64,000 nt of DNA from contig NZ_CP023747.1 in assembly GCF_008704995.1 (NCBI RefSeq), positions 2,444,501-2,508,500 of the forward strand, read 5' to 3'. Source of the stretch: Streptomyces nodosus. GTDB taxonomy: Bacteria; Actinomycetota; Actinomycetes; Streptomycetales; Streptomycetaceae. The number at the start of each line of letters is the position of its first letter. Position 1 is the first letter of the stretch. The notes beneath the pieces are model-generated. The model searched no databases and had not been told where the DNA came from. It saw nothing but the letters and a program-made list of their open reading frames with translations. Position numbers and translations under genes: made by a program. Below, piece by piece: positions 1 to 64,000 of this stretch.

Positions 1-186
1 GCCCTGCTGCCCGGTGTACGCACGGTCGAGGTCCGCGGAAAGCGGGTGCTGCTGCGCACCGACGACTCGGACAAGACGGTGATCGCGCTGGCCGCCCTGG
101 GTGCGATACGCCGCCTGGAGGTCGCCCCGGCGTCGCTGGAGGACGCGTTCCTGGCCCTGACGGCGCCCCGGAAGGAGACGGCCTGA
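1..186 (+). CDS. ABC transporter ATP-binding protein, C-terminal fragment
   Basis: Only the last 61 residues are in the window; the gene begins to the left. The reading frame is open from base 1 and closes with TGA at 184-186, overlapping the ATG of the permease by one base. The tail ends in SLEDAFLALT, the usual end of DrrA/CcmA-type exporter ATPases, where a Glu-Asp-Ala-Phe run follows the regulatory domain. Walker and signature motifs lie outside the window, so the family rests on this tail and on the neighbouring ABC-2 permease and two-component genes. It probably powers export through the 186-902 permease at the cytoplasmic membrane; the substrate cannot be told. Confidence 0.85.
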   Translation, partial: ALLPGVRTVEVRGKRVLLRTDDSDKTVIALAALGAIRRLEVAPASLEDAFLALTAPRKETA

Positions 187-902
187 TGCTGGACTATCTG
201 CGGCTCGAAGTACGCCGGACGCTGCGTGACCTGGGCTTTGTGATCGGCGGGATCGCGATGCCGGTGATGATGTATCTGCTGTTCACCAACCTCGGGGAGA
301 ACGACGGCAGCTGGAAGACCGCCTCCATGGTGGGCATGGCCGCATACGGTGCGGTCGGTTCGGCGCTGAACACCGGCGGCGGGGTGGCCGAGGACCGTGC
401 GATCGGCTGGCTGCGGCAGCTGAGGGTGACCCCGCTGACCTCACGCCAGGTCGTCATGGGCCGGGCGCTGACCGGTTCGGTGACGGTGCTGCCCGCGATC
501 GCCGCGGTGCTCGCCGCGGGCGGTCTGGTCAACGGGGTGCGGCTGGCGCCCTGGCAGTGGGGGGCGGTCGCGCTGCTGCTGTGGCTGGGCTCGATCCCGT
601 TCACCCTGCTCGGTCTCGGCAACGGCTACCGGCTGACCGCGCAGACCACGGCCGTGACGAACCTGGTGTGCAATCTGGGGCTCTCGGTGCTCGGCGGACT
701 GTGGTTCCCCGTCACCCTGTTCCCCGGCTGGCTGCGCGCGGTCTCGGCCTGCACCCCGACCCGCCGCTTCGCCCAGCTCGGTCAGTCGGTCGCCGAGGGC
801 CGTGCCCCGGCCCTCGGCGCGCTGCTCGTGCTGACGGGCTGGCTGCTGCTGTTCGGTGCGTACGCGGTGCTGTCCTACCGCCGCAGCGCGGCACACACCT
901 GA
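186..902 (+). CDS. ABC-2 type transporter permease
   Basis: Membrane subunit of an ABC exporter, 238 residues with about six hydrophobic segments (roughly residues 15-35, 45-65, 95-117, 125-145, 158-178 and 212-232). The stretch EDRAIGWLRQLRVTPL is the typical cytoplasmic coupling region of the ABC-2 (DrrB/YhfH-like) family. Translation is coupled to the ATPase through the TGATG overlap. The next genes are a sensor kinase and response regulator, the layout of DesKR/LiaRS-like detoxification or lipid-stress modules, so expression may be controlled by that pair. Substrate is unknown. A set of GC-rich direct repeats begins at the very end of this gene. Confidence 0.9.
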   Translation: MLDYLRLEVRRTLRDLGFVIGGIAMPVMMYLLFTNLGENDGSWKTASMVGMAAYGAVGSALNTGGGVAEDRAIGWLRQLRVTPLTSRQVVMGRALTGSVTVLPAIAAVLAAGGLVNGVRLAPWQWGAVALLLWLGSIPFTLLGLGNGYRLTAQTTAVTNLVCNLGLSVLGGLWFPVTLFPGWLRAVSACTPTRRFAQLGQSVAEGRAPALGALLVLTGWLLLFGAYAVLSYRRSAAHT

Positions 903-946
903 AACGACGCGGCACACACCTGTGAACGAACACACCTGTGAACGAA
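888..946 (+). repeat. Tandem direct repeats between permease and kinase
   Basis: A 14-base unit (GCGGCACACACCTG) occurs at 888-901 and 909-922. A 16-base unit (CACACCTGTGAACGAA) is perfectly duplicated head to tail at 915-930 and 931-946. The second copy runs up to the Shine-Dalgarno of the kinase gene. This looks like replication slippage. Confidence 0.8.
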
Positions 947-958
947 AGGAGAAGAGGC

Positions 959-2224
959 ATGACCTGGTCGCACACGGTGCCCCGCCGGGAGAACGCAGGG
1001 TGGTCGGCGCTCCGGCAGGCCCGGGCACGCCGGCGGTCGTGCAAGGAGCACGGGCGGCGCCTCCCGGGCCCGCCGCTCACCGGCTTCAGTCTGCTGCCGT
1101 GGCTACTGCTGGGGATGGGCTCCTTCTCCAACCTCTTCCAGGACAGCACCGCGAACCCCTGGATCGGCGCCCTGGGGCTGCTGACCTTCAACTCCCTCTA
1201 TGTCTATGTGGTGTTCCGCGCGTTCTCCCCGGAGAAGCGGGCGGCCGTCTCCACCCGGGCGGCCCTCGCGCTGATGGGCGCGGTGACCTGCGGTCTCGCC
1301 ATCGGCTACGGCGGCACCTGGCTGCTGTTCTTCCCGCTGCTCGGGCTCGCGACGGGGGCGCTGCTCCGTGGACCCGGGCTGGGCCGGACGGGTACGGCGC
1401 TCGCGGTGCTCGCCGGCGCGGTCGCCGCCGCCCGCGAGGGCTGGGGCGGGCTCGACATCGCGTACGCCACCTGGATCTCCACCATGGTGACGGCCGCGAT
1501 CCTGTCCCTGTCCGAGGCCGTACGGGAACTGCGCGCCGCCCGCGAGGAACTGGCGCGTCGCGCGGTGGAGGAGGAGCGCATGCGCTTCTCCCGCGATCTG
1601 CACGATCTGCTGGGCCACACCCTCTCGGTGATCGTGGTGAAGTCGGAGGCCGCCCGCCGGCTGGCGGCGCGCGACATGGACGCGGCGCTGGCGCAGGTCA
1701 CCGACATCGAGTCGGTCGGCCGACAGGCGCTCACCGAGATCCGCGAGGCAGTGACGGGCTACCGGGAGGGCAGTCTGGCGACGGAACTGGACCGGGCCCG
1801 CTCCGCGCTCACCGCCGCCGGCGTCGAACCCGTCGTACGCCGGTCGGGCCCTCCTCTGGTGCCGCAGACCGAGGCGCTGCTCGGCTGGGTGGTCCGCGAG
1901 GCGGTCACCAACGCCGTGCGGCACAGCGGTGCGACCCGCTGCGAGATCACCGTCGACGGCACGGCCGAACGCGTCCGGCTGACGGTCGCGGACAACGGGA
2001 CCGGCAGGCCCTCGACGCCGTCCCCCGCGGGTGTCGGCGGAACCGGTCTGAAGGGCCTGACCGAACGCCTCGCGGCCGCGGGCGGCTCCCTGCACGCGGC
2101 CCCCTCCCCCCGCGGCGGCTTCACGGTCACCGCCGAACTGCCGGCGGAGACCGGACTCCGCACGGCACCCGAGCCCACGGTGCCCTCCCGCTCCCCCGCG
2201 ACCACGGCGCCCCGTACCGGCTGA
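959..2224 (+). CDS. Sensor histidine kinase (DesK/NarX-like, HisKA_3)
   Basis: Membrane sensor kinase of about 421 residues. The start is the ATG at 959, seven bases after an AAAGGAG site; a GTG at 938 in the same frame lies in the repeat tract and is less likely. The N-terminal part has several hydrophobic segments (about residues 40-150). A helix then leads to the dimerisation box FSRDLHDLLGHTLS, with the phospho-accepting His before DLLGH. The HATPase_c domain follows: N box VREAVTNAVRHSG, G1 ADNGTG and G2 GTGLKGLTERL. It should phosphorylate the response regulator encoded 96 bases downstream. The stimulus is unknown; the adjacent ABC exporter suggests a membrane-active compound or lipid state. 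Confidence 0.92.
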   Translation: MTWSHTVPRRENAGWSALRQARARRRSCKEHGRRLPGPPLTGFSLLPWLLLGMGSFSNLFQDSTANPWIGALGLLTFNSLYVYVVFRAFSPEKRAAVSTRAALALMGAVTCGLAIGYGGTWLLFFPLLGLATGALLRGPGLGRTGTALAVLAGAVAAAREGWGGLDIAYATWISTMVTAAILSLSEAVRELRAAREELARRAVEEERMRFSRDLHDLLGHTLSVIVVKSEAARRLAARDMDAALAQVTDIESVGRQALTEIREAVTGYREGSLATELDRARSALTAAGVEPVVRRSGPPLVPQTEALLGWVVREAVTNAVRHSGATRCEITVDGTAERVRLTVADNGTGRPSTPSPAGVGGTGLKGLTERLAAAGGSLHAAPSPRGGFTVTAELPAETGLRTAPEPTVPSRSPATTAPRTG

Positions 2225-2308
2225 GCAGTCGGCACGGCTCGTCGTCTCCCGGCCGCGGCGGTCGCCGAACGGCGGGCCGTAGCGCCCGCACGGCCGGGGG
2301 CCGCACCG

Positions 2309-2314
2309 TACGCT
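2309..2314 (+). promoter_or_regulatory. Possible -10 hexamer of a leaderless response regulator mRNA
   Basis: TACGCT fits the TANNNT pattern and ends six bases before the GTG at 2321, so transcription could begin at the start codon itself. No Shine-Dalgarno is seen before 2321, which agrees. No good -35 is visible. Confidence 0.35.
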
Positions 2315-2320
2315 TGGCCC

Positions 2321-2962
2321 GTGGACGAGATGCCCAGCAGTCACCGGTCGGCGAAGTCCATCAGGGTGCTGCTCGCCGAGGACCAGGGCATGATGCGCGG
2401 TGCCCTCGCCCTGCTGCTCGGCATGGAGGAGGACATCGAGGTCGTGGCGCAGGTCTCGGCGGGCGATGCGATCGTGGACGCCGTGCTGGCTCAGCGCCCC
2501 GACGTGGCCCTGCTGGACATCGAACTGCCGGGCATGAGCGGTCTGGACGCGGCGGCCGTGCTGCGTGAACAGGCCCCGTACTGCCGGGTGTTGATCCTCA
2601 CCACCTTCGGCAGGCCCGGTTATCTGCGCCGGGCCCTGGAGGCGGGTGCCGCGGGCTTCCTGGTCAAGGACGGGCCGGTGGAGGAGCTGGCCGCCGCGAT
2701 CCGGCGGGTGCTCTCGGGCGAGACGGTCGTCGACCCGGGGCTGGCCGCGGCGGCCCTCAGCGCCGGGCCGAGCCCGCTGACCGCGCGCGAGTGCGAGGTG
2801 CTGAAGGCCTCCAGGGACGGGGCGACGGTCTCCGACATCGCCGCCGGTCTCCGGCTGTCCGAGTCCACGGTCCGCAACTACCTCTCCTCGGCCATCGGAA
2901 AGACCGGCACCCGCAACCGTATGGAGGCGGTGCGGGAGGCCCGGCAGCAGGGCTGGCTGTGA
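2321..2962 (+). CDS. LuxR/NarL-family response regulator
   Basis: DNA-binding response regulator of 213 residues, partner of the kinase just upstream. The receiver domain (about residues 14-130) has the acidic pair in LLAEDQ, the phospho-acceptor Asp in LLDIELPG and the conserved Lys in FLVKDGP. The C-terminal LuxR helix-turn-helix runs from PLTARECEVL through SESTVRNYLSSAIGKTG. The GTG start at 2321 lacks a ribosome site and may be leaderless; an ATG at 2330 is possible. It resembles DesR-type regulators that switch on the linked ABC exporter. Confidence 0.93.
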   Translation: MDEMPSSHRSAKSIRVLLAEDQGMMRGALALLLGMEEDIEVVAQVSAGDAIVDAVLAQRPDVALLDIELPGMSGLDAAAVLREQAPYCRVLILTTFGRPGYLRRALEAGAAGFLVKDGPVEELAAAIRRVLSGETVVDPGLAAAALSAGPSPLTARECEVLKASRDGATVSDIAAGLRLSESTVRNYLSSAIGKTGTRNRMEAVREARQQGWL

Positions 2963-2970
2963 CCCGGATT

Positions 2971-2983
2971 TGACGGGCCGTCA
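2971..2983. promoter_or_regulatory. Perfect inverted repeat downstream of the regulator, upstream of the MFS gene
   Basis: TGACGG-G-CCGTCA is a perfect 13-base inverted repeat, lying eight bases after the regulator stop and about 255 bases before the MFS start. With a one-base centre it is too tight for a terminator, so a protein-binding site is more likely. Confidence 0.4.
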
Positions 2984-3237
2984 GATTCTCATGGGATGGT
3001 CAAGGATTCATTAGGGGGGCGAAGCATCGGAATAGTCGGCCGGACGTGCGGGGTTCTACCCGGCACACGGCCGCGCTGATGTCGCGCACGACTCCGCGCT
3101 CCGTCACTCCGTCGCTTCACCACTTCTCGCTTCCGTACCGCCGTACTTCGTACTTCCTGACTCCGTACGTCCCGAGTTCACTCGCCGTGCTTCCTGACTT
3201 CCGCATGTCCGCACTTCCGGCCTGGAGGCCCCACTCA

Positions 3238-4977
3238 ATGACGCCCACAACGACCGACCAGCCCGCCCGGAGGCAGTCCGGCACGATCGTGCCGGTGCTC
3301 GCCTTCGCGGGGATCGTTGTCGCGGTGATGCAGACCCTGCTCGTCCCCGTCATCAAGGACCTGCCCGCGCTGCTGAGCACCACGCCCAGCAACGCCACCT
3401 GGGTCCTGACCTCCACCCTGCTCTCGGGTGCGGTCGCCACACCGATCATGGGCCGCCTCGGCGACCTCTACGGCAAGCGGCGGATGCTGCTCGCCAGCCT
3501 GGCCGTGATGGTGGCCGGCGCACTGATCAGCGGCTTCACCGCCGCCGTACTGCCGATGATCGTCGGACGTACGCTCCAGGGCTTCGCAATGGGCGCGATA
3601 CCGCTCGGCATCGGCCTGATGCGCGACATGCTGCCCCGCGAGCGGCTCGGCTCGGCGATGGCCCTGATGAGCTCGTCCATCGGCGTCGGCGGCGGACTCG
3701 CGCTGCCCGCCGCGGCCCTGATCGCCCAGCACGCCGACTGGCACGCCCTGTTCTTCTGCGCCGCCGGGCTCGGCGTCCTCTCGATCGTCCTCACCCTGGT
3801 AGCCGTGCCGGAGTCCCCGGCCCGCGCCCAGGGCTCCTTCGACCTGCCGGGTGCCCTCGGGCTGTCGGCCGGCCTGGTCCTGTTTCTGCTGCCGATCACC
3901 AAGGGCAGCGACTGGGGCTGGACGTCCGCCGGGACGCTCGGCCTGTTCGGGGCGTCCGCCGTGGTCCTGCTCCTGTGGGGCCTGATGGAACTGCGCCTCG
4001 CCGCCCCGCTGGTGGACCTGCGCACCACGGCCCGCCGCGAGGTGCTGCTCACCAACCTCGCCTCGATCATGGTCGGCGTCTCGTTCTACGTCGTCTCGCT
4101 GGTGCTGCCCCAGCTGCTCCAGCTGCCCGTCGCCACCGGCTACGGACTCGGCACCTCGATGGTCGTCGCGGGCCTGTGCGTGGCGCCGCTGGGCCTGACG
4201 ATGATGTTCACCGCGCCCGTCTACGCCCGGCTGTCCGTCAGGTACGGCCCCAAGGTCACCCTGATCATCGGGCTGCTGGTCATCGCGCTCGGCTACGCCG
4301 GCGGGCTCGGCCTGATGACGGCCGCCTGGCAGACCGTGGTCATCTCGGTGGTCCTGGGCGCGGGCATCGGCCTGGCCTACTCCTCGCTGCCCGCGCTGAT
4401 CGTCGGCGCGGTCCCGGCCTCGGAGACGGGCGCGGCCAACGGCCTCAACACCTTGATGCGTTCGATTGGTACGTCGGTCTCCAGCGCCGTCATCGGCATG
4501 GTGCTCACCGGCACCGCGCATCAGCAGGGCGGGCTCGCGGTCCCCAGCATGCAGGGATTCCGCGTCTCCTTCCTGATCGCCACGGCCGCGGCGGCGATCG
4601 GTCTGCTGCTGGCCCTCCTGCTGCCGAACCAGCGCCCCGCACAGCACACACAGCTGCGCGCGAGCAGCGAGGAGGAGGCCAATCTGCAGCGTGCCGAGGA
4701 GGTGCTGTGGGGCTTCAGGGGGCGGGTCCTGGGCGCGGACGGCACCCCGGTCGCCCGGGCCAGGGTGACACTGATCGACCGCCGGGGACGTCAGGCGGGC
4801 GCCACGCTCAGCGCGGCGGACGGCAGCTATGCGCTGACCGTTCCGGCCCAGGGCCCCTATGTCCTGGCCGCCACCGCCACGGGCCACGGCCCGCACGCCT
4901 CGTCCGCCACCCACACCGGCGACGACCACCCGGTCGACCTGGACCTCTCCCTCCCGGGCGAGTCGGTCTCGGCCTGA
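3238..4977 (+). CDS. MFS transporter with C-terminal carboxypeptidase-regulatory-like domain
   Basis: Drug-type major facilitator of about 579 residues. I chose the ATG at 3238 because it sits after a GGAG-containing site and directly before the hydrophobic N-terminus; an open frame back to 3046 is translated CT-rich leader. About 14 transmembrane segments span residues 20-470, with the DHA motif A GRLGDLYGKRRML and motif C-like glycine-rich stretches. After the last helix come about 95 residues that are not transporter-like: FRGRVLGADGTPVARARVTL, then DGSYALTVPAQGPYVL. These have the look of a CarboxypepD_reg/CNA-B-type beta-sandwich. The 240-base leader (3001-3237) is CT-rich with imperfect CGTACTTC/CTGACTTC repeats. 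Substrate unknown. Confidence 0.88.
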   Translation: MTPTTTDQPARRQSGTIVPVLAFAGIVVAVMQTLLVPVIKDLPALLSTTPSNATWVLTSTLLSGAVATPIMGRLGDLYGKRRMLLASLAVMVAGALISGFTAAVLPMIVGRTLQGFAMGAIPLGIGLMRDMLPRERLGSAMALMSSSIGVGGGLALPAAALIAQHADWHALFFCAAGLGVLSIVLTLVAVPESPARAQGSFDLPGALGLSAGLVLFLLPITKGSDWGWTSAGTLGLFGASAVVLLLWGLMELRLAAPLVDLRTTARREVLLTNLASIMVGVSFYVVSLVLPQLLQLPVATGYGLGTSMVVAGLCVAPLGLTMMFTAPVYARLSVRYGPKVTLIIGLLVIALGYAGGLGLMTAAWQTVVISVVLGAGIGLAYSSLPALIVGAVPASETGAANGLNTLMRSIGTSVSSAVIGMVLTGTAHQQGGLAVPSMQGFRVSFLIATAAAAIGLLLALLLPNQRPAQHTQLRASSEEEANLQRAEEVLWGFRGRVLGADGTPVARARVTLIDRRGRQAGATLSAADGSYALTVPAQGPYVLAATATGHGPHASSATHTGDDHPVDLDLSLPGESVSA

Positions 4978-5265
4978 CCACGTCCCGCAGGCCCACCACC
5001 GGCGGGGCCTGCGGGACCACCGCCGGTGTCTCCGCCCCACAGGCGGCCCCCCTCGCCCGCCCGGCCGACGGACACCCCGGCCCCCTCGGCACCGCTCGTC
5101 CCACAGACGCTCCCGTGCGGGCGGGGTCGGCCCCGCGCCCGCGGCCTTCGGCGGCCCTCCCCCGGCTGAGTCGCCGACCGGCCGGGTCCGCCGTACCCCG
5201 CGTCGCCCGCCCGGCAGGGGTACGGCAGCATGGGCCCGTCCGTTTGTACGACCGAGAGGAACCCC

Positions 5266-5967
5266 ATGGCCGCGGCGTCCTCGCCCGAGCTCCCGACCGC
5301 GCCCGGCCCGGGAGGACCCTCGTCCGGGGTCCTGGCCGCGTTCGAGGCCGCCAAGGGGTTCATGCCGCTCCACGAGGGGCTCGCGCTGCATGCGGCCGCC
5401 ACCGAGGCCGCGCGGCTGGGGCTGCCCCTGCTGGAGGTCGGCACCTACTGCGGGCGCTCCACGATCCTGCTCGCCGACGCGGCCCGCGCGGCCGGGGTGA
5501 CCGCGCTCACGGTCGACCACCACCGCGGCAGCGAGGAGCAGCAGCCGGGCTGGGAGTACCACGACCCGGAGACGGTCGACCCCGAGGTCGGCCTGATGGA
5601 CACCTTGCCGGCCTTCCGGCGCACCCTGCACAGGGCGGGGCTCGAGGACCATGTGGTCGCGCTCGTCGGCCGCTCCCCGCAGATCGCCCGGATCTGGAAC
5701 ACCCCGCTCGGCCTGGTGTTCATCGACGGCGGTCACACCGACGAGCACGCGAACGCGGACTACGAGGGCTGGGCCCCCCGGGTGGCCCACGGCGGGCTGC
5801 TGGTCATCCATGACGTCTTCCCCGCGCCGGAGGACGAGTTCACCGGCCAGGCCCCGTACCGCGTCTACCTCAGGGCCCTGGCGTCCGGCGCGTTCACGGA
5901 GGTCTCGGTGACCGACTCGCTGCGCGTCCTACGGCGAACGAGGACGGGGAGCGACCCGCGCCGTTAG
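5266..5967 (+). CDS. Class I SAM-dependent methyltransferase
   Basis: Predicted methyltransferase of 233 residues. The ATG at 5266 follows GAGAGGA at a good distance; an upstream in-frame ATG at 5230 lacks such a site. Motif I is LLEVGTYCGRSTILLADAA, the SAM-binding Rossmann strand and glycine loop, and the later LVFIDGGHTDEHANADYE is the acidic motif seen in the Methyltransf_24 family. This group acts on small molecules or sugars, but the substrate cannot be read here. The amidase gene begins only 10 bases after the stop, yet has its own possible leaderless start. Confidence 0.85.
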   Translation: MAAASSPELPTAPGPGGPSSGVLAAFEAAKGFMPLHEGLALHAAATEAARLGLPLLEVGTYCGRSTILLADAARAAGVTALTVDHHRGSEEQQPGWEYHDPETVDPEVGLMDTLPAFRRTLHRAGLEDHVVALVGRSPQIARIWNTPLGLVFIDGGHTDEHANADYEGWAPRVAHGGLLVIHDVFPAPEDEFTGQAPYRVYLRALASGAFTEVSVTDSLRVLRRTRTGSDPRR

Positions 5968-5977
5968 GGTCGCAGTC

Positions 5978-6955
5978 ATGTCGTACGTAGGTCCGGACTT
6001 CGATCCTCCCCGACCGCGCCGCTCCCGGCGGGGCCCGCTGACGCTCGCGATCGCCGGGCTGGTGCCGGCCGCGCTGGTGGGCTGGCTGGTGTACGAGGCG
6101 GTCGCCGACACCGGCGGCGGGCCGGCCGGCGCCGCGGCGCCCCCCACGAGTTCCCCGGTGTCCGGGTCCGCCACCGCCTCCCCCTCGGACGAGTCCGCCA
6201 CCGCCTTCCCCTCGGAGGACTCCAAGGGGAGGGCCGTGCCGCCCTCGCCGGCGTCCACCACCGGCCGGGCGGCGGGCTCCGGATCCCTCAAGGGCAAGGT
6301 CGTGGTCATCGACCCGGGGCACAACCCCAACAACTTCCGGCACACCGCCGAGATCAACCGCAAGGTGAACATCGGGACGAACCGCAAGGAATGCGACACC
6401 ACCGGCACCTCGACCAACGCCGGTTACGCCGAGGCACGGTTCACCCTGGACGTGGCGCGCCGGCTGCGCACGATCCTCCAGGACCAGGGCGCCACGGTGA
6501 AGTTCACCCAGGACGGCGACCGCCCCTGGGGTCCCTGCGTGGACGAGCGGGCACGGATCGGCAACGAGGCGCACGCGGACGCGGCGATCTCCATCCACGC
6601 GGACGGCGCGGCGGCCGGCGACCGCGGCTTCCATGTGATCCTTCCGGCCTCGGTGCACTCGGGTACCGCCGACACCCGCCCGATCGCCGCCTCCTCGCGC
6701 GCCCTCGGCGAGCGCATCGCGGGCAGCTTCGTCCGCGTCACCGGAAGCGCCCCGTCCAACTACCTCGGCAAGGGCACCGGTCTGGTCGTCCGCGACGATC
6801 TCGGCGGCCTCAATCTGTCGACGGTTCCCAAGGTGTTCATCGAGTGCGGCAACATGCGCGACAGCAAGGACGCGGCACTGCTGACCGACGGCGCATGGCG
6901 GCAGAAGGCGGCCCAGGGGATCTCTGAGGGAATCGTGAGTTTTCTGCACGGGTAG
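5978..6955 (+). CDS. N-acetylmuramoyl-L-alanine amidase (Amidase_3)
   Basis: Cell-wall hydrolase of 325 residues that cuts between muramic acid and the stem peptide. After a basic cytoplasmic stretch comes one hydrophobic segment (about residues 22-42, LTLAIAGLVPAALVGWLVYE), then a Ser/Pro/Ala-rich linker to about residue 105. The Amidase_3 domain holds the zinc ligands: VVIDPGHNP (His), a downstream Glu and ISIHADG (His), with the catalytic Glu in FIECGNMRD. It is therefore an envelope enzyme, membrane-tethered or cleaved. A TAGGGT hexamer at 5965-5970 lies seven bases before the ATG and no Shine-Dalgarno is seen, so the transcript may be leaderless. Confidence 0.9.
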   Translation: MSYVGPDFDPPRPRRSRRGPLTLAIAGLVPAALVGWLVYEAVADTGGGPAGAAAPPTSSPVSGSATASPSDESATAFPSEDSKGRAVPPSPASTTGRAAGSGSLKGKVVVIDPGHNPNNFRHTAEINRKVNIGTNRKECDTTGTSTNAGYAEARFTLDVARRLRTILQDQGATVKFTQDGDRPWGPCVDERARIGNEAHADAAISIHADGAAAGDRGFHVILPASVHSGTADTRPIAASSRALGERIAGSFVRVTGSAPSNYLGKGTGLVVRDDLGGLNLSTVPKVFIECGNMRDSKDAALLTDGAWRQKAAQGISEGIVSFLHG

Positions 6956-7112
6956 CGATCAACGCCCTCAACCCGGCGGACATCCCGCCCGGCCGGACGA
7001 TAGTGTCGTCCTACGATGAGGGGTCATCCCCGCGCTTCACACCGCGGCCCGAGGGCGAGATGGTGACAGCGACGCCTCCACCGACGACGAGACGACAGAC
7101 GAAGGACCCGAA

Positions 7113-7874
7113 GTGAATATCCGCTCCCTCACTCGAGGCGACGGCGTGGTGATCGGAGCAGCGGTACTGCTGTTCATCGCCTCGTTCCTCAGCCGCACCG
7201 GCTGCAGCGGCACCTACTGTGACTCCATCAGTCTTCCCAGCTCCTGGGACAGCCTCGGGCTCGGGCTCGGCACCTATATGGCGGGCGTGGCCGGTGGCGC
7301 GCTGGTGATTCTCTCCCGGCTGCTTCCCGCGCCCCGCAAGGTCCTGGGCCTCGACCTGGCGGTGGTCGGTGCGACGCTGACCGTCTCGGCCGCCTGGGTG
7401 CTGCTGTGGACGCTGATCGACGCGACCAACAGCGGTTCCGGTCTCATCCTCGGTTTTCTCGCCGCCCTGGTCCTGGCGGCCGCCGCGGTCGCCACCCCTC
7501 AGGTGCCGGCCCTGCAGGCCGCGCTCATCCCCGCTCCCAAGCCGGCCGCTCCCGGGCCCTACGGCGCGCAGCCGCAGGACGCCGCCTACGGCTACCCCGG
7601 CGCCCAGCAGTCCTTCTCCGGCCAGCCGCAGCAGGGGCAGCCGTACGGTGGGCAGCCGCAGCCGGTTCCGGGCGGGGAGTTCTCCCCCTTCTGGTTCGCG
7701 GTGCCGGCGCCGCGTCCGCTGTTCGCCGAGGACGGCTCCCCGGCCCCGGTCGCCGAGCTCGCGCCCGGCACCTGGTACCTGGCCGTCGAGCAGCGCGGCC
7801 CCGGCCTGGTGGCGCAGACGCAGGACGGCCGCCGCGGAGTGCTCCAGGACACCAGCGGCATCCAGCGCGGCTGA
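7113..7874 (+). CDS. Hypothetical membrane protein with Pro/Gln-rich linker
   Basis: Protein of 253 residues of unknown function. About four hydrophobic segments fill residues 8-135, in the pattern of actinobacterial DUF5336-like proteins. Residues 140-185 are low complexity, rich in Gly, Gln, Pro and Tyr (GQPQQGQPYGGQPQP). The last 65 residues form a small globular tail containing GTWYLAVEQRGPGLVAQ and ending in QDTSGIQRG. The tail could be a small beta domain, but I do not recognise it. The gene stands alone, with a bidirectional hairpin after its stop. Confidence 0.8.
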   Translation: MNIRSLTRGDGVVIGAAVLLFIASFLSRTGCSGTYCDSISLPSSWDSLGLGLGTYMAGVAGGALVILSRLLPAPRKVLGLDLAVVGATLTVSAAWVLLWTLIDATNSGSGLILGFLAALVLAAAAVATPQVPALQAALIPAPKPAAPGPYGAQPQDAAYGYPGAQQSFSGQPQQGQPYGGQPQPVPGGEFSPFWFAVPAPRPLFAEDGSPAPVAELAPGTWYLAVEQRGPGLVAQTQDGRRGVLQDTSGIQRG

Positions 7875-7887
7875 ACGCCTTCCCCGC

Positions 7888-7919
7888 ACGGCCCCTCGCC
7901 CCTCCGGGCGGGGGGCCGT
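7888..7919. terminator. Bidirectional hairpin terminator
   Basis: ACGGCCCC pairs with GGGGCCGT, with an inner CGCCC/GGGCG stem, between two convergent genes. No T-run follows on either side, as is common in Streptomyces. Confidence 0.65.
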
Positions 7920-7939
7920 CGTCGTACCAGGCGTTTTGC

Positions 7940-8491
7940 CTAGCCCGCGGCGAGCTGCCGGGCCGTGGGGTTCTGTTTCCGGACCGGAGTGCCCGCGCGT
8001 CGGCCGGTGTCCCGCACCTTGGTGACGATGTCGTCGAAGGACTTCACGGCCGACGCGTCGCCCTTGCGGAGCCTGGCAGGCAGGCTCCCGAGCGCGTCGA
8101 TGCCCGGACCGAGCGGCGTGAGGGCCTTGGAGAGCCGGGGGTCGCCCCGGGAGTCGCGCCGGGCCGCCTCGAGCCGGTGGTAGGCGTAGGTGCCCGCGAG
8201 GTGCGCTCGGACGAGGGCGGCGGTCCGCCCGCGCCTGCCCTTCTTGAAGGCGCCCGCCTTCGAGGGCCTCACGATCCATCGGTCCGTCGCGCCGGCCGCC
8301 AGCCCGGCGTTCGTCGCGAAGCGGGTCCTGGCGAGCTGCCGCCGCTCCGCCGGGGTGCTCGGGGAGGGGCTGGCGACCGCGATATAGACGGCGGCCTTCC
8401 GCGTGACGGTGCTGCGGGCGCAGGCGGAGGCGCAGCCGACCAGGGTGCCGCAGAGGGCGAGCGCCAGCAGGGCTCGTATCGGTCCGGGCAC
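7940..8491 (-). CDS. Putative lipoprotein, unknown function
   Basis: Protein of 183 residues with an N-terminal signal: a short basic start, a hydrophobic core, and a lipobox LVGC around residue 20, so it is probably lipidated and exposed outside the membrane. The mature part is rich in Arg, Ala and Lys, has no cysteines apart from those near the lipobox, and looks helical. No domain is recognised. It reads towards the 7113-7874 gene and is separated from it by the hairpin at 7888-7919. It lies 150 bases downstream of the 8644-11980 operon, in the same direction, and could be read through from it. Confidence 0.7.
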   Translation of the reverse strand: MPGPIRALLALALCGTLVGCASACARSTVTRKAAVYIAVASPSPSTPAERRQLARTRFATNAGLAAGATDRWIVRPSKAGAFKKGRRGRTAALVRAHLAGTYAYHRLEAARRDSRGDPRLSKALTPLGPGIDALGSLPARLRKGDASAVKSFDDIVTKVRDTGRRAGTPVRKQNPTARQLAAG

Positions 8492-8643
8492 GGGGTCCTC
8501 CGGGGTGTCCTCCGGGAACGGGTGGTTCTCCCGGCAGCGTCACCCGGGAGCGGCGCCCGCACCAGCCGGGGAGGCCCGTTCGGGTCCGGTCCGGGGGCCG
8601 CCCTCGCCACCGCGGCCCGGCGCCGGCACCGGCACCGGCACCG

Positions 8644-9714
8644 TCAGACGCAGCAGTCCGTCTCCAGGCCCCTCGGCAGGTGTTCGCCGCCGAAGACCGC
8701 GCAGGTCGGCTCGTGACCGCCGAGCGCGGCCACGGCCAGCAGCAGCGAGCCCGCCGTCCAGGTGGTGAGCTCCCGGGGCCAGATCACCCCGTCGTCGAAG
8801 ACATGACCCGTCCAGTACAGACCCGTCTTCGGGTCCCGCAGATGCCGGATCGACTGGAGGATCTCCAGCGCGCGGTCGGACTCGCCCATCGCCCAGAGCG
8901 TGAGGGCGAGTTCGGCCGACTCACCGCCGGTCACCCAGGGGTTGGGGACGACGCAGCGCACGCCGAGGCCGGGCACCACGAAGCGGTCCCAGCCGTCCTC
9001 GATGCGCTCCTTCGCCTCCGTGCCGGTCAGGGCGCCGCCGAGGACCGGGTAGTACCAGTCCATCGAGTAGCGCTTCTTGTCGAGGAAGCGCTCCGGGTGC
9101 CGGTGGATCGCATGCCGCAGCATGCCCACCGCCAACTCCCAGTCCGGCTGTGCCTCTTCGCGCTGCTCGGCGATCGCAAGCGCACAACGCAGCGCCTGGT
9201 GGACCGAGGAGCATCCGGTCAGCAGCGCGTCCGCCACGGCCGTGCCGTCGTCCTCGCACCGCCAGCCGATCTGCCCGCCGGGCTGCTGCAGCCGGAGCAC
9301 GAACTCCACGGCCGCGTACACCGTCGGCCACATCCGGTCCAGGAAGGTGTCGTCGCCGGTCGCGAGGTAGTGGTGCCATACCCCGACGGCCGCATAGGCG
9401 ACGAAGTTGGTCTCGCGTCCCCGGTCGGTGACGTCCGCCGGGTCCCCGTCGGCGTAGGCCGCGTACCAGGAGCCGTCCTCGTTCTGGTGCCGGGCCAACC
9501 AGTCGTACGCCCGTTCGGCCGCGGTGTGCTCCCCGGCCGCGTCGAGTGCCATGGCGGCTTCGACATGGTCCCAGGGGTCGAGATGGTGCCCCCGGTACCA
9601 CGGCACGGCGCCGTCCTCCCGCTGGACGGCCAGGATCGCGTGGACGGTCGCGGTGGCCTGCTCGGCGGTGAGGACCCCGGGCAGGACGAGGTGTTCTGTC
9701 CGGGGGGTGGTCAC
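8644..9714 (-). CDS. Prenyltransferase/squalene-cyclase-fold protein
   Basis: Predicted alpha/alpha-toroid protein of 356 residues. The GTG start overlaps the TGA of the upstream methyltransferase gene (GTGA), so the two are translationally coupled; a longer open frame to 9915 lies inside that gene. Repeats typical of terpenoid cyclase or glycosidase toroids are visible: AILAVQREDGAVPWY, WLARHQNEDGSWYAAYADG and FVLRLQQPGGQIGW. The squalene-hopene cyclase DXDD motif is not evident, so catalysis as a terpene cyclase is uncertain; a glycan-processing role would fit the adjacent glycosyltransferase. It is the last gene of the glycosyltransferase-methyltransferase-toroid operon. Confidence 0.8.
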   Translation of the reverse strand: MTTPRTEHLVLPGVLTAEQATATVHAILAVQREDGAVPWYRGHHLDPWDHVEAAMALDAAGEHTAAERAYDWLARHQNEDGSWYAAYADGDPADVTDRGRETNFVAYAAVGVWHHYLATGDDTFLDRMWPTVYAAVEFVLRLQQPGGQIGWRCEDDGTAVADALLTGCSSVHQALRCALAIAEQREEAQPDWELAVGMLRHAIHRHPERFLDKKRYSMDWYYPVLGGALTGTEAKERIEDGWDRFVVPGLGVRCVVPNPWVTGGESAELALTLWAMGESDRALEILQSIRHLRDPKTGLYWTGHVFDDGVIWPRELTTWTAGSLLLAVAALGGHEPTCAVFGGEHLPRGLETDCCV

Positions 9715-10454
9715 GGGGTGCCCGCCTCCGGAAGTCGCGGCAGCTGGGGCTTGGTCGCGTACGCCACGAAGCTCTTGCCCATCAGCGGGTTCAGCGCCTG
9801 CTCGGCGACCCGGGTGGCGAGCGGTTTCTTCATGATGTCCCAGACCAGCAGCTTGTGGTACGCCCGCACCGGCAGCGCCCGGTCGTTGTCGACGCCGAAC
9901 GCGCACTTCAGCCACCAGTACGGCGAGTGCAGGGCGTGGGCGTGATGGGTGCCGTACGGCCTGAGCCCGGCCTCCCGGATCTTCCCGAGCAGTTCGTCCG
10001 CGCGGTAGATGCGGATATGGCCGCCCTCGACCTGGTGATAGGCGTCGGACAGGGCCCAGCAGACCTTCTCGGGGCCGTAGCGCGGGACGGTGACCGCGAT
10101 GCGCCCGCCCGGCTTGAGCACCCGGACCATCTCGGCGAGCACACCCTTGTCGTCCGGGATGTGCTCCATGACCTCGGAGACGATCACGACATCGAAGGAG
10201 GCGTCGGGAAAGGGAAGCGCCAGGGCGTCCCCCTGCAGGGCGCTCGCGTCGGCACCGGCCGGGGCCTCACCCGCCTCCTCCATCGCCGCGAACCACCGGA
10301 CGACCTCGCGGATCTCCTCGCCGTTCCGGTCGAGGGCGACGACCCGCGCGCCGCGCCGGTAACACTCGAACGCGTGCCGTCCGGCACCGCAGCCGAGGTC
10401 CAGGACACGGTCGCCCGGGGCGATCGGGAACCGGGAGAAGTCGACGGTCAGCAC
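9711..10454 (-). CDS. Class I SAM-dependent methyltransferase (Methyltransf_11)
   Basis: Methyltransferase of 247 residues. Motif I is VLDLGCGAGRHAFECYRRG, followed by the acidic residue ending strand 2 (VVALDRN), the strand 4 region SFDVVIVSEVMEHIPDD and post-I VLKPGGRIAVTVPRYGPE. This is the pattern of enzymes acting on small molecules or lipid-linked acceptors. Its start overlaps the end of the glycosyltransferase gene by seven bases, and its own end overlaps the toroid gene, so the three are one operon. The conserved tryptophan- and histidine-rich HALHSPYWWLKCAFGVD near the C-terminus may shape the acceptor site. Confidence 0.88.
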   Translation of the reverse strand: MLTVDFSRFPIAPGDRVLDLGCGAGRHAFECYRRGARVVALDRNGEEIREVVRWFAAMEEAGEAPAGADASALQGDALALPFPDASFDVVIVSEVMEHIPDDKGVLAEMVRVLKPGGRIAVTVPRYGPEKVCWALSDAYHQVEGGHIRIYRADELLGKIREAGLRPYGTHHAHALHSPYWWLKCAFGVDNDRALPVRAYHKLLVWDIMKKPLATRVAEQALNPLMGKSFVAYATKPQLPRLPEAGTP

Positions 10455-11980
10455 GTGGCCCTGCTTTCACGGTCGGAATCGACGTCGGTCACTTGTACGG
10501 CGGTCGCCGTCCCGCCTGCTTCCCTGCCCGCGGCGGGGGTGGTGGAACGCGCGTCCCCGACCGCGGTCCCGGTGCCGGTCAGGGCACCGGAGCGGTCGTC
10601 GCCTCCCGCCGTGGCGCGGCGGGCGGCCGGTCCGGCCGAGGCGGCGATCGCCTCGCGGTACCGCGCCACCGTGCCCTCGGCCGCCTTCGCCCAGGTGAAA
10701 CGTCCCAGCACCCGCTCGCGTCCGGCCCGTCCGAGCCGTACCCGCAGCTCCGGATCGCCCAGCAGACGGCCGAGTCCGACGGCCAGCGCTCCGGCGTCGC
10801 CCGGCGGCACCGCCAGACAGGTCTCGCCGTCCGGCCCCGCGACCTCCGGTACCGCACCGCCGGTGGTGGCCAGCAGCGGCGTACCGGTCGCCATCGCCTC
10901 GGCGGCGGGCAGCGAGAAGCCCTCGTACAGCGAGGGCACGCACGCCACCTCGGCCGACCGCACCAGGGCCACCAACTCCGCGTCGGAGACGCCCTTCACG
11001 AACTCGACGGCGTTCCCCAGGCCGTGGCGCGCGATCGCCTGCGCGACCGGCCCGTCCTGCGGGCGCTTGCCGACCACGACCAGATGCGCGCCGGGGTGCT
11101 CGGTGCGCACCTTCGCCAGCGCCTCGACCAGGAAGACCAGGCCCTTGAGCGGTACGTCCGCGCTGGAGGTCGTCACGATCCGGCCCGGCACCTGCGGCAC
11201 CGAGGGATCGGGGGAGAACAGCTCGGTGTCGGCGCCGATGTGCACCACATGGACACGGTCCCGGGAGACGCCCAGCTGGTCGACGATCTCCTGGCGGGAG
11301 GTGCCGGAGACGGTGAGCACCGAGGGCAGTCGCCGCGCGACCCGCCTCTGCATCCGGGTGAAGGCGTACCAGCGCCGCAAGGACGCCCGGCGCTTACGGC
11401 TCTCGGCCGCCTCCAGCTCCAACCGGCGGTCCACGGTGACGGGATGGTGGATCGTGGTCACCAGCGGGGCGCCCATGTCGCCCAACAGCCCGTAGCCGAG
11501 CGTCTGGTTGTCGTGCACCACGTCGAAGTCGCCGCGGCGGGCGCGCAGATGACGGCGTGCGCGCAACGAGAAGGTCAGCGGCTCCGGAAAGCCGCCGGTC
11601 CACATGGTCGCCACCTCGATGGCGTCGATCCAGTCCCGGTACTCCTCGCGGCCCGGGGTGCGGAAGGGGTCGGGCTGGCGGTACAGGTCGAGGCTGGGGA
11701 GTTCGGTGAGGGACAGCCCCTTCAGGTCCTCGCCCTCGTCGAGCACGGGGTAGGGCTGCGCGCCGATCACCTCGACACGGTGACCGAGCCGGACCAACTC
11801 ACGGGAGAGATGCCGTACATACACGCCCTGGCCGCCGCAGAACGGGTTCCCCTTGTAGGTGAGGAGCGCGATGCGCAACGGGCGGTCCTCCCCGGGTTCC
11901 CGGCTCCGCCCGGACGGGGAGCCGGCCCCGGCGGCGGCCGAGCCCTCCCGGGGACCCGCCTCACTGGCCTCAGCGGTCAC
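10448..11980 (-). CDS. Glycosyltransferase family 4 (GT-B fold)
   Basis: Retaining glycosyltransferase of 510 residues. After about 30 low-complexity residues the N-terminal domain starts with LRIALLTYKGNPFCGGQGVY, including the GGQG loop typical of GT4. The C-terminal nucleotide-sugar half has FVLVEALAKVR-like helices, VVVGKRPQDG and the E-x7-E motif in PSLYEGFSLPAAEAMATGTP, which is diagnostic of the family. A Pro/Ala/Thr-rich tail of about 45 residues closes the protein. It is first in the operon with the methyltransferase and toroid gene, 204 bases from the divergent KstR-like gene. The KstR-type operator at 12036-12049 may control both directions. Confidence 0.88.
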   Translation of the reverse strand: MTAEASEAGPREGSAAAGAGSPSGRSREPGEDRPLRIALLTYKGNPFCGGQGVYVRHLSRELVRLGHRVEVIGAQPYPVLDEGEDLKGLSLTELPSLDLYRQPDPFRTPGREEYRDWIDAIEVATMWTGGFPEPLTFSLRARRHLRARRGDFDVVHDNQTLGYGLLGDMGAPLVTTIHHPVTVDRRLELEAAESRKRRASLRRWYAFTRMQRRVARRLPSVLTVSGTSRQEIVDQLGVSRDRVHVVHIGADTELFSPDPSVPQVPGRIVTTSSADVPLKGLVFLVEALAKVRTEHPGAHLVVVGKRPQDGPVAQAIARHGLGNAVEFVKGVSDAELVALVRSAEVACVPSLYEGFSLPAAEAMATGTPLLATTGGAVPEVAGPDGETCLAVPPGDAGALAVGLGRLLGDPELRVRLGRAGRERVLGRFTWAKAAEGTVARYREAIAASAGPAARRATAGGDDRSGALTGTGTAVGDARSTTPAAGREAGGTATAVQVTDVDSDRESRATC

Positions 11981-12035
11981 TCTAGGCCCCTTCTCCCAGC
12001 GCCGTGTCCCGCGAGATTACGTCGGGACGATAATC

Positions 12036-12049
12036 TAGAACAAGTTTCA
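12036..12049. promoter_or_regulatory. KstR-type operator (TnnAACnnGTTnnA)
   Basis: TAGAACAAGTTTCA matches the 14-base KstR consensus defined in mycobacteria at every fixed position. It lies between the divergent glycosyltransferase operon (start 11980) and the TetR gene (start near 12185), where it could autoregulate one and repress the other. Confidence 0.65.
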
Positions 12050-12184
12050 GACTTGATCGTGGAACCTTCGAATCTACCGGCAGGTAGCCCCATGGTGAGC
12101 GAGGGGCCGGGTGATTCGCACCACGACCGGCGCCCTGCCATGCTGTCTGACCGCACGCCCTCAGCGATGTCACGGACGGGACCC

Positions 12185-12886
12185 ATGCCTGCGGAAGCCA
12201 AGGTGCCAGCCAGGACCACGCGCACGGCCGCGCAGCCGGCCTCGTCCCCCCTCACCGAGCGGCAGGAGGCCCGCCGCCGCAGGATCCTCCAGGCGAGCGC
12301 GCGACTGGCCGGCCGGGGCGGTTTCGACGCGGTGCAGATGCGCGAGGTCGCGGAGTCCTCACAGGTGGCGCTCGGCACGCTGTACCGCTACTTCCCCTCG
12401 AAGGTGCATCTGCTGGTCGCGACCATGCAGGACCAGTTGAGCCGTCTGCACGACACCCTCAGAAAGCGGCCCCCGGCCGGGGAGACGGCCGGTGAGCGGG
12501 CGGCGGAGACTCTGCTGCGCGCCTTCCGCGCGCTCCGACGCGAGCCACAGCTGGCCGACGCCATGGTCCGCGCACTGATCTTCGCCGACCGCAGCGTCTC
12601 GCCCGAGGTGGAGCAGGTCTCGCGCCGGACGACGGCGATCATCCTGGACGCGGCGGGCCTGGACGACCCGACCCCCGACCAGCTCTCCGCGGTGCGCGTC
12701 ATCGAGCACACCTGGCACTCGACCCTGATCACCTGGCTCGCGGGGCGCGCCTCCGTCGCCCAGGTCGAGGTCGACATCGAGACGGCGTGCCGGCTGATCG
12801 ACCTCACCGCACCGGGCGCCCGCCGTCGGGGCCGGTCCGGGGACGGACGCGGGAACCCTCCCGGAGATTTGTCCAAAAAATCATGA
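12185..12886 (+). CDS. kstR: TetR-family regulator, KstR-like
   Basis: Transcriptional repressor of about 233 residues. In-frame ATGs exist at 12140, 12167 and 12185; I chose 12185 because a GGACGGG run precedes it, but the start is not certain. The TetR helix-turn-helix is clear at roughly residues 24-70: RRRRILQASARLAGRGGFDA, then SSQVALGTLYRYFPSKVHLL. The rest, including REPQLADAMVRALIFADRS and WHSTLITWLAGRAS, resembles actinobacterial KstR, which senses 3-oxo-cholestenoic CoA-type intermediates and controls sterol catabolism. A KstR-type box lies upstream. No sterol genes are in view, so the local target may be the divergent glycosyltransferase operon. Confidence 0.85.
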   Translation: MPAEAKVPARTTRTAAQPASSPLTERQEARRRRILQASARLAGRGGFDAVQMREVAESSQVALGTLYRYFPSKVHLLVATMQDQLSRLHDTLRKRPPAGETAGERAAETLLRAFRALRREPQLADAMVRALIFADRSVSPEVEQVSRRTTAIILDAAGLDDPTPDQLSAVRVIEHTWHSTLITWLAGRASVAQVEVDIETACRLIDLTAPGARRRGRSGDGRGNPPGDLSKKS

Positions 12887-12929
12887 ATCAGGGGGTTCCA
12901 TCCCGTATGGGGAGGTCTATTCTGAGAAG

Positions 12930-13079
12930 TGCCTACGAGGCGAGTGAGGTAGCTCAACCGGAGTAGCCGACTCAGGCGTGAAGTCTCGGCTTCCGCTCGG
13001 GCCGACATCGACGGTCGAGTGAAGAACCAGAAGGTCGAAAGACCCGAAGGAAGCCCGAACCCGTCTCGTAGGTTTTTTG
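12930..13079 (+). ncRNA. Candidate structured small RNA with its own terminator
   Basis: Between the KstR-like gene and the B12 riboswitch is a non-coding stretch of about 150 bases with long-range pairing. CCTACGAG at 12932-12939 pairs perfectly with CTCGTAGG at 13065-13072, and TTTTTT follows at 13073-13078. Inside, GGCTTCC (12988-12994) pairs with GGAAGCC (13049-13055), enclosing a GGTC-GAAA-GACC tetraloop hairpin (13033-13044). A possible -10, TATTCT (12918-12923), sits just before the closing stem; the -35 is weak. I do not recognise it as 6S, SRP, tmRNA or RNase P RNA. Confidence 0.5.
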
Positions 13080-13080
13080 T

Positions 13081-13103
13081 GCGCCAGGACGGTCACCTGG
13101 CGC
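13081..13103 (+). terminator. Strong GC hairpin
   Basis: GCGCCAGG and CCTGGCGC form a perfect eight-pair stem around a seven-base loop, directly after the T-run of the candidate small RNA. It may be a second terminator insulating the riboswitch operon. Confidence 0.5.
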
Positions 13104-13170
13104 CTTCGGGCACTTACGGACCGTGATGCACTCCCGGAGGCGCGGGCGATTCTCGGGCCTTTTCGAGGGG

Positions 13171-13300
13171 GCCGGTAGAGTGACGGCGTCGTTCTCACAC
13201 TCGTACGGGGGGAAGCCGGTGTAAATCCGGCGCTGACCCGCAGCCGTGTGCCGCCTCCGGGCGGTGAGCCGGATCGCCTCGCACGGACGTGACCGGCTCG
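13171..13300 (+). promoter_or_regulatory. Cobalamin (B12) riboswitch
   Basis: The conserved core is present: GGGAAGCCGGTGTAAATCCG forms the GCCGG/CCGGC stem, then GCTGACCCGCAGC with the CCGTG element, and the B12-box-like GAGCCGGATCGCC. Order and spacing match adenosylcobalamin riboswitches of actinobacteria. It precedes the five-gene ECF operon starting at 13419 and should lower expression when cobalamin is plentiful. The expression platform lies within 13300-13418, where GC-rich pairing could hide the ribosome site near 13398-13405. Confidence 0.88.
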
Positions 13301-13418
13301 TGTCGTCGGCAGCCCGCCGACGGCCGGCACCGTCGAGGCTTACGGGGCCGGAGCCGCCCGGTTGCCTTCGCGTGCCCGTGCGCCCCGGCCCCCCGCAGGG
13401 AGAGGCAATCCGCCGACC

Positions 13419-14651
13419 ATGATCGTTCGCCGCGCCGCAGCGGTACTGGCCGCCATCACCGTGATCGGTGGCGCCACCGCCCCGGCCGCTCTGGCCACCG
13501 GCCCCTCCCCCTCCTCCTCGCCCGCACTGCCCTCGGGTCTGTACGGCACCGGCGACCCCACCTACGACGGGGTCTGGCGCCAGTCGCTGGCCTTCCTCGC
13601 CCAGCACTCGGTGGGGGTGAAGCCGGCCGCGAAGGCGGTGGACTGGCTCACCCGACAGCAGTGCGCCGACGGCGCGTTCGCCCCGTACCGCGCGAACCCG
13701 GCCGCCGCGTGCGACGCCAAGACGCCCGTCGACACCAACGGCACGGCGGCGGCCGTCCAGGCGCTGGCCGCGCTCGGCGGACAGGACGCCGTCACCGCGA
13801 AGGCGGTCACCTGGCTGAAGTCCGTGCAGAACGCGGACGGCGGCTGGGGCTATACGGCGGGTGGCGCGAGCGACGCCAACTCCACGTCCGTGGCGGTGGG
13901 AGCGCTGGCCGCGGTCGGTGAGAAGCCCGCCGAGGTGCGGTCCGAGGACGGCCACTCGCCGTACGACGCGCTGCTGAAGCTGTCGGTCCCCTGCGACCGG
14001 GACGGCGGCGGCGCGTTCGCCTACCAGCCCGACAAGAAGGGCGCCTTGGCGGCGAACGCCGACGCCACCGCGGCGGCCGTGGTGGGCGCGCTCGGCCGGG
14101 GGCTGGCCGGAAGCGCCTCGAAGCAGGCCGGGGCCGCCGGCTGCAAGACCGCCGACAGCCCCGAGCGGGCCGCACAGAACGGCGCCGCCTATCTCATCGA
14201 GAGCCTGGCGAAGGACCACCATCTGACGTCGGCGCTCCCCGGCGCCGATCCGCAGCCCGACTACGGCAACACGGCGGACGCGGTCGTCGCGCTCGCCACC
14301 GCGGGCCGGGGCGACAAGGCCGCCGACGCCATGGGCTGGCTCAAGAGCCACTCCGCCCGCTGGGCCGAACAGTCCGGGCCCGCCGCCTACGCCCAGCTGA
14401 TCCTCGCCGCGACCGCCACACAGTCCGACCCGCGTGACTTCGGCGGCCAGGACCTCGTGGCGAAGCTCAGCGCGACCGGCCCCGAGCCGGACTCCGGCAA
14501 GGCCGCCGCCTCCTCGTCCCCGGCCGCCTCGGAGCAGAAGGAGAAGTCCGACGGCGGAGTCTTCGGCGTCTGGTGGTTCGTCGCCGTCTGTCTGGTCGCC
14601 GGCATCGGTGTGGGCTTCCTGCTGTCCGGCCGCGCCAGGAAGCAGCAGTGA
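13419..14651 (+). CDS. Secreted, membrane-anchored prenyltransferase/squalene-oxidase-repeat protein
   Basis: Surface protein of 410 residues, SCO2321-like. The ATG at 13419 follows GGGAGAGG and starts a clear signal peptide (MIVRRAAAVLAAITVIGG, cleavage near ALA-TG). Residues 45-350 carry helical repeats of the alpha/alpha-toroid type: WLTRQQCADGAFAPY, WLKSVQNADGGWGYT and GNTADAVVALATAGRGD. A Ser/Ala-rich spacer then leads to a C-terminal transmembrane helix (about 382-402) and a basic RARKQQ end. It is first in a B12-riboswitch operon with an ECF transporter. The toroid fold is shared with the alpha domain of eukaryotic transcobalamin, so a cobalamin-capture role is an attractive inference, not proven. 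Confidence 0.87.
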   Translation: MIVRRAAAVLAAITVIGGATAPAALATGPSPSSSPALPSGLYGTGDPTYDGVWRQSLAFLAQHSVGVKPAAKAVDWLTRQQCADGAFAPYRANPAAACDAKTPVDTNGTAAAVQALAALGGQDAVTAKAVTWLKSVQNADGGWGYTAGGASDANSTSVAVGALAAVGEKPAEVRSEDGHSPYDALLKLSVPCDRDGGGAFAYQPDKKGALAANADATAAAVVGALGRGLAGSASKQAGAAGCKTADSPERAAQNGAAYLIESLAKDHHLTSALPGADPQPDYGNTADAVVALATAGRGDKAADAMGWLKSHSARWAEQSGPAAYAQLILAATATQSDPRDFGGQDLVAKLSATGPEPDSGKAAASSSPAASEQKEKSDGGVFGVWWFVAVCLVAGIGVGFLLSGRARKQQ

Positions 14652-15325
14652 TCCGCCGCGGTACGACCGTGCTGGCCCTGGTCCTTCCGGTTCTCCTGCT
14701 GACGCTGTTCGGCGGCGGACCGGCCCAGGCCGTCGGCTATCGCTACTGGTCCTTCTGGGAGCGGGACGGCGGCCGGTGGACATACGCCTCCCAGGGGCCC
14801 TCGACCGCCCGGCCGGCCGACGGGGACGTCCAGGGCTTCCGGTTCGCCGTCAGCGTGGACTCCCAGGACGCCACAAAGCCGCGCGGGACGGCGGACTTCG
14901 CGACCGTCTGCGCCACGACACCCGCCCGGGCCGGCGAGAAGAGGCTGGCACTGGTCCTCGACTTCGGCACCCCTGAGGACGCCCCCTCGGGCGAGACCCC
15001 GCCGGCCCCGCGCACCGCCTGCGCCCGCGTACCCGAGGACGCCACCACCGCGGACGCGCTGGCGGCGGTGGCCAAGCCGCTGCGCTACGACACCAACGCC
15101 CTGCTGTGCGCGATCGCCGGCTACCCGCAGAAGGGCTGCGGCGAACAGGTGGGAGGGTCGGAACAGACGGAACGGGCAGCACGGCCGGGGGCGTCGGACG
15201 GGACCGGAACCACGGCACAGGGCACCGCGCACCACGGCCCCTCGGTCGGCGTACTCGTGGCCGCCGCGGCGGTGGCGGTGCTCGGTGGGGCGGCGATATG
15301 GCAGGCGCGCCGCCGCAGGAGCTGA
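14648..15325 (+). CDS. SCO2322-family secreted/membrane-anchored protein
   Basis: Protein of 225 residues starting with GTG inside the GTGA overlap with the preceding stop. It has a signal peptide (cleavage near GPAQA-VG), a mature part beginning GYRYWSFWERDGGRWTYASQ, a central region with two cysteines, a Gly/Thr-rich spacer, and a C-terminal hydrophobic anchor (about residues 196-216) followed by ARRRRS. This is the architecture of the family named after S. coelicolor SCO2322; its function is unknown. Position between the toroid protein and the ECF T subunit suggests an extracytoplasmic accessory in corrinoid capture or hand-over. Confidence 0.87.
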   Translation: MIRRGTTVLALVLPVLLLTLFGGGPAQAVGYRYWSFWERDGGRWTYASQGPSTARPADGDVQGFRFAVSVDSQDATKPRGTADFATVCATTPARAGEKRLALVLDFGTPEDAPSGETPPAPRTACARVPEDATTADALAAVAKPLRYDTNALLCAIAGYPQKGCGEQVGGSEQTERAARPGASDGTGTTAQGTAHHGPSVGVLVAAAAVAVLGGAAIWQARRRRS

Positions 15326-15327
15326 CC

Positions 15328-16413
15328 ATGGTCTCTCGTCCCCGTGGCGGTCCTGCCCTGCACCCGGGCGCCTGGTGGCTGTGGTCCCTCGGCCTCGCCA
15401 CCGCCGCCACCCGCACCACCAACCCCCTGCTGCTCGCCCTGCTCGTCACGGTGTCCGGGTATGTCGTGGCGGTGTGCCGCACCGCCACGCCCTGGTCCCG
15501 CTCCTACTCCGCCTTCGTCAAGCTCGCCCTCGCGGTCCTGGTGATCCGGCTGGTGTTCGCCGTGGTCCTCGGCTCGCCGATCCCCGGCACCCACACCGTC
15601 CTCACCCTGCCCGAGATCCCGCTCCCCGACTGGGCGCAGGGCATTCGCCTCGGCGGCCGGGTCACCGCCGAGAGCCTGGTCTTCGCCCTGTACGACGGAC
15701 TGAGGCTGGCCACGCTGCTCGTCTGTGTCGGCGCCGCCAACTCCCTGGCGAACCCGGCCCGGCTCCTCAAGTCCCTCCCGGGCGCGCTGTACGAGGTGGG
15801 CGTCGCGGTCGTCGTCGCGCTCACCTTCGCTCCGCATCTGGTCGCCGACGTACGGAGGCTGCGCGCGGCACGCCGACTGCGGGGTCGGCCCGACCGGGGT
15901 CTGCGCGGTCTGCTCCAGGTCGGACTGCCGGTCCTGGAGGGCGCGTTGGAACGTTCGGTGGCCCTGGCCGCCGCGATGGACGCACGGGGCTTCGGCCGCA
16001 CCGCCGAGGTTCCGCCCGCCGTGCGCCGTACCACCGGCGCCCTCACCCTGGGCGGTCTGCTCGGTGTCTGCGCGGGCACCTATGGACTGCTCACCGCGGA
16101 GGGCGGCATCTACGGTCTGCCCGTCCTGCTGGCCGGGCTGGCCGCCGCGCTGGCCGGGCTCCGGCTCGGCGGCCGGCGCTCGCCGCGCACCCGCTACCGC
16201 CCGGACGTCTGGGGCGCACGGGCGTGGCTGGTAGCCGGTTCCGGGATCGCGGCGGCGGCGCTGATGGCCCTCTCCGGCGCCCACGACCCCACCGCGCTGC
16301 ATCCCGGGGTCGTCCCCCTGACCGCTCCCGAACTGCCCCTGCTCCCCGCCGCGGCGGTCCTGCTCGGCCTGCTGCCCGCGTTCGCCGCCCCCGCCCCCAA
16401 GGAGCCCGCGTGA
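15328..16413 (+). CDS. ECF transporter T component (CbiQ-like)
   Basis: Energy-coupling transmembrane protein of 361 residues. The ATG at 15328 follows AGGAG. It has six or more transmembrane segments, and the coupling helix carries the two Ala-Arg-Gly-like motifs expected for T components: LRAARRLRG and, more clearly, AMDARGFGR. It should bind the fused ATPase encoded next and the S component at the end of the operon. The family supplies energy coupling for vitamin or cobalt/nickel uptake; here the upstream B12 riboswitch points to cobalamin or a precursor. The C-terminal half (about 230-361) has extra hydrophobic segments. Confidence 0.88.
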   Translation: MVSRPRGGPALHPGAWWLWSLGLATAATRTTNPLLLALLVTVSGYVVAVCRTATPWSRSYSAFVKLALAVLVIRLVFAVVLGSPIPGTHTVLTLPEIPLPDWAQGIRLGGRVTAESLVFALYDGLRLATLLVCVGAANSLANPARLLKSLPGALYEVGVAVVVALTFAPHLVADVRRLRAARRLRGRPDRGLRGLLQVGLPVLEGALERSVALAAAMDARGFGRTAEVPPAVRRTTGALTLGGLLGVCAGTYGLLTAEGGIYGLPVLLAGLAAALAGLRLGGRRSPRTRYRPDVWGARAWLVAGSGIAAAALMALSGAHDPTALHPGVVPLTAPELPLLPAAAVLLGLLPAFAAPAPKEPA

Positions 16414-18092
16414 TCCGCTTCGAGAACGTCTCGGTGACGTACGAGGGTGCCGGTGAACCGGCTGTCCGGGACGTCGACTTCGAGGTCCCGGAGGGTGAAC
16501 TGGTGCTGCTGGTGGGCCCGTCCGGGGTCGGCAAGTCGAGTGTGCTCGGCGCGGTGAGCGGTCTGGTCCCGCACTTCACCGGCGGCACCCTGCGGGGCCG
16601 GGTCACCGTGGCCGGACGCGACACCCGTACCCACAAGCCCCGCGAACTCGCGGATGTGGTGGGCACGGTGGGCCAGGACCCGCTGTCCCATTTCGTGACC
16701 GACACCGTGGAGGACGAACTCGCCTACGGCATGGAGTCCCTGGGGCTGGCGCCGGAGGTGATGCGGCGGCGGGTCGAGGAGACCCTGGACCTGCTCGGGC
16801 TGGCCGATCTCCGTGAGCGCCCGATCGCCGCCCTCTCCGGCGGTCAGCGGCAGCGCGTCGCCATCGGCTCGGTGCTCACCCCGCATCCCAAGGTCCTCGT
16901 CCTGGACGAGCCGACCTCCGCGCTCGACCCGCCGGCGGCCGAGGAGGTCCTCGCCGTTCTCCAGCGGCTCGTCCACGATCTCGGTACGACCGTGCTGCTC
17001 GCCGAACACCGGCTGGAGCGGGTCGTCCACTACGCCGACCAGATCGTGCTGCTCCCGGCCCCGGGCGCCCGCCCGGTGCTGGGCACCCCGGCGGAGGTGA
17101 TGGCGGTCTCCCCGGTGTGCCCGCCGGTGGTGGACCTCGGCCGACTGGCCGGCTGGTCGCCCCTGCCGCTGACGGTCCGGGACGCCCGCCGACGCGCCGG
17201 CGCCCTGCGCGAACGGCTCGCGGACGCCGCCCCCGTGGACGACCGGACTCCGGGCCCGCAGGCGCCTGGCCCGCGCCCGCGTCCCGCCACCGCTCGCCGC
17301 TTTCTGCGCCGTCGTCCCGTCCCGGACTCCCCCGCGCCTCACCCCCCGGCGGCCGTCGCCTCCCTCGCCGTCCACCGCGGGCAGGTGGAGGCCCTGCGCC
17401 GGGTCGACCTCACCGTCACCGCGGGCGAGACCGTCGCCCTGATGGGACGCAACGGCGCCGGGAAGTCCACCCTGCTGGCGGCGCTCGTCGGGCTGGTGGA
17501 ACCGGCCCGGGGCTCCGTACGGGTCGGCGGGGCGGTGCCGCACCGTACCGCCCCGCGCGAGCTGGTGCGGCGGGTGGGCCTGGTGCCCCAGGAACCACGG
17601 GACCTTCTGTACGCGGACACCGTGGCCGCCGAGTGCGCGGCGGCGGACCTGGACGCGGGCGCCGACCCCGGCAGCTGCCGGGCCCTGGTGTCCGAACTGC
17701 TGCCGGGCGTCGCGGACGAGACCCATCCGAGGGATCTGTCGGAGGGGCAGCGGCTGGCGCTGGCCCTCGCCGTGGTGCTCACCGCGCGGCCCGAGCTGCT
17801 GCTCCTGGACGAGCCGACGCGCGGTCTGGACTATGCGGCCAAGGCCCGTCTGGTCACCGTGCTGCGCGGACTCGCCGCCGAGGGGCACGCCATCGTGCTG
17901 GCCACCCATGATGTGGAACTGGCCGCCGAACTCGCCCACCGGGTGGTGATCCTGGCCGACGGCGAGGTCGTCGCGGACGGTCCGGCCGCCGATGTGGTCG
18001 TCGCCTCCCCGTCGTTCGCGCCCCAGGTGACGAAGGTGCTGGCGCCGCAGCGGTGGCTCACCGTGGCCCAGGTGCGAAAGGCGCTGTCGTGA
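16410..18092 (+). CDS. ECF transporter fused A/A' ATPase (CbiO-CbiO)
   Basis: Double ABC ATPase of 560 residues; the GTG start overlaps the T-component stop. The first cassette has Walker A GPSGVGKSS (about residue 36), signature LSGGQRQR and Walker B VLVLDEPTSALD. A Pro/Arg-rich linker (about 255-310) leads to the second cassette: Walker A GRNGAGKST, signature LSEGQRLALA, Walker B LLLLDEPTRGLD and switch His in ATHD. In the second signature SGGQ is SEGQ, as often seen in A' halves. A single chain thus supplies the ATPase dimer of an ECF importer. It shares the B12 riboswitch of the operon. Confidence 0.92.
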   Translation: MIRFENVSVTYEGAGEPAVRDVDFEVPEGELVLLVGPSGVGKSSVLGAVSGLVPHFTGGTLRGRVTVAGRDTRTHKPRELADVVGTVGQDPLSHFVTDTVEDELAYGMESLGLAPEVMRRRVEETLDLLGLADLRERPIAALSGGQRQRVAIGSVLTPHPKVLVLDEPTSALDPPAAEEVLAVLQRLVHDLGTTVLLAEHRLERVVHYADQIVLLPAPGARPVLGTPAEVMAVSPVCPPVVDLGRLAGWSPLPLTVRDARRRAGALRERLADAAPVDDRTPGPQAPGPRPRPATARRFLRRRPVPDSPAPHPPAAVASLAVHRGQVEALRRVDLTVTAGETVALMGRNGAGKSTLLAALVGLVEPARGSVRVGGAVPHRTAPRELVRRVGLVPQEPRDLLYADTVAAECAAADLDAGADPGSCRALVSELLPGVADETHPRDLSEGQRLALALAVVLTARPELLLLDEPTRGLDYAAKARLVTVLRGLAAEGHAIVLATHDVELAAELAHRVVILADGEVVADGPAADVVVASPSFAPQVTKVLAPQRWLTVAQVRKALS

Positions 18093-18970
18093 CCGCCGCT
18101 CCTCGCCCGGAAGCGGCGGCGCCGTCCCCGCCCCACCCGGACCGGGACTCCCGGGTCCGCCCCGGGTCCCCGCCCGTCCGGCTCGGGCCCCGCTCGGTCG
18201 CCTCCCTCGTCCTGGTGAGCGCCGTCGGCGCCGCGGGCTTCACCTGGCCGCTCTTCGCCGACCCCGGCTCCCAGGTCGGCACCCACGCCCAGGACGCCCC
18301 CTGGCTCTTCACCGGGCTGCTGGTGCTGCTGGTCGCGGTCGTGGCGGCGACCATCTCCGAGTCGGGACTCGGTCCGAAGGCCGTGGCCATGCTCGGAGTG
18401 CTCGCCGCGACCGGGGCCGCCCTGCGACCGATCGGCGCCGGGACCGCCGGCATCGAACCGATGTTCTTTCTGATGGTGCTGAGCGGGCGGGTGCTCGGGC
18501 CGGGATTCGGGTTCGTCCTCGGCAATGTGACGATGTTCGCCTCCGCGCTGCTGACCGGCGGGGTCGGCCCCTGGCTGCCGTTCCAGATGCTGGCGATGGG
18601 CTGGTTCACACTGGGTGCGGGACTGCTGCCGGGCCCCGGGCGGTGGTTGCGGGGACGGGCCGAGGTCGCGTTGCTCGCCGCGTACGGCCTGGTGGCGGCC
18701 TTCGCCTATGGCACGGTCATGAACCTGGCGGGCTGGCCCTTCATGGGCGCACTGGCCTCGAACATCGCCTTCGATCCGCACGCCGGGCTCGCCGCCAACC
18801 TCACCCGCTTTCTCGCCTACTGCCTGGCCACCTCCCTGGGCTGGGACCTGGGCCGGGCCGTCGTCACGGTGGTGCTCACCTTCTTCCTGGGCCCGGCGGT
18901 GCTCAAGGCGCTGCGCCGCGCGACCCGGCGCGCGGCCTTCGAGGCCCCGGTCGGCTTCGAACAGGCCTAG
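18089..18970 (+). CDS. ECF transporter S component (substrate-binding membrane protein)
   Basis: Integral membrane protein of 293 residues; the GTG start overlaps the ATPase stop. A Pro-rich cytoplasmic stretch (1-40) precedes six hydrophobic segments. Motifs such as RPIGAGTAGIEPMFFLMVLS and GFGFVLGNVTMFASAL are like the S components predicted for cobalamin-regulated actinobacterial ECF systems. Substrate specificity sits in this subunit. The riboswitch makes cobalamin, cobinamide or another B12 precursor the best guess; sequence alone does not settle it. It is the last of the five coupled genes. Confidence 0.85.
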   Translation: MTAAPRPEAAAPSPPHPDRDSRVRPGSPPVRLGPRSVASLVLVSAVGAAGFTWPLFADPGSQVGTHAQDAPWLFTGLLVLLVAVVAATISESGLGPKAVAMLGVLAATGAALRPIGAGTAGIEPMFFLMVLSGRVLGPGFGFVLGNVTMFASALLTGGVGPWLPFQMLAMGWFTLGAGLLPGPGRWLRGRAEVALLAAYGLVAAFAYGTVMNLAGWPFMGALASNIAFDPHAGLAANLTRFLAYCLATSLGWDLGRAVVTVVLTFFLGPAVLKALRRATRRAAFEAPVGFEQA

Positions 18971-19389
18971 TTCTGCGGCGGTTCCCCTGTGGTCCGGGTC
19001 ACCTCGCCGACCCTCCGGTGCGGTGTGGGTCACACCGGTCCACCGCGTTCCGTGGCGCCGGAGTCGACCGTCCGTCATCCCCGCCGTGACGGGCCCCACG
19101 TGACCGGGCTCACCTACTAACCGGACTCGTAGGCGGGCGGAGGGTGCACCCCCGCCGATCAGGCCCCCGACCTGGCCTTTGAGAACCGGGTCACACAGAC
19201 CCGTGGGGCCGAATGCGACCACAACTAGTAAAAGAGGGCATTGCGGACACCTCGCCGGCCTGTTTCTCTGGATGACGTCGCCGGGCGCCGACGAGCCCTC
19301 ATGGGCCGCGGCGCCGCTGCATGCCCCCGCCGCTCCTCCGCGGTTCCGGTGTGCCCGCGACCCCATGCCCCCGAACGAAAAGGTGTTCT
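18971..19389 (+). other. 419-base leader region before the transglycosylase gene
   Basis: No convincing gene. It holds a CGGGTC-ACACA-GACCCG hairpin at 19187-19203 and a looser GC hairpin around 19132-19156 that may end the ECF operon. An AT-richer patch (ACTAGTAAAAGA, near 19225) may belong to the promoter or leader of the lytic enzyme. I looked for the c-di-AMP riboswitch common before Streptomyces wall hydrolases and did not find its conserved core. Confidence 0.5.
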
Positions 19390-19806
19390 GTGTCCGTCTC
19401 CGTCATCCGCCGCATCGCCACCCCGAAGAAGGCCGTCGCCACCGCCGCCCTGGCCGCCGCCACGACCGGCATGCTGTTCGCCTCGGCTCCCGCCCAGGCG
19501 GCCTCCTCGGGATCGGACTCCTCCGCACAGGCGATCGCCCATCAGATGATCCCGGACTCCGCGCAGTACGAGGCGTTCAACAAGATCGTCTCCCATGAGA
19601 GCGGCTGGAACGCGCACGCCACCAACTCCTCCTCCGGCGCCTACGGCCTGGTCCAGGCGCTGCCCGCGTCCAAGATGTCGTCCGCCGGTTCCGACTGGAA
19701 GAGCAACCCGGCCACCCAGATCAAGTGGGGCCTGGACTACATGAACTCCCGCTACGGCAGCCCCGCCGCGGCGTGGAACTTCTGGTCGACCCACCACTGG
19801 TACTGA
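19390..19806 (+). CDS. Secreted lytic transglycosylase (SLT-type)
   Basis: Small peptidoglycan-cleaving enzyme of 138 residues. The GTG at 19390 follows AAAGGTG. A signal peptide of about 45 residues (MSVSVIRRIATPKKAVATAA...) ends near APAQA-AS. The mature domain is the short goose-lysozyme-like SLT fold with the catalytic Glu in IVSHESGWNAHATNSSSGAY, then GLVQALPASKM and IKWGLDYMNSRYG, ending in WNFWSTHHWY. This matches the common actinobacterial single-domain transglycosylase. A near-perfect terminator follows the stop. Confidence 0.9.
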   Translation: MSVSVIRRIATPKKAVATAALAAATTGMLFASAPAQAASSGSDSSAQAIAHQMIPDSAQYEAFNKIVSHESGWNAHATNSSSGAYGLVQALPASKMSSAGSDWKSNPATQIKWGLDYMNSRYGSPAAAWNFWSTHHWY

Positions 19807-19828
19807 TCGAGCCGGTCCCCCGTGACCA

Positions 19829-19866
19829 CGAAGGCGGCGTCCCCGAACCCGGGGCCGCCGCCTTCG
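19829..19866 (+). terminator. Terminator of the transglycosylase gene
   Basis: CGAAGGCGGCG (19829-19839) pairs perfectly with CGCCGCCTTCG (19856-19866), with an inner CCCC/GGGG extension. It lies 23 bases after the stop codon. Confidence 0.8.
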
Positions 19867-20072
19867 TCATGTCCGCCCACGCCGCCTCCGCCCCTGGCCG
19901 TCCGCCCACATCGTCTCCGCTCCCGGCCGGCCCCGTACGGCGTCCGGTGCCCCGCCCTTGAACACTTGTGCCCCGACGCCACGGACGCGCCGTCCACGCG
20001 GACGTCCGATACGGGCCCGGCGGCCGTGGTGGACTTGAGCGCACCGCGCCCGTCCCGCCGACCGGAGGCCCG

Positions 20073-20768
20073 ATGACGACGGAGGAGTCCGACGCCCAGG
20101 ACCGCGACCCCGAGGCGCACGGACTGCGCCTGGTCCCGGCGCTCTTGACGATGACCGTGGTCAGCGGGCTCGTCGACGCGGTGAGTTATCTGGGGCTCGG
20201 CCATGTCTTCACGGCGAACATGACGGGCAATGTGGTGCTGCTTGGCTTCTCCGCGGTCGGCGCACCGGGCATCTCCACCGGGCACTCCCTGGTCTCCCTG
20301 GCGTCGTTCCTCACGGGGGCGGTGATGGGTGGGCGGGTGGCGCGACGGTACGGCGGTGGATCGCGGCGCACCTGGACCCGGACGACCTCCGCGGCCGAAG
20401 CCGTTCTGCTGGGCGTGTCCGCGGCGATCGCCTTCGCCTCCCCGGGCGCCTCCGGTGCGGGCTACGCGCTGATCGCGGTGACGGCCTTCGCGATGGGCCT
20501 GCGCAATACGACGGTGCACAAGCTCGGGGTGCGCGACCTGACCGCCACCACGGTGCTGACCACCACACTGACGGGGCTGGCAGCCGACTCCCGACTGGGC
20601 GGCGGCACGGGCAGCCGCACCCCGCGCCGCGGTGCCTCCGCCGTGGCCCTGCTGGCGGGCGCCCTGCTCGGCGGCTGGCTGGTCCTCCACCACGGCCTGG
20701 GCGTCCCCCTGCTGGTCGCCGCACTGTTGGCGGGGGCGCTGGCGGCGACGGTGTCGGGGCGGATCTGA
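20073..20768 (+). CDS. DUF1275 (YoaK-like) membrane protein
   Basis: Integral membrane protein of 231 residues with about six transmembrane helices. The ATG at 20073 has an excellent GGAGG site. The family pattern is clear: LTMVSGLVDAVSYLGLG-like first helix (here TVVSGLVDAVSYLGLGHVF), TANMTGNVVLLG after it, and FAMGLRNTTVHKLGVRDLTA before TTTLTGLAAD. DUF1275 proteins are widespread and of unknown function; a transport or channel role has been suggested for relatives. The gene stands alone with a terminator at 20808. Confidence 0.88.
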   Translation: MTTEESDAQDRDPEAHGLRLVPALLTMTVVSGLVDAVSYLGLGHVFTANMTGNVVLLGFSAVGAPGISTGHSLVSLASFLTGAVMGGRVARRYGGGSRRTWTRTTSAAEAVLLGVSAAIAFASPGASGAGYALIAVTAFAMGLRNTTVHKLGVRDLTATTVLTTTLTGLAADSRLGGGTGSRTPRRGASAVALLAGALLGGWLVLHHGLGVPLLVAALLAGALAATVSGRI

Positions 20769-20807
20769 GGCGGCTCCTCCGCATCGGTGCCCCGGGGCCC
20801 GGCGCCA

Positions 20808-20840
20808 CCGCCGTCCCGGAGCAGCGTACGGCGGACTTTT
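20808..20840 (+). terminator. Rho-independent-type terminator
   Basis: CCGCCGT (20808-20814) pairs with ACGGCGG (20828-20834), followed by ACTTTTGTT. It sits 40 bases after the DUF1275 stop. Confidence 0.65.
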
Positions 20841-21113
20841 GTTCGGGCGACGACTGTGGCAGGACGGTCCGGTTCCCCCCTCGGTGCGCGAGAAGGGTCA
20901 CAGACATGGCCGTGAGCGGCTGTCCACGAGATGGCCGTCGCGCCTGGACACAGGGCGTTTGCGCGCTCTGCGCAGCACCTGTGTCACCCAATGTGAGGAC
21001 GCAAACCGCACCTATAGTCGATTTTCCGGCCCACCTCCCGGACGGACCCCGGTCCGCAGCGGGACGGCGGGCCCCTTGTCCTCGTTCCCGTCGAAAGGCA
21101 GGCGAGCGGAATC
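20841..21113 (+). promoter_or_regulatory. Upstream region of the ProP-like gene
   Basis: No gene is seen. TATAGT at 21013-21018 is a plausible -10, about 95 bases before the start; a matching -35 is weak. A second TTTTCC-rich patch follows. No clear operator was found. Confidence 0.3.
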
Positions 21114-22499
21114 TTGACGACCGTCGCTCCACTCCCACCGTCCGATGCGTACCGGGCCCCGGTGGCCCGGGAGGCAACCGTCACCGACCCGGCGCTGGTC
21201 AAACGCGCCGTGAAGGCCGCCGCGCTCGGCAACGCGATGGAGTGGTTCGACTTCGGCGTCTACAGCTATATCGCGGTGACGCTGGGCAAGGTGTTCTTCC
21301 CGTCCGGCAGCCCCACCGCACAGCTGCTCTCCACCTTCGGTGCCTTCGCCGCGGCGTTTCTGGTCCGGCCGCTGGGCGGCATGGTCTTCGGACCGCTCGG
21401 CGACCGACTGGGGCGCCAGAAGGTGCTCGCACTGACCATGATCATGATGGCGGCGGGCACCTTCGCGATCGGCCTGATCCCGTCGTACGCGACGATCGGC
21501 GTCGGCGCGCCGGCGCTGCTGCTGGCCGCCCGTCTGGTGCAGGGCTTCTCCACCGGCGGCGAGTACGCGGGCGCGTCCACCTTCATCGCCGAGTACGCCC
21601 CGGACAGAAAGCGCGGCTTCCTCGGCAGCTGGCTGGAGTTCGGCACGCTCGCCGGATACGTCGGCGGCGCGGGCCTGGTCACCCTGATGACCGCGCTGCT
21701 GCCCGCCGCGGACCTGGTGGCCTGGGGCTGGCGGATCCCGTTCCTGATCGCGGGCCCGATGGGCATCATCGGCCTCTATCTGCGGCTGCGGCTGGAGGAG
21801 ACCCCGGCGTTCGCGGCGGAGGTCGAGAAGTCGGGGGCCGACCGTCCCCGGGTGCCGCTGCGCGAGACGGTGGCCGGCCAGTGGCGGGCGCTGCTGCTGT
21901 GCGTGGGCCTGGTGCTGGTGTTCAACGTCACCGACTACATGCTGCTGTCGTACATGCCGAGCTATCTGACCAGCGAGCTGAAGTACGACGAGACCCATGG
22001 ACTGCTGGTGGTGCTCGGCGTGATGGTGCTGATGATGATCGTGCAGCCGTTCGCGGGGGCGCTCACCGACCGCGTGGGCCGCCGCCCGGTGATCGCGGCG
22101 GGCTGTGCGGGTTTCCTGTTCCTGTCGGTTCCCGCGCTGCTGCTGATCCGCCAGGGAGGCCTGCTCGCCATCGCCCTCGGCATGGGGGCGCTCGGACTGC
22201 TGCTGGTCTGCTTCACGGCGGCGATGCCGGCCACGCTCCCGGCCCTCTTCCCGACCCGGGTCCGCTACGGCTCGCTCTCGATCGGCTTCAATGTGTCCGT
22301 TTCGCTGTTCGGCGGGACCACCCCGCTGGTGGTCACGGCGCTCATCGGGGCCACGGGGAACATGATGATGCCCGCCTACTACATGATGGCGGCGGCCGTG
22401 ATCGGCGGGGCCGCGGTGTGGCGCATGACGGAGTCGGCCGGACGTCCGCTGCCGGGGTCGGCACCGTCGGTCGAGCGCCCGCCGCACCCGACGGCATGA
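21114..22499 (+). CDS. proP: MFS proline/betaine-type transporter (ProP-like)
   Basis: Proton-linked osmolyte or metabolite symporter of 461 residues and 12 transmembrane helices. The TTG at 21114 is the best start; it follows GAGCGGAA, and no other start lies before the conserved N-terminus. Metabolite:H+ symporter hallmarks are present: ALGNAMEWFDFGVYSYIAVT in helix 1, the loop GPLGDRLGRQKVLALTM, QGFSTGGEYAGASTFIAEYA in helix 4, and the internal repeat GALTDRVGRRPVI. ProP family members take up proline, glycine betaine or dicarboxylates; the exact substrate is open. The long coiled-coil tail of E. coli ProP is absent. Confidence 0.88.
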   Translation: MTTVAPLPPSDAYRAPVAREATVTDPALVKRAVKAAALGNAMEWFDFGVYSYIAVTLGKVFFPSGSPTAQLLSTFGAFAAAFLVRPLGGMVFGPLGDRLGRQKVLALTMIMMAAGTFAIGLIPSYATIGVGAPALLLAARLVQGFSTGGEYAGASTFIAEYAPDRKRGFLGSWLEFGTLAGYVGGAGLVTLMTALLPAADLVAWGWRIPFLIAGPMGIIGLYLRLRLEETPAFAAEVEKSGADRPRVPLRETVAGQWRALLLCVGLVLVFNVTDYMLLSYMPSYLTSELKYDETHGLLVVLGVMVLMMIVQPFAGALTDRVGRRPVIAAGCAGFLFLSVPALLLIRQGGLLAIALGMGALGLLLVCFTAAMPATLPALFPTRVRYGSLSIGFNVSVSLFGGTTPLVVTALIGATGNMMMPAYYMMAAAVIGGAAVWRMTESAGRPLPGSAPSVERPPHPTA

Positions 22500-22556
22500 C
22501 AGGCATGACATCACCCGAACGTGTCTATACAGGCCCTCTCACCTCGGGCTATATTC

Positions 22557-22584
22557 ATTAGGCAGTCTAATTAGACAGCTTAAT
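22557..22584. promoter_or_regulatory. Palindromic operator before the O-methyltransferase gene
   Basis: GTCTAATTAGAC (22565-22576) is a perfect palindrome, flanked by ATTAGGCA and AGCTTAAT so that TTAG/CTAA half-sites repeat on both sides. It lies 31 bases before the start codon, overlapping or just after a likely -10 (TATATT at 22550). The size and AT-rich character suit a MarR- or TetR-type repressor. Confidence 0.6.
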
Positions 22585-22607
22585 CAGCCGAGGGAAGGCA
22601 CCGTGCA

Positions 22608-23282
22608 ATGAGTACAGCGCAAGAGGCCTGGGACGACGTCGACGCCTACTTCACGACCCTTCTCGCCCCCGACGACGAGGTGCTCACCGAGGCCCTGCGG
22701 GACAGCGATGCGGCGGGGCTGCCCCAGATCGCCGTCTCACCGAACCAGGGCAAGCTGCTCCAGCTGCTCGCCCGGATCCAGGGCGCCCGCCGGGTCCTGG
22801 AGATCGGCACACTCGGCGGCTACAGCACCATCTGGCTGGCCCGGGCACTGCCCGAGGACGGCCGGCTGATCACTCTGGAATATTCGGCCGTCCATGCGGA
22901 GGTCGCCCGCCGCAATCTCGACCGGGCCGGTCTGGGCGAGATCGCCCAGGTGAGAGTGGGCCCCGCCCTGGAGTCGCTGCCGAAGCTGGCCGAGGAGCAC
23001 CCGGAGCCGTTCGACCTGGTCTTCATCGACGCGGACAAGGTCAACAATCCGCAGTATGTGGAGTGGGCCCTCAGACTGACCCGCCCCGGGGGCCTGATCA
23101 TCCTCGACAATGTGGTGCGCGGCGGTCGGGTCACCGACCCCGACAGCGAGGACCCGAGCGTGCGAGGCACCCGGGCCGCGCTGGAACTCATCGCCTCCCA
23201 CCCGAGATTGAGCGGGACGGCGATCCAGACGGTGGGCACCAAGGGGTACGACGGATTCGCGCTGGCCCGGGTGACGGTCTGA
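22608..23282 (+). CDS. O-methyltransferase (Methyltransf_3, catechol-type)
   Basis: SAM-dependent O-methyltransferase of 224 residues; ATG after GGGAAGG. The SAM site is VLEIGTLGGYSTIWLARALP, the acidic metal-binding motif is FIDADKVNNPQYVEWAL, and the third metal/substrate motif is LIILDNVVRGGRV. These match the divalent-metal-dependent caffeoyl-CoA/catechol O-methyltransferase family, so the acceptor is probably a vicinal diol on an aromatic ring. The palindromic operator upstream suggests that it is inducible. A convergent FHA gene follows after 13 bases. Confidence 0.9.
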   Translation: MSTAQEAWDDVDAYFTTLLAPDDEVLTEALRDSDAAGLPQIAVSPNQGKLLQLLARIQGARRVLEIGTLGGYSTIWLARALPEDGRLITLEYSAVHAEVARRNLDRAGLGEIAQVRVGPALESLPKLAEEHPEPFDLVFIDADKVNNPQYVEWALRLTRPGGLIILDNVVRGGRVTDPDSEDPSVRGTRAALELIASHPRLSGTAIQTVGTKGYDGFALARVTV

Positions 23283-23295
23283 CCGACGGGGCTGC

Positions 23296-23691
23296 TCAGA
23301 CCTCGTGGTAGAAGCCCACATTGACGCTGCGCGGGGCGGAGCGGTCCTTGATCACCAGCTCCCCGGAGCCGCCGTGCGGCAGCTTGGCGGTGCCGCCGTA
23401 GGGCAGGGGCTGGGCCGGGTGCCCTGGCAGGGTCAGCACCACCTCGGAGGAGGGCTCGACCTGGGAGCCGCGCAGCCAGATGACCCCCCAGACACCGTCC
23501 GCTCCGCACTGGAACTCCAGATGGACCCGCGAGACGAACAGCCAGTCGTCGGGGGTCACCAGCCGGCAGAGGGACCTGTCCCGGCCCACCCGCAGCAGGC
23601 TGCCCGGGTCGCTGGGCGCATCGGCCATCAGCATGCCGGCCGTCGCCCCGGCATCCGCCTCGGAGACCGAGGCCATGGTGAGTTCGAGCAC
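23296..23691 (-). CDS. FHA-domain protein
   Basis: Small phosphothreonine-binding-type protein of 131 residues. The GTG at 23691 is preceded by AAGGAG at six bases, which fixes the start. The forkhead-associated core is visible: LLRVGRDRSLCRLVTPDDWL supplies the GR motif and FVSRVHLEFQ the S-R-x-H phosphate-binding motif, then strands VWGVIWLRGS and GELVIKDRS. There is no other domain, so it probably works by docking onto Thr-phosphorylated partners of Ser/Thr kinases. It reads convergently to the O-methyltransferase and divergently from the DnaJ-C28 gene. Confidence 0.8.
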   Translation of the reverse strand: MLELTMASVSEADAGATAGMLMADAPSDPGSLLRVGRDRSLCRLVTPDDWLFVSRVHLEFQCGADGVWGVIWLRGSQVEPSSEVVLTLPGHPAQPLPYGGTAKLPHGGSGELVIKDRSAPRSVNVGFYHEV

Positions 23692-23780
23692 AAGCGCTCC
23701 TTCTGGGTGCTGGGTCGTACCGCTGCGGAATGATAATTCGACCGATCGCCCTGTTGGGTGATGTCCGACACAATGGGGGC

Positions 23781-24206
23781 ATGACCGAGCGCAAGCCACC
23801 CGGCGTCAGCTTCGAGTCCTTCGTCGACAAACAGATCCGTGACGCCCAGGCGCGCGGGGAGTTCGCACACCTCCCCGGCGCGGGCAAGCCGGCACCGGCC
23901 CTCACCGAGACGGTGTACGACGAACTGTGGTGGATCAAAAGCAAGATGGCCCGCGAGGGGCTCGCGGTGCTGCCGCCGAGTCTCGCCCTGCGCAAGGAGG
24001 CGGAGGACACCCTGGCCGCGGCCGCGGTGGCGCCGTCCGAGCGGATGGTGCGCCGGCTGATCGAGGGCGTCAATGTGAAGATCCGCGAGATGATGTCCAA
24101 GCCGCCGCCGGGACCGCCGCTGGGCCTCAAGCCGTATGACGTCGAGGAGATCGTCCGGGACTGGCACAAGCGCCGTTCCGGCCACCCGGGGGCCGACCGG
24201 GCGTGA
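23781..24206 (+). CDS. DUF1992 / DnaJ-homologue C28 domain protein
   Basis: Protein of 141 residues. The family signature is SFESFVDKQIRDAQARGEF followed by HLPGAGKPAP, then DELWWIKSKMAREGLAVLPP and a helical C-terminus with VKIREMMSKPPPGPPLGLKP. The eukaryotic relative is DNAJC28, though no J domain is present here. Function is unknown. A weak GGGGG site lies right before the ATG. It is divergent from the FHA gene. Confidence 0.85.
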   Translation: MTERKPPGVSFESFVDKQIRDAQARGEFAHLPGAGKPAPALTETVYDELWWIKSKMAREGLAVLPPSLALRKEAEDTLAAAAVAPSERMVRRLIEGVNVKIREMMSKPPPGPPLGLKPYDVEEIVRDWHKRRSGHPGADRA

Positions 24207-24278
24207 CGACGGGAGCCCCGTCCGCCGACCGCCGGACCCGGGAATCCGTTTGCGGGCCCGGCCCCGCCCCCGGGAACA

Positions 24279-24779
24279 ATGGCGCGCATGGCCTGGACCG
24301 TCGCCGTGGAGCCCCCTGACTCACCCGCCGCCGTCACGCTGTGGCGGGAGTACTACACGGAGGTCAGTGACCGCTGGTACCTCCTGCACCAGGGGCACCG
24401 CACCGATCCCGAGGAACTGGAGCGGGAGATCGCGGCGGACAGCGGTGCCGAGCTCGCCCCGCCCGCCGGGCGCCTGTTGGTCGCACGGTATGCGGGGGAG
24501 CCGGCCGGGACCGCGGGCGTCCGGCTGCTGGACCCCGCCACGGCCGAGCTCAAGCGGGTCTTCCTGCGCCGGGAACTGCGCGGCCGGGGCGGGGCCCCGC
24601 TTCTGGTCTCCGCCGCCGAGGAGGCCGCCCGTGCGCTCGGCGCCTGCCGGATCGTCCTGGACACCCGCCATGACCTGGTGGAGGCGCGCACCCTGTACGC
24701 ACGCCTCGGCTATCGGGAGACCGAACCGCACAACGACCAGCTGTACGCCGAGCACTGGTTCGCCAAGCCGCTGTCCTGA
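24279..24779 (+). CDS. GNAT-family N-acetyltransferase
   Basis: Acetyltransferase of 166 residues (or 163 from the ATG at 24288). The acetyl-CoA loop is RRELRGRGGAPLLVSAAEEA (Arg-x-x-Gly-x-Gly-type) after the ELKRVFL strand, and the C-terminal LYARLGYRETEPHN is the usual GNAT end. The acceptor amine or protein is unknown. It stands alone between the DUF1992 gene and the convergent transporter gene. Confidence 0.87.
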   Translation: MARMAWTVAVEPPDSPAAVTLWREYYTEVSDRWYLLHQGHRTDPEELEREIAADSGAELAPPAGRLLVARYAGEPAGTAGVRLLDPATAELKRVFLRRELRGRGGAPLLVSAAEEAARALGACRIVLDTRHDLVEARTLYARLGYRETEPHNDQLYAEHWFAKPLS

Positions 24780-24830
24780 TCCCCGACCGCCCCGCTCGGG
24801 AACAGCCGCTGCCGGCGTCCCGGGCCCGGC

Positions 24831-27134
<2,304 letters not shown>

Positions 27135-27264
27135 TCATCCTGGTGGGTGTGACCCGTTATGGCCTGTTGAATCCCCACTGGAAGCAGGGATTCCGGGGGC
27201 TCCCGGCAGATTCTGTGGAGAAGATCTGCATAATCTCTGGAATTCATCAGGAGGGGACCCACAC

Positions 27265-28551
27265 GTGAGCGATTCAAACGGACAGGCCTGCCCGGAGTGC
27301 GCGGCGCCACGGCAGCCGGACGGCACGCCGTCGTGCGGGTGCACCCGACGGGCGTCCGAGGCGCTCAGAGACGTCCGCACGGCGCAGGCGGCGGCCGCGG
27401 AGGACTTCGATTCCCTGCGGATCCGGCCGTATGTGGAGCTGGACTTCCCGGCGGCCGAGACCCCGGCGGCAGCGGACCGGCCCGCCCCGGAGCCGGTCGA
27501 GGGGCCCGCGGCACCGGCCGGGAGCACGGCCCCGGACGAGACCATGCGCCTCACCGCCCTGCCCGAGGCGGCCGCACGGCCCCCGGCGGGCGCGGCGGGA
27601 AGCGTGCGGCCCGCGACGGACCCGGCCGCGGGCGTGCCGTCCGCGGCGAACCCGGACCAGCGTGCACAGCCCCCTGCGGAGGCGGGCGACGACGCGCGGC
27701 CCGGGGCGGACCCGGCGGGCCGTGGGGAGCCCCCGGCGGCACCGGACCAGACCATGAGGCTCGCGGCCGTGACACGCGGGGCCGGCGCACCGGGAGAGGG
27801 CGGCGCGGAGCAAGAGGCCGCGGCGGAGCGGACCATGCGGCTCGCCGCCGTGCCCGCCGGGGCCGTGGGACCCACCGGGCCCGCGGGTCGTCATCAGCAC
27901 CCCGCGCCCGCGCACCCGGACGACATGCCGCCCCGCCACCGGCGGCGCACCGTCCTGCTGGCCGCGGGCGGAACCGTCGCGGCGGCCCTGGCTGCCGCAT
28001 GGTTCGTCGGACTGTTCTCCGCCGTCTCCCCGGAGCGGGACGGCGCGCTCCCCGAGAACGTACGGGCAAGCGTTCCCGAGGCGTCCCCGGACGGGACATC
28101 GGCGCCGGCGTCATCCCTGGAGCCCGTCACCTCGGCCCCGGAGAGCCCGGCATCGCCAACAAGCACCGACCCGTCGCCCTCCGCCGCCCCCTCCACCAGC
28201 GCCTCGCCGGACGACTCCCCGGGCCCGTCCGTGTCCGCGGCCGACCCGGGCCGGTCCGCCCCGGCTCCCGCGCAGCCCGCCGATCCCTCGCCGCCGCCCT
28301 CCGACGACTACGAGACCTCGAGCACCGTCGCGGTCCTGCGGCTCGGCGACAAGGGTCCCGAGGTGTCCGAACTCCAGCAGCGGCTGCACCGGCTGAAGCT
28401 GTACTTCGGCCCGGCGAACGGCAGTTACACCCACCGGGTGGAGAGCGCGGTGCGCGGCTACCAGTTCATGCGGGGCATCACCGAGGACGAGTACGGGGTG
28501 TACGGGCCGACCACGCGGGCGAGGCTGGAGTCGGAGACGTCCCAGCCCTGA
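27265..28551 (+). CDS. Membrane protein with C-terminal peptidoglycan-binding domain
   Basis: Protein of 428 residues; GTG at 27265 after AGGAGGGG. It opens with a small Cys motif (CPECAAPRQPDGTPSCGC). A disordered Ala/Pro-rich tail to about residue 230 contains three short repeats, PDETMRLTAL, PDQTMRLAAV and AERTMRLAAV. One transmembrane helix (about 231-253) follows, then a Ser/Pro-rich extracellular spacer and a PG_binding_1 domain (LRLGDKGPEVSELQQRL ... AVRGYQFMRGI). It therefore spans the membrane with the disordered part inside and the wall-binding domain outside. The repeats resemble phospho-threonine docking motifs and recur in the penicillin-binding protein at 53857-56283. Confidence 0.85.
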   Translation: MSDSNGQACPECAAPRQPDGTPSCGCTRRASEALRDVRTAQAAAAEDFDSLRIRPYVELDFPAAETPAAADRPAPEPVEGPAAPAGSTAPDETMRLTALPEAAARPPAGAAGSVRPATDPAAGVPSAANPDQRAQPPAEAGDDARPGADPAGRGEPPAAPDQTMRLAAVTRGAGAPGEGGAEQEAAAERTMRLAAVPAGAVGPTGPAGRHQHPAPAHPDDMPPRHRRRTVLLAAGGTVAAALAAAWFVGLFSAVSPERDGALPENVRASVPEASPDGTSAPASSLEPVTSAPESPASPTSTDPSPSAAPSTSASPDDSPGPSVSAADPGRSAPAPAQPADPSPPPSDDYETSSTVAVLRLGDKGPEVSELQQRLHRLKLYFGPANGSYTHRVESAVRGYQFMRGITEDEYGVYGPTTRARLESETSQP

Positions 28552-28563
28552 CGCGCCGGGTGG

Positions 28564-29223
28564 TCAGCCGATGTGCAGCCGGACCGCCCCGTCCGCCGTC
28601 CCCTCCGCCCGCATTCCGGTGAGGTCCTGGACCAGGACGTCGGGACGGTGCAGACCGGCCCGGGGCCCGACGCCGACCACCCGCATCCCGGCCGCCCGGC
28701 CCGCCGCGATACCCGCACCGGAGTCCTCCAGGACGACACAGTCCTCGGGGGCGACCCCCAGCTCGGCGGCGCCCTTCAGAAAGCCCTCGGGGTCCGGCTT
28801 GCTCGCGCCCACGTTCTCCGCGGTGATCCGCACCGCCGGCGGCTTCAGTCCCGCGGCGGCCATCCGCGCGGTGGACAGCGCCACGTCCGCCGAGGTCACC
28901 AGGGCGTGCGGGAGCCCGGCGAGGGAGGCCAGGAAGGCCGCGGCGCCGGGGACCTCGACCACGCCGTCCATGTCGGCGGTCTCCTCGGCGAGCATCCGGG
29001 CGTTGTCCGCGAGGTTCTGCTCCATCGGGCGGTCGGGGAGCAGGACCGCCATCGAGGCATAGCCCTGGCGGCCGTGCACGACCCTCATCACCTCGTCGGC
29101 GTCCAGACCGTGCCGGTCCGCCCAGCGCCGCCAGCACCGCTCCACGACGGCGTCGGAGTTGACGAGGGTGCCGTCCATGTCCAGCAGAAGGGCGCGGGCG
29201 GTGAGAACGGTCGTGGCCGTCAT
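28564..29223 (-). CDS. HAD-family sugar-phosphatase-like hydrolase
   Basis: HAD subfamily IA phosphatase of 219 residues. ATG at 29223, GGAG ten bases before. The four motifs are present: LLLDMDGTLVNSD (nucleophile Asp), LVTSADVA (Thr/Ser), ASKPDPEGFL (Lys) and VVLEDSGAGIAAGRAAGM (acidic pair). The helical cap lies between motifs I and II. The closest known activities are sugar- or polyol-phosphate phosphatases and beta-phosphoglucomutase; a mutase-specific signature is not evident. It reads convergently to the peptidoglycan-binding protein gene. Confidence 0.88.
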   Translation of the reverse strand: MTATTVLTARALLLDMDGTLVNSDAVVERCWRRWADRHGLDADEVMRVVHGRQGYASMAVLLPDRPMEQNLADNARMLAEETADMDGVVEVPGAAAFLASLAGLPHALVTSADVALSTARMAAAGLKPPAVRITAENVGASKPDPEGFLKGAAELGVAPEDCVVLEDSGAGIAAGRAAGMRVVGVGPRAGLHRPDVLVQDLTGMRAEGTADGAVRLHIG

Positions 29224-29593
29224 CGGCAGGGACTCCAGTTGCACGAGGAAAGGGGCCGATGGACGGCCCCGGGGACAAGGCGGCCCCGTCCGCCGGTCAG
29301 GGGAAACGGACGGGAGCCACTTTGTTCCTCCACGATACAAAACGACTCCCCCGCACGCCACCGCCTCCGACCTGCACCGATACAACCGCTCCCGACAGGG
29401 CAACCCCGGAGACATCCCTCGGCCACCACTCGGACGCCGAACGGACACACCCGAACGGACGCCGCCCGCCCCTGCCGCACCCGGTCCACGCGCCGCGCCC
29501 GCAACCCTGCCGCGCCCCGCCGCTCGCCGTGCCTGCACCCCCGTGCAGCACCCCCGTGCCGGCCGCGCCGCCGCCCGCCCCCACGGCCTCCGG
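29224..29593. other. 370-base region without a supported gene
   Basis: C-rich on the plus strand, with open frames that have no coding character. The HAD promoter must lie in its left part. I see no hairpin or repeat of note. Confidence 0.4.
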
Positions 29594-30175
29594 TCACGCC
29601 GTCGCGGCCTCGTACACGCTCCACACCCCGAGCAGCGCCATCACCGCCGCCGCGATCCTTGTGATCAGCCCCAGCGGCACCCTCTTCATCAGGGCCTTGC
29701 CGCCGACGATGCCGAGGCCCGCGACCGCCCACAGGGCCAGCACCGCACCGAGGCCCACGGACAGCGGGTCGTCGTAACGGGCGGCGAGGTTCGCCGTCAT
29801 GATCTGGGTGAGATCGCCGAACTCGGCGATCAGGATGAGCATGAAGCCCGTCGTCGACACCTTCCAGAAGCTCTGGTTCTCGGGCCGGCGGATCTCCTCC
29901 TCGCCCTCCCCCTTCTTCAGCAGCAGCACGGCCGCGCCGCCGAGGAAGAGCAGACCGGTGATCCCGTGCACGATGCGCTGCGGCAGCAGGGTGAGAGCGC
30001 TGCCCGCGGCTACGGCGAGCACGACATGCAGCAGAAAAGCGGCGGCGACACCGGCGAAGACGTACGAGGCGCGGTAGCGGGTGCCGAGCACGAGCCCGGC
30101 GAGGGCCGTCTTGTCGGGCAGTTCGGCCAGGAAGACGACGCCGAAGACGAGCGCCAGGACGGTGATGCTGATCAA
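29594..30175 (-). CDS. TMEM165/GDT1 (UPF0016) family membrane transporter
   Basis: Six-helix membrane protein of 193 residues. The family's paired acidic motifs are seen as AELPDKTALAG in helix 1 and AEFGDLTQIM in helix 4; the two halves are inverted repeats of each other. Relatives exchange Mn2+ or Ca2+ for protons. The first motif has Pro for Gly and the second Leu for Lys/Arg, as in other actinobacterial members. I found no manganese riboswitch upstream. It is a single gene. Confidence 0.88.
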   Translation of the reverse strand: MISITVLALVFGVVFLAELPDKTALAGLVLGTRYRASYVFAGVAAAFLLHVVLAVAAGSALTLLPQRIVHGITGLLFLGGAAVLLLKKGEGEEEIRRPENQSFWKVSTTGFMLILIAEFGDLTQIMTANLAARYDDPLSVGLGAVLALWAVAGLGIVGGKALMKRVPLGLITRIAAAVMALLGVWSVYEAATA

Positions 30176-30456
30176 GGTTCCTCAATCGGTCGGGGCCGCC
30201 CCACCGAGAGTGCTGTGACTGCTGCGACACCTCGGCACGGCAGCACACGGATCACCCGCACCATGAGGCACGGGCGTGCACTGCTTGCCGAAGGTCTCGC
30301 TGGCCGATCCATGGAAAGGATCCGCCTCCGGGCGCCGGCTCAGACGAGCTGAGCAGTGTGTCGACGGTCCGGCGAAGAGCTACTCCCCTTCTGCGCCGTC
30401 CATGGTACGCGACCGCCGGACGGGCCCATCCGGGCCCGAAAGTCCAGGCACACCTC

Positions 30457-30485
30457 TTGTTGTGTCATGCGCACGTCACTAGCGT
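30457..30485 (+). promoter_or_regulatory. Possible promoter for the secreted HNH nuclease gene
   Basis: TTGTTG (30457-30462) and TAGCGT (30480-30485) are separated by 17 bases, fitting the vegetative TTGACN/TANNNT pattern, about 90 bases before the start codon. The surrounding gene-free stretch 30176-30574 shows nothing else that I can support. Confidence 0.35.
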
Positions 30486-30574
30486 CTCACCGAACACACA
30501 TGTCCCGGCAACCCGGCTCCGCGAGCATTCCCATGCCCCCCGCCACAACACCCCCACCCGTCAAGGAAGTTCAC

Positions 30575-31219
30575 ATGCCTAAGGTCTACGCGCGTCGACG
30601 GCTCAGCATACTGGCGGCGCTCACCGCGTTCATCGCCTCCCTCGGACTCCTCAACAGCCCGACCGCCTCCGCCGCCCTCCCCACCCCGGTCACCGCCGCC
30701 ACCGCCCGCACCTACCTGGCCTCGCTCACCGTCGCGACGCCGAACCACACCGGTTACGACCGCGCGCTCTTCCCGCACTGGATCACCATCAGCGGCAAGT
30801 GCGACACCCGCGAGACGGTCCTGATGCGGGACGGCTCGAACGTCGTCACCGACGCCAACTGCGCGTCCACCAGCGGCAACTGGACCTCCGCGTACGACGG
30901 TGCCACCACCACCGTCTCCTCCAGCTTCGACATCGATCACGTCGTCCCGCTCTCCGAGGCCTGGGACTCCGGCGCGAGCAAGTGGACCACCGCCCAGCGC
31001 CAGGCGTTCGCCAACGACCTGACCCGTCCTCAGCTGATCGCCGTGTCCGCCAGCTCCAACCGGTCGAAGGGCGACAAGGACCCGGCGCAGTGGATGCCGA
31101 CCCAGACCTCCTACCGCTGCACCTATGTCCGCGCCTGGGTGCAGGTGAAGTACTACTACGGCCTCTCCGTCGACACGGCCGAGAAGAGCGCACTCCAGAA
31201 CTACCTCGCAAGCTGCTGA
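30575..31219 (+). CDS. Secreted HNH-family endonuclease (DUF1524/GmrSD C-terminal type)
   Basis: Extracellular nuclease of 214 residues. ATG at 30575 after AAGGAAG. A signal peptide (PKVYARRRLSILAALTAFIA, cleavage near ASA-AL) is followed by the nuclease domain: FDIDHVVPLSEAWDSGA supplies the metal and catalytic His, then NDLTRPQLIAVSASSNRSKG and DKDPAQWMPT the Asn/Lys end of the motif. Four cysteines may form disulfides, as expected outside the cell. Such enzymes are widespread in Streptomyces as secreted DNases. Confidence 0.9.
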   Translation: MPKVYARRRLSILAALTAFIASLGLLNSPTASAALPTPVTAATARTYLASLTVATPNHTGYDRALFPHWITISGKCDTRETVLMRDGSNVVTDANCASTSGNWTSAYDGATTTVSSSFDIDHVVPLSEAWDSGASKWTTAQRQAFANDLTRPQLIAVSASSNRSKGDKDPAQWMPTQTSYRCTYVRAWVQVKYYYGLSVDTAEKSALQNYLASC

Positions 31220-31353
31220 CCCCCGCACCACCGCCCCACGCCTCCGCCGCCCCGTACCACAACGGGGCGGCGGAGCGCGTTTCCCGGCAGAATCACCTCG
31301 CGCCCACCGAGCGGGGAGCGCCGCGCCCCGGAGCGCCGGAAAAGGAGGAACGG

Positions 31354-31878
31354 ATGAACCTCCCGCGGAACGACGGCAGGCGAACGGCCTGGTGCCGCTC
31401 TCAGTACAGCCCCTGGATGCTCACCACCGGCGTGGTCCTGGCCGTGGCGCTCCTCGCCTTCGCGGCGATCAGCGCGGAGTATCGGACCGTCAGCCTCGAA
31501 CTCCTCGCCGCCCCGGCCGCGTTCCTCGTCACGGGCGGCGTCAAGGTGACCGTGTTCCCGCACGGCGTGACGGTCTCCTCGGCCCTGGTGCCTCTTCTGC
31601 GGCGGACGTTCACGACGGACCGGATCGCCCATGCCTCGGCCCGCTGGACCAGGCCCATGGACGTGGGAGGTTGGGGCTATCGCTGGAAGCCGGGCCTGAG
31701 AGCCGTGTCGCTCCGGGAGGGCGATGCGCTGTGGCTCGAACTCACCCGGGGGATCAGCTTCGTCGTCACGATCGACGACGCCGGAACGGCGGCGGACCTG
31801 ATCAACCAGCACCTGCCGTCGTCGAGCGAGCGCCGACCTGTCGGCCACCATCCAGAAATTCCCCCGACAAACGGCTGA
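31354..31878 (+). CDS. Hypothetical membrane protein with PH-like domain
   Basis: Protein of 174 residues; the ATG follows an almost perfect AAAGGAGGAA. Two hydrophobic segments (about residues 22-42 and 47-64) are followed by a beta-rich soluble part: VTVFPHGVTVSSALVPLLRR, GYRWKPGLRAVSLREGDALW and FVVTIDDAGTAADLINQ. This resembles bacterial PH-like (bPH/DUF3093-type) membrane proteins. Function unknown. Confidence 0.78.
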   Translation: MNLPRNDGRRTAWCRSQYSPWMLTTGVVLAVALLAFAAISAEYRTVSLELLAAPAAFLVTGGVKVTVFPHGVTVSSALVPLLRRTFTTDRIAHASARWTRPMDVGGWGYRWKPGLRAVSLREGDALWLELTRGISFVVTIDDAGTAADLINQHLPSSSERRPVGHHPEIPPTNG

Positions 31879-32209
31879 CGCGGAACGGTTGTTGCGCCTC
31901 GCCACGTCCTCCCGGGCGCCCGTCGCAGTGGATTCGGTCACGATGGGCGCCCGTTCCGGAAGTGATCCGGTCAAGGGAGCACCAGGTGGGGCCGATCCAG
32001 CCAACCCGCCGGGCACCGATAGAGGAGGTGACGCCCGTGAACTCCGTGACGGCAGGGGCGATTTCCGGACGCGGGGGCGAAGTCCGGCCACTGACCGAAT
32101 GTTGAACTTGCAAGCACTAATAGGTCTGCCTAACCTTTCACTCCTCGGTTTTCCGTCCCCCATGGCCGGTCCCCACCCGGACCGGAACCAGACCGAAGGA
32201 GCCCCCCAC
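31879..32209 (+). other. 331-base region upstream of doxX
   Basis: The frame is partly open but the composition is not coding. Its right end is AT-richer and holds the palindrome CTTGCAAG (near 32107-32114) and the iron-box-like site at 32120-32138, so the doxX promoter is probably here. Confidence 0.4.
32120..32138. promoter_or_regulatory. Iron-box-like sequence (DmdR/IdeR type)
   Basis: ATAGGTCTGCCTAACCTTT matches 13 of 19 positions of the DtxR/IdeR consensus TTAGGTTAGGCTAACCTAA, with the right half-site CTAACCT intact. It is about 70 bases before the DoxX start. The match is partial, so this is tentative. Confidence 0.35.
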
Positions 32210-32665
32210 ATGACCGCGCGCCTCAACAGCGCCCAGCCGTACGTCGTCGGACTGTTCCGCATCGTCGTCGGCCTGCTCTTCACCTGCCACGGCGCCGCCT
32301 CGCTCTTCGGCGTCCTCGGTGGCGCGGCGGGCACCAAGGGCGGCACCGTCGCGACCGGCGCCTGGCCCTTCTGGTACGCCGCCCTGATCGAACTGGTCGC
32401 CGGCGCCCTGGTGCTGCTCGGCCTCGGCACCCGCGGTGCCGCGTTCCTGGCGTCCGGATCGATGGCGTTCGCGTACTTCGATGTGCACCAGCCGAACGCC
32501 CTGTGGCCGATCCAGAACGGCGGCGAGCTGTCGGCGATGTTCTGCTGGTGCCTCCTGCTGCTGGTCTTCACCGGTTCCGGCGCGTTCGGCCTGGACCGCC
32601 TCATATCCTTCCGGCCCGCCGCCGAGCAGGAGCCCGAGTCGGCCTCGGAGCCCGTCGCGGCCTGA
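32210..32665 (+). CDS. DoxX-family membrane protein
   Basis: Four-helix membrane protein of 151 residues; ATG at 32210 after GAAGGAG. The DoxX pattern is visible: LFRIVVGLLFTCHGAASLFG in helix 1, ALIELVAGALVLLGLGTRGA in helix 2, and helices 3 and 4 around AFLASGSMAFAYF and FCWCLLLLVFTG. Mycobacterial DoxX works with a superoxide dismutase and a thiol transferase in redox defence; here it is a single gene, so only the family is certain. A 16-pair terminator follows. Confidence 0.88.
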   Translation: MTARLNSAQPYVVGLFRIVVGLLFTCHGAASLFGVLGGAAGTKGGTVATGAWPFWYAALIELVAGALVLLGLGTRGAAFLASGSMAFAYFDVHQPNALWPIQNGGELSAMFCWCLLLLVFTGSGAFGLDRLISFRPAAEQEPESASEPVAA

Positions 32666-32706
32666 GCCGTCTCGGACGCAGGACGACAGCAGCACGGTCG
32701 TACGAC

Positions 32707-32747
32707 AGCGCCCGCCCCGGGAGAACACCGTTCCCGGGGCGGGCGCT
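32707..32747 (+). terminator. Terminator of doxX
   Basis: A perfect 16-pair stem, AGCGCCCGCCCCGGGA with TCCCGGGGCGGGCGCT, around a nine-base loop. It is one of the longest perfect stems in the window. Confidence 0.85.
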
Positions 32748-32913
32748 GGTGCGATCCGGCGCCGGACGCGTTCCGGACCGTATCTGTGGCCCCCTGTGTA
32801 CCAATCGTCACACCAGCCGCGTACGCTGTACGACTGACAAAGGCCGCTTCTGCCGCTCCCCCGCGTCACCGCGGCACGCAGTTGCCTCTGGGCAGGTGGA
32901 CGGGGGAGTTCGG

Positions 32914-33513
32914 GTGTTGGAAAGTATGGGGTCGCTGGCCGGCAGCCCCTGGGTCTACCCCGTGGTGGCCGTTTCGGTCCTGCTGGATGTCTTTCTCCCC
33001 CTGCTGCCGAGCGGTGTCCTGGTCATCACGGCGGCGACCGCGGCAGCGGCGGGTTCGGCCGTGGCCCACGCGCCGGACATCCTCGGGCTCATCCTGTGCG
33101 CGGCGACGGCCTCGGTGCTGGGCGATCTGGTGGCCTACCGCCTCGCCTGGCGCGGCGGCGCCCGCCTGGACCGCGCTATAGCCCGCTCGCGCCGGCTCAC
33201 CACGGCGCAGGAACGCCTCGGCGCGGCACTCGCGCACGGCGGCGGCGCACTGGTGATCATCGCCCGGTTCGCTCCCGCGGGCCGTTCCGTCGTCTCCTTC
33301 GCCGCAGGTGTCGCCCGCCGCCGCGCCCGCGACTTCGTGCCCTGGTCGGCACTGGCGGGCATCGTCTGGGCCGCCTACAGCGTGGCCCTCGGCTACTTCG
33401 GCGGCCAGTGGCTGGGCGCGAGCTGGCTGGCGACGGGCGTCTCGGTGGCGGCCCTGTTCGCGGCGGGTGCGGGCGCGGCCCGCTTCATGCGCCGTCCGGC
33501 ACTGCAGAAGTAG
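32914..33513 (+). CDS. DedA/VTT-family membrane protein
   Basis: Membrane protein of about 199 residues. GTG at 32914 after GGGGGAG; other GTG codons upstream are possible. It has four to five hydrophobic segments. Family features include the re-entrant-like VFLPLLPSGVLVITAATAAA near the N-terminus and the later RFAPAGRSVVSFAAGVARR, the VTT-type Arg-x-x-Pro-x-x-Arg pattern. Relatives are lipid scramblases or flippases involved in envelope homeostasis. Its end overlaps the convergent DUF2277 gene. Confidence 0.82.
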   Translation: MLESMGSLAGSPWVYPVVAVSVLLDVFLPLLPSGVLVITAATAAAAGSAVAHAPDILGLILCAATASVLGDLVAYRLAWRGGARLDRAIARSRRLTTAQERLGAALAHGGGALVIIARFAPAGRSVVSFAAGVARRRARDFVPWSALAGIVWAAYSVALGYFGGQWLGASWLATGVSVAALFAAGAGAARFMRRPALQK

Positions 33514-33733
33514 TCCCCCGGGACCGGCCCCGCACCTCGAGCCCGCCGAGGAGTTCCGCGGTGGCCGCGGCGACGGCGTCCACCGCGCGGTCGAACACCT
33601 CGCGATTGTGGGCGGCCGGCGCCCGGAAGCCGGAGACCTTGCGCACATACTGGAGGGCCGCGGCGCGGATCTCCTCCTCCGTGGCTTCTTCGGGGACGGC
33701 GGGCGGACGTAGCGTCTTGATGCTGCGGCACAT
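33485..33733 (-). CDS. DUF2277 family protein
   Basis: Small protein of 82 residues with the family's invariant start MCRSIKTLRPP, then EEIRAAALQYVRKVSGFR and the helix REVFDRAVDAVAAATAEL. The ATG at 33733 fits that conserved N-terminus. Function is unknown. The last 29 bases overlap the convergent VTT gene. Confidence 0.85.
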   Translation of the reverse strand: MCRSIKTLRPPAVPEEATEEEIRAAALQYVRKVSGFRAPAAHNREVFDRAVDAVAAATAELLGGLEVRGRSRGTTSAVPDGA

Positions 33734-33808
33734 GCACCCAGTCTCGCGCCCCGGTGTGCGGGCATCCAGCACCGGGTGAAGCATATTCAATTCATTGATT
33801 TCCTTAAT

Positions 33809-33860
33809 CCCCCAGCATTCCCCCAGCATTCCCCCAGCATCCCCCAAGCTTTCTCTTGGG
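33809..33860 (+). repeat. 11-base tandem repeat followed by a hairpin
   Basis: CCCCCAGCATT occurs three times head to tail from 33809 (the last copy lacks one base), then a decayed copy CCCCCAAGC. It is followed by a CCCAAG-CTTTCT-CTTGGG hairpin at 33843-33860. The tract lies between the DUF2277 gene and the ketopantoate-reductase-like gene, directly after an AT-rich patch. Confidence 0.8.
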
Positions 33861-33962
33861 CTTGACCAAGCATCCCCGAGGATTGACTGAACCCGCGCGC
33901 CTTGTGATCCTCACCGAGGGGCCCGGACCGGGGCTCCGGACAGCGGATCCAGGGGCAAAGAC

Positions 33963-34892
33963 ATGGCGAGAGACGACCAAGACCACCGAGCCGGCCTCAC
34001 GGTGGCGGTCCTGGGACCCGGCGGGGTCGGCGGGCTGCTCGCCGCGCGGCTGGCCCGGGCCGGGCACCGTGTGATCTGTCTGGCGGGCGAGGAGAGCGTA
34101 CGGACACTGCGTACGCAGGGCATCCACGTCCGCAGTGAGCGGTACGGCGCGTTCACCGCACGGGTGGAGGCGGACACCGAGCTGCGTGAGCCGGCCGATG
34201 TCGTGCTCGTCACGGTCAAGCACACCGCGCTCGACGCCGCACTGGAGCGCGTACCGGAGCAGGTGCTGGGCCAGGACACCCTGGTCGTACCGCTGTTGAA
34301 CGGCGTCGAACATCCCGCGGTGCTGCGCGCCCGCTATGGCGCCGCACGGGTGGCGCCCGCCGTCATCCGGGTCGAGTCCACCCGTGTCGCACCCGGCGTG
34401 ATCGAACATGACAGCCCGTTCGTGGAGGTCGACCTGACCGCGGAGTCCGTGGCGCCGGGACACCTGGACCGGCTCACCGGGGCGCTGGAGTGGTCGGGGG
34501 TGCGGGTCCGGGTCCTGGACGGGGAGGCCGCGGCCCTGTGGGCGAAGATGGCGTTCCTGGCACCCCTCGCACTGCTGACGACGCGGTACGGGGTGCCGCT
34601 GGGAGAGATCCGCACCCGGCACCGCGAGGAGTTGGTGGCCCTGGTGGAGGAGACGGCGGCGGTGGGCCGGGCCTGCGGTGCGGCCACGGACGCGGCGGCG
34701 GCACTGGCCCGTTACGACGCGTTCCCGGCGCAGACGAAGTCCTCGATGCAGCGCGACGCGGAGGCCGGGCGGGCCATCGAACTCGACGCGATCGGCGGCG
34801 CGTTGCTGCGGGCGGCCGAACGGCACGGGGTGGCGGTGCCGGTGGCGACCCGGCTGGTACGGGAGTTGGGCTGGTCCTTCCTGGAGTGCTGA
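33963..34892 (+). CDS. Ketopantoate reductase-like oxidoreductase (ApbA/PanE family)
   Basis: NADPH-dependent reductase-fold protein of 309 residues. The Rossmann loop is VAVLGPGGVGGLLAARLA, followed by VLVTVKHTALDAAL with the catalytic-region Lys. The C-terminal helical domain has SSMQRDAEAGRAIELDAIGG, the conserved Glu-containing motif. In the central motif (ALWAKMAFLAPLALLTTRYG) the Asn residues usually seen after the Lys are absent, so true ketopantoate activity is doubtful; it may act on another 2-keto acid. It converges with the LysR gene, four bases apart. Confidence 0.85.
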   Translation: MARDDQDHRAGLTVAVLGPGGVGGLLAARLARAGHRVICLAGEESVRTLRTQGIHVRSERYGAFTARVEADTELREPADVVLVTVKHTALDAALERVPEQVLGQDTLVVPLLNGVEHPAVLRARYGAARVAPAVIRVESTRVAPGVIEHDSPFVEVDLTAESVAPGHLDRLTGALEWSGVRVRVLDGEAAALWAKMAFLAPLALLTTRYGVPLGEIRTRHREELVALVEETAAVGRACGAATDAAAALARYDAFPAQTKSSMQRDAEAGRAIELDAIGGALLRAAERHGVAVPVATRLVRELGWSFLEC

Positions 34893-34896
34893 GCCC

Positions 34897-35790
34897 TCAG
34901 GTCCCGCCGGTGTGCCGGGCGACCGTGTCGGCGAAGGCGCGTGCCGACGCCGACAGGGTGTCCCAACGCCGCACCGCCCAGCCGACGGTGAGCGGCGACA
35001 GCTCGGGCACCGGCACGAAGCGCAGTCCTGACCCGGCCGGGGAGGGCCAGCCGGGCAGATCGGGCACGACCGCGTGGCCGACGCCGAGTTCGACGAGCAG
35101 CACGGCGGTGTCCCAGTCGGCGACGCTGGTCTCGGAGGCGGTCGTCACCATGCCCAACTCGGTATAGGCGGACTCGAGTCGGGCGCGCGAGGTGGAGCCC
35201 TCGGGGAGCCCGATGAGCCGCAGCCCGGCAAGTTCGGCCGCCTCGATCCGCTCCCGCCCGGCGAGTTCGTCGTCGGCGGGTACGGCGAGCACCCAGGGCA
35301 GGCGGGCGACGGGCCGCTGCTCGACCCCGCGCACGGGCTCCCCGAGGGTCACCCAGGCGAGGTCCAGGCCGGGTTCCTGGAGTGCGGCGAAGCAGCTCCG
35401 GCTGGAGTTCTCCGTCCGGAACTCCAGGCTGACCCCTGGGTACCGCCGCCTGAAGTCGGCCACCGCCGAGGCCATGAAGTGCCGCACGGTGGCGCTGCCC
35501 GTGGCGATCCGTACGACTCCGCCGTCGCCCCGGGCGAGTTCCGCGAGTCTGCGCAGCGCCAGGTCGAGGCCTGAGATCCCTTCCTCGGCGGCCTGCCGGA
35601 GCACGCTCCCGGCTCCGGTGGGGACCACCCCGCGCGGCTGCCGTTCCACCAGGGCGACGCCCACCTCGCGTTCCAGCCTCCGTACGTGCTGGCTCACGGC
35701 CGACTGGGTGCAGCCGAGTTCCCGGGCCACGGCGCTGAGGCTTCCGGCGCGGCAGACGGCGACGAAGACACGCAGATCATCGAGGGTCAT
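34897..35790 (-). CDS. LysR-family transcriptional regulator
   Basis: Regulator of 297 residues; the ATG at 35790 starts MTLDDLRVFVAVCRAGSLSA. The winged helix-turn-helix is residues 1-60 (ARELGCTQSAVSQHVRRLER), followed by a linker helix and a periplasmic-binding-like effector domain with FRTENSSRSCFAAL. No strong ribosome site is seen. Being convergent with the reductase gene, it is not placed in the usual divergent LysR position, so its target is unclear. Confidence 0.9.
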   Translation of the reverse strand: MTLDDLRVFVAVCRAGSLSAVARELGCTQSAVSQHVRRLEREVGVALVERQPRGVVPTGAGSVLRQAAEEGISGLDLALRRLAELARGDGGVVRIATGSATVRHFMASAVADFRRRYPGVSLEFRTENSSRSCFAALQEPGLDLAWVTLGEPVRGVEQRPVARLPWVLAVPADDELAGRERIEAAELAGLRLIGLPEGSTSRARLESAYTELGMVTTASETSVADWDTAVLLVELGVGHAVVPDLPGWPSPAGSGLRFVPVPELSPLTVGWAVRRWDTLSASARAFADTVARHTGGT

Positions 35791-35808
35791 GAAGATCAAA
35801 GGTAGCGG

Positions 35809-35826
35809 CCGCCCGAAACCGGGCGG
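35809..35826. terminator. Terminator of the MarR-MFS-isochorismatase operon
   Basis: CCGCCCG and CGGGCGG form a seven-pair stem with an AAAC loop, 63 bases beyond the isochorismatase stop and upstream of the LysR start. Confidence 0.55.
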
Positions 35827-35888
35827 ACGGCCCGGGCCACCATGCGGTCCCGGCCCTCGGGCGGACGACCGCGCGGTGGCCCGGCGGC

Positions 35889-36476
35889 TCAGACCGCGTG
35901 CGTCTTGGCCAGCAGTTCCAGGACATCGGCCGTGGTGCCCGTCTCGCCGAGGCGCGGGAAGATCCGCTCGACGCTTCCGCGGTGCGCCTCGGGGTCGGAG
36001 TCGGTCATCGCGTCGGCGACGAGCGTGACATGGTAGCCGTGCTCGTACGCGGCCCGTGCGGTGGATTCCACGCCGATGCTGGTGGCGACGCCGGTCAGCA
36101 CGATCTGGGTGACCCCGCGCCGCCGCAGCTGGACATCGAGGTCGGTGCCGTGGAAGGCGCCCCAGTTGTGCTTGGTGACAAGGATGTCGCCCGGGTGCCC
36201 GGAGAGTTCGTCGACGACGAGGTCCCAGCCCTCGGGGAAGGCGCCGGCGCCGCGCTGCTGCTCGGTACGGCCGGGAGGGACGTCGGCCCCGTCGGCGGCG
36301 AAGGAGACCCGGACCAGGACGACCGGCAGGTTCCGGGCCCGGAAGGCGTCGGCGAGTTCGACGGTGCGGGCCAGGACCTCGGGGCCGCTGTGGGGCTGGC
36401 CTGGCAGTCCCAGGATGCCGTTCTGCAGGTCGATCACGACCAGGGCGGTACGCGGGTCGAGCGTGGTGAGAGCCAT
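35889..36476 (-). CDS. Isochorismatase-family hydrolase
   Basis: Cysteine-hydrolase-fold protein of 195 residues. The catalytic Asp is in ALVVIDLQNGI and the Lys in LVTKHNWGAFHGTDLD. Where nicotinamidases have the nucleophilic Cys, this protein has Gly (VLTGVATSIGVESTARAAYE), as in isochorismatases of the PhzD/EntB type that do not need Cys. It may thus split a vinyl ether or act on another small substrate. It is the last gene after MarR and MFS, three bases from the transporter stop. Confidence 0.88.
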   Translation of the reverse strand: MALTTLDPRTALVVIDLQNGILGLPGQPHSGPEVLARTVELADAFRARNLPVVLVRVSFAADGADVPPGRTEQQRGAGAFPEGWDLVVDELSGHPGDILVTKHNWGAFHGTDLDVQLRRRGVTQIVLTGVATSIGVESTARAAYEHGYHVTLVADAMTDSDPEAHRGSVERIFPRLGETGTTADVLELLAKTHAV

Positions 36477-36479
36477 GGA

Positions 36480-37889
36480 TCAGGCCTTTCCTGAGCTGAG
36501 GGTGGGGGTGAGGGTGGACAGGGAGCGGTCCGGCAGGATGACCAGCACGAGCAGCACGGACCCCGCCGCCATGAACAGGGCCAGCTCATGCAGTCCGGCC
36601 GTGTCGGCGCCGTGGGCGAAGAAGGCCGCGTCGGCCGCGGAGGCGCCCAGCGCGCCCAGATAGGAGAAGGTGCGCAGCAACCCGGCGGCGGAGGCGATGC
36701 GTTCGGGTACGGCCTGCCGGTAGAGGGCGTTCTGGTTGGCGAGGCCGATCAGGCCCTGCGGTATGCCCATCACGACGCCGACGGCGAGCAGCAGCCACAC
36801 CGGGCTGTCGGAGTGCAGCAGAAGCAGCAGGCCGCAGCCCACGACCTGGAGGACGCCGCCCACCAGCAGCTTGCCGCGCACGGCCTCGCGACGCCCGGTG
36901 AGGCCGGAGACGGTGAGCGCGCTCAGCGACAGCGGCAGCAGGACCAGGCCCGCGCCGGCCGCGTTCAGCCCGCGGCCCTCCTCCAGCCACTGGGCGAAGC
37001 CGAACATGAAGCAGTACAGGGTGGTGTAGCCGAGGAGCTGGCGCAGATAGGTGACCAGCAGCGGCACGGTGCCGCCGAGCACCCGCAGGTCGATGAAGGG
37101 CACCGCCGTGCGCAGCTCCCGCAGGGCGAACCCGGCGGCCGCCACGGCGGCGAGCGGCAGCAGCCACCAGTGGGCGAGCCGGGGGCTCATCAGGAAGTAC
37201 ATGAGGGAGAGGAGCGTGGCGGAGAAGAGAAGCATGCCCGGCAGGTCGACCCCGCGCCGTTCCCGGACGGTCGTCGTCCTGGGCAGCCACATCGCGCCGA
37301 GGACCAGACAGGCCACGGACAGCGGCACATTGACCGTGAAGATGGCCCGCCAGCCGCCCACCCCGATGAGGAACCCGCCGAGCGCGGGACCGACGGCGGC
37401 GACGGTCTGGTTGGCGACGGAGAGCGCGGTCAGCACCCCGGCCGGGCTGTCCTGCCCGGTGCGTTCGGTCTCGCTCCGGGTCAGCTGCATGGCGGCCGGA
37501 TACGCGGCCGAGGTCCCGAGGCCGAGCAGCACCCGCGCGGCGATCAGCACCCCGAGGGAGGGGGCAAGGGCGCCCATCAGACCGGCGGCACCCACCAGCG
37601 CCGTACCGATCAGATAGAGCCGCCGTGGCCCGTACATGTCGACCAGGCGCCCGATGACGGGCTGGCCCACGGCGGTGGCGAGGTAGAGCCCCGAGACCAG
37701 CCAGGCGGTCTCGGACGGCGGCGCCCCGAAGGCCACCCCGATCGGGACCAGCGCCACGGCGATCATCGAGGAGTTGATCGGGTTCAGTATGGAACCCAGG
37801 ATCATCGGGGCGATCAGCCGGCGGTCGAAGCGGCCGGCAGGCGCGGCACGCTCGGCACCTCCCACCGTGCGTATGGGTTTCGATGTCAC
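36480..37889 (-). CDS. MFS transporter, DHA-type
   Basis: Exporter of 469 residues with 12-14 transmembrane segments. The GTG at 37889 overlaps the MarR stop (GTGA). The first helix carries ILNPINSSMIAVALVPIG, an EmrB-like signature, and motif A is GRLVDMYGPRRLYL. Position behind a MarR gene suggests drug- or metabolite-induced efflux, perhaps of the substrate or product of the isochorismatase-like enzyme downstream. Confidence 0.9.
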   Translation of the reverse strand: MTSKPIRTVGGAERAAPAGRFDRRLIAPMILGSILNPINSSMIAVALVPIGVAFGAPPSETAWLVSGLYLATAVGQPVIGRLVDMYGPRRLYLIGTALVGAAGLMGALAPSLGVLIAARVLLGLGTSAAYPAAMQLTRSETERTGQDSPAGVLTALSVANQTVAAVGPALGGFLIGVGGWRAIFTVNVPLSVACLVLGAMWLPRTTTVRERRGVDLPGMLLFSATLLSLMYFLMSPRLAHWWLLPLAAVAAAGFALRELRTAVPFIDLRVLGGTVPLLVTYLRQLLGYTTLYCFMFGFAQWLEEGRGLNAAGAGLVLLPLSLSALTVSGLTGRREAVRGKLLVGGVLQVVGCGLLLLLHSDSPVWLLLAVGVVMGIPQGLIGLANQNALYRQAVPERIASAAGLLRTFSYLGALGASAADAAFFAHGADTAGLHELALFMAAGSVLLVLVILPDRSLSTLTPTLSSGKA

Positions 37890-38335
37890 GACCGGGTGAG
37901 CCGTTCCATCAGCGAGAGCCCCTCGAGGACCGTCTGGCGTTCGTCCTCGGTGAAACGGTCCTCCAGGGCGCGGGCCAGCCATTCGTGCCGGGCCGCCCGG
38001 TCCCCCTCGACCCTCTCCCGCCCGGCCTCCGTGAGGGTGACCAGTTGACGCCGGCCGTCGTCGGGGTCGGGGCTGCGCCGGATCAGACCGTGCTGTTCGA
38101 GCCCGGCGAGGGTGGCCGCCATCGACTGCGGGCGCACCCCCTCGGCGGACGCCAGGGTGCTGGCGGTGGCGGCACCGCCCTTGCTCACCAACGTGAGCGC
38201 GGACACCTGGGAGGGGGTCAGTTCATCGTCCCCGGCGACCTCCCTGATGCGGCGCCGCAGCCGGCTGAACACCACCCGCAGATCACGTGCGGCACGGGCG
38301 GCGGAATCGGACACGCCATCGGGGTTCAGCTCCAT
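37886..38335 (-). CDS. MarR-family transcriptional regulator
   Basis: Repressor-type regulator of 149 residues. The winged helix-turn-helix is clear: LTPSQVSALTLVSKGGAATA, VRPQSMAATLAGLEQHGLIR and the wing RSPDPDDGRRQLVTLTEAGR. It leads the MFS-isochorismatase operon. The region before it has direct and inverted repeats that may be its operators. Confidence 0.92.
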   Translation of the reverse strand: MELNPDGVSDSAARAARDLRVVFSRLRRRIREVAGDDELTPSQVSALTLVSKGGAATASTLASAEGVRPQSMAATLAGLEQHGLIRRSPDPDDGRRQLVTLTEAGRERVEGDRAARHEWLARALEDRFTEDERQTVLEGLSLMERLTRS

Positions 38336-38354
38336 GGCCCCACGCTAAATCCTT

Positions 38355-38417
38355 CAGGCAAGCCTGTCCAGTTTCACCTGAACAGCTTTCCTGCACAGCT
38401 CCACCTGAACAATTTTC
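38355..38417. promoter_or_regulatory. Repeat-rich control region of the MarR operon
   Basis: CAGGCAAGCCTG (38355-38366) is a perfect inverted repeat. CACCTGAACA occurs as a direct repeat at 38375-38384 and 38402-38411, each followed by a short T-rich run, 27 bases apart. They lie upstream of marR and 90-150 bases from the divergent 38507 gene. Confidence 0.55.
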
Positions 38418-38506
38418 CCCGGACATATGGGTGCGGAGTCAGCCGTTCGAGCGAACCCGGAAGAAGCGACTCGCACCAGAAAATCGAACAGGCGTACCAT
38501 TGCGGC

Positions 38507-38866
38507 GTGGCTGCGACCCATGACTTTCCGAGTGACCTCCTCGCCGGCCAGGAGGAGCTGCATCAGGTCCGGGCGGAGCTTCTGGCCCTGCTGAAGCGAC
38601 TGCCCTGGTCGGTGGAACCCCTGGACGGGTTCAGCGACAACACCGCCTGGCGCAAGGTCGAGCGCCCCGCCTCCCCGGGCTGGACCGAGGACGAGCAGGC
38701 CCAGGTGGAGAAGCTCCGGCGGCGCGAGCGGGAGCTGGCGGTGTTCGTCTCCTGCCACCGCTTCTGGGCGGAGGTGACGGCCGAGGACACGGTGAACGCA
38801 CGCGCACACCTCAAGCACGCACATGCCTCCGCGCACGACGAGCAGCAACTCGGGCGGATGACGTGA
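38507..38866 (+). CDS. Hypothetical protein (Streptomyces-type, 119 aa)
   Basis: Acidic, mostly helical soluble protein. Notable stretches are SDLLAGQEELHQVRAELLAL, RLPWSVEPLDGFSDN and EDEQAQVEKLRRRERELAVF, ending with a His-rich helix. I do not recognise a domain. The GTG at 38507 has TACCAT (38495-38500) six bases before it and no ribosome site, so a leaderless transcript is likely. It is divergent from marR. Confidence 0.75.
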   Translation: MAATHDFPSDLLAGQEELHQVRAELLALLKRLPWSVEPLDGFSDNTAWRKVERPASPGWTEDEQAQVEKLRRRERELAVFVSCHRFWAEVTAEDTVNARAHLKHAHASAHDEQQLGRMT

Positions 38867-38878
38867 GCCGGACCGGCC

Positions 38879-39178
38879 TCAGGCCTGTTCCAGCGCCTCC
38901 CCGAACTCGCGCAACGACTTGCTGTGGTTGCTGCGAGCCAGCTCATGCCCGACGGCGATGGCCAGCGCCACCGGCCAGTCGATGACCTCGAGCGCCGTGA
39001 GGATGCCGAGCCCCACGAAATAGGCGAGCTGCTCCTTGCACGGCAGATCGAACTGCAGATCACCCATACGAACGGTCACCGAATTGTCCGAGATGATCCG
39101 CTCAGCAGCAGCGCGAGGCCCCTCGGATCCACCGGAGGAGGTGATATCGGCGACTGCCATGCTTGCTCGCGCGCTCAT
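38879..39178 (-). CDS. Hypothetical small protein with hydrophobic centre
   Basis: Protein of 99 residues. The middle, MGDLQFDLPCKEQLAYFVGL, then LGILTALEVIDWPVALAIAV, holds one hydrophobic segment, and the tail is polar. Similar short proteins occur widely in Streptomyces without known function. It converges on the 38507-38866 gene. Codon use is in keeping with a real gene. Confidence 0.65.
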   Translation of the reverse strand: MSARASMAVADITSSGGSEGPRAAAERIISDNSVTVRMGDLQFDLPCKEQLAYFVGLGILTALEVIDWPVALAIAVGHELARSNHSKSLREFGEALEQA

Positions 39179-39285
39179 GTCTCACCCGTCCCGTCACCCA
39201 CTGCCGGACATCCACTCGACCTCGATCCCCTCCCCTCACGCTAACCGCATATGTCACACCGCGCCCCGTTTCAACGGCTCACCGC

Positions 39286-39861
39286 TCAGAGCTTGCCTCC
39301 CACCAGAACCGTGCGATGACCTCCCAGCACGCCCGCAAACCGTTCGAGGAAGCCGGGGCTGAACTCGGGCCAGTTCCAGAACTCGAAGCCCAGGTACCCG
39401 AACGCATAGTGATCGTTGTCCCAGAGCCACACCCCCAGCTCACCGGCCCGACCGCAGTGCGGGCAGGCCACGGCGGCTCGGTCCGTGTCGTGCCAGGTGC
39501 CGATGGCCTGGTCGAACGGCTCCCAGGCCCCCTCGATCTCATCCCACTCATCGGTGTACAGATCCACCTGGGCGGCACAGCACGGACAGACGGCGTATCC
39601 GGCATCGCCCTGGCCGCCATGGAAAACGGTCCGCCCTGTCTCGATCTTGAGCCCGTCACTGGGCTCCCAGTCCTCCCGCCCGACCGCCCGAGCCCAGCGC
39701 GGACCAGGCGGATACCCCCACGGGGCACCGAGAACACAGTCGGTGCGCTCGGCCCGCACTATCTCTTCCTCGACAAGCCATTCAAGGCCGCGAGCGGCGA
39801 GGACCTTCGCATCCACCGGCGTGGCATCCAGGTCCACCAGGGTCTGAAAGTGGCTTCCCAT
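39286..39861 (-). CDS. Hypothetical protein with a zinc-ribbon-like Cys pair
   Basis: Protein of 191 residues from the ATG at 39861. Two knuckles, VCPCCAAQVDL and ACPHCGRAGEL, could bind one zinc. The rest is rich in Trp, Asp and Phe (WLWDNDHYAFGYLGFEFWNW). It looks soluble, and no enzyme motif is seen. Its start lacks a strong ribosome site. It lies in the presumed accessory segment. Confidence 0.7.
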   Translation of the reverse strand: MGSHFQTLVDLDATPVDAKVLAARGLEWLVEEEIVRAERTDCVLGAPWGYPPGPRWARAVGREDWEPSDGLKIETGRTVFHGGQGDAGYAVCPCCAAQVDLYTDEWDEIEGAWEPFDQAIGTWHDTDRAAVACPHCGRAGELGVWLWDNDHYAFGYLGFEFWNWPEFSPGFLERFAGVLGGHRTVLVGGKL

Positions 39862-39944
39862 GAAGGCGACAGTAGAAGGCCCCACTGACAGCCCGGCGAT
39901 CGCGCCCAGCACCCGAATTCAGCCCAGCCGCTTGCACAAGAACC

Positions 39945-40409
39945 TTATAGATGCTGCTTGGCCAAGCCGACGAGTCGGCTGATCTCGTCACGGGTCCGCA
40001 CCCTCAGCTCGTCCAGCTCCGCCCTGCCGTCCGCCTTGAACAGCTTCGTGATGTCCGTGAGCACGTCTTCCGCCGTCCGGCTCAGCCTCTCGTCGTCCGT
40101 CAGCATCTGCACCCGAAAAAGGGCCTCTTGGGCACGGGAGCGCAAGTCGTACGCGCGGATGCGCACCGCGTCGGGGTCCCCCGGCGGCGGCTGCTCGTGC
40201 TCACAGAACCAGAGGTGGACCAGGCAGCGGCGGTAGTCGACCAACGCGCCCGCATAGGCCGAGGAGGCGTCGAGCCTCTCCTGCCGCAGCGTCTCGCGAC
40301 GGCTGAGCTGATGGCTCCTTTCGGTACCGCGCTGCTGAAATGCCAGGGTGATCCCCGATCCGAGCAGGGTTCCAAGGACGGCTATGGCGCTCGCGATGAT
40401 GGACTCCAC
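39945..40409 (-). CDS. Hypothetical membrane-anchored coiled-coil protein
   Basis: Protein of 154 residues with a single N-terminal transmembrane segment (MESIIASAIAVLGTLLGSGI) followed by a charged helical stretch (QLSRRETLRQERLDASSAYA) and more helices rich in Arg, Asp and Leu. Such short helix-plus-anchor proteins are common in Streptomyces and have no known role. Confidence 0.7.
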   Translation of the reverse strand: MESIIASAIAVLGTLLGSGITLAFQQRGTERSHQLSRRETLRQERLDASSAYAGALVDYRRCLVHLWFCEHEQPPPGDPDAVRIRAYDLRSRAQEALFRVQMLTDDERLSRTAEDVLTDITKLFKADGRAELDELRVRTRDEISRLVGLAKQHL

Positions 40410-40489
40410 GCCTCAAGCTGATCACGCTCTCCACCCTCGGCGGGCCGAAAGCCCGACTTCTCCCCTCAGGCGGAAACGCCCTGAGCCTG

Positions 40490-40903
40490 CTACCGCATGA
40501 TCAGCCGTGGACGGGCATCCGGGCGCCCGTACGTCAGGATGCGCGGCAGCACTTCGCGCATGCGCGCCACGTCCGCCGCCGGCGCACGAAGCAAGATCTC
40601 GACGACGGGATCGGTAAGCCCAAGGTCGCCCAGCGACGAAGGGTCCAGCGTCACCCTCAGCACATCACCGGCGAGCTCCACCTCGCGTACGCAGCCGTAG
40701 GCGGTGCCCTGGTCGGGGGTGACGAGGCAATGTGTGTCCATGCCGAGGGACGCTTCCTGGCTGTCGGGTTCGTCGAAGTCGCACATGAACACGAGGGAGA
40801 ACCCCTCCTCGTCGTTCGACTCGGCCAGTCCCGCCATCACGCAGGCGCCTTCGTCCGGATCGTCGAGCCCGCAAGCAGCCCGCGCCGTGAACCTGTACGT
40901 CAT
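40490..40903 (-). CDS. Imm10-family immunity-like protein
   Basis: Protein of 137 residues. The conserved features are MTYRFTARAACGLDD, GFSLVFMCDFDEPDSQEASL, MDTHCLVTPDQGTAYGCVRE and the end ILTYGRPDARPRLIMR, the pattern of the Imm10 immunity family linked to contact-dependent or polymorphic toxins. No toxin gene lies beside it, so it is an orphan immunity gene or has another role. It lies in the accessory segment. Confidence 0.7.
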   Translation of the reverse strand: MTYRFTARAACGLDDPDEGACVMAGLAESNDEEGFSLVFMCDFDEPDSQEASLGMDTHCLVTPDQGTAYGCVREVELAGDVLRVTLDPSSLGDLGLTDPVVEILLRAPAADVARMREVLPRILTYGRPDARPRLIMR

Positions 40904-40969
40904 ACGGGCGTTCTAGCACGTGCCTCTGACCGCTTGGAGCGCGGCCGCTCATCGGCGACCGGGGGAGGA

Positions 40970-41836
40970 TCAGTCGGCGACCGGGGTCTCGGGCTTCATC
41001 TCGTACGAGTTCTGGAGGGCCTGGGGCCGAGTCCCCAGTCCGTCCGTGACCTTGCGCTCCCACGGAACCTGCTGGAGGCGCTTGGTCTCCTCGATCATCG
41101 ACTTGGGCTCCAGATTGCGATAGCTGTCGACCTCGCCGGCGGCTACCGCGGTCATGGTCGCGTACACCGGCTCAGGGTCGAACTGCGCTCGGGGGAATGC
41201 GAGTTCCGCGTAGTCGAAGAGCCGCTCGGACGGGTCGTCCTCCCAGCTCTCCCAGGTCTGGAACATGCGGTCGTTGAAGCCGGTCAGGAAGGGTCCGGGG
41301 TTGATGGTTGCGACCTCGATGCCGAATTCCTGCAGCTCATACGCCATGGTCTCGGCAATGGCCTCGACGGCGTGCTTGGAGGCGGAGTAGATGCCGGTGA
41401 AGGGATTGACGTTCAGGCCCTCCCGGGAGGAGACCCAGACGATGCGTCCGGCGCCCCGCTTGACCATCTGCTTCGCGATCCCCTGAGTGAGAAGAAGCGG
41501 CCCGACGACATTGACCTCGAACTCGTGGCGGATGTTGCGGGCGGGGATGTCGACGGTGGAGCCGCCCTCGCCCACGCCCGCGTTGTTCACCAGGATCTCG
41601 ACATTCCACGCCAGCGCCTTCCGTCGATCGCCGTCATGGGTGACATCCAGTTTCTCTACCTGAAGTCTCACTCCCCGTTCGGCCGCTTGGCGCTTGAGCG
41701 TCTGGACCTGCCCGTAGATCTCCACCGCCGCGATGACCTCGAAGCCCTTCTCCGCCAGCCGCATGGCGACCTCGTGCCCGAACCCGGACCCCGCACCGGT
41801 GATGAGCACCTTTCTCAGTTCCGCCGTACCGGCCAT
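40970..41836 (-). CDS. Short-chain dehydrogenase/reductase (SDR)
   Basis: Classical SDR of 288 residues. Cofactor loop VLITGAGSGFGHEVAMRLAE, NNAG in ILVNNAGVGEGG, catalytic Ser in IVWVSSREG and YxxxK as YSASKHAVE. The substrate pocket after NPGPFLTGFND is long. Substrate unknown; relatives act on ketones, steroids or sugars. No partner gene is adjacent. Confidence 0.9.
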   Translation of the reverse strand: MAGTAELRKVLITGAGSGFGHEVAMRLAEKGFEVIAAVEIYGQVQTLKRQAAERGVRLQVEKLDVTHDGDRRKALAWNVEILVNNAGVGEGGSTVDIPARNIRHEFEVNVVGPLLLTQGIAKQMVKRGAGRIVWVSSREGLNVNPFTGIYSASKHAVEAIAETMAYELQEFGIEVATINPGPFLTGFNDRMFQTWESWEDDPSERLFDYAELAFPRAQFDPEPVYATMTAVAAGEVDSYRNLEPKSMIEETKRLQQVPWERKVTDGLGTRPQALQNSYEMKPETPVAD

Positions 41837-42274
41837 GGTGAGGGGATTCCCTTCGGATTGAGCGACAGTCGATGGCGGAACCAGCCCACGCGACGTCGAG
41901 CTGCGCGCTCGACCACGACGGCCTCTTTGACCGTTTCGCCGACGAACGGGCCCATTGTCGGACGGGGCTCACTTCCCTCGACGTCGCGCCACGCGCCACC
42001 GATCCACAATGGGCACGGATGGATGGCGCTGACCCAGCACCTCCTCGACTCCTCAACCGGAGGACCCGCGGTATCTCATGAACGGCCGTGAACATTGCCG
42101 AACGGGACTGAATGCGACGGAAACCGAGACGGTCTGTGGCTCGACTGATCGCCGCTGCCTGTCGGCGACCACGAGGACGACGCGGTGGCGATAGGGGCCA
42201 CTGAGCACCCCCGCACGGCCCCCTGTGCGACGATCAGGCCCGCGTGACGGGACACGCGAATGGAGGGGCGGGAC
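41837..42274. other. 438-base region without a supported gene
   Basis: Several short open frames exist on both strands but none has consistent coding character or a ribosome site. It must hold the SDR promoter on the left and, on the right, the leader of the small membrane protein gene. No repeat or hairpin stands out. Confidence 0.4.
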
Positions 42275-42571
42275 ATGGACTGGTTCTTTGTCGGCGCGGC
42301 TGCGGTGGGCTTTGGCCTGTTGGCTGTGGGCGGCGTCCTGGCGTTGGCCACCGGTTGGCTGGCGCCGTGGCTGCGAGGCCGCGTAGTTCGGCCGGACCTG
42401 TGGGGGTACGGGACGGTGTCGCTGGCCGCGGGCCTGGCGACGGTCATGTCCTTCAAGATGGCAGTGGATTCGGAGATCGTGCTGGATACGCTCTTCGTCC
42501 TCGCCATGGCGTTGGTCATTCTGGGCGGCCTGCTTCAGAGACGCTCGCTGCGTCGCCCCACAGACCAGTAA
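42275..42571 (+). CDS. Small membrane protein, unknown function
   Basis: Protein of 98 residues; ATG at 42275 after GGAGGGG. Three hydrophobic segments: WFFVGAAAVGFGLLAVGG, GTVSLAAGLATVMSFKMAV and LFVLAMALVILGGLLQ, ending in a basic RRSLRRPTDQ. No family recognised. GC content is a little below its surroundings. Confidence 0.7.
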   Translation: MDWFFVGAAAVGFGLLAVGGVLALATGWLAPWLRGRVVRPDLWGYGTVSLAAGLATVMSFKMAVDSEIVLDTLFVLAMALVILGGLLQRRSLRRPTDQ

Positions 42572-42581
42572 CCGCCCGGCC

Positions 42582-42659
42582 TTTCGGCTGTTCTACGTCG
42601 ACTTCAAGAACGACAAGTCCACGAGCGACGACCCCGAGACGGCCCAGGAGGGTGCGTAA
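42582..42659 (+). pseudogene. Possible 3' remnant of a coding sequence
   Basis: From 42582 an open frame encodes FRLFYVDFKNDKSTSDDPET and a short end before TAA at 42657-42659. It has no start codon of its own and begins soon after the previous stop. It looks like the last 25 residues of a lost gene, but I cannot name the parent. Confidence 0.3.
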
Positions 42660-42679
42660 GTCCCTGGCCTGCGCATAGG

Positions 42680-43369
42680 TCAGCACCCGAAGGACAGGTC
42701 CAGCAATTGCGTCAGGGAAGTGATGGAAGGCACGCCCGGGACGGCCGAGTCCCGGCATAGCGCGCGTCCGGCATAGCCGAGCCTGATGGCCGCTGCCACC
42801 AGTTCGGGGTCGTCGTCGACGAACAGACATTGCGCAGGAGCGAGGCCCAGCGCTGTGCTGGCGTGATGGTACATACATGGGTCCGGCTTGTTGCAGCCAA
42901 GGACGGCTGAGATCGCGTACGCCTCGAAGAAGTGGCTGATCCCGAGCCCGGCGTGAAGGTCGGGCAGGTTGGGCCAGGCATCCGAGACCACGGCCATCCG
43001 CACTCCCCGCCGGTTCAGCCCTTCCAGGGTCTCTTCGACGTCCGGGTAAGTCTCCAAAAACGTCGACGGTGGAACGTCGCGCCGCAAGTCGGCCAGCAAC
43101 TCCGGGGTTGCGTCCACGCCGAGATGACAGAGCACCACCCGGTGGTAATCGTCGTACTCGGGTGTTGATGACGAGGCAGAGAAGACGTGATCACCCGCAG
43201 CGATGGCCGCAGCGAACTGCTGCGGTGTGAGGGACGAGGCATGAGCGAGGACGGTCTCCTCGAAATCGGCTCGCGGGTTCCAACGTCCACCGATCGGCTG
43301 CATCAGAACACCGCCCGAGTCGAAGAGAACAGCACGGAGCGCGGTGGCAGAGGCTGGACTGGTCGTCAT
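42680..43369 (-). CDS. HAD-family hydrolase
   Basis: HAD IA-type hydrolase of about 229 residues from the ATG at 43369. Motif I is AVLFDSGGVLMQP (nucleophile Asp, then Gly in place of the second Asp, as in several IA phosphatases), motif II VVSDAWPN, motif III CNKPDPCMYHHA and motif IV LFVDDDPELVAAAIR. The helical cap lies between I and II. Substrate unknown. The gene is somewhat AT-richer than the average of the window. Confidence 0.85.
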   Translation of the reverse strand: MTTSPASATALRAVLFDSGGVLMQPIGGRWNPRADFEETVLAHASSLTPQQFAAAIAAGDHVFSASSSTPEYDDYHRVVLCHLGVDATPELLADLRRDVPPSTFLETYPDVEETLEGLNRRGVRMAVVSDAWPNLPDLHAGLGISHFFEAYAISAVLGCNKPDPCMYHHASTALGLAPAQCLFVDDDPELVAAAIRLGYAGRALCRDSAVPGVPSITSLTQLLDLSFGC

Positions 43370-43512
43370 CCGCCCAGTCTGGTGAACAGAGGCAACAAGC
43401 ACCCGGACGATGCTCAGAACTTACTCAAGAATCGTACTGATCTGCGGGTTCAGTGGAATCGTGATCGCTTCAACCAGCGGCATGGTTGATCGTTCTACGA
43501 GAGGTGGAGGCC

Positions 43513-43938
43513 GTGATCGTCGGGAAGCACCAGCAAGCCCTACATGTCCTTGCGGGGCTGGCCCTGGCTGGGGTGCTTACTGGTTGCAGCTCGATGACGG
43601 ACGACAGTTCCGCAACGCCGCAAGGGGTCTCCGTGACCGTGATCAACGACGGGCACGAAGACATACAGCTCTTCGGCTGCCCGCACTGCACGGACAAGGG
43701 CGTCCGCCTGGTCGGCGACCCCGACGGACTGCGGCCACGCCGCGGCGCCGGCAGCTATTTCGGTTGGACGGAGACGCGTCGCTGGCCGGTGAAATACACC
43801 GTGTCCCTGCACGGCGTCACCTCTGTCTGTCCCGCCACGGCCAACCCGATGCCCGACGTCTCCCGCGACTTCTCCGTCACCTACGACGTGACGGACGCCG
43901 GGAAATGCCTGCTCCTCACCAGGGGCGTCGACGGCTGA
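43513..43938 (+). CDS. Putative lipoprotein
   Basis: Protein of 141 residues; GTG at 43513 after GAGGTGGAGG. The signal has a lipobox LTGC (VLAGLALAGVLTGCSS). The mature part starts with a Ser/Thr-rich spacer and then a beta-sandwich-like sequence: VSVTVINDGHEDIQLFGCPH, GSYFGWTETRRWPVKYTVSL. Two Cys in CPHC could be metal- or disulfide-forming. Function unknown. Confidence 0.72.
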   Translation: MIVGKHQQALHVLAGLALAGVLTGCSSMTDDSSATPQGVSVTVINDGHEDIQLFGCPHCTDKGVRLVGDPDGLRPRRGAGSYFGWTETRRWPVKYTVSLHGVTSVCPATANPMPDVSRDFSVTYDVTDAGKCLLLTRGVDG

Positions 43939-44089
43939 ACATTGGACAGGGCGTGGAGCGCTTTTACAGTCCGCAAACAGGGTCGGTTCCTTGCCTGATC
44001 AGCGGGCGCCCCAGACTCCGGGGAACAAGGGCGGACGCCCGCGGAACAAGTAGTGCCTGAGACCGGAACCGAGACCGCGGCGCCCCTGG

Positions 44090-44314
44090 TTACTTGTCCG
44101 CCCGATACAGCTCGATGTCCTTGTTGACAAAGAGGTGGACGTAGCCGCAGCTCCAGCAGATCAGGCCGGTGGCACTCTCGTTGGCCCAGGCCAACTTCAT
44201 GAACTCCATGCCAGCGCTGTTGAGCAGGACTTCCCGCTCTCGGAACACGTCTCCTTGGCAGACCTGGCAGGTGAGCCAGACTTCCCCCAGTGCTGCACGT
44301 ACCGGCTTTGCCAT
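44090..44314 (-). CDS. Small zinc-ribbon protein
   Basis: Protein of 74 residues from the ATG at 44314. Two CxxC knuckles, WLTCQVCQGDVF and GLICWSCGYVHLF, should bind one zinc. It is otherwise unremarkable and could bind nucleic acid. A longer frame upstream has no ribosome site. Confidence 0.62.
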   Translation of the reverse strand: MAKPVRAALGEVWLTCQVCQGDVFREREVLLNSAGMEFMKLAWANESATGLICWSCGYVHLFVNKDIELYRADK

Positions 44315-44430
44315 CGAGTGAACGCCCCCGTCCTTGCCGTGTGGACGGAACAAGACTACGGGGCGGCGCGAGCCACTCACAGCCCCGGTGACCGTAGCCC
44401 CGTCGCCCACCCGGACGACGGGGCGTCGTC

Positions 44431-44475
44431 ACGTCTACCGTTCGGGAGGGACTCGAACCTGCACCCGCTCATCCT
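44431..44475 (-). other. tRNA T-arm-like remnant
   Basis: On the minus strand, GCAGGTTCGAGTCCCTCCCG looks like the T-arm and start of the 3' acceptor strand of a tRNA, but the T-stem has mismatches and no D-arm or anticodon arm pairs upstream. It may be a leftover from integration into a tRNA gene, or chance. The surrounding region 44315-44628 holds no supported gene. Confidence 0.3.
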
Positions 44476-44628
44476 GACCGTCCCACCGGGCGAAGAGCTG
44501 CGGCAGGATCGGTAGTCCCATCGAACCCGCCATCAGGAACTCAATAGTCTCTCCTTGATTCAACGACACCTCGCCAGTGCCTCTCAGCCGGAACACGGCA
44601 GGGAGTTCCTCATACTGGAAGAGACCGT

Positions 44629-44664
44629 GCGGCCCCCTCTCGCCTTCGGGCGGGAGGGGGCCGC
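44629..44664. terminator. UUCG-loop terminator
   Basis: GCGGCCCCCTCTCGCC and GGCGGGAGGGGGCCGC form a 16-pair stem (one G-T pair) closed by TTCG. It lies 54 bases beyond the flavoprotein stop and probably ends the XRE-flavoprotein operon. Confidence 0.8.
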
Positions 44665-44717
44665 TTCGTCATGTCTAGGGATCGACAGTTTGACCATCTC
44701 GACCTGGGCCAGCGATG

Positions 44718-45260
44718 TCAGGCCCTGGCCAAGTGCCGCACGCCAGTGAGCGCCTTCCCCCACGGGAACGCCTTGGGGTTTCCCTGCTTCGGAGGGTGCG
44801 ACGCGTATCCGTCCGGCCCGTCGAGCACGACGACGCCCTGCTCGCGCAGCGCAGCGATCGACCGCGCCACTGCGGGCTGTGCGGCTTGGGCCTGGTTGAA
44901 GTACGGCATCGTCACAACGGGCACACCCATGTGTGTTGCCTCCGACGGAATGCCGATCGCCACGGTGTCCGCGATGCCCGCGCCCCACTTGTTCAGCGTG
45001 GTGCACGACAGCGGTGCCACCAGCATCGCGTCCGCCTTCGGCAACACGTCCCTCTCCCAAGGCATCTTGTAGCGCGAACGCACCGGATGCCCGGTCAGCT
45101 CGACAAGTTCCTGCATGCGCAGCTCCCACCAGCTTGCCGCAGACGGGGTGAGGATGAGGCAGACGTTCCACCCGTCGGCTTGGGCGGCTCGCACGCCGTC
45201 GTCGATGTACTGGGTGGGCCCTGCAGCGCAGGCGATGAGGTACAGGACTGGAGTCGTCAT
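44718..45260 (-). CDS. Flavoprotein (HFCD/EpiD-type)
   Basis: Flavin-dependent protein of 180 residues of the homo-oligomeric Cys decarboxylase family. N-terminal strand VLYLIACAAGP, FMN-binding ADAMLVAPLSCTTLNKWGAG, and VPVVTMPYFNQAQ, which resembles the substrate-closing region. The conserved active-site His of the decarboxylases is not evident, so catalysis is unsure. The ATG overlaps the XRE regulator stop (ATGA), so both are made together; XRE-flavoprotein pairs recur in Streptomyces genomes without a defined role. Confidence 0.85.
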   Translation of the reverse strand: MTTPVLYLIACAAGPTQYIDDGVRAAQADGWNVCLILTPSAASWWELRMQELVELTGHPVRSRYKMPWERDVLPKADAMLVAPLSCTTLNKWGAGIADTVAIGIPSEATHMGVPVVTMPYFNQAQAAQPAVARSIAALREQGVVVLDGPDGYASHPPKQGNPKAFPWGKALTGVRHLARA

Positions 45261-46468
45261 GCGCGGAGTCCACAACGTTCGGCCAGCGCACGCAACTCGT
45301 TCCCAGGACGGGGGGTTGCGCCGACGAGGTCCTTGACCAGGTTCACGGTGTCGGGCCTGCCCCGTACCTCCTCGGGCGCCAGCTTGTCAGCCTCCAGGAG
45401 TTCCTCCGCCGCAGTGCCCTTGCGCCGTGTCAAGAGCGAAGCCCGTGCCATCGCGACGTGATGGCCGGCCTGCCGTTCCCGAGACATCCCAGCGAGCGCT
45501 TCCTGGCTCACCTCGTCGGCGGCTTCGAGTGCCGACCAGCCGTCCTCGAAGCGGATCAGCATGTCCACCCGGTGCAGCCCGACGTTGGTCGGACCGAACA
45601 TCGTCCAGTCTTCATCGCGGTCGCCTCCCTGCCGTTCGGCGACGTCTGCGGCCTCGTTCACGAAGTCCGTGGCCGCCTGCACCCGAGCGGTGGTGCGTTC
45701 CTGCGAGGACGCGGCGAGGGCGGCGGACAGGTACAGCATGCCGAGGGTGGACAGGCCGAGCGGCCCCTGCTCGGTCAGCCCGCCTTCGAGCCGCCGGGCG
45801 GCAGCCGTCGCGAATAGAACGGCCGTTTCAGGCCGCTGCTGGTACACCAGGCTCTTCGCCACCCTCCGGGCCGCGGCCCCTATCTGCACTGGATCGCCAG
45901 ACCGCTCCGCAGCGACCAGCGCACGGTCCGCGGCAAGGGCGGCCTGGATCGCGGTCGCCTCCCCGTACTTGTGCAGGTACGACGTCACCAGCTGGTAGAC
46001 CCGGGACAGCACTGCCTGGGCTTCGGTCTGCTCGCCCACAGGGGCACTGTGCGCTGCCTGCCCGGCGCCGATGATCAGGTCGGGTAACTCGCGGGCGAGC
46101 GTTGCGTAGTGGCAGGCCTGGAACGCCTCGCAGCAGTAGCCGAGACGCCGCCGGAGGATGGCCGGTGCCGGCGGGTCAGTGGATGAGGGCGCCCCGTACA
46201 GGGCGTCGATGACGCCGAGGGCGTCGGCCGGCGGGGGGCTGACCGCGGGTGGTTCGGGCGGACTGTCTGTCAACAACTGCTCCAGGGTGATGCGCAGGAC
46301 GTCTGCCGCGCGCACCAGTACTGACAGACGCGGGTCCTGTTGGCGCTTCCCGCCTTCGATGTCCTGCACCCAGCGCTTCGTCTGCCCCATGAGCTGGCCG
46401 AAGTCGGCCTGGGTGAAACCGCGCCGGTCACGCCAGTACGCGATGCGGCGGCCGATGCCAGTGTCCAT
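45257..46468 (-). CDS. XRE-family regulator with TPR-like C-terminus; contains a TTA codon
   Basis: Regulator of 403 residues. The helix-turn-helix is at residues 6-42: RRIAYWRDRRGFTQADFGQL, then KRWVQDIEGGKRQ. The remaining 320 residues are helical repeats (for example AALAADRALVAAERSGDPVQ), as in TPR-type sensor regulators of actinobacteria. Leu-128 is encoded by TTA (bases 46085-46087), the only in-frame TTA that I found in the window, so translation should depend on the bldA tRNA and be favoured late in growth. A 19-base perfect palindrome precedes the gene, shared with the divergent 46573 gene. Confidence 0.88.
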   Translation of the reverse strand: MDTGIGRRIAYWRDRRGFTQADFGQLMGQTKRWVQDIEGGKRQQDPRLSVLVRAADVLRITLEQLLTDSPPEPPAVSPPPADALGVIDALYGAPSSTDPPAPAILRRRLGYCCEAFQACHYATLARELPDLIIGAGQAAHSAPVGEQTEAQAVLSRVYQLVTSYLHKYGEATAIQAALAADRALVAAERSGDPVQIGAAARRVAKSLVYQQRPETAVLFATAAARRLEGGLTEQGPLGLSTLGMLYLSAALAASSQERTTARVQAATDFVNEAADVAERQGGDRDEDWTMFGPTNVGLHRVDMLIRFEDGWSALEAADEVSQEALAGMSRERQAGHHVAMARASLLTRRKGTAAEELLEADKLAPEEVRGRPDTVNLVKDLVGATPRPGNELRALAERCGLRA

Positions 46469-46486
46469 TGCGTGTCCCCGAGCCAA

Positions 46487-46505
46487 GGCACGCACTGTGC
46501 GTGCC
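46487..46505. promoter_or_regulatory. 19-base perfect palindrome, likely operator
   Basis: GGCACGCAC-T-GTGCGTGCC is perfectly symmetrical. It lies 19 bases from the XRE start and 68 bases from the divergent Cys-rich gene, the right place for autoregulation and control of both sides. Confidence 0.7.
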
Positions 46506-46572
46506 CACCACTCTTGTACCGCACCCTACGGTCCCGTGTGAGACGGATCACGCTGACCGTGGAGGCCTGACC

Positions 46573-46905
46573 ATGCCGCCGGAGATTGCGAGCACTCCCA
46601 CTCTCGACACCAGAGCGCTCGCCCTACTGCCGCTCCCTGACCGACTGACGGCAGAACAGGCCCGCGGCGCCGCCTGCGTCTGGTGCGGATCCCCTCTGAC
46701 CACCGAGGCAGCGGTGCCCCTCGGCGACCGGCCGAGCCCTGCCGGCGTGCGCCAGTTCCCGCGCGCCTGCCGGCCCTGCACCGGCCCGCGGGCATACAGC
46801 GCGCTCCTCGACCACGCCCCCGGCTGCGAAGAGTGTTGCGCCAGCGCACCCGGGTGCACGATCGGCCATACCCTCAACCGGCTCATTCGGCAGGGCCGCC
46901 GATGA
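46573..46905 (+). CDS. Cys-rich small protein, possible zinc binder
   Basis: Protein of 110 residues; ATG after GGAGG. Eight cysteines occur in pairs: ACVWCGSPL, ACRPC, GCEECC and GC, so it probably holds two metal sites. The N-terminal LLPLPDRLTAEQARGAACVW precedes them. No family recognised. It is divergent from the XRE regulator and coupled to the next gene by an ATGA overlap. Confidence 0.7.
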   Translation: MPPEIASTPTLDTRALALLPLPDRLTAEQARGAACVWCGSPLTTEAAVPLGDRPSPAGVRQFPRACRPCTGPRAYSALLDHAPGCEECCASAPGCTIGHTLNRLIRQGRR

Positions 46906-47072
46906 GGCTCTGCGACCGCTGCGGTGGGCGGATCACCCCCGACGAGGACTACCGGCCGTACGACATCCCAGCCGCGTCCGGGGCCGGTATCACCGTCTTC
47001 GTGCATGCCCGCCCGTGCAGACGGGCTCAGCTGCAGACCTCGCCGTCCGGCCAGCGCTCGCGCAGCCGCTGA
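46902..47072 (+). CDS. Very small protein with CxxC motif
   Basis: Protein of 56 residues beginning MRLCDRCGGRITPDEDYRPY, with a later single Cys. Its ATG overlaps the preceding stop (ATGA). The start resembles half of a zinc ribbon. It may work with the preceding Cys-rich protein. Confidence 0.55.
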   Translation: MRLCDRCGGRITPDEDYRPYDIPAASGAGITVFVHARPCRRAQLQTSPSGQRSRSR

Positions 47073-47184
47073 CGGACCTCAGCGTCGCCCCCATAAGCGC
47101 CGGCGCCTCCCCGGAGTGCACTGTCCCGCGGAGGCGCCGGTCATGCACCACCCGTCCATCCCGGCTCATCGAGAGAGGAACCTC

Positions 47185-47766
47185 ATGTCCCACATCGAGT
47201 TGCCCGCGGCGAACGTCGTCGCAGACGCCTCGAAGGTCATCCTGGACGGCATCAAGGGGGACTCCCAGTTCCCCGCCTTCAGGGCCGCGTCCCTGGAGTA
47301 CTCCGACGACTGGCAGTGCTTCACCGGCTTCCCGGTCGTGGCCAACTGGCACCTGGAGACGGACGCGGCGCCGCTGTTCGAGGAGGGCCTGCGCGCCCTG
47401 GCCCTCAAGGCCGCGGTGTACGCGCTCACCCACGACGACCAGACGGCGGAGATCCCCATCGCCGTGCCGGTCGACGAGCTGACGCACGCGATGCTCGCCC
47501 AGGCGCAGCTGCTGACCCGGATCGCGGATGCCCGCGGCATCAGCATCATCCACCAGACCGACCAGGAGCACACCGACTACCGCGCTGGCGGGTACACCCA
47601 CGACTGCTACCGGCTGGCGTGGGGCGAGCCTCCGGCCCGGTACTGGCTGGACCACGAGGAGGTCGTGCGGCGGCGCGGTGTGCTGGCCGGGCTGTACCAG
47701 AGCATCGGCATGGGCCGCTCCGGTCGGGAGCACGCCCTCGACTTCGCCGAGCCGGTAGCGGTCTAG
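47185..47766 (+). CDS. Hypothetical protein, accessory
   Basis: Protein of 193 residues; ATG after GAGAGAGGAA. Acidic, with stretches YSDDWQCFTGFPVVANWHLE and HTDYRAGGYTHDCYRLAWGE. It looks like a soluble alpha/beta protein, and no motif is recognised. It follows the two Cys-rich genes after 112 bases. The stop codon TAG overlaps the stop of the convergent gene by three bases. Confidence 0.7.
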   Translation: MSHIELPAANVVADASKVILDGIKGDSQFPAFRAASLEYSDDWQCFTGFPVVANWHLETDAAPLFEEGLRALALKAAVYALTHDDQTAEIPIAVPVDELTHAMLAQAQLLTRIADARGISIIHQTDQEHTDYRAGGYTHDCYRLAWGEPPARYWLDHEEVVRRRGVLAGLYQSIGMGRSGREHALDFAEPVAV

Positions 47767-48167
47767 CCGAGCGCTGCGCGCAGCACCGCGGTGACGTCGG
47801 CATCGAGGTCGGCGGCGAGCAGGATCTGCGTCGCCTGCCGGATCACCTCGTCGCAGGCGTCCGGTGGTGCTGCGGTCAGCACCTGGCGAAGCCATGCGGG
47901 GACCTCGTCGGCCTCGGAGGGCGGCGGGGTCTCCCAGGGCAGCCTCAGGCCCTCGCCGGCGTACGGAGCGGCGGGGAGCCCGACTCGCTCGGGGTGCACG
48001 CACACGGGGATGCCGGCTGCGGTGAACCGGTGCCCGGTGGCAGGGTCGTAGGGGCAGTCACGGGAGGGACGTTCGACGACGTCGAACTTGCCGCCCGGGT
48101 GCCGCAGGGACGGGCACACTCCGCACACCGGTCGCCCGTCCCGGGCGAACGCGTCGCTCTCCTTCAT
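47763..48167 (-). CDS. Hypothetical Cys-containing protein, accessory
   Basis: Protein of 134 residues from the ATG at 48167, with a GGTGCAGGG-type site. It has CGVCP, CPYD and a further Cys in the N-terminal half, where a metal site is possible, and a helical C-terminus (ACDEVIRQATQILLAADLDA). No family recognised. It lies between the accessory genes and tRNA-Val. Confidence 0.65.
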   Translation of the reverse strand: MKESDAFARDGRPVCGVCPSLRHPGGKFDVVERPSRDCPYDPATGHRFTAAGIPVCVHPERVGLPAAPYAGEGLRLPWETPPPSEADEVPAWLRQVLTAAPPDACDEVIRQATQILLAADLDADVTAVLRAALG

Positions 48168-48374
48168 CCCTGCACCACCTCGCTGCGATGGGCAGCAAGG
48201 TAGTCGACGAGAACCGGGCGCCACGCCTCATCCCGAGGAAGCAACCCGGTAGAGCCGGCCCCGCTTGTCCGCTCCCCCCCGTGGTGGATGGGCGGGGTCC
48301 ACTCCCTCGTACGGGTTGAGGGCTATGCATGATCACCTGGGAATGTGGATTCCAAGTGGACTCCGGCCACAGGA

Positions 48375-48406
48375 GAGGCCTCCCGGGAAAATCCCCGAGA
48401 GGCCTC
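48375..48406 (-). terminator. Terminator behind tRNA-Val
   Basis: GAGGCCTC (48375-48382) pairs with GAGGCCTC (48399-48406), extended by CGGG/CCCG inside. It lies 18 bases past the tRNA 3' end in the direction of transcription. Confidence 0.65.
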
Positions 48407-48423
48407 CGACCTGCTAACCAACC

Positions 48424-48498
48424 TGGTGGGCGCGGACGGTTTCGAACCGCCGACATCCGCCTTGTAAGGGCGGCGCTCTACCGCTGAGCTACGCGCCC
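48424..48498 (-). tRNA. tRNA-Val (anticodon TAC)
   Basis: The full cloverleaf is readable on the minus strand. Acceptor GGGCGCG/CGCGCCC, D-arm TAGCTCAGCGGTAGAGC, anticodon stem CCGCC/GGCGG around the loop CTTACAA (anticodon TAC, reading GTA), and T-arm GGCGGTTCGAAACCGTC. The 3' CCA is encoded (48424-48426). The accessory stretch lies directly on its 3' side. Confidence 0.97.
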
Positions 48499-48662
48499 GG
48501 GACGAGTCGACAGCAGCCTACATGGCCGGAGGGGATGCCCCGCAAACCCGTGTACGGGGGGATAACCCCACCCCGGATCCGGGAGCGGGCCGGATCCCGG
48601 CGGAGGCTGTGCATGCCTAGGGTCGAAGCACATCGGCTTCCATGCTCTCAGGGGGACACATC

Positions 48663-49448
48663 ATGGCTCGTACGACGACGCGAACAGGCCATACCGGCAC
48701 CATCCGGGCAGTCGCTGCCCTGGGGGTCGTCGCGGCGCTCCTGGTGACGGCCACCGCGTGCTCGGGCGACGCGGCGGACGACCCGCATCCGGATCACCGC
48801 GCCTTCGCCCTGCACGGACGTACGCTCACCGTCGACTCCCAGGACTCGGCGCTGGAGATGGTCCCGGCCGATGTGAGCCAGGTCAAGGTCACCCGGTGGT
48901 TCCGGGGGAACGTGTTGGTCGGCGGGAATCCCCGGGTGACCTGGGCCATGAAGGACGACCGGCTCGTGCTGCGGGTGAAGTGCTCCGGTGTGGTCGCGTC
49001 CTGCTCCGCCAAGCACCGGATCGAGGTGCCGCGCGGGGTCTCCGTGAAGGTCGAGAGCTCCGACGGGAGCGTGCGGGCACAAGGCTTCAAGGAGCCGCTG
49101 GACATTCGTTCCCGGGACGGTTCGGTGCGGGTGGCCGACAGCACCGGGCCGCTGACGCTGGCCAGCACGGACGGGTCGATCCATGCGTCGGGCGTGAGCG
49201 CACGCCGCGTGCACGCCACGACGCGGGACGGCTCGGTCCATCTCGAACTCGGCACCGTGCCCGATCAGGTACAGGCGAACGCCGTGGACGGCTCGGTCAC
49301 GATCACGCTGCCCCGGGCCTCGTACCGCGTCAGCACACAGGCGCAGGACGGCTCGGTCCATGTGTCGGTCCCGAGAGATCCGGGCAGCTCCCATGTGGTC
49401 GACGCACACACACGAGACGGGTCGATCACGATACGGACGGCCGGATAA
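48663..49448 (+). CDS. DUF4097-like lipoprotein with DGSV repeats
   Basis: Protein of 261 residues; ATG after AGGGGG. The signal is followed by a Cys (VTATACSGD) that may be lipidated. The mature part is built of a short repeat with the core Asp-Gly-Ser-Val/Ile, seen seven times (SDGSVRAQG, RDGSVRVAD, TDGSIHASG, RDGSVHLEL, VDGSVTITL, QDGSVHVSV, RDGSITIRT), spaced about 20 residues apart, as in the DUF4097/DUF4098 right-handed beta-helix group. Function unknown; anchoring on the outer face of the membrane is likely. Confidence 0.82.
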   Translation: MARTTTRTGHTGTIRAVAALGVVAALLVTATACSGDAADDPHPDHRAFALHGRTLTVDSQDSALEMVPADVSQVKVTRWFRGNVLVGGNPRVTWAMKDDRLVLRVKCSGVVASCSAKHRIEVPRGVSVKVESSDGSVRAQGFKEPLDIRSRDGSVRVADSTGPLTLASTDGSIHASGVSARRVHATTRDGSVHLELGTVPDQVQANAVDGSVTITLPRASYRVSTQAQDGSVHVSVPRDPGSSHVVDAHTRDGSITIRTAG

Positions 49449-49572
49449 CCGGAGGGTCCGGGCGGGGCTCGGTTCGGCCGGGGCGCACCGCGAACCGAAC
49501 AGCTCGTGTGTTCGTCATCAACCGGTGGGAGAATGACACCGGGCAGGGCGGATGACAGCACGGGAGAGGGAT

Positions 49573-51177
49573 GTGACGGCGACACCACCAGAGCCGTACA
49601 CGCCGATTGCGCCATGTGCGCCTCACGACCGACCCCCGAGCGTTCGGTCCGCCCCGACGGTCATGTCCACATCCGGGGAACACCGGACGGACGGCCACGA
49701 CGGCAGTCGCGCCAGAGGTCGGCGCCCCGCCGGTCCCGCCGGTCCCACCGATCCCGCAGGGGCGGCGCCTCGCGGCCTCCCCGACGGCGTCCGCGCCACC
49801 GGGGCGCCGCGGCCCGCGCCCCGTCGTACCGGCTCCGGCACCGGTGCCGGAGCCGGAGCCGCCCGGTATGCGCTCGCTCTCATCGCCGCGCCCCTCGTCG
49901 CCGCTCTGCTGCTCCCGGCGGCGTTCGCCGGTGGGGGTACGCGGCGGTGGTTCGGTGGGGGGCGGGCCGAGGGGCAGCGGGCTCAGGCCCAGGCCGCCAA
50001 GGACGCCGCCGCGGCCGCCTTCTACGAGCTGGACACCGCGCAGCGCGATCTGAGGATCTCGATCGAGACCATCGCCGCTGTCGACGACTCCCCTGCCGCC
50101 CGGCGCGCGATCAGCGGCTTCGAGGCGCTGGGACGGCGTATCGACGAGGTCAGTCACCGCTATATCGAGGCCGTCGACGCGCAGGACCTCGACCGGGTGG
50201 ATCTCGACGCCTCCACCGCCTCCCGCGCCCGTGTCGACCTCACCGCTGCCAAGGACGAACTCAAGCGCGTCAAGCGGGAGCTGGACGGCTTCGGCGAGAG
50301 CCTGGGGCCGCTGCTGGGGAAGGCCGAGACCCAGCTCGCCCGGATCGCCCCGGCCGTGGAGCGCGCCCGCCAGGCTCTGCGCGGCGCCGGCGGCGCCCTG
50401 GACTCCGTACGGGCCTCGGGGCTCACGGCCGATGATCTTGCGGCCCGGCTGGCCGCTCTCGCCCCCGAGCTGACCAAGCTCAACGAGGGCGCGGGACAGC
50501 ACGGCGCGACGGAGACCCTGGAGCGCGCCGAGCGGGTCGCACGGGAGGCCGAGGCGGTGCGCAGCCAGGCGGAGCGGCTGCCGGAGCGGGCCGCCGAGAT
50601 CGACCATCGGCTGGTGTCCCTCCGTACCCGGGCGCAGGCACTGACCACCCGCGCCGGACAGGTGCGGCCGGTGCTGAGCGAGCTGCGCCGCAGGTTCACC
50701 GCGACCTGCTGGCAGGACCTCCAGCAGGTGCCCGAACAGGCGGACGAGGCCGTGCGGCAGGCCGAGCTGAAGCTGTCGGAGGCGCAGAAGGCGCGTGACG
50801 CCCAGCGCTGGCCGGACGCGACCTCGCTGCTGTCGACGGTGCGGTCGCTGCTGAACGCCACCGACGAGGCGGTGTCCGCGGCCGGCGACCGGCTGCAGCG
50901 GCTCAACGCCGTGCAGAAGGATCCACAGCAGGAGATCGAACGGACCCGGTTCGCGATCCGGGACGCCCAGCGACTGGCCATGGCGGGGCGGAACAGTCCC
51001 GATCCGCGGCACGCCCGCCCGCTGGACGACTCCGTGGCCCGGCTGAACCGGGCGGTCGCCACCCTGGAGGGCCGCCACCCCGACTACTGGCACTTCCTGA
51101 CCGAGACCGAGGCGGTGCGGGGGACCGTGGCCGCCGTGGTCACGCGGATCCGCGAGGAGCGGGGAGCGGGCCACTGA
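49573..51177 (+). CDS. Membrane-anchored coiled-coil protein
   Basis: Protein of about 534 residues. The GTG at 49573 has GGGAG six bases before it; an in-frame ATG at 49552 is also possible. A low-complexity Pro/Gly/Ala region (1-95) leads to one transmembrane helix (about 98-120, LALIAAPLVAALLLPAAFAG). Long helical stretches with heptads follow to the end: AKDELKRVKRELDGFGESLG, ERAERVAREAEAVRSQAERL and others. No enzymatic domain is seen. The long coiled coil suggests a structural or scaffold role in the envelope. The stop codon sits in the loop of the terminator at 51156-51195. Confidence 0.78.
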   Translation: MTATPPEPYTPIAPCAPHDRPPSVRSAPTVMSTSGEHRTDGHDGSRARGRRPAGPAGPTDPAGAAPRGLPDGVRATGAPRPAPRRTGSGTGAGAGAARYALALIAAPLVAALLLPAAFAGGGTRRWFGGGRAEGQRAQAQAAKDAAAAAFYELDTAQRDLRISIETIAAVDDSPAARRAISGFEALGRRIDEVSHRYIEAVDAQDLDRVDLDASTASRARVDLTAAKDELKRVKRELDGFGESLGPLLGKAETQLARIAPAVERARQALRGAGGALDSVRASGLTADDLAARLAALAPELTKLNEGAGQHGATETLERAERVAREAEAVRSQAERLPERAAEIDHRLVSLRTRAQALTTRAGQVRPVLSELRRRFTATCWQDLQQVPEQADEAVRQAELKLSEAQKARDAQRWPDATSLLSTVRSLLNATDEAVSAAGDRLQRLNAVQKDPQQEIERTRFAIRDAQRLAMAGRNSPDPRHARPLDDSVARLNRAVATLEGRHPDYWHFLTETEAVRGTVAAVVTRIREERGAGH

Positions 51178-51195
51178 CGGCCCGCTCCCCGCTCC
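51156..51195. terminator. 17-pair terminator embracing a stop codon
   Basis: GGAGCGGGGAGCGGGCC pairs perfectly with GGCCCGCTCCCCGCTCC; the six-base loop contains the TGA of the coiled-coil gene. It may serve the convergent gene ending at 51209 as well. Confidence 0.85.
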
Positions 51196-51208
51196 GGCGG
51201 GACATCGA

Positions 51209-52402
51209 TCAGGTGCGGTAGGCGTAGTAGTACGCCGTCGGGTACGACGCGATGATGCTCGCCACCGACCTGTTGTAGGTGTTGGTGGAGTGGTACGTCA
51301 GATACGGCACGCCCTGCGGGCTGCGGTAGTTGACGATCATGGAGTGGTCCTTGGACCCGTCCCGGTCGAAGTCCACCTGCAGCACATCACCGACGTCCAT
51401 CTGGTAGACGTTGGCGAGGCCGGTGGCCCGCTTCGAGGACAGCGCGAACCAGGAGAACTCGTTGACGCCCACGAACGAGTCCGACTGGATCTCGGAGTTG
51501 CCGAACCAGTTGTGGAAGTCGTACGTGTAGCCGGGGACATGCTTCCAGCCGCCGGCCTTCAGGGCCTGGCTGACGAAGTTGGTGCAGTCGCCTCCGGCCC
51601 CCGCCCCGTTGAAGTCCGGGTAGTCCGGGTTGTAGTTGTTCCAGTGCTTGGCCGCGTAGTCCGCCATGGCCTTGTAGTCGTAGCCGGAGGCGGTGAAGTT
51701 CTTCGGCGCGGCCGGAGCGGGCTGCGTGGTGGCCGAGCGGGTGGCCGACGGCGGGTTGCCGTCGTCGGCGGTGTCCGGTGCGACGGCCGGCGGCTCGGCG
51801 GGCTGGTTCACCGCGACGCCGTCATCGGTGTCACGGATGCCCGTCAGCTGCCAGTCGCCCTGCTTGTCGGCCTGGAACGTCAGCCGGTGGTGGGCCTGGA
51901 AGCCGGTGGTCTTCGGCTCGCCCCCCTTGGCCTTCGCATAGGTCAGGGTCGTGGTCTCGGTGACATCGACCGTGGCCTTGCGGCCCTTCACCCGGGTGGC
52001 GTCCAGGGCGACCTCGGTCTTGGCCGCGCTGTACTTCTCCCCCAGCTTCGCAAGGCGGTCCTTGCGGCCACGCAGCTCGGACAGCGCCGAGTTCTCCGCG
52101 CGGGACTGCTTCTGCGACAGCTTCACCTTGCCGGAGAAGCGGGACGTCTTGTGGTGGTGACGCCCCTTCTGCTGTGCGCTCGCGGTGCCGTCGACCAGCG
52201 CCTCGGTGCGGTCGGTGAAGACGGCGTCAGCCAGTTGCTGGAAGGTGGCCTTGGTCGCCGGATCCACCTTCGGGTCCTCGGCGACACTCGCCGCGCCCGC
52301 GCTCCAACTGGGCAGCATGGCCGCACCGGCGACGACCGAGGCGGCCGCTGCCGTGACTATGGCCGCACGGCTCCGCTTACGGCTCAATCTTCTTGATTTC
52401 AA
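51209..52402 (-). CDS. Secreted amidase-domain protein (Amidase_6)
   Basis: Protein of 397 residues. TTG start at 52402 with GAGGGG eight bases upstream. The first codons after it (AAA TCA AGA AGA TTG) are all rare in Streptomyces. A signal peptide ends near AGA-AS. A lysine-rich N-terminal domain (to about 220) and a Pro/Thr linker precede the amidase domain: YDYKAMADYAAKHWNNYNPD, catalytic-type Cys in GGDCTNFVSQALKAGG, then DFDRDGSKDHSMIVNY with the His. This cysteine-amidase fold is common in secreted Streptomyces proteins and is taken to act on wall peptides. Confidence 0.88.
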   Translation of the reverse strand: MKSRRLSRKRSRAAIVTAAAASVVAGAAMLPSWSAGAASVAEDPKVDPATKATFQQLADAVFTDRTEALVDGTASAQQKGRHHHKTSRFSGKVKLSQKQSRAENSALSELRGRKDRLAKLGEKYSAAKTEVALDATRVKGRKATVDVTETTTLTYAKAKGGEPKTTGFQAHHRLTFQADKQGDWQLTGIRDTDDGVAVNQPAEPPAVAPDTADDGNPPSATRSATTQPAPAAPKNFTASGYDYKAMADYAAKHWNNYNPDYPDFNGAGAGGDCTNFVSQALKAGGWKHVPGYTYDFHNWFGNSEIQSDSFVGVNEFSWFALSSKRATGLANVYQMDVGDVLQVDFDRDGSKDHSMIVNYRSPQGVPYLTYHSTNTYNRSVASIIASYPTAYYYAYRT

Positions 52403-52525
52403 TGGTGTTCCCCTCTAGGCCGGTACACCGGTACCGGAGACGGCATCCTCGCACGCCATCTCCGGCCGTCTCGAAGGGGGTTGCGGGAGACCGGCCGGAA
52501 CACGCCGTCCACGGGCGGCCGTCGG

Positions 52526-53803
52526 TCACTTCACCACGGTCGACCAGTCGGGCGACTGGGCGGGGTCCAGGCTGCGCAGCCGCTCCAGCGTCTCCGGCTT
52601 CTGCACATCGAGCCAGTCGGCGAGCTCCTTGAAGGACACGCACTTGACGTCCTTCTTGGTGCACACGCTCTCGACGACCTGGTCGATGGCCTTCATATAG
52701 ATGCCGCCGTTCCAGTCCTCGAAGTGGTTGCCGATGAACAGAGGCGCACGGCTGCCGTAGTAGACGCGGTCGAATCCGGCCATATAGGAGTCGACGGTCT
52801 CCTGCTGCCACTCGGCGAACTTCGCCGGGTCGCCCTGGGTCTCGCCGTCCGACTGGTTGTAGAGGAAGTTGAAGTCCATGGACAGCCCCTGGTACTTGCC
52901 GCCCTCGTACGGGAGCATCTGCAGCGGGAAGTCCCAGATGCCGCTCTTCTTCGCCGGCCAGATCTGGAAGTCGCCCGCGGAACTGGCGTCATAGCGCCAG
53001 CCGTAGTCCTTGATGGCCGCCAGCAGGTTCTTCTGCCCCTCGAGACAGGGCGCGCGCCCGCCGGCCACCTCGTTCTTGAAGTTGAAGGGCAGCGCCGGTA
53101 TGTCCGTGAAGCCCGTGTTGGTCTTCCACTTGTCGGCGAAGGTGAAGAACTGGTCGATCTCGCTCTTCCACTCCTCGACGCTCCAGTCTCCGCCGCCCTT
53201 CTCTCCGCAGAAGTGGCCGTTGAAGTGGGTGCCGATCTCGTTGCCGTCGTTGTACGCCTCGCGGAGCTGCTCCAGGGTGGTGCGGACATGCTCGCCGGTG
53301 GCGTAGTCGATGGCCGCGGCGCCCACCCCGTGCTGGGGCGGGTGGTAGAGGTCCTTCTTCTCCTTGGGCAGCAGATAGATGCCCGTGAGGAAGAACGTCA
53401 TATGGGCGTCGTACCGCTTGGCCAGCTCCCGGTAGTGCGAGAAGAGATGGTCGTCGCCCTCCAGCGCGCCGTCCCAGGAGAAGACGACGAACTGGGGCGG
53501 TTTCTGGCCCGGCTTGAGCGGCTCGGCCTTCAACCCGCCCTTCTGCGGGCCGGTGTACGAGGTGGAGCCGTCGCCCAGGATCTTGGTCTTGCCGTCCCAT
53601 TCCGGCGTCCGGCTGGGCTTGGGGCTCGGGCTGGGGCTCTGCCGGTCGCCGGCCGAGGCGGCCGGGGCCGGGTCGGAGTGCCGGGAGACCGCGAGGAAGG
53701 TCACGGTCACGGACGCGACGGCCAGCAGGCCCGCCAGGGTCATGTTCAGATGGCTGACACGGGGCGAGCGGGCACGGCGGCGACGGCCTTTGCTCTGAGT
53801 CAT
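52526..53803 (-). CDS. Secreted/anchored NodB-like polysaccharide deacetylase
   Basis: Protein of 425 residues. A basic N-terminus and one hydrophobic segment (about 20-40) serve as signal anchor, followed by a Ser/Pro linker. The catalytic domain keeps the NodB order: an acidic first motif FSWDGALEGDD (in place of TFDDG), the metal-binding IGTHFNGHF, then FKNEVAGGRAPCLEG and SMDFNFLYNQS. It may remove acetyl groups from wall glycans or an extracellular polymer; the altered first motif makes the activity less sure. It is upstream of the amidase gene in the same direction. Confidence 0.82.
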   Translation of the reverse strand: MTQSKGRRRRARSPRVSHLNMTLAGLLAVASVTVTFLAVSRHSDPAPAASAGDRQSPSPSPKPSRTPEWDGKTKILGDGSTSYTGPQKGGLKAEPLKPGQKPPQFVVFSWDGALEGDDHLFSHYRELAKRYDAHMTFFLTGIYLLPKEKKDLYHPPQHGVGAAAIDYATGEHVRTTLEQLREAYNDGNEIGTHFNGHFCGEKGGGDWSVEEWKSEIDQFFTFADKWKTNTGFTDIPALPFNFKNEVAGGRAPCLEGQKNLLAAIKDYGWRYDASSAGDFQIWPAKKSGIWDFPLQMLPYEGGKYQGLSMDFNFLYNQSDGETQGDPAKFAEWQQETVDSYMAGFDRVYYGSRAPLFIGNHFEDWNGGIYMKAIDQVVESVCTKKDVKCVSFKELADWLDVQKPETLERLRSLDPAQSPDWSTVVK

Positions 53804-53856
53804 GGGCGGCTCGTTCTACGAGGAGGGGGGTGGGGGGCTGTGCTCGGCCGCCGAAG

Positions 53857-56283
53857 TCAGCCGAGCGGACTCACGGCCTTCGACCAGATGCCGTAGGCGA
53901 CACCGTCGGCCGGGGTGCCGGCGAGTCCGTCCAGCGGCAGTGGTTCGAGGCTCTTGGACAGGTCCATGCGGTAGACGACGATCGCGGTCGACACGGAGGA
54001 GGCCGTGCCCACGTACCAGGAGGCGGTGTCGTCCTCGGTGGTTCCGGCCTTGCCGGCCACCTGCGCGGAGTCGGGGGCCGCGCCCGGGTGGGCGGTGCGG
54101 AAGGACTCCGCGAGCGCCTCGGTGACCTGGCGGGCCACCTCGGAGCCGACCGCCCGGTGGGGCTTGGGGGTCGCGAGGGCGACCGCGGAACCGTTGCGGG
54201 TGATGCGCCGCACCGAGTACGGCTCGGTGTGCGTCCCTTCCGCGGCGAAGGTGGCGTATCCGCTCGCCATCCGGATCGCGCTGGGCGTGGCGCTGCCCGT
54301 GGACAGCGTGGGCACCTGGGGTCCCATGCTGGAGGACAGCAGTCCGGCGGCCTCCGCCGTCTCACGCACCTTGGGCAGCCCGGTGTCCATGCCGAGCTGC
54401 ATGAACGGTGTGTTCACGGACAGGGCGAGCGCCCGATGCAGACTGATGTTCCCGTAGGACTCGTTGCCGTCGTTGTGAGCGGCGACCTTTCTGCCGCTGC
54501 GGTCCCAGTAGGGGCCCTCGGGCGTGGTCACGGGTACGGCGTCGTCGCCGTCGTAGACCGACTCCGGGCCGACCGGGGTCGCCGGACCGTTCCGGGTCTT
54601 GTGGACCCCGTGCTCGAGCCCGGCCGCGTAGACGAACGGCAGGAATGCCGAACCCGCCTGGACGGTGGTCGCATTGGACTCGTTGTAGCCCTGCGTACGG
54701 TGGTCGGGGCCGCCGTAGACGGCGATGATCCGGCCGTCGGGGGCCACCGAGGCGGCGCCGTAGTGGGCGGCCTTCGCCAGGCCCGGGTTCTCCTTCTTGC
54801 CCTGCGCCCGGGCCTCGGTGACGGCCTTGGTGAGCGCCTCCTCCCGCTTGCGGTCGAACGTCGTGTAGATCTGGTAGCCGCCCAGGTCGAACTGCTGGTC
54901 CGAGATGTGTGCGGCCTTCTTCGCGTACTGCGAGACCAGCTCCACCAGGTAGTCGGTCTGGGTGCCGGTGTCATGGAGCGGGTTCTGCTTGAGCGGTTCG
55001 GGGAACTTCCGGTACGTGTCACGTTCGGCCTGCGACAGCTTGCCGATCTTGACCATCCGGTCGAGGGTCCATTCCCAGCGCTCCACCGCGCGGTCGCGGT
55101 TCGCCGCGTTCAGGGTGGGGTCGTACAGACCGGCGCCCTTGAGCAGGGAGGCGAGGAAGGCGGCCTCGCTCGCATTGAGCTCGTTCACGTCCTTGCCGTA
55201 GTAGGCCTGGGCGGCGCGCTGGATGCCGTAGGTGCCGCGGCCGAACCAGCTGGTGTTGAGATACCCCTCGAGGATCTTGTCCTTGCTCATCCGGTTGTCG
55301 AGCTTGAGGGCGATCATCGCCTCGGTGAACTTACGGCTCACCGTCTGGTTCTGGTTCAGATAGACGTTCTTCACATACTGCTGGGTGATGGTCGACCCGC
55401 CCTGGGTGTCGCCCTCGCCGACGGTGCGCCACAGGGCGCGGGACAGGCCCTTGAAGGAGATCCCGGGGTCGGAGTAGAAACTCTCGTTCTCCGCCGCCAG
55501 CACCGCCCAACGCACCTTCTCCGGTATGTCCTTCAGCGGCATCGCCTGCCGCTGCACCCAGCCGGTGCGGGCCATCGGAGTGCCGTCGGACCAGAAGTAG
55601 ACGTTGTCCTGCTGGGTGGCGTAGGTGTTCAGGTTCTGCGGTATGTCCGTGGCGGCGTACGCGAAGACCAGGAAGAGGCCGCTCAGCCCGAAGGAGGCGA
55701 GCACGGCCCCCGTCCACTGCCGCCAGGAGGGCACCCAGCGCCGCCAGTCGGTGCGGCCCGGGCGGGGGTAGACCGGCCGGAGCTTACGGGCGTAGGGCGC
55801 GAGTCTCTCGGTGTACGGCGCCAGTCTGCCGGTCAGGTTCGCGACGACCCCGGTGCGGGCCGGGGGTTTCCGGTCGCTGCGGCGCTCGGGAAGTTGGCCG
55901 GTTTCTTCCGGCTGGAGCGTCCGCAGTTGCATGGTGGCGTCCGGGGCCGGCGGCTCCGGACGCTTCAACTGCATGGTGACGTCCGACGCCGGAAGCTCCG
56001 GACGCTCCGCACGCGCGGCGGAATCCCCCTTCGGGGCTGGCGGCAGCTTCAACTGCATGGTGACATCGGACGCCGGGAGCTCCGGACGCTCCGGCTGCGG
56101 GGCGGGATCGCCCTCCGGGGCCGGCGGCAGCTTCAACTGCATGGTGACATCGGGTCCCAGAGGCTCCGAGGGCTTCTCGGCCTCGGTCTCGGTCCCGGTC
56201 TCGGTCTCCGTACGGCGGGACCAGGGGCGCTTCGATGCCGCGCGGCGGCGATGCGAGCGGCCGCCGTCGTCGTCCTTAGTCAC
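53857..56283 (-). CDS. Class A penicillin-binding protein with altered transpeptidase motif
   Basis: Bifunctional-type wall synthase of 808 residues; GTG at 56283 after GGAGGG. The cytoplasmic tail (to about 180) is disordered and has four TMQL repeats (PDVTMQLKL, SDVTMQLKL, SDVTMQLKR, PDATMQLRT). After one transmembrane helix (about 197-217) comes the GT51 domain with AAENESFYSDPG, GGSTITQQYVKNVYL and the RKFTEAMIAL/KILEGYLN motifs, all intact. In the transpeptidase domain SxN is present (SVNTPF) and KTG appears as KAGT, but SxxK reads SAFL (QAGSAFLPFVYAAGL). The Lys is lost, so peptide cross-linking is doubtful while glycan polymerisation should work. Confidence 0.9.
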   Translation of the reverse strand: MTKDDDGGRSHRRRAASKRPWSRRTETETGTETEAEKPSEPLGPDVTMQLKLPPAPEGDPAPQPERPELPASDVTMQLKLPPAPKGDSAARAERPELPASDVTMQLKRPEPPAPDATMQLRTLQPEETGQLPERRSDRKPPARTGVVANLTGRLAPYTERLAPYARKLRPVYPRPGRTDWRRWVPSWRQWTGAVLASFGLSGLFLVFAYAATDIPQNLNTYATQQDNVYFWSDGTPMARTGWVQRQAMPLKDIPEKVRWAVLAAENESFYSDPGISFKGLSRALWRTVGEGDTQGGSTITQQYVKNVYLNQNQTVSRKFTEAMIALKLDNRMSKDKILEGYLNTSWFGRGTYGIQRAAQAYYGKDVNELNASEAAFLASLLKGAGLYDPTLNAANRDRAVERWEWTLDRMVKIGKLSQAERDTYRKFPEPLKQNPLHDTGTQTDYLVELVSQYAKKAAHISDQQFDLGGYQIYTTFDRKREEALTKAVTEARAQGKKENPGLAKAAHYGAASVAPDGRIIAVYGGPDHRTQGYNESNATTVQAGSAFLPFVYAAGLEHGVHKTRNGPATPVGPESVYDGDDAVPVTTPEGPYWDRSGRKVAAHNDGNESYGNISLHRALALSVNTPFMQLGMDTGLPKVRETAEAAGLLSSSMGPQVPTLSTGSATPSAIRMASGYATFAAEGTHTEPYSVRRITRNGSAVALATPKPHRAVGSEVARQVTEALAESFRTAHPGAAPDSAQVAGKAGTTEDDTASWYVGTASSVSTAIVVYRMDLSKSLEPLPLDGLAGTPADGVAYGIWSKAVSPLG

Positions 56284-56620
56284 GGCGCCCTCCGGGGCAA
56301 GAACCGCCCAGGGGTCGCCGGCCACCTATTCGATGCCAGGCCTCGGTCACGACTGCGTCTCCCTCCGCACTCCGGGTTGCGCGCGCGGGTAGATGCAGCG
56401 GCCGCATATGCGGCTGCGAGCCCCCCTCCCGACTTTGCGGCTCATCGCGGCTTCCATAAATTATCAGCGTCCCCTGTGACATCTTCGCCCAGGAACCGGC
56501 CAGAACCAGGCTGAACGAAGAGAGTTGAGGACATCCGAAGGAGATGACAGGGAATTCGTGAACATGTACACGCCCATCGAGGTCCTGTGACCGGCAGGGG
56601 TCGGCCGATACTCTGTGCGC
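56284..56620. other. 337-base intergenic region between divergent genes
   Basis: No supported gene. An AT-rich patch (CATAAATTATCAGCG, near 56455) may be the penicillin-binding-protein promoter area. TACTCT at 56609-56614 is a likely -10 for the FmdB gene, six bases before its ATG, pointing to a leaderless message. Confidence 0.45.
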
Positions 56621-56842
56621 ATGCCTCGCTATGAGTACCGCTGCCGTGCCTGCGGAGACACGTTCGAACTGAGCCGGCCGATGGCGGAGTCCTCCGCTCC
56701 GGCGTCCTGTCCCCGGGGTCACGAGGACACGGTGAAGCTGCTGTCCACGGTCGCGGTCGGCGGCACCGCGTCCACCCCCGCACCGGCCCCGCGAGCGGGC
56801 GGCCCGGCGGGCGGCTGCTGCGGCGGAGGCTGCTGCTCCTGA
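56621..56842 (+). CDS. fmdB: FmdB-family zinc-ribbon protein
   Basis: Small protein of 73 residues. The FmdB/regulatory zinc ribbon is MPRYEYRCRACGDTFELSRP with a second Cys-containing part ASCPRGHEDTVKLLSTVAVG. The tail is Gly/Cys-rich (GGCCGGGCCS) and could bind metal. The ATG at 56621 gives the conserved N-terminus; a GTG at 56615 is possible. The role of the family in transcription is suggested only by early work on formamidase regulation. Confidence 0.88.
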   Translation: MPRYEYRCRACGDTFELSRPMAESSAPASCPRGHEDTVKLLSTVAVGGTASTPAPAPRAGGPAGGCCGGGCCS

Positions 56843-56855
56843 CCCAGCGGTCACC

Positions 56856-56881
56856 GTCCCGGGCCACCTCCGGCCCGGGAC
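56856..56881. terminator. Terminator of fmdB
   Basis: GTCCCGGGCC and GGCCCGGGAC form a perfect ten-pair stem with a six-base loop, 13 bases after the stop. Confidence 0.75.
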
Positions 56882-57060
56882 GCCGCGCACCCCGGCCGGT
56901 TCGGCATCGCCCCGAGTCATCTGCCTCGTCATGTCCCTCGGTACGTCCCCGGACCGCCTCCCGCTCGACGGCACCCGCCCCGGGCCACCGCCCCGCACAA
57001 CCGGAGGCGGTCGGTCCGCCACCGACGCGCCCGGGGTCCCCCTCCCCGGACCGGGGCCGT

Positions 57061-57873
57061 TCAGCTGTCCTTCGTCGCCTTCAGGAACTCCCGCAGGATC
57101 CGCTCCCCGGCCATCACACCCCGCTCCGGCAGGGCGCTGATCCCCGGCGCCGTCCAGTCGGCCTCGGCCAGTTCCCCGTGGCCCGGGCGCCAGCCGCGGT
57201 CCGCCGCGAGCAGCAGGTCCGCGTCGAGCAGCGAGTCCCCGGCGGCCAGCGTGAGCGTGGCCCCGGTGCGCCGGGCGACCTCGCGCACGGCCGCGCCCTT
57301 GGTGAGCGGCCCCGGTACCGCGTAGATCTTGCGGCCCTGCAGGGAGACCGTCCAGCCGCGGGTCTCCGCCCAGCCGTTCAGTTCCTTCACCCACTCCTCG
57401 GGCAGCAGCTCCCGCTCCACCACGAGATAGGCGAACAGGTCCTCGGCGACCCGCTGCTTGCGCAGCCAGGCCGGGTCCGCGGTGGCCGCGAGATGCGCGC
57501 AGACCTCCTCCAGCGGTGCGCACTCCTCGGCGAGCCGGGCGAGCACCGCCGCATGCCAGTCGAGGTCCCAGACGCCGTCGACCAGCAGATGGCCGCCGTT
57601 GGCGCAGATCGCGTACGCGGGTCCTGGACCCGGCAGATTGATCCGCTGGTACTGCTTGCGGGTGCGGGTCGTGGTGGGCACGAACACCGCCCGGTCCCCG
57701 AGGTCCGTGAGCAGCCCGGCCGCGGTCTCGGTCATGTACGACAGCGGCTTGCTCTCATGGACCTCGACACACAGCAGCCGGGGCGCCCTCGGGTCCGGCA
57801 TGGTGAGCGCGAGCGCGGCGGAGGAGTAGATCAGCGTACGGTCGAGATCGCTGGCGACCAGGACGGGGCTCAT
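57061..57873 (-). CDS. Ter-operon HAD-family phosphatase
   Basis: HAD hydrolase of 270 residues. Motif I is VASDLDRTLIYSSAAL, a Thr/Ser region FVPTTTRTRKQY is motif II, and motif IV is LAAGDSLLDADLLLAADRGW. The cap holds AICANGGHLLVDG, as in sucrose-phosphatase-like Cof-type enzymes. Its ATG overlaps the PRTase gene stop (ATGA). In the Ter biosynthetic operon described by Aravind's group, such a HAD enzyme is thought to remove a phosphate from a nucleoside-like metabolite. Confidence 0.87.
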   Translation of the reverse strand: MSPVLVASDLDRTLIYSSAALALTMPDPRAPRLLCVEVHESKPLSYMTETAAGLLTDLGDRAVFVPTTTRTRKQYQRINLPGPGPAYAICANGGHLLVDGVWDLDWHAAVLARLAEECAPLEEVCAHLAATADPAWLRKQRVAEDLFAYLVVERELLPEEWVKELNGWAETRGWTVSLQGRKIYAVPGPLTKGAAVREVARRTGATLTLAAGDSLLDADLLLAADRGWRPGHGELAEADWTAPGISALPERGVMAGERILREFLKATKDS

Positions 57874-60425
57874 CCGGTCACCGCCCTGCCGTCGGCACCG
57901 GTGGCGCCCCGGGTGTACTTCGGGTGGATCAACCCGACACAGCTGTAGGGGAGTTCCCGGACCTCCTCCACGGGTACACCGCGCTGCTCGGCCAGCAGAC
58001 GCACATGGTCGAGGTCGGCGCCCGCCCCGGACCGCGCCAGGATCTTCCAGGGCACCCGGCGCAGCAGCACCCGTGTGGTCTCGCCGACGCCCGGTTTGAC
58101 GAGGTTCACATCGTCGATGCCGTACTCCTTGCTGATGCGTTCCACCGCCGCCCAGCCCTCCCAGGTCGGCGTGCGGTCGCCGGAGAGCAGTTCCCGCGTC
58201 TGTGCGGCGACCGCCTCCTCGACCTCGGCGAAGCGGGCGGAGACGGTGTCGAGGAAGGCGACCGAGACATCGGCCCCGGCGAGTTCGCGGTAGAACTTGG
58301 CGCCGTGGTAGTCGTGCGGTCCGACCAGGTCGGACCGCAGCACCGTACGCGAGATCAGCCCGGAGACCGTGGAGTTGAGGCAGGCGGAGGGGATCAGGAA
58401 GTCCTCCCGGGTGCCGTAGGTCCGCACGCAGGAGCCCGGGTCGGCCAGCACCGCGATCTCCGGGTCGAAGCCGGTGACGCCGTCGGCGGCCTCGAACTCC
58501 CTTATCGCCTCGGCCAGTTCCCGGGTGATGGCGCCCTTGCCCGTCCAGCCGTCGACGAAGACCACATCGGAGGGGTCGTACCGGTCGGCGAGATAGCGCA
58601 GCGCATTGGCGTCGATGCCGCGGCCGCGCACGATCGAGACGGCGTAGTGCGGCAGATCGAGGCCGTGCCGTCGGCGGGCCCAGCGGCGCATCAGTACGCC
58701 GACGGGAGTGCCGGCGCGGGCCAGCGAGACCAGGACGGGGCGCCGGGCGGGCGCGCCCCCGCTCGCGTCGGCCGCACCGGGGAAGCGCTCCGCGAGGACG
58801 GTCTCGGTGACCACGCCGACGGCCCGCGCGATACGGGTGGCCGAGGTCTCCAGCGCCGCGTGGAACAGCTCCTGGTAGTGCTCGCTCGGCTGGTACTCCA
58901 CCGGCAGCGACTCGGCGTAGTGCGCGCCGCCGTTCTGGATCGCCTCCTCGCGTTCCTCGGTCGGCGCCTCCAGGGTGACGTCCGAGAGGTCCTGGAGCAG
59001 CCAGCCGACCTCGTCGGGCGGGTACGAGGAGAAGGCGGGACCCCGGAGGGGCTCGGGCAGCATGGCGGGCCTTTCGGAAGCGTGCGGGGGCGCGGGGACG
59101 TGAGCGGGCACGACCGCGAGCAGGACGTGCGGGGTGTGGGCGGCGAGCCGGTCCAACAGGCCGCCGGGAGCGTGCAGTCGGGGCGTGTCGCCCGCGGAGT
59201 CCACGACCGTGACGACGGCGTCGAAGCCGGCGCCCGCGACGTTGTAGGCATAGCGCTCGCCGGGGCCGTCGGCCGGATCGTCATGGGCGGGGAAGACGAT
59301 CCGGCTGCGTATCGCGTATCCGGGGTCGTCGACGGCGAGGACGGGCGAGCGGGTGGTCGTGGAGCAGCTGACCTCGGCGGGAACGATCTGCTCCAGTTCG
59401 CGGGCGAGGCGGAGCGGTGCGTACATCAGCTCCTCGGAGCCCAGGACCAGCACCCGCCGGGCCCCGTCCGGCAGGGCCTCGGCGAGCCGGGCCGCCATGG
59501 CGGGCAGCGCGCCCTCCAGCCGGAGCCGGTGCTCGGGGGTGAAGCCGTGCCGTCCTCCGTCGGGCAGCCCGCGGGGCCAGCCGAGGGCGACCCGGACGGC
59601 CCGCCCGGGGTGCCACGGGTCCGCTCCGGCCCAGGGCGTGACACCGGGCGCCACGCGCTGAGCCGGGAGGCCCTCCTCGGCCGGTGCGGGGTCGGTGCCG
59701 TGCGGGGCGGCCTCGTACCGCGCGACCAGGGCCTGCCCCTTCTCCAGTACGCCCTCCGGCAGCCTCACCGTGCCCGCGGCCGCGGTCACCAGATCCACCC
59801 GGGCGCCGGTCTCCCGGGCGAAGTCCTCCAGCCGCCCCCGGTCGGCGGGCGAGCGCATATCGACCAGGGCGACCACGACGTATCGTTTCCGCGGGTATCG
59901 CCGATGCAGTTCGCGGAGTGTGTTGATCACCGTGTTGCCGGTCGAGAACTCGTCGTCGACCAGGATCAGCGGTCCCTCGCCCGCCAGCAGTTCCGGGTCC
60001 TCGGGAAGCAGCAGATGCGAGGTGGCGTGGGAGTGGGACTCCTCGAAGCCGCCGGCCCGGGCGACGCCCTCGACCGGGCGGCGGGTGGAGTGCAGATAGG
60101 GCGCGGACCCCAGGCCGTCCGCGACACAGTGGCCCAGCCCGGTGGCGGTCTCCGCGTATCCGAGGACGACCGGGTCGCCGGTCTCTTCCCCGCCGTCGGC
60201 GCCCAGCAGGTCCCGCACCCGGCGGCCGAGCGCGAACCCGTGTCCGTAGACCACGGACGGGGACTGCGGGACATGCTTGCCCAGCACGTTCGACACGAGC
60301 AGATGCGCCCGCTTGGGGTTGCGCCGCAGCGCGAGCCCCAGCATCTCGCTGAGCCGTTCGTCGCCGACGAGCTCGACACCGAGCCGCTCGGCGACCCATG
60401 TCCCGGACCAGACCACGTTCTTCAT
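57870..60425 (-). CDS. Ter-operon four-domain enzyme: PRTase_2-TRSP-StiP-PELOTA fusion
   Basis: Large fusion of 851 residues. The N-terminal phosphoribosyltransferase (about 1-235) has the PRPP loop LILVDDEFSTGNTVINTL. The TRSP domain (about 265-445) has RVLVLGSEELMYAPLRLARE. The third part (about 470-765) matches the StiP/PRTase_1 group: LVSLARAGTPVGVLMRRWAR and VVFVDGWTGKGAITREL. The last 70 residues (TTRVLLRRVPWKILARSGAG ... LPYSCVGLIHPKY) form a PELOTA-type RNA-binding domain. In other genomes these are often two or more proteins of the Ter nucleoside-like metabolite pathway. It lies 51 bases downstream of the lyase and is coupled to the HAD gene. Confidence 0.88.
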   Translation of the reverse strand: MKNVVWSGTWVAERLGVELVGDERLSEMLGLALRRNPKRAHLLVSNVLGKHVPQSPSVVYGHGFALGRRVRDLLGADGGEETGDPVVLGYAETATGLGHCVADGLGSAPYLHSTRRPVEGVARAGGFEESHSHATSHLLLPEDPELLAGEGPLILVDDEFSTGNTVINTLRELHRRYPRKRYVVVALVDMRSPADRGRLEDFARETGARVDLVTAAAGTVRLPEGVLEKGQALVARYEAAPHGTDPAPAEEGLPAQRVAPGVTPWAGADPWHPGRAVRVALGWPRGLPDGGRHGFTPEHRLRLEGALPAMAARLAEALPDGARRVLVLGSEELMYAPLRLARELEQIVPAEVSCSTTTRSPVLAVDDPGYAIRSRIVFPAHDDPADGPGERYAYNVAGAGFDAVVTVVDSAGDTPRLHAPGGLLDRLAAHTPHVLLAVVPAHVPAPPHASERPAMLPEPLRGPAFSSYPPDEVGWLLQDLSDVTLEAPTEEREEAIQNGGAHYAESLPVEYQPSEHYQELFHAALETSATRIARAVGVVTETVLAERFPGAADASGGAPARRPVLVSLARAGTPVGVLMRRWARRRHGLDLPHYAVSIVRGRGIDANALRYLADRYDPSDVVFVDGWTGKGAITRELAEAIREFEAADGVTGFDPEIAVLADPGSCVRTYGTREDFLIPSACLNSTVSGLISRTVLRSDLVGPHDYHGAKFYRELAGADVSVAFLDTVSARFAEVEEAVAAQTRELLSGDRTPTWEGWAAVERISKEYGIDDVNLVKPGVGETTRVLLRRVPWKILARSGAGADLDHVRLLAEQRGVPVEEVRELPYSCVGLIHPKYTRGATGADGRAVTG

Positions 60426-60476
60426 CGGTTCCTTGTCAGTACGACGTCAGTACGACGGTTCGGCGGACGCCGACGC

Positions 60477-61643
60477 TCAGCCGGGGAGTCCCGCGGCCAG
60501 CAGTTCCACGAAGCCGATGTCCTCGCCCGCCACGCCGAAGACCTCGGCGCGCTGCAGGGTGCGCTCGGCCCAGGCGCGGTGCGGCTTCACCTCGTTCATC
60601 TTGTTGGTGTACGCGGAGCGCAGCACTCCGCCACCCAGACGCTCGGGCCGCAGGATGTCCTGGGCGTCGCTGAACTCCTCATGGCTGACGACCGACAGCG
60701 CGTGCACGGGCATCACATGCGAGGGATGGATGCAGGTCTTGCCGAGCAGTCCGTTGGCCCGGTCCAGGGAGATCTCACGCAGCAGCCCGTCCATGTCGTG
60801 CTGGATCAGGCTCTCTCGCAGTTCCTCGACCTCGCCCTCCAGGAAGGGGCTGCGCCGCAGCTGGGGCTTGAACATCCGCTCCTGCACCCGGAAGTACTCC
60901 CACACGGGACCCGTCACGGTGAACCCGGTGCCGTCCACGCGCCCGAGGACATTGACCACGTCGGCTATCACCGAGGCGACGATCTGGACGTCGTAGGCGG
61001 TCATGTCGGGCGCCCGGCGCAGGCCGTACGAGGAGCAGAAGTCGGTGACGCCGAGACGCAGCGCCAGCACCCGGTCACGGTACTTGTCCACCGTGCGGAA
61101 GATGCCCTCCAGGGTCTCCCTGCGGGTCTCCAGATAGAGGAGGTCGGGCGACTCGAGGACGGGCATGGCGAACAGCCGGCGCCCGCTCGCCGCCTCGGCC
61201 CCGGTCAGCGCCTCCAGGAACGGAACGCCCCGCTCCTCGGTGAACTTCGGCAGCACGAAGCCGGACAGCAGCCGGACCGCGGGTCCGAGCCGGGCGACCA
61301 GGTCCGGGATCTGCTCCGGGGTCCGGACGCGGACGAACAGCAGCGGCGGCTCGGCGTCCGGGTCGGCGGCGAGCTCGGTGAGCTGCCGGACCAGGTTCTC
61401 CTCGGCGTCCACCACATCCGCGTCGTCGATCGAGTCCTCCAGGCACAGCACCATGGAGACCACACCGCGGCCCGCCTGCTTGATCACGTCCTCGACGAGG
61501 TGCGGCCGGGTCGCGGGGCTGTACAGCGTGGCGCCGAGGGCCGCCGCGAGCACCCGGGCGGGCGAGTCGGCCGTGAACACGGTCGGCTCACGGTGGAAGA
61601 GGCGCTGCCGCTCCTCGGGGGCGATGTGCCCGAAATGACGCAT
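60477..61643 (-). CDS. Ter-operon HpcH/HpaI aldolase/citrate-lyase-like enzyme
   Basis: TIM-barrel lyase of 388 residues; ATG at 61643 after GGGGGAG. Family features are VVSMVLCLEDSIDDADVVDA, FVRVRTPEQIPDLVARLG, FVLPKFTEERG and FAMPVLESPDLLYLETRRET, with acidic residues and Arg for a metal-held keto acid. HpcH/HpaI-like genes are standard members of the Ter metabolite operon, where they may split or join a C-C bond to a pyruvate- or glyoxylate-type unit. It leads the three-gene leftward operon and is divergent from terD. Confidence 0.88.
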   Translation of the reverse strand: MRHFGHIAPEERQRLFHREPTVFTADSPARVLAAALGATLYSPATRPHLVEDVIKQAGRGVVSMVLCLEDSIDDADVVDAEENLVRQLTELAADPDAEPPLLFVRVRTPEQIPDLVARLGPAVRLLSGFVLPKFTEERGVPFLEALTGAEAASGRRLFAMPVLESPDLLYLETRRETLEGIFRTVDKYRDRVLALRLGVTDFCSSYGLRRAPDMTAYDVQIVASVIADVVNVLGRVDGTGFTVTGPVWEYFRVQERMFKPQLRRSPFLEGEVEELRESLIQHDMDGLLREISLDRANGLLGKTCIHPSHVMPVHALSVVSHEEFSDAQDILRPERLGGGVLRSAYTNKMNEVKPHRAWAERTLQRAEVFGVAGEDIGFVELLAAGLPG

Positions 61644-61828
61644 AAGACTCCCCCGTGGTACGGGACTGCCCAAAAAAAGGTGGCCGGTAATACTACGTAG
61701 AAGTCCATGTCATGGGTTCCCACCGGGCATGAAGTTCCGGTAACTCAGCTGTGTCGGCGTGCCGTCGGCGCCGGGCGGGGAGCGACCCCGCGTTGTCGTG
61801 ACCTGGACCGGGAAGGCAGGATGACGCC
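61644..61828. promoter_or_regulatory. Divergent control region of the Ter locus
   Basis: This 185-base spacer separates the lyase operon from terD. It includes AATACTACGTAGAAG, with the palindrome CTACGTAG (near 61693-61700), and an AT-richer tract (AAAAAAAGG, near 61672), the only such patches nearby. Promoters for both sides must lie here, but I cannot assign hexamers with confidence. Confidence 0.4.
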
Positions 61829-62695
61829 ATGACGCACGCGATGCTGAAGGGGTCGAACGTACCGCTCGAAGCCACGGCGGTACGAACGGTGCTGCGCTGG
61901 GCTCCGGGACAGGACGTCCCGGACGTGGACGCCTCGGCCCTGCTGCTCGGCCCCGACGGACGGGTGCGGTCGGACGAGGACTTCGTCTTCTACAACCAGC
62001 CCCGGCATCCCTCCGGGGCGGTGCGGCTGCTCGGCAGGAAGCAGGAGCCCTCCGGTCCCAGCGAGACGCTGCAGGCGGACCTGACGGGTGTGGAGCCCGG
62101 TGTGGGCCGGATCCTGCTGGTCGCCTCGGCGGACGATGTCGCCTTCGACCAGGTGCAGTCGCTGTGCATATGGGTGTACGACGCGGCCGACGCCGACGGG
62201 GAACCGCTCGCGTACTTCGACATCACTCCGGAGACGGGCGCGGAGACGGCGCTGATCTGCGGCGAGTTGTACCGGCGGGGCGAGGGCTGGAAGTTCCGCG
62301 CGCTCGGCGAGGGGTATTCCAACGGGCTGAAGGGCCTGGCGAACGACTTCGGCATCTCGGTCGACGAGTCGGAGGCGGCCCTGTCCGACGACGACCCCTC
62401 CGAGGAGGGCGAGGAGCCGGCGGCGGAAGAGAGCCCCGTCCCGGCGGCGCCCGAGGTGTCGGTGCCGTTGCCGCCGGAGCAGCCGGTGCCGCGGCAGCCC
62501 GCGTACGGCTACCCCCCGGAGCCCGCGACACAGCCCGCCTACGGCTACCCCCAGCCGGCCGCCCTCCAGGCGTACGGATATCCGCAGCCCCCGACGACCG
62601 CCGCGCCCGCGTACGGCTATCCGCAGCCGGCGGCCCTGCCGGCGGACCCGGACTTCCGGCTGCCGCCGCAGGGGCCGCAGTTCATCGGCCGCTAG
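61829..62695 (+). CDS. terD: TerD-family stress/tellurium resistance protein with YGYP-repeat tail
   Basis: Protein of 288 residues; ATG after GGCAGG. The TerD domain (about 1-185) has [20 protein letters not shown], the calcium-site motif [20 protein letters not shown] and [14 protein letters not shown]-type strand ([20 protein letters not shown]). The tail is acidic and then Pro-rich, with the unit AYGYPxP four times ([33 protein letters not shown]). TerD proteins are cytoplasmic or membrane-associated Ca2+ binders that give resistance to tellurite and other stresses. The tail may help in assembly. Confidence 0.92.
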
Positions 62696-62734
62696 CGGCA
62701 GGCGGCGCGGTCCGCCGGGCCCGTCGCGGCCCGG

Positions 62735-63466
62735 TCAGGCCTTGGTCTTGTAGCCCCGACCCCACTGCAGGCCCCACCCGTACAGCCGGTCCAGCTCCGC
62801 CTGGAAGCCGTACACGAACTTCACCTCGCGGTGGACCATGATCTCACCGTTGTTGTTCTCGATCAGGACGACCGCACAGGAACGGGCCTGCGGATGGCGT
62901 TCGTCCAGGCCGATCTCGATCCGCGGGCCGTTGCCGGGGTAGAGGGTGACCACGGCGTGCGTACGATCGAACGCCGGCGTCTGGTCGTAGATGTAGACGA
63001 AGATCAGCAGCCGCTTGAAGTCGTCCCGGTGGTCGAGATTGATGAAGATCGTCTCACCGGAGCCGGAGCCGAACCGGTCGTCGCCGCTGAGCTTGATGTA
63101 GGGCGGCTCGTTGAGCTCCCCGAAGAACTCGCCCAGCGGCTGCACCACGCCCTTGGTGCCGTCGGCCAGCTCATACATGCAGCCCAGGTCGAGGTCGACA
63201 TTGACCATGCTCTGGGTGTGCGCCTGGACGGCCTCCGGGGTGAACATCTTCATCGGGTGGCGCAGCAGACTGGCCCGCTCGGGCCCGCCTATGTCGGAAG
63301 TGCGCATTCGCCACGACAGGTTGACGCGCAGATTGCCGGTCTCCGCGCCCTGCTTGGTGAGGGAGACCCGGTGATGCCGTTTGGTCAGCTCGATCGCGTT
63401 GGTCGCGGCGCTGCCCGAGTCGAACTCCGTCGGGCGTCCGCGCCACACGCCGTCCCAGAAACCCAT
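62735..63466 (-). CDS. TerD-superfamily protein (TerA-like)
   Basis: Protein of 243 residues. N-terminal AIELTKRHHRVSLTKQG replaces the usual TerD start. The domain goes on with MVNVDLDLGCMYELADGTKG, FGSGSGETIFINLDHRDDFK, LIFVYIYDQTPAFDRTHAVV and VVLIENNNGEIMVHREVKFV, typical of the TerD/TerA beta-sandwich with acidic metal ligands. It lies between terD and the DUF475 gene, in the direction of DUF475, with a 169-base gap. Confidence 0.88.
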   Translation of the reverse strand: MGFWDGVWRGRPTEFDSGSAATNAIELTKRHHRVSLTKQGAETGNLRVNLSWRMRTSDIGGPERASLLRHPMKMFTPEAVQAHTQSMVNVDLDLGCMYELADGTKGVVQPLGEFFGELNEPPYIKLSGDDRFGSGSGETIFINLDHRDDFKRLLIFVYIYDQTPAFDRTHAVVTLYPGNGPRIEIGLDERHPQARSCAVVLIENNNGEIMVHREVKFVYGFQAELDRLYGWGLQWGRGYKTKA

Positions 63467-63635
63467 TCCCGCCCCCAGTACCTATGGTTCGACAGCCGCG
63501 GGGCGGCCGACGAGGACGCATCCTCATGGCCGCCCCGAACAGAGCGTTCCTCACCCGGGCCCACTTCACACCAGCGGAAGGGGCCATCGCCGGGAAGTCG
63601 GGCCGATGGGCACCGGCACGAGGGGACCCGGGGTG

Positions 63636-64000
63636 TCACACCCCGGAGGAGACCTCAGCCTTCTCGTCGGTGGCCGGGGATTTTCCCTCGGCCGCGGCAA
63701 GCGCCCGGTTGCGGCGCACGGAGGACCAGAAGGACCAGGCGATCAGCACCACGCCGACCAGACCGGTGATCACCTCGTTGATCTCGTACTGGATGGTGAC
63801 CATCAGGATCACGGCCAGCGCACCGATCGCGTAGTGGGCGCCGTGCTCCAGATACACATAGTCGTCCAGGGTGCCCTGGCGGACCAGATAGACCGTCAGC
63901 GAACGCACATACATGGCACCGATACCGAGGCCGAGCGCCATCAGCACGATGTCGTTGGTGATGGCGAAGGCGCCGATCACTCCGTCGAAGGAGAAGGAGG
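63636..64000 (-). CDS. DUF475 (TerC-like) membrane protein, 3' part
   Basis: The C-terminal 120 residues or so of an integral membrane protein whose start lies beyond the right edge; the frame is open to base 64000. It has FSFDGVIGAFAITNDIVLMA, a TerC/DUF475 helix with the acidic Asp, then MYVRSLTVYLVRQGTLDDYV and two more helices, ending in a soluble tail (SPATDEKAEVSSGV). TerC-like proteins are thought to form membrane complexes with TerD-type proteins and move metal ions. It is probably read with the TerA-like gene, upstream of it. Confidence 0.88.
   Translation of the reverse strand, partial: SFSFDGVIGAFAITNDIVLMALGLGIGAMYVRSLTVYLVRQGTLDDYVYLEHGAHYAIGALAVILMVTIQYEINEVITGLVGVVLIAWSFWSSVRRNRALAAAEGKSPATDEKAEVSSGV

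Follow-up and report, generated by a model that had tools for sequence, protein, structure and literature searches.

A probable B12 catcher of two membrane-tethered pieces and its importer, encoded behind a B12 riboswitch in Streptomyces nodosus

How B12 is captured at the bacterial surface ahead of energy-coupling factor (ECF) importers is, in our reading, little understood. An operon of Streptomyces nodosus, located in the 64,000-nucleotide stretch of contig NZ_CP023747.1 that we analyzed (the window), raises the question of whether exported proteins fulfil this task in Streptomyces and how they relate to transcobalamin. According to our analysis, the operon probably codes for an importer and for a B12 catcher that consists of two pieces tethered to the membrane. 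It comprises the following features:

13165..13305, + strand: aptamer region of a cobalamin riboswitch (core of the RF00174 match at 13210-13278, leader conservation, covariation)
13419..14651, + strand: gene 1, alpha/alpha toroid protein of the SCO2321 family, exported and anchored at its C-terminus (NF053823, fold)
13524..14123, + strand: piece Q of the toroid (residues about 36-235), which lies C-terminally in unrotated relatives
14151..14483, + strand: piece P of the toroid (residues about 245-355), which lies N-terminally in unrotated relatives
14648..15325, + strand: gene 2, member of the SCO2322 family, exported and anchored at its C-terminus, a proposed circularly permuted transcobalamin-type beta domain (NF040672, permutation)
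14735..14857, + strand: beta half B within gene 2, residues about 30-70, YWSFW...GDVQGFRF
14933..15151, + strand: beta half A within gene 2, residues about 96-168, LVLDFG...GYPQKGC
15328..16413, + strand: gene 3, EcfT of the CbiQ family (PF02361)
16410..18092, + strand: gene 4, fused EcfA-EcfA' ATPase (two PF00005 stretches, TIGR01166 cbiO)
18089..18970, + strand: gene 5, ECF S component with a presumed substrate (PF12822 below cut-off, conserved operon position)

An initial annotation of this DNA had placed a cobalamin riboswitch in front of five overlapping genes. The leader matched RF00174 at 13210-13278 on the forward strand with 30.9 bits (E 4.2e-6, 551 bases scanned), 0.6 bits short of the gathering score of 31.5, and a scan of the whole window at the gathering threshold did not pick it up; it is the weakest of the ten RF00174 matches of the genome. 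Despite this score, the sub-threshold riboswitch before the operon is real, because the leader is conserved across 80 aligned leaders and the aptamer covaries. Two-sided, pair-keeping changes were observed in 7 of 37 predicted pairs over 25 aligned aptamers, compared to a mean of 3.2 in shuffled controls (as high in 3 of 500) and to between 0 and 5 after sliding of the partner. For the aptamer alignment, 8 of 32 diverse aptamers were removed by hand as misplaced or overlong (L009, L010, L013, L018, L023, L031, L069, L081); 15 of 79 leaders were dropped as duplicates, for odd length or for want of the anchor motif. The claim of overlapping genes was nearly right: three of the four junctions overlap by 4 bases, while genes 2 and 3 are separated by 2 bases. 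As a check, the annotation had proposed the conservation of the gene order together with B12 riboswitches. Of 80 Streptomyces loci, 68 contain all five genes in the same order; among the remaining 12, 11 span less than 10 kb, and L059 (14.7 kb) is an exception without explanation. Among 20 additional loci from 19 families, 14 have a B12-class riboswitch scoring at least at the gathering threshold ahead of the operon, as do 5 of 12 loci sampled earlier.

Genes 3 to 5 had been read as the T, A/A' and S proteins of an importer, and we arrived at the same assignment. Gene 3 reached 32.6 bits against CbiQ (PF02361, cut-off 25). Gene 4 contains two ABC_tran stretches (PF00005) and scored 255.5 bits against TIGR01166 cbiO (cut-off 211.8), staying under the cut-offs of the ECF ATPase models TIGR04520 and TIGR04521. 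Gene 5 obtained 27.7 bits against ECF_trnsprt (PF12822), under the cut-off of 30.7, and a paralogue of the S component in locus L093 exceeded that cut-off with 35.2 bits. The operon thus combines an S component with EcfT and a pair of EcfA domains, the composition of an ECF transporter. Solved S components, CbrT included, were found neither with the single gene 5 sequence nor with a 17-row profile, which gave two chance matches only in the PDB. S. nodosus is probably itself a B12 producer, because CobN is found in its genome (1171 bits).

Genes 1 and 2 each carry a hydrophobic stretch at both the N- and the C-terminus, in agreement with their annotation as exported, C-terminally anchored proteins. 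Gene 1 belongs to the SCO2321 family (NF053823; 595.6 bits, cut-off 300), and its structure was predicted confidently (pLDDT block means of 86 to 98 over residues 51-350). The model matches many solved alpha/alpha toroids, so that the annotated fold holds. The toroid had also been likened to the alpha domain of transcobalamin. Here, human transcobalamin (2bb5) came 31st in a Foldseek search (E 1.9e-3, TM-score 0.40), and the closest solved relatives are terpene cyclases, i.e. squalene-hopene and drimenyl diphosphate cyclases. Transcobalamin was found neither among the 36 PDB sequence matches of gene 1 nor among the best 60 of 64 PDB matches of a toroid profile from unrotated relatives, which comprised cyclases, AprG and complement fragments. 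In VIA-align, the best row among the matches listed had Z 23.3 (rmsd 3.1, 253 aligned); the lack of transcobalamin among the 50 matches listed there carries no weight. The link between the toroid and transcobalamin stops at the common fold. The toroid by itself is a weak argument for transcobalamin likeness, because terpene cyclases are closer and transcobalamin ranks so low.

Gene 2 is a member of the SCO2322 family (NF040672; 235.1 bits, cut-off 85) and scored 27.4 bits against GPS-CTERM, under the cut-off of 28. It matched no Pfam family at E 1, hence also not DUF4430 (PF14478), to which it is linked indirectly through profiles. Its structural model was poor (mean pLDDT 63.8), and the PDB structure search made with it (best E 2.1) says nothing on the fold. 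The initial annotation had left gene 2 without a role and had missed the circular permutation of both domains.

Profile comparisons indicate that, relative to homologous actinobacterial loci, both the toroid and the beta domain of gene 2 are circularly permuted and that their orders go together. The toroid pieces run P-Q in the unrotated relatives and Q-P here, and the beta halves run A-B there and B-A here. In hhalign against the unrotated set, the Streptomyces beta profile scored 77 over 44 columns in its native order and 136.5 over 111 columns (E 5e-24) when rotated, and the toroid profile rose from 254 over 191 columns to 353 over 294 columns (E 3e-49; L093_6510 excluded). Against a rotated lineage outside Streptomyces, which served as control, the native order scored highest for both the toroid (427 versus at most 375 in five rotations) and the beta domain (302 versus at most 250 in four rotations). 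The rotated and unrotated beta sets have 12 columns in common, three of which are cysteines. Moreover, the SCO2322 profile matches all 15 unrotated members, and in five genomes (G134, G284, G322, G366, G390) it aligns to one open frame as two pieces of swapped order. The unrotated beta set was gathered by motif from 13 of the 17 loci L111-L127 (none from L117, L120, L125 and L127), plus two frames of L093.

This unrotated set connects gene 2 to transcobalamin. It aligned in the same order with the transcobalamin-type domain DUF4430 (28 of 30 loci, L151 and L154 having no frame that matches the motif) at a probability of 73 (E 3e-5, 99 columns). The rotated Streptomyces profile reached 12 to 13, and a wider rotated set 60 to 61 through half A only, rotation bringing no gain. 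No PDB chain was matched by the unrotated beta profile alone. Joined with DUF4430, it retrieved 3u7z (E 0.004) and transcobalamin-2 (E 0.11 and 1.6 to 2.1), between which unrelated proteins intervened, namely oxalate decarboxylases and a plantacyanin (E 0.57 to 0.86). From these alignments we conclude, with moderate confidence, that gene 2 encodes a beta-grasp domain, and regard its relationship to transcobalamin as weakly to moderately supported. Gene 2 probably supplies the other half of the binder, as a beta domain of the transcobalamin type with its halves swapped. The putative beta-grasp domain would thus depart from the usual strand order, as judged against the DUF4430-aligned set, and toroid and beta domain are encoded by two genes, not in one chain as in transcobalamin. 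The surface capture of B12 parallel to transcobalamin, which the annotation had based on the toroid, retains some resemblance; its stronger link is gene 2.

Both domains are rotated in all 80 Streptomyces loci and in 10 of 10 other loci, and both are unrotated in 8 of 8 decidable loci; no mixed locus was found among the decidable ones. On a tree of EcfA, with L169 assigned to the unrotated class by hand, the order label changes twice, compared to a mean of 9.5 after shuffling (0 of 500 as low), and none of 200 bootstrap trees is compatible with just one change. Two separate permutation events seem likelier than one, because tandem copies of each domain exist separately, beta A-B-A-B in L169 and toroid P-QP-Q-Q in L093. 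We infer the direction of the permutation, i.e. which order is ancestral. For a single duplication behind both permutations we found no simple path, each domain having its own tandem copies. A connection with the C-terminal anchors was rejected, as a strong hydrophobic stretch is present in some and absent in other toroids of both kinds.

Of the 20 loci sampled, only 11 have an adjacent toroid gene, which stands ahead of the beta gene. Among ten genomes of the class without an adjacent toroid gene, nine contain no SCO2321-like toroid (E 0.01) anywhere, while a match of 18 bits turned up in the tenth. Since these nine genomes retain the rotated beta protein and the importer, the beta protein seems to be the core of the system. 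The absence of the toroid from them speaks against the toroid-centred capture step as the annotation had put it.

The explanation that we favor, with reasonable though not high confidence, is a corrinoid scavenging operon in which a permuted two-chain binder feeds an ECF importer. Corrinoid uptake is supported by the riboswitches and the gene context, and we infer the corrinoid ligand, repression by B12, sandwich binding and hand-over. The operon would scavenge B12 or a close precursor, e.g. cobinamide, and B12 would switch it off through the riboswitch. The beta-grasp domain of gene 2 would be kept at the outer membrane face by its C-terminal anchor, and the toroid of gene 1 would pack onto it, holding the corrinoid between two separate chains as transcobalamin does between the domains of one. 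The S component would then receive the corrinoid from both proteins, and ATP-driven import would follow through the ECF module. Where the toroid is missing, beta protein and ECF module may work alone. Extended to much of the class Actinomycetes, this would mean a joint permutation of the two halves of a transcobalamin-type corrinoid binder, which stayed separate chains, several with a membrane anchor, and place the bound corrinoid directly over the ECF importer; where there is no toroid, the rotated beta protein alone would have become the essential partner. To this broader statement we give somewhat less than an even chance.

The toroid-less genomes, and the adjacency of the toroid gene in just 11 of 20 loci, would also suit a beta protein that is the sole substrate-handling partner, as lid, docking or assembly factor, and a toroid that is an accessory with another task, e.g. 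at the cell wall. We consider this unlikely, since an adjacent toroid gene precedes the beta gene and the permutation states agree in every decidable case. The kinship of the toroid with squalene-hopene and drimenyl diphosphate cyclases could instead point to an extracellular enzyme similar to terpene cyclases or prenyltransferases. DXDD, the motif of squalene-hopene-type cyclases, is missing from gene 1; of 31 family members just 4 have it, and at differing sites (positions 121 and 357-380), so that we rejected a cyclase; with gene 1 being exported and part of a B12-riboswitch transport operon, an enzyme is very improbable. The swapped orders themselves might be artefacts, of repeats in the toroid or of chance alignment in the beta domain, as repeat-built toroids may align out of register and the P piece gives only 5 bits in L165 and L166. 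However, a single rotation gives the highest score against the unrotated lineage and the native order against the rotated one, plain blastp also returned swapped pairs in five toroids, and the co-segregation is without exception, which makes an artefact hardly credible.

The importer might also carry cobalt ions, or a B12 precursor that is not a corrinoid (the base or nucleoside of the lower ligand), as its EcfT is a member of CbiQ, a family whose name refers to cobalt transport. To our knowledge, cobalt ECF systems include no large exported partner proteins among their components, whereas two accompany the importer here. Cobalt transporters, too, are found under B12 riboswitches (PMC3766115), yet ECF modules presumably of the same family lie behind B12 riboswitches in acI genomes without B12 synthesis, where the authors consider them putative cobalamin transporters (PMC5301498). 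We regard a substrate other than a corrinoid as rather improbable, if less so than an enzyme or an artefact.

A bacterial parallel to transcobalamin had already been put forward in 2007, and the idea in the annotation is thus not new. Burroughs et al. proposed that exported toroid and beta-grasp (SLBB) surface proteins next to a CbiO/CbiQ transporter feed this importer in other Gram-positives and predicted them to scavenge B12 or its precursors (PMC1796856). Those systems were described mainly in low-GC Gram-positives and planctomycetes, less often in euryarchaea, and B12 synthesis is usually absent (PMC1796856), whereas the S. nodosus system belongs to Actinobacteria, consists of separate anchored chains with both domains apparently permuted, stands behind a B12 riboswitch and has CobN in the genome. 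Transcobalamin, intrinsic factor and haptocorrin of animals likewise sandwich B12 between toroid and beta-grasp domain (PMC1796856); they differ in their single chain and usual beta strand order, and we found no sequence match between their toroid and ours among the PDB matches listed. ECF-CbrT of Lactobacillus delbrueckii is also an ECF importer, whose S component takes cobalamin and cobinamide (PMC5997447). Its ECF module is shared, an exported partner is not mentioned in the parts of that paper at hand, and we found no sequence match between the S components. BtuH of gut Bacteroidetes binds B12 as well (PMC8941943); we set it apart by description, not by sequence, as the text of its paper names neither toroid nor beta-grasp. 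Circular permutation of a beta-grasp domain has a precedent in the UFD domain of eukaryotic E1, where, in another beta-grasp lineage, strand S1 was shifted to the C-terminus (PMC1949818). The NCBIfam models for genes 1 and 2 (NF053823, NF040672) bear names without function or permutation, and the single study found to mention SCO2321 regarded it as hypothetical and used its signal sequence (PMC9237094). Among the matches listed from open-access PubMed Central, no paper treats permutation or function of either family, and the open-access literature examined yielded no test of the 2007 prediction of a transcobalamin-like catcher. New here are gene 2 as the probable second half of the binder, the permutation of both domains and the co-segregation of their orders.

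The operon provides the 2007 prediction with a tractable genus and, in SCO2322, with a candidate for the second half. Rotated and unrotated systems can be compared, even inside one genome. If true, this would be a rare concerted circular permutation of two partner domains and an interesting problem in protein evolution. Finally, a beta protein and importer that do without a SCO2321-like toroid bear on the sharing of B12 in communities.

The operon consists of five forward-strand genes (13419-18970, + strand) behind a cobalamin riboswitch:

13210-13278: core of an RF00174-type cobalamin riboswitch
Gene 1 (+): toroid protein of the SCO2321 family, a member of NCBIfam NF053823, whose model name gives no function
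Gene 2 (+): beta protein of the SCO2322 family, a member of NCBIfam NF040672, whose model name gives no function
Gene 3 (+): EcfT
Gene 4 (+): fused pair of ECF-type ATPases (EcfA-A'), above the cut-off of the cbiO model
Gene 5 (+): S component (EcfS), slightly under the Pfam cut-off

The initial annotation had described five overlapping genes encoding two exported, anchored proteins and an ECF importer. Three of the four junctions indeed overlap by 4 bases, while one is a 2-base gap. The importer proteins were recovered as T, A/A' and S, and genes 1 and 2 each carry a hydrophobic stretch at both the N- and the C-terminal end, with gene 2 falling narrowly under the cut-off of the GPS-CTERM sorting model (27.4 bits, cut-off 28). 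Neither a search with a single sequence nor one with a 17-row profile connected the S component by sequence to any S component of solved structure. Downstream, positions 19321-19806 encode a short protein that presumably resembles an exported lytic transglycosylase-type domain.

The riboswitch was missed by a whole-window scan at the gathering threshold because its score in a covariance search, 30.9 bits, lies just under the gathering score of 31.5. Of 79 usable leaders of Streptomyces loci, 27 contain a strict core pattern that is absent from the rest of the 1,058,252 bases of the 80 loci, both strands included. All 80 aligned leaders, including that of the window, share GGGGgAAGCCGGTG...TCC GGCGCTGaCCC (capitals, at least 90%). 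Among the 37 predicted pairs of 25 aligned aptamers, seven show pair-keeping changes on both sides, compared with 3.2 after shuffling and 0 to 5 after sliding the partners. Since the pattern is confined to leaders, and given the leader conservation and covariation, we hold the riboswitch to be genuine despite its score, in line with the initial annotation.

The best 80 of 495 gene 2 relatives in named genomes all carry the label Streptomyces, and 68 of the 80 Streptomyces loci contain all five genes in order. Of the remaining 12, 11 are shorter than 10 kb; in the exception, L059 (14.7 kb), genes 1 and 2 are present and EcfT, EcfA and EcfS were not detected. The SCO2321 family scored above its cut-off in 36 of 37 sampled genomes of the genus, the window's own included. 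One genome of the genus, G408, had no such match above cut-off (best E 1.4e-10), and another, G701, had no SCO2322 match at E 1e-4.

Across 396 genomes of the phylum, the SCO2322 model matched 60 at E 0.01, 13 of them above cut-off. In five genomes (G134, G284, G322, G366 and G390) it matched a single frame in two pieces of reversed order, model positions ~61-141 followed by ~3-76. We refer to the gene 2 order of its halves, B-A, as rotated and to A-B as unrotated. Against 15 unrotated members (13 from other genomes and two from the second locus of the window's genome), the native Streptomyces gene 2 profile scored 77 over 44 columns, and the same profile rotated to start at residue 76-96 scored 136.5 over 110-111 columns (E 5e-24). 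In a control with 20 rotated sequences from genera other than Streptomyces, the native order scored best (302 versus at most 250 for four rotations). The curated SCO2322 model matches all 15 unrotated members, and 12 columns, three of them cysteines, are conserved between the sets, with one residue shared by at least 33 of the 35 rotated and at least 13 of the 15 unrotated sequences. At the level of sequence, these comparisons firmly indicate a circular permutation of the beta domain between the two bacterial sets.

The unrotated family aligns with the transcobalamin-type domain DUF4430 (PF14478) in the same sequence order (99 columns, probability 73, E 3e-5), and the rotated profile reaches DUF4430 weakly. 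In the PDB, the unrotated profile alone found no match; a joint profile with DUF4430 gave weak values throughout, with 3u7z at E 0.004 and transcobalamin-2 at E 0.11 and 1.6 to 2.1, between which unrelated chains fall at E 0.57 to 0.86. Secondary structure prediction for gene 2 gives three strands followed by two strands and a helix, the pattern expected of a rotated beta-grasp, albeit from a poor model, which returned no match in a structure search. Because of these weak values, the poor model and the missing structural match, we infer with only moderate confidence that gene 2 is a transcobalamin-type beta domain.

For gene 1, structure prediction gave a confident alpha/alpha toroid, as had been proposed. 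The proposed likeness to transcobalamin fared less well: among solved folds, terpene cyclases come closest, and human transcobalamin is placed at Foldseek rank 31 with a TM-score of 0.40. Because of this ranking, the modelled toroid alone is no pointer to transcobalamin. Gene 1 lacks the cyclase motif DXDD, which occurs in 4 of 31 family members, once at position 121 and three times at 357-380.

The toroid, too, appears in two orders. At loci with unrotated beta domains, the SCO2321 profile hits the toroid as ~245-350 (piece P) first and then ~36-235 (piece Q), the reverse of gene 1. The native gene 1 profile scored 254 over 191 columns against 11 unrotated toroids, and 353 over 294 columns (E 3e-49) when rotated to start near 242; plain blastp gave swapped pairs in five of the 11, and at most one piece in each of the others. 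Ten rotated-lineage toroids from outside Streptomyces, used as a control, preferred the native order (427 versus at most 375 for five rotations).

Beta and toroid orders go together. Beta B-A accompanies toroid Q-P at all 80 Streptomyces loci, which were found via gene 2, so that the beta order was given by the search and the toroid order was not. The same holds for 10 of 10 B-A loci with an adjoining toroid outside Streptomyces (L160, L173, L175, L177, L180, L181, L184, L185, L186, L188). Conversely, P precedes Q at all eight decidable A-B loci (L093, L165, L166, L168, L170, L171, L190, L191; L169 is outside the count); weak spots are L165 and L166, where P scores just 5 bits, L171, which begins with an additional 9-bit Q piece, and L093 and L168, whose toroids are in tandem. 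These loci do not represent independent events, because 2 changes of order suffice on an EcfA tree with 34 sequences, versus 9.5 in shuffles. In tests of a single origin on this tree, the starred branches were compatible, and 0 of 200 bootstrap trees needed only one change. Circular permutations are thought to arise via tandem-copy intermediates. Tandem copies were found of the toroid in L093 and of the beta domain in L169, where one long frame (4454-7282) encodes a toroid piece and then beta A-B-A-B, possibly a duplication intermediate of the permutation.

Within the class, the SCO2322 model matched 153 of 394 genomes at E 1e-4, 135 with a match above cut-off. We sampled 20 loci from 19 families, 18 picked from above-cut-off matches, which favours the rotated order, and two partial; 18 were rotated and two unrotated. 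EcfT, EcfA and EcfS adjoin in 17 of the 20 and a toroid in 11, and a B12-class riboswitch (RF00174, RF01482 or RF01689) at or above gathering precedes 14, as one does 5 of 12 earlier-fetched loci (L160, L164, L166, L168, L170). In L180 (6521-8649) an AdoCbl-II riboswitch precedes the rotated toroid and beta genes, and in L188 (5607-7750) an AdoCbl riboswitch does so; neither fetched stretch shows adjoining ECF genes. Nine of ten class genomes with a toroid-less locus had no SCO2321-like match genome-wide at E 0.01, and the tenth had one of 18 bits; two genomes from outside the class, searched alongside, carry a toroid elsewhere, in order P-Q. Because all nine keep beta B-A with EcfT, EcfA and EcfS, the beta protein and the importer look like the conserved core. 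G521, one of the genomes lacking a toroid, measures 1.3 Mb. In acI freshwater actinobacteria, which do not synthesize B12, an ECF module lies behind B12 riboswitches, and the authors of that study read these modules as putative cobalamin transporters (PMC5301498).

The bacterial parallel to transcobalamin drawn in the initial annotation is not new, since Burroughs et al. placed toroid and transcobalamin-type beta-grasp proteins in bacterial CbiO/CbiQ operons and proposed a role in B12 scavenging (PMC1796856). Among the papers listed by our literature searches, none assigns SCO2322 as a rotated beta half or describes a toroid rotation; as far as these listings show, both, and their co-occurrence, are new. 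Unlike in the transcobalamin family, the domains here are separate chains and the beta order is rotated, and by the tested features the operon is not a strict family member. It may well function like transcobalamin; the ligand, how it would be bound and handed over, and the direction of the permutation are what we infer.

At 7.108-7.126 Mb, the window's genome (7.77 Mb, single contig) contains another system:

L093 6510-15829 (G000:C1:7.1145-7.1238 Mb): second B12-riboswitch ECF locus, with unrotated beta domains and tandem toroids

Here, one riboswitch precedes a toroid protein that carries a DUF4430-like domain at its C-terminus (18.2 bits, under the cut-off of 23.8). Divergently, behind another, lie a beta-plus-tandem-toroid protein, a stand-alone unrotated beta protein, EcfT, EcfA and EcfS. 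Directly after this ECF operon, a 91.8-bit cobalamin riboswitch (L093 15869-16042) stands ahead of an open frame, which we take to resemble a CoA-acylating aldehyde dehydrogenase. A further cobalamin riboswitch (46.1 bits) lies upstream of cobN (G000:C1:1936994-1943329). With CobN present (1171 bits), the strain probably makes B12, and scavenging would therefore serve under B12 scarcity. As one strain holds both a rotated and an unrotated system, their direct comparison is possible.
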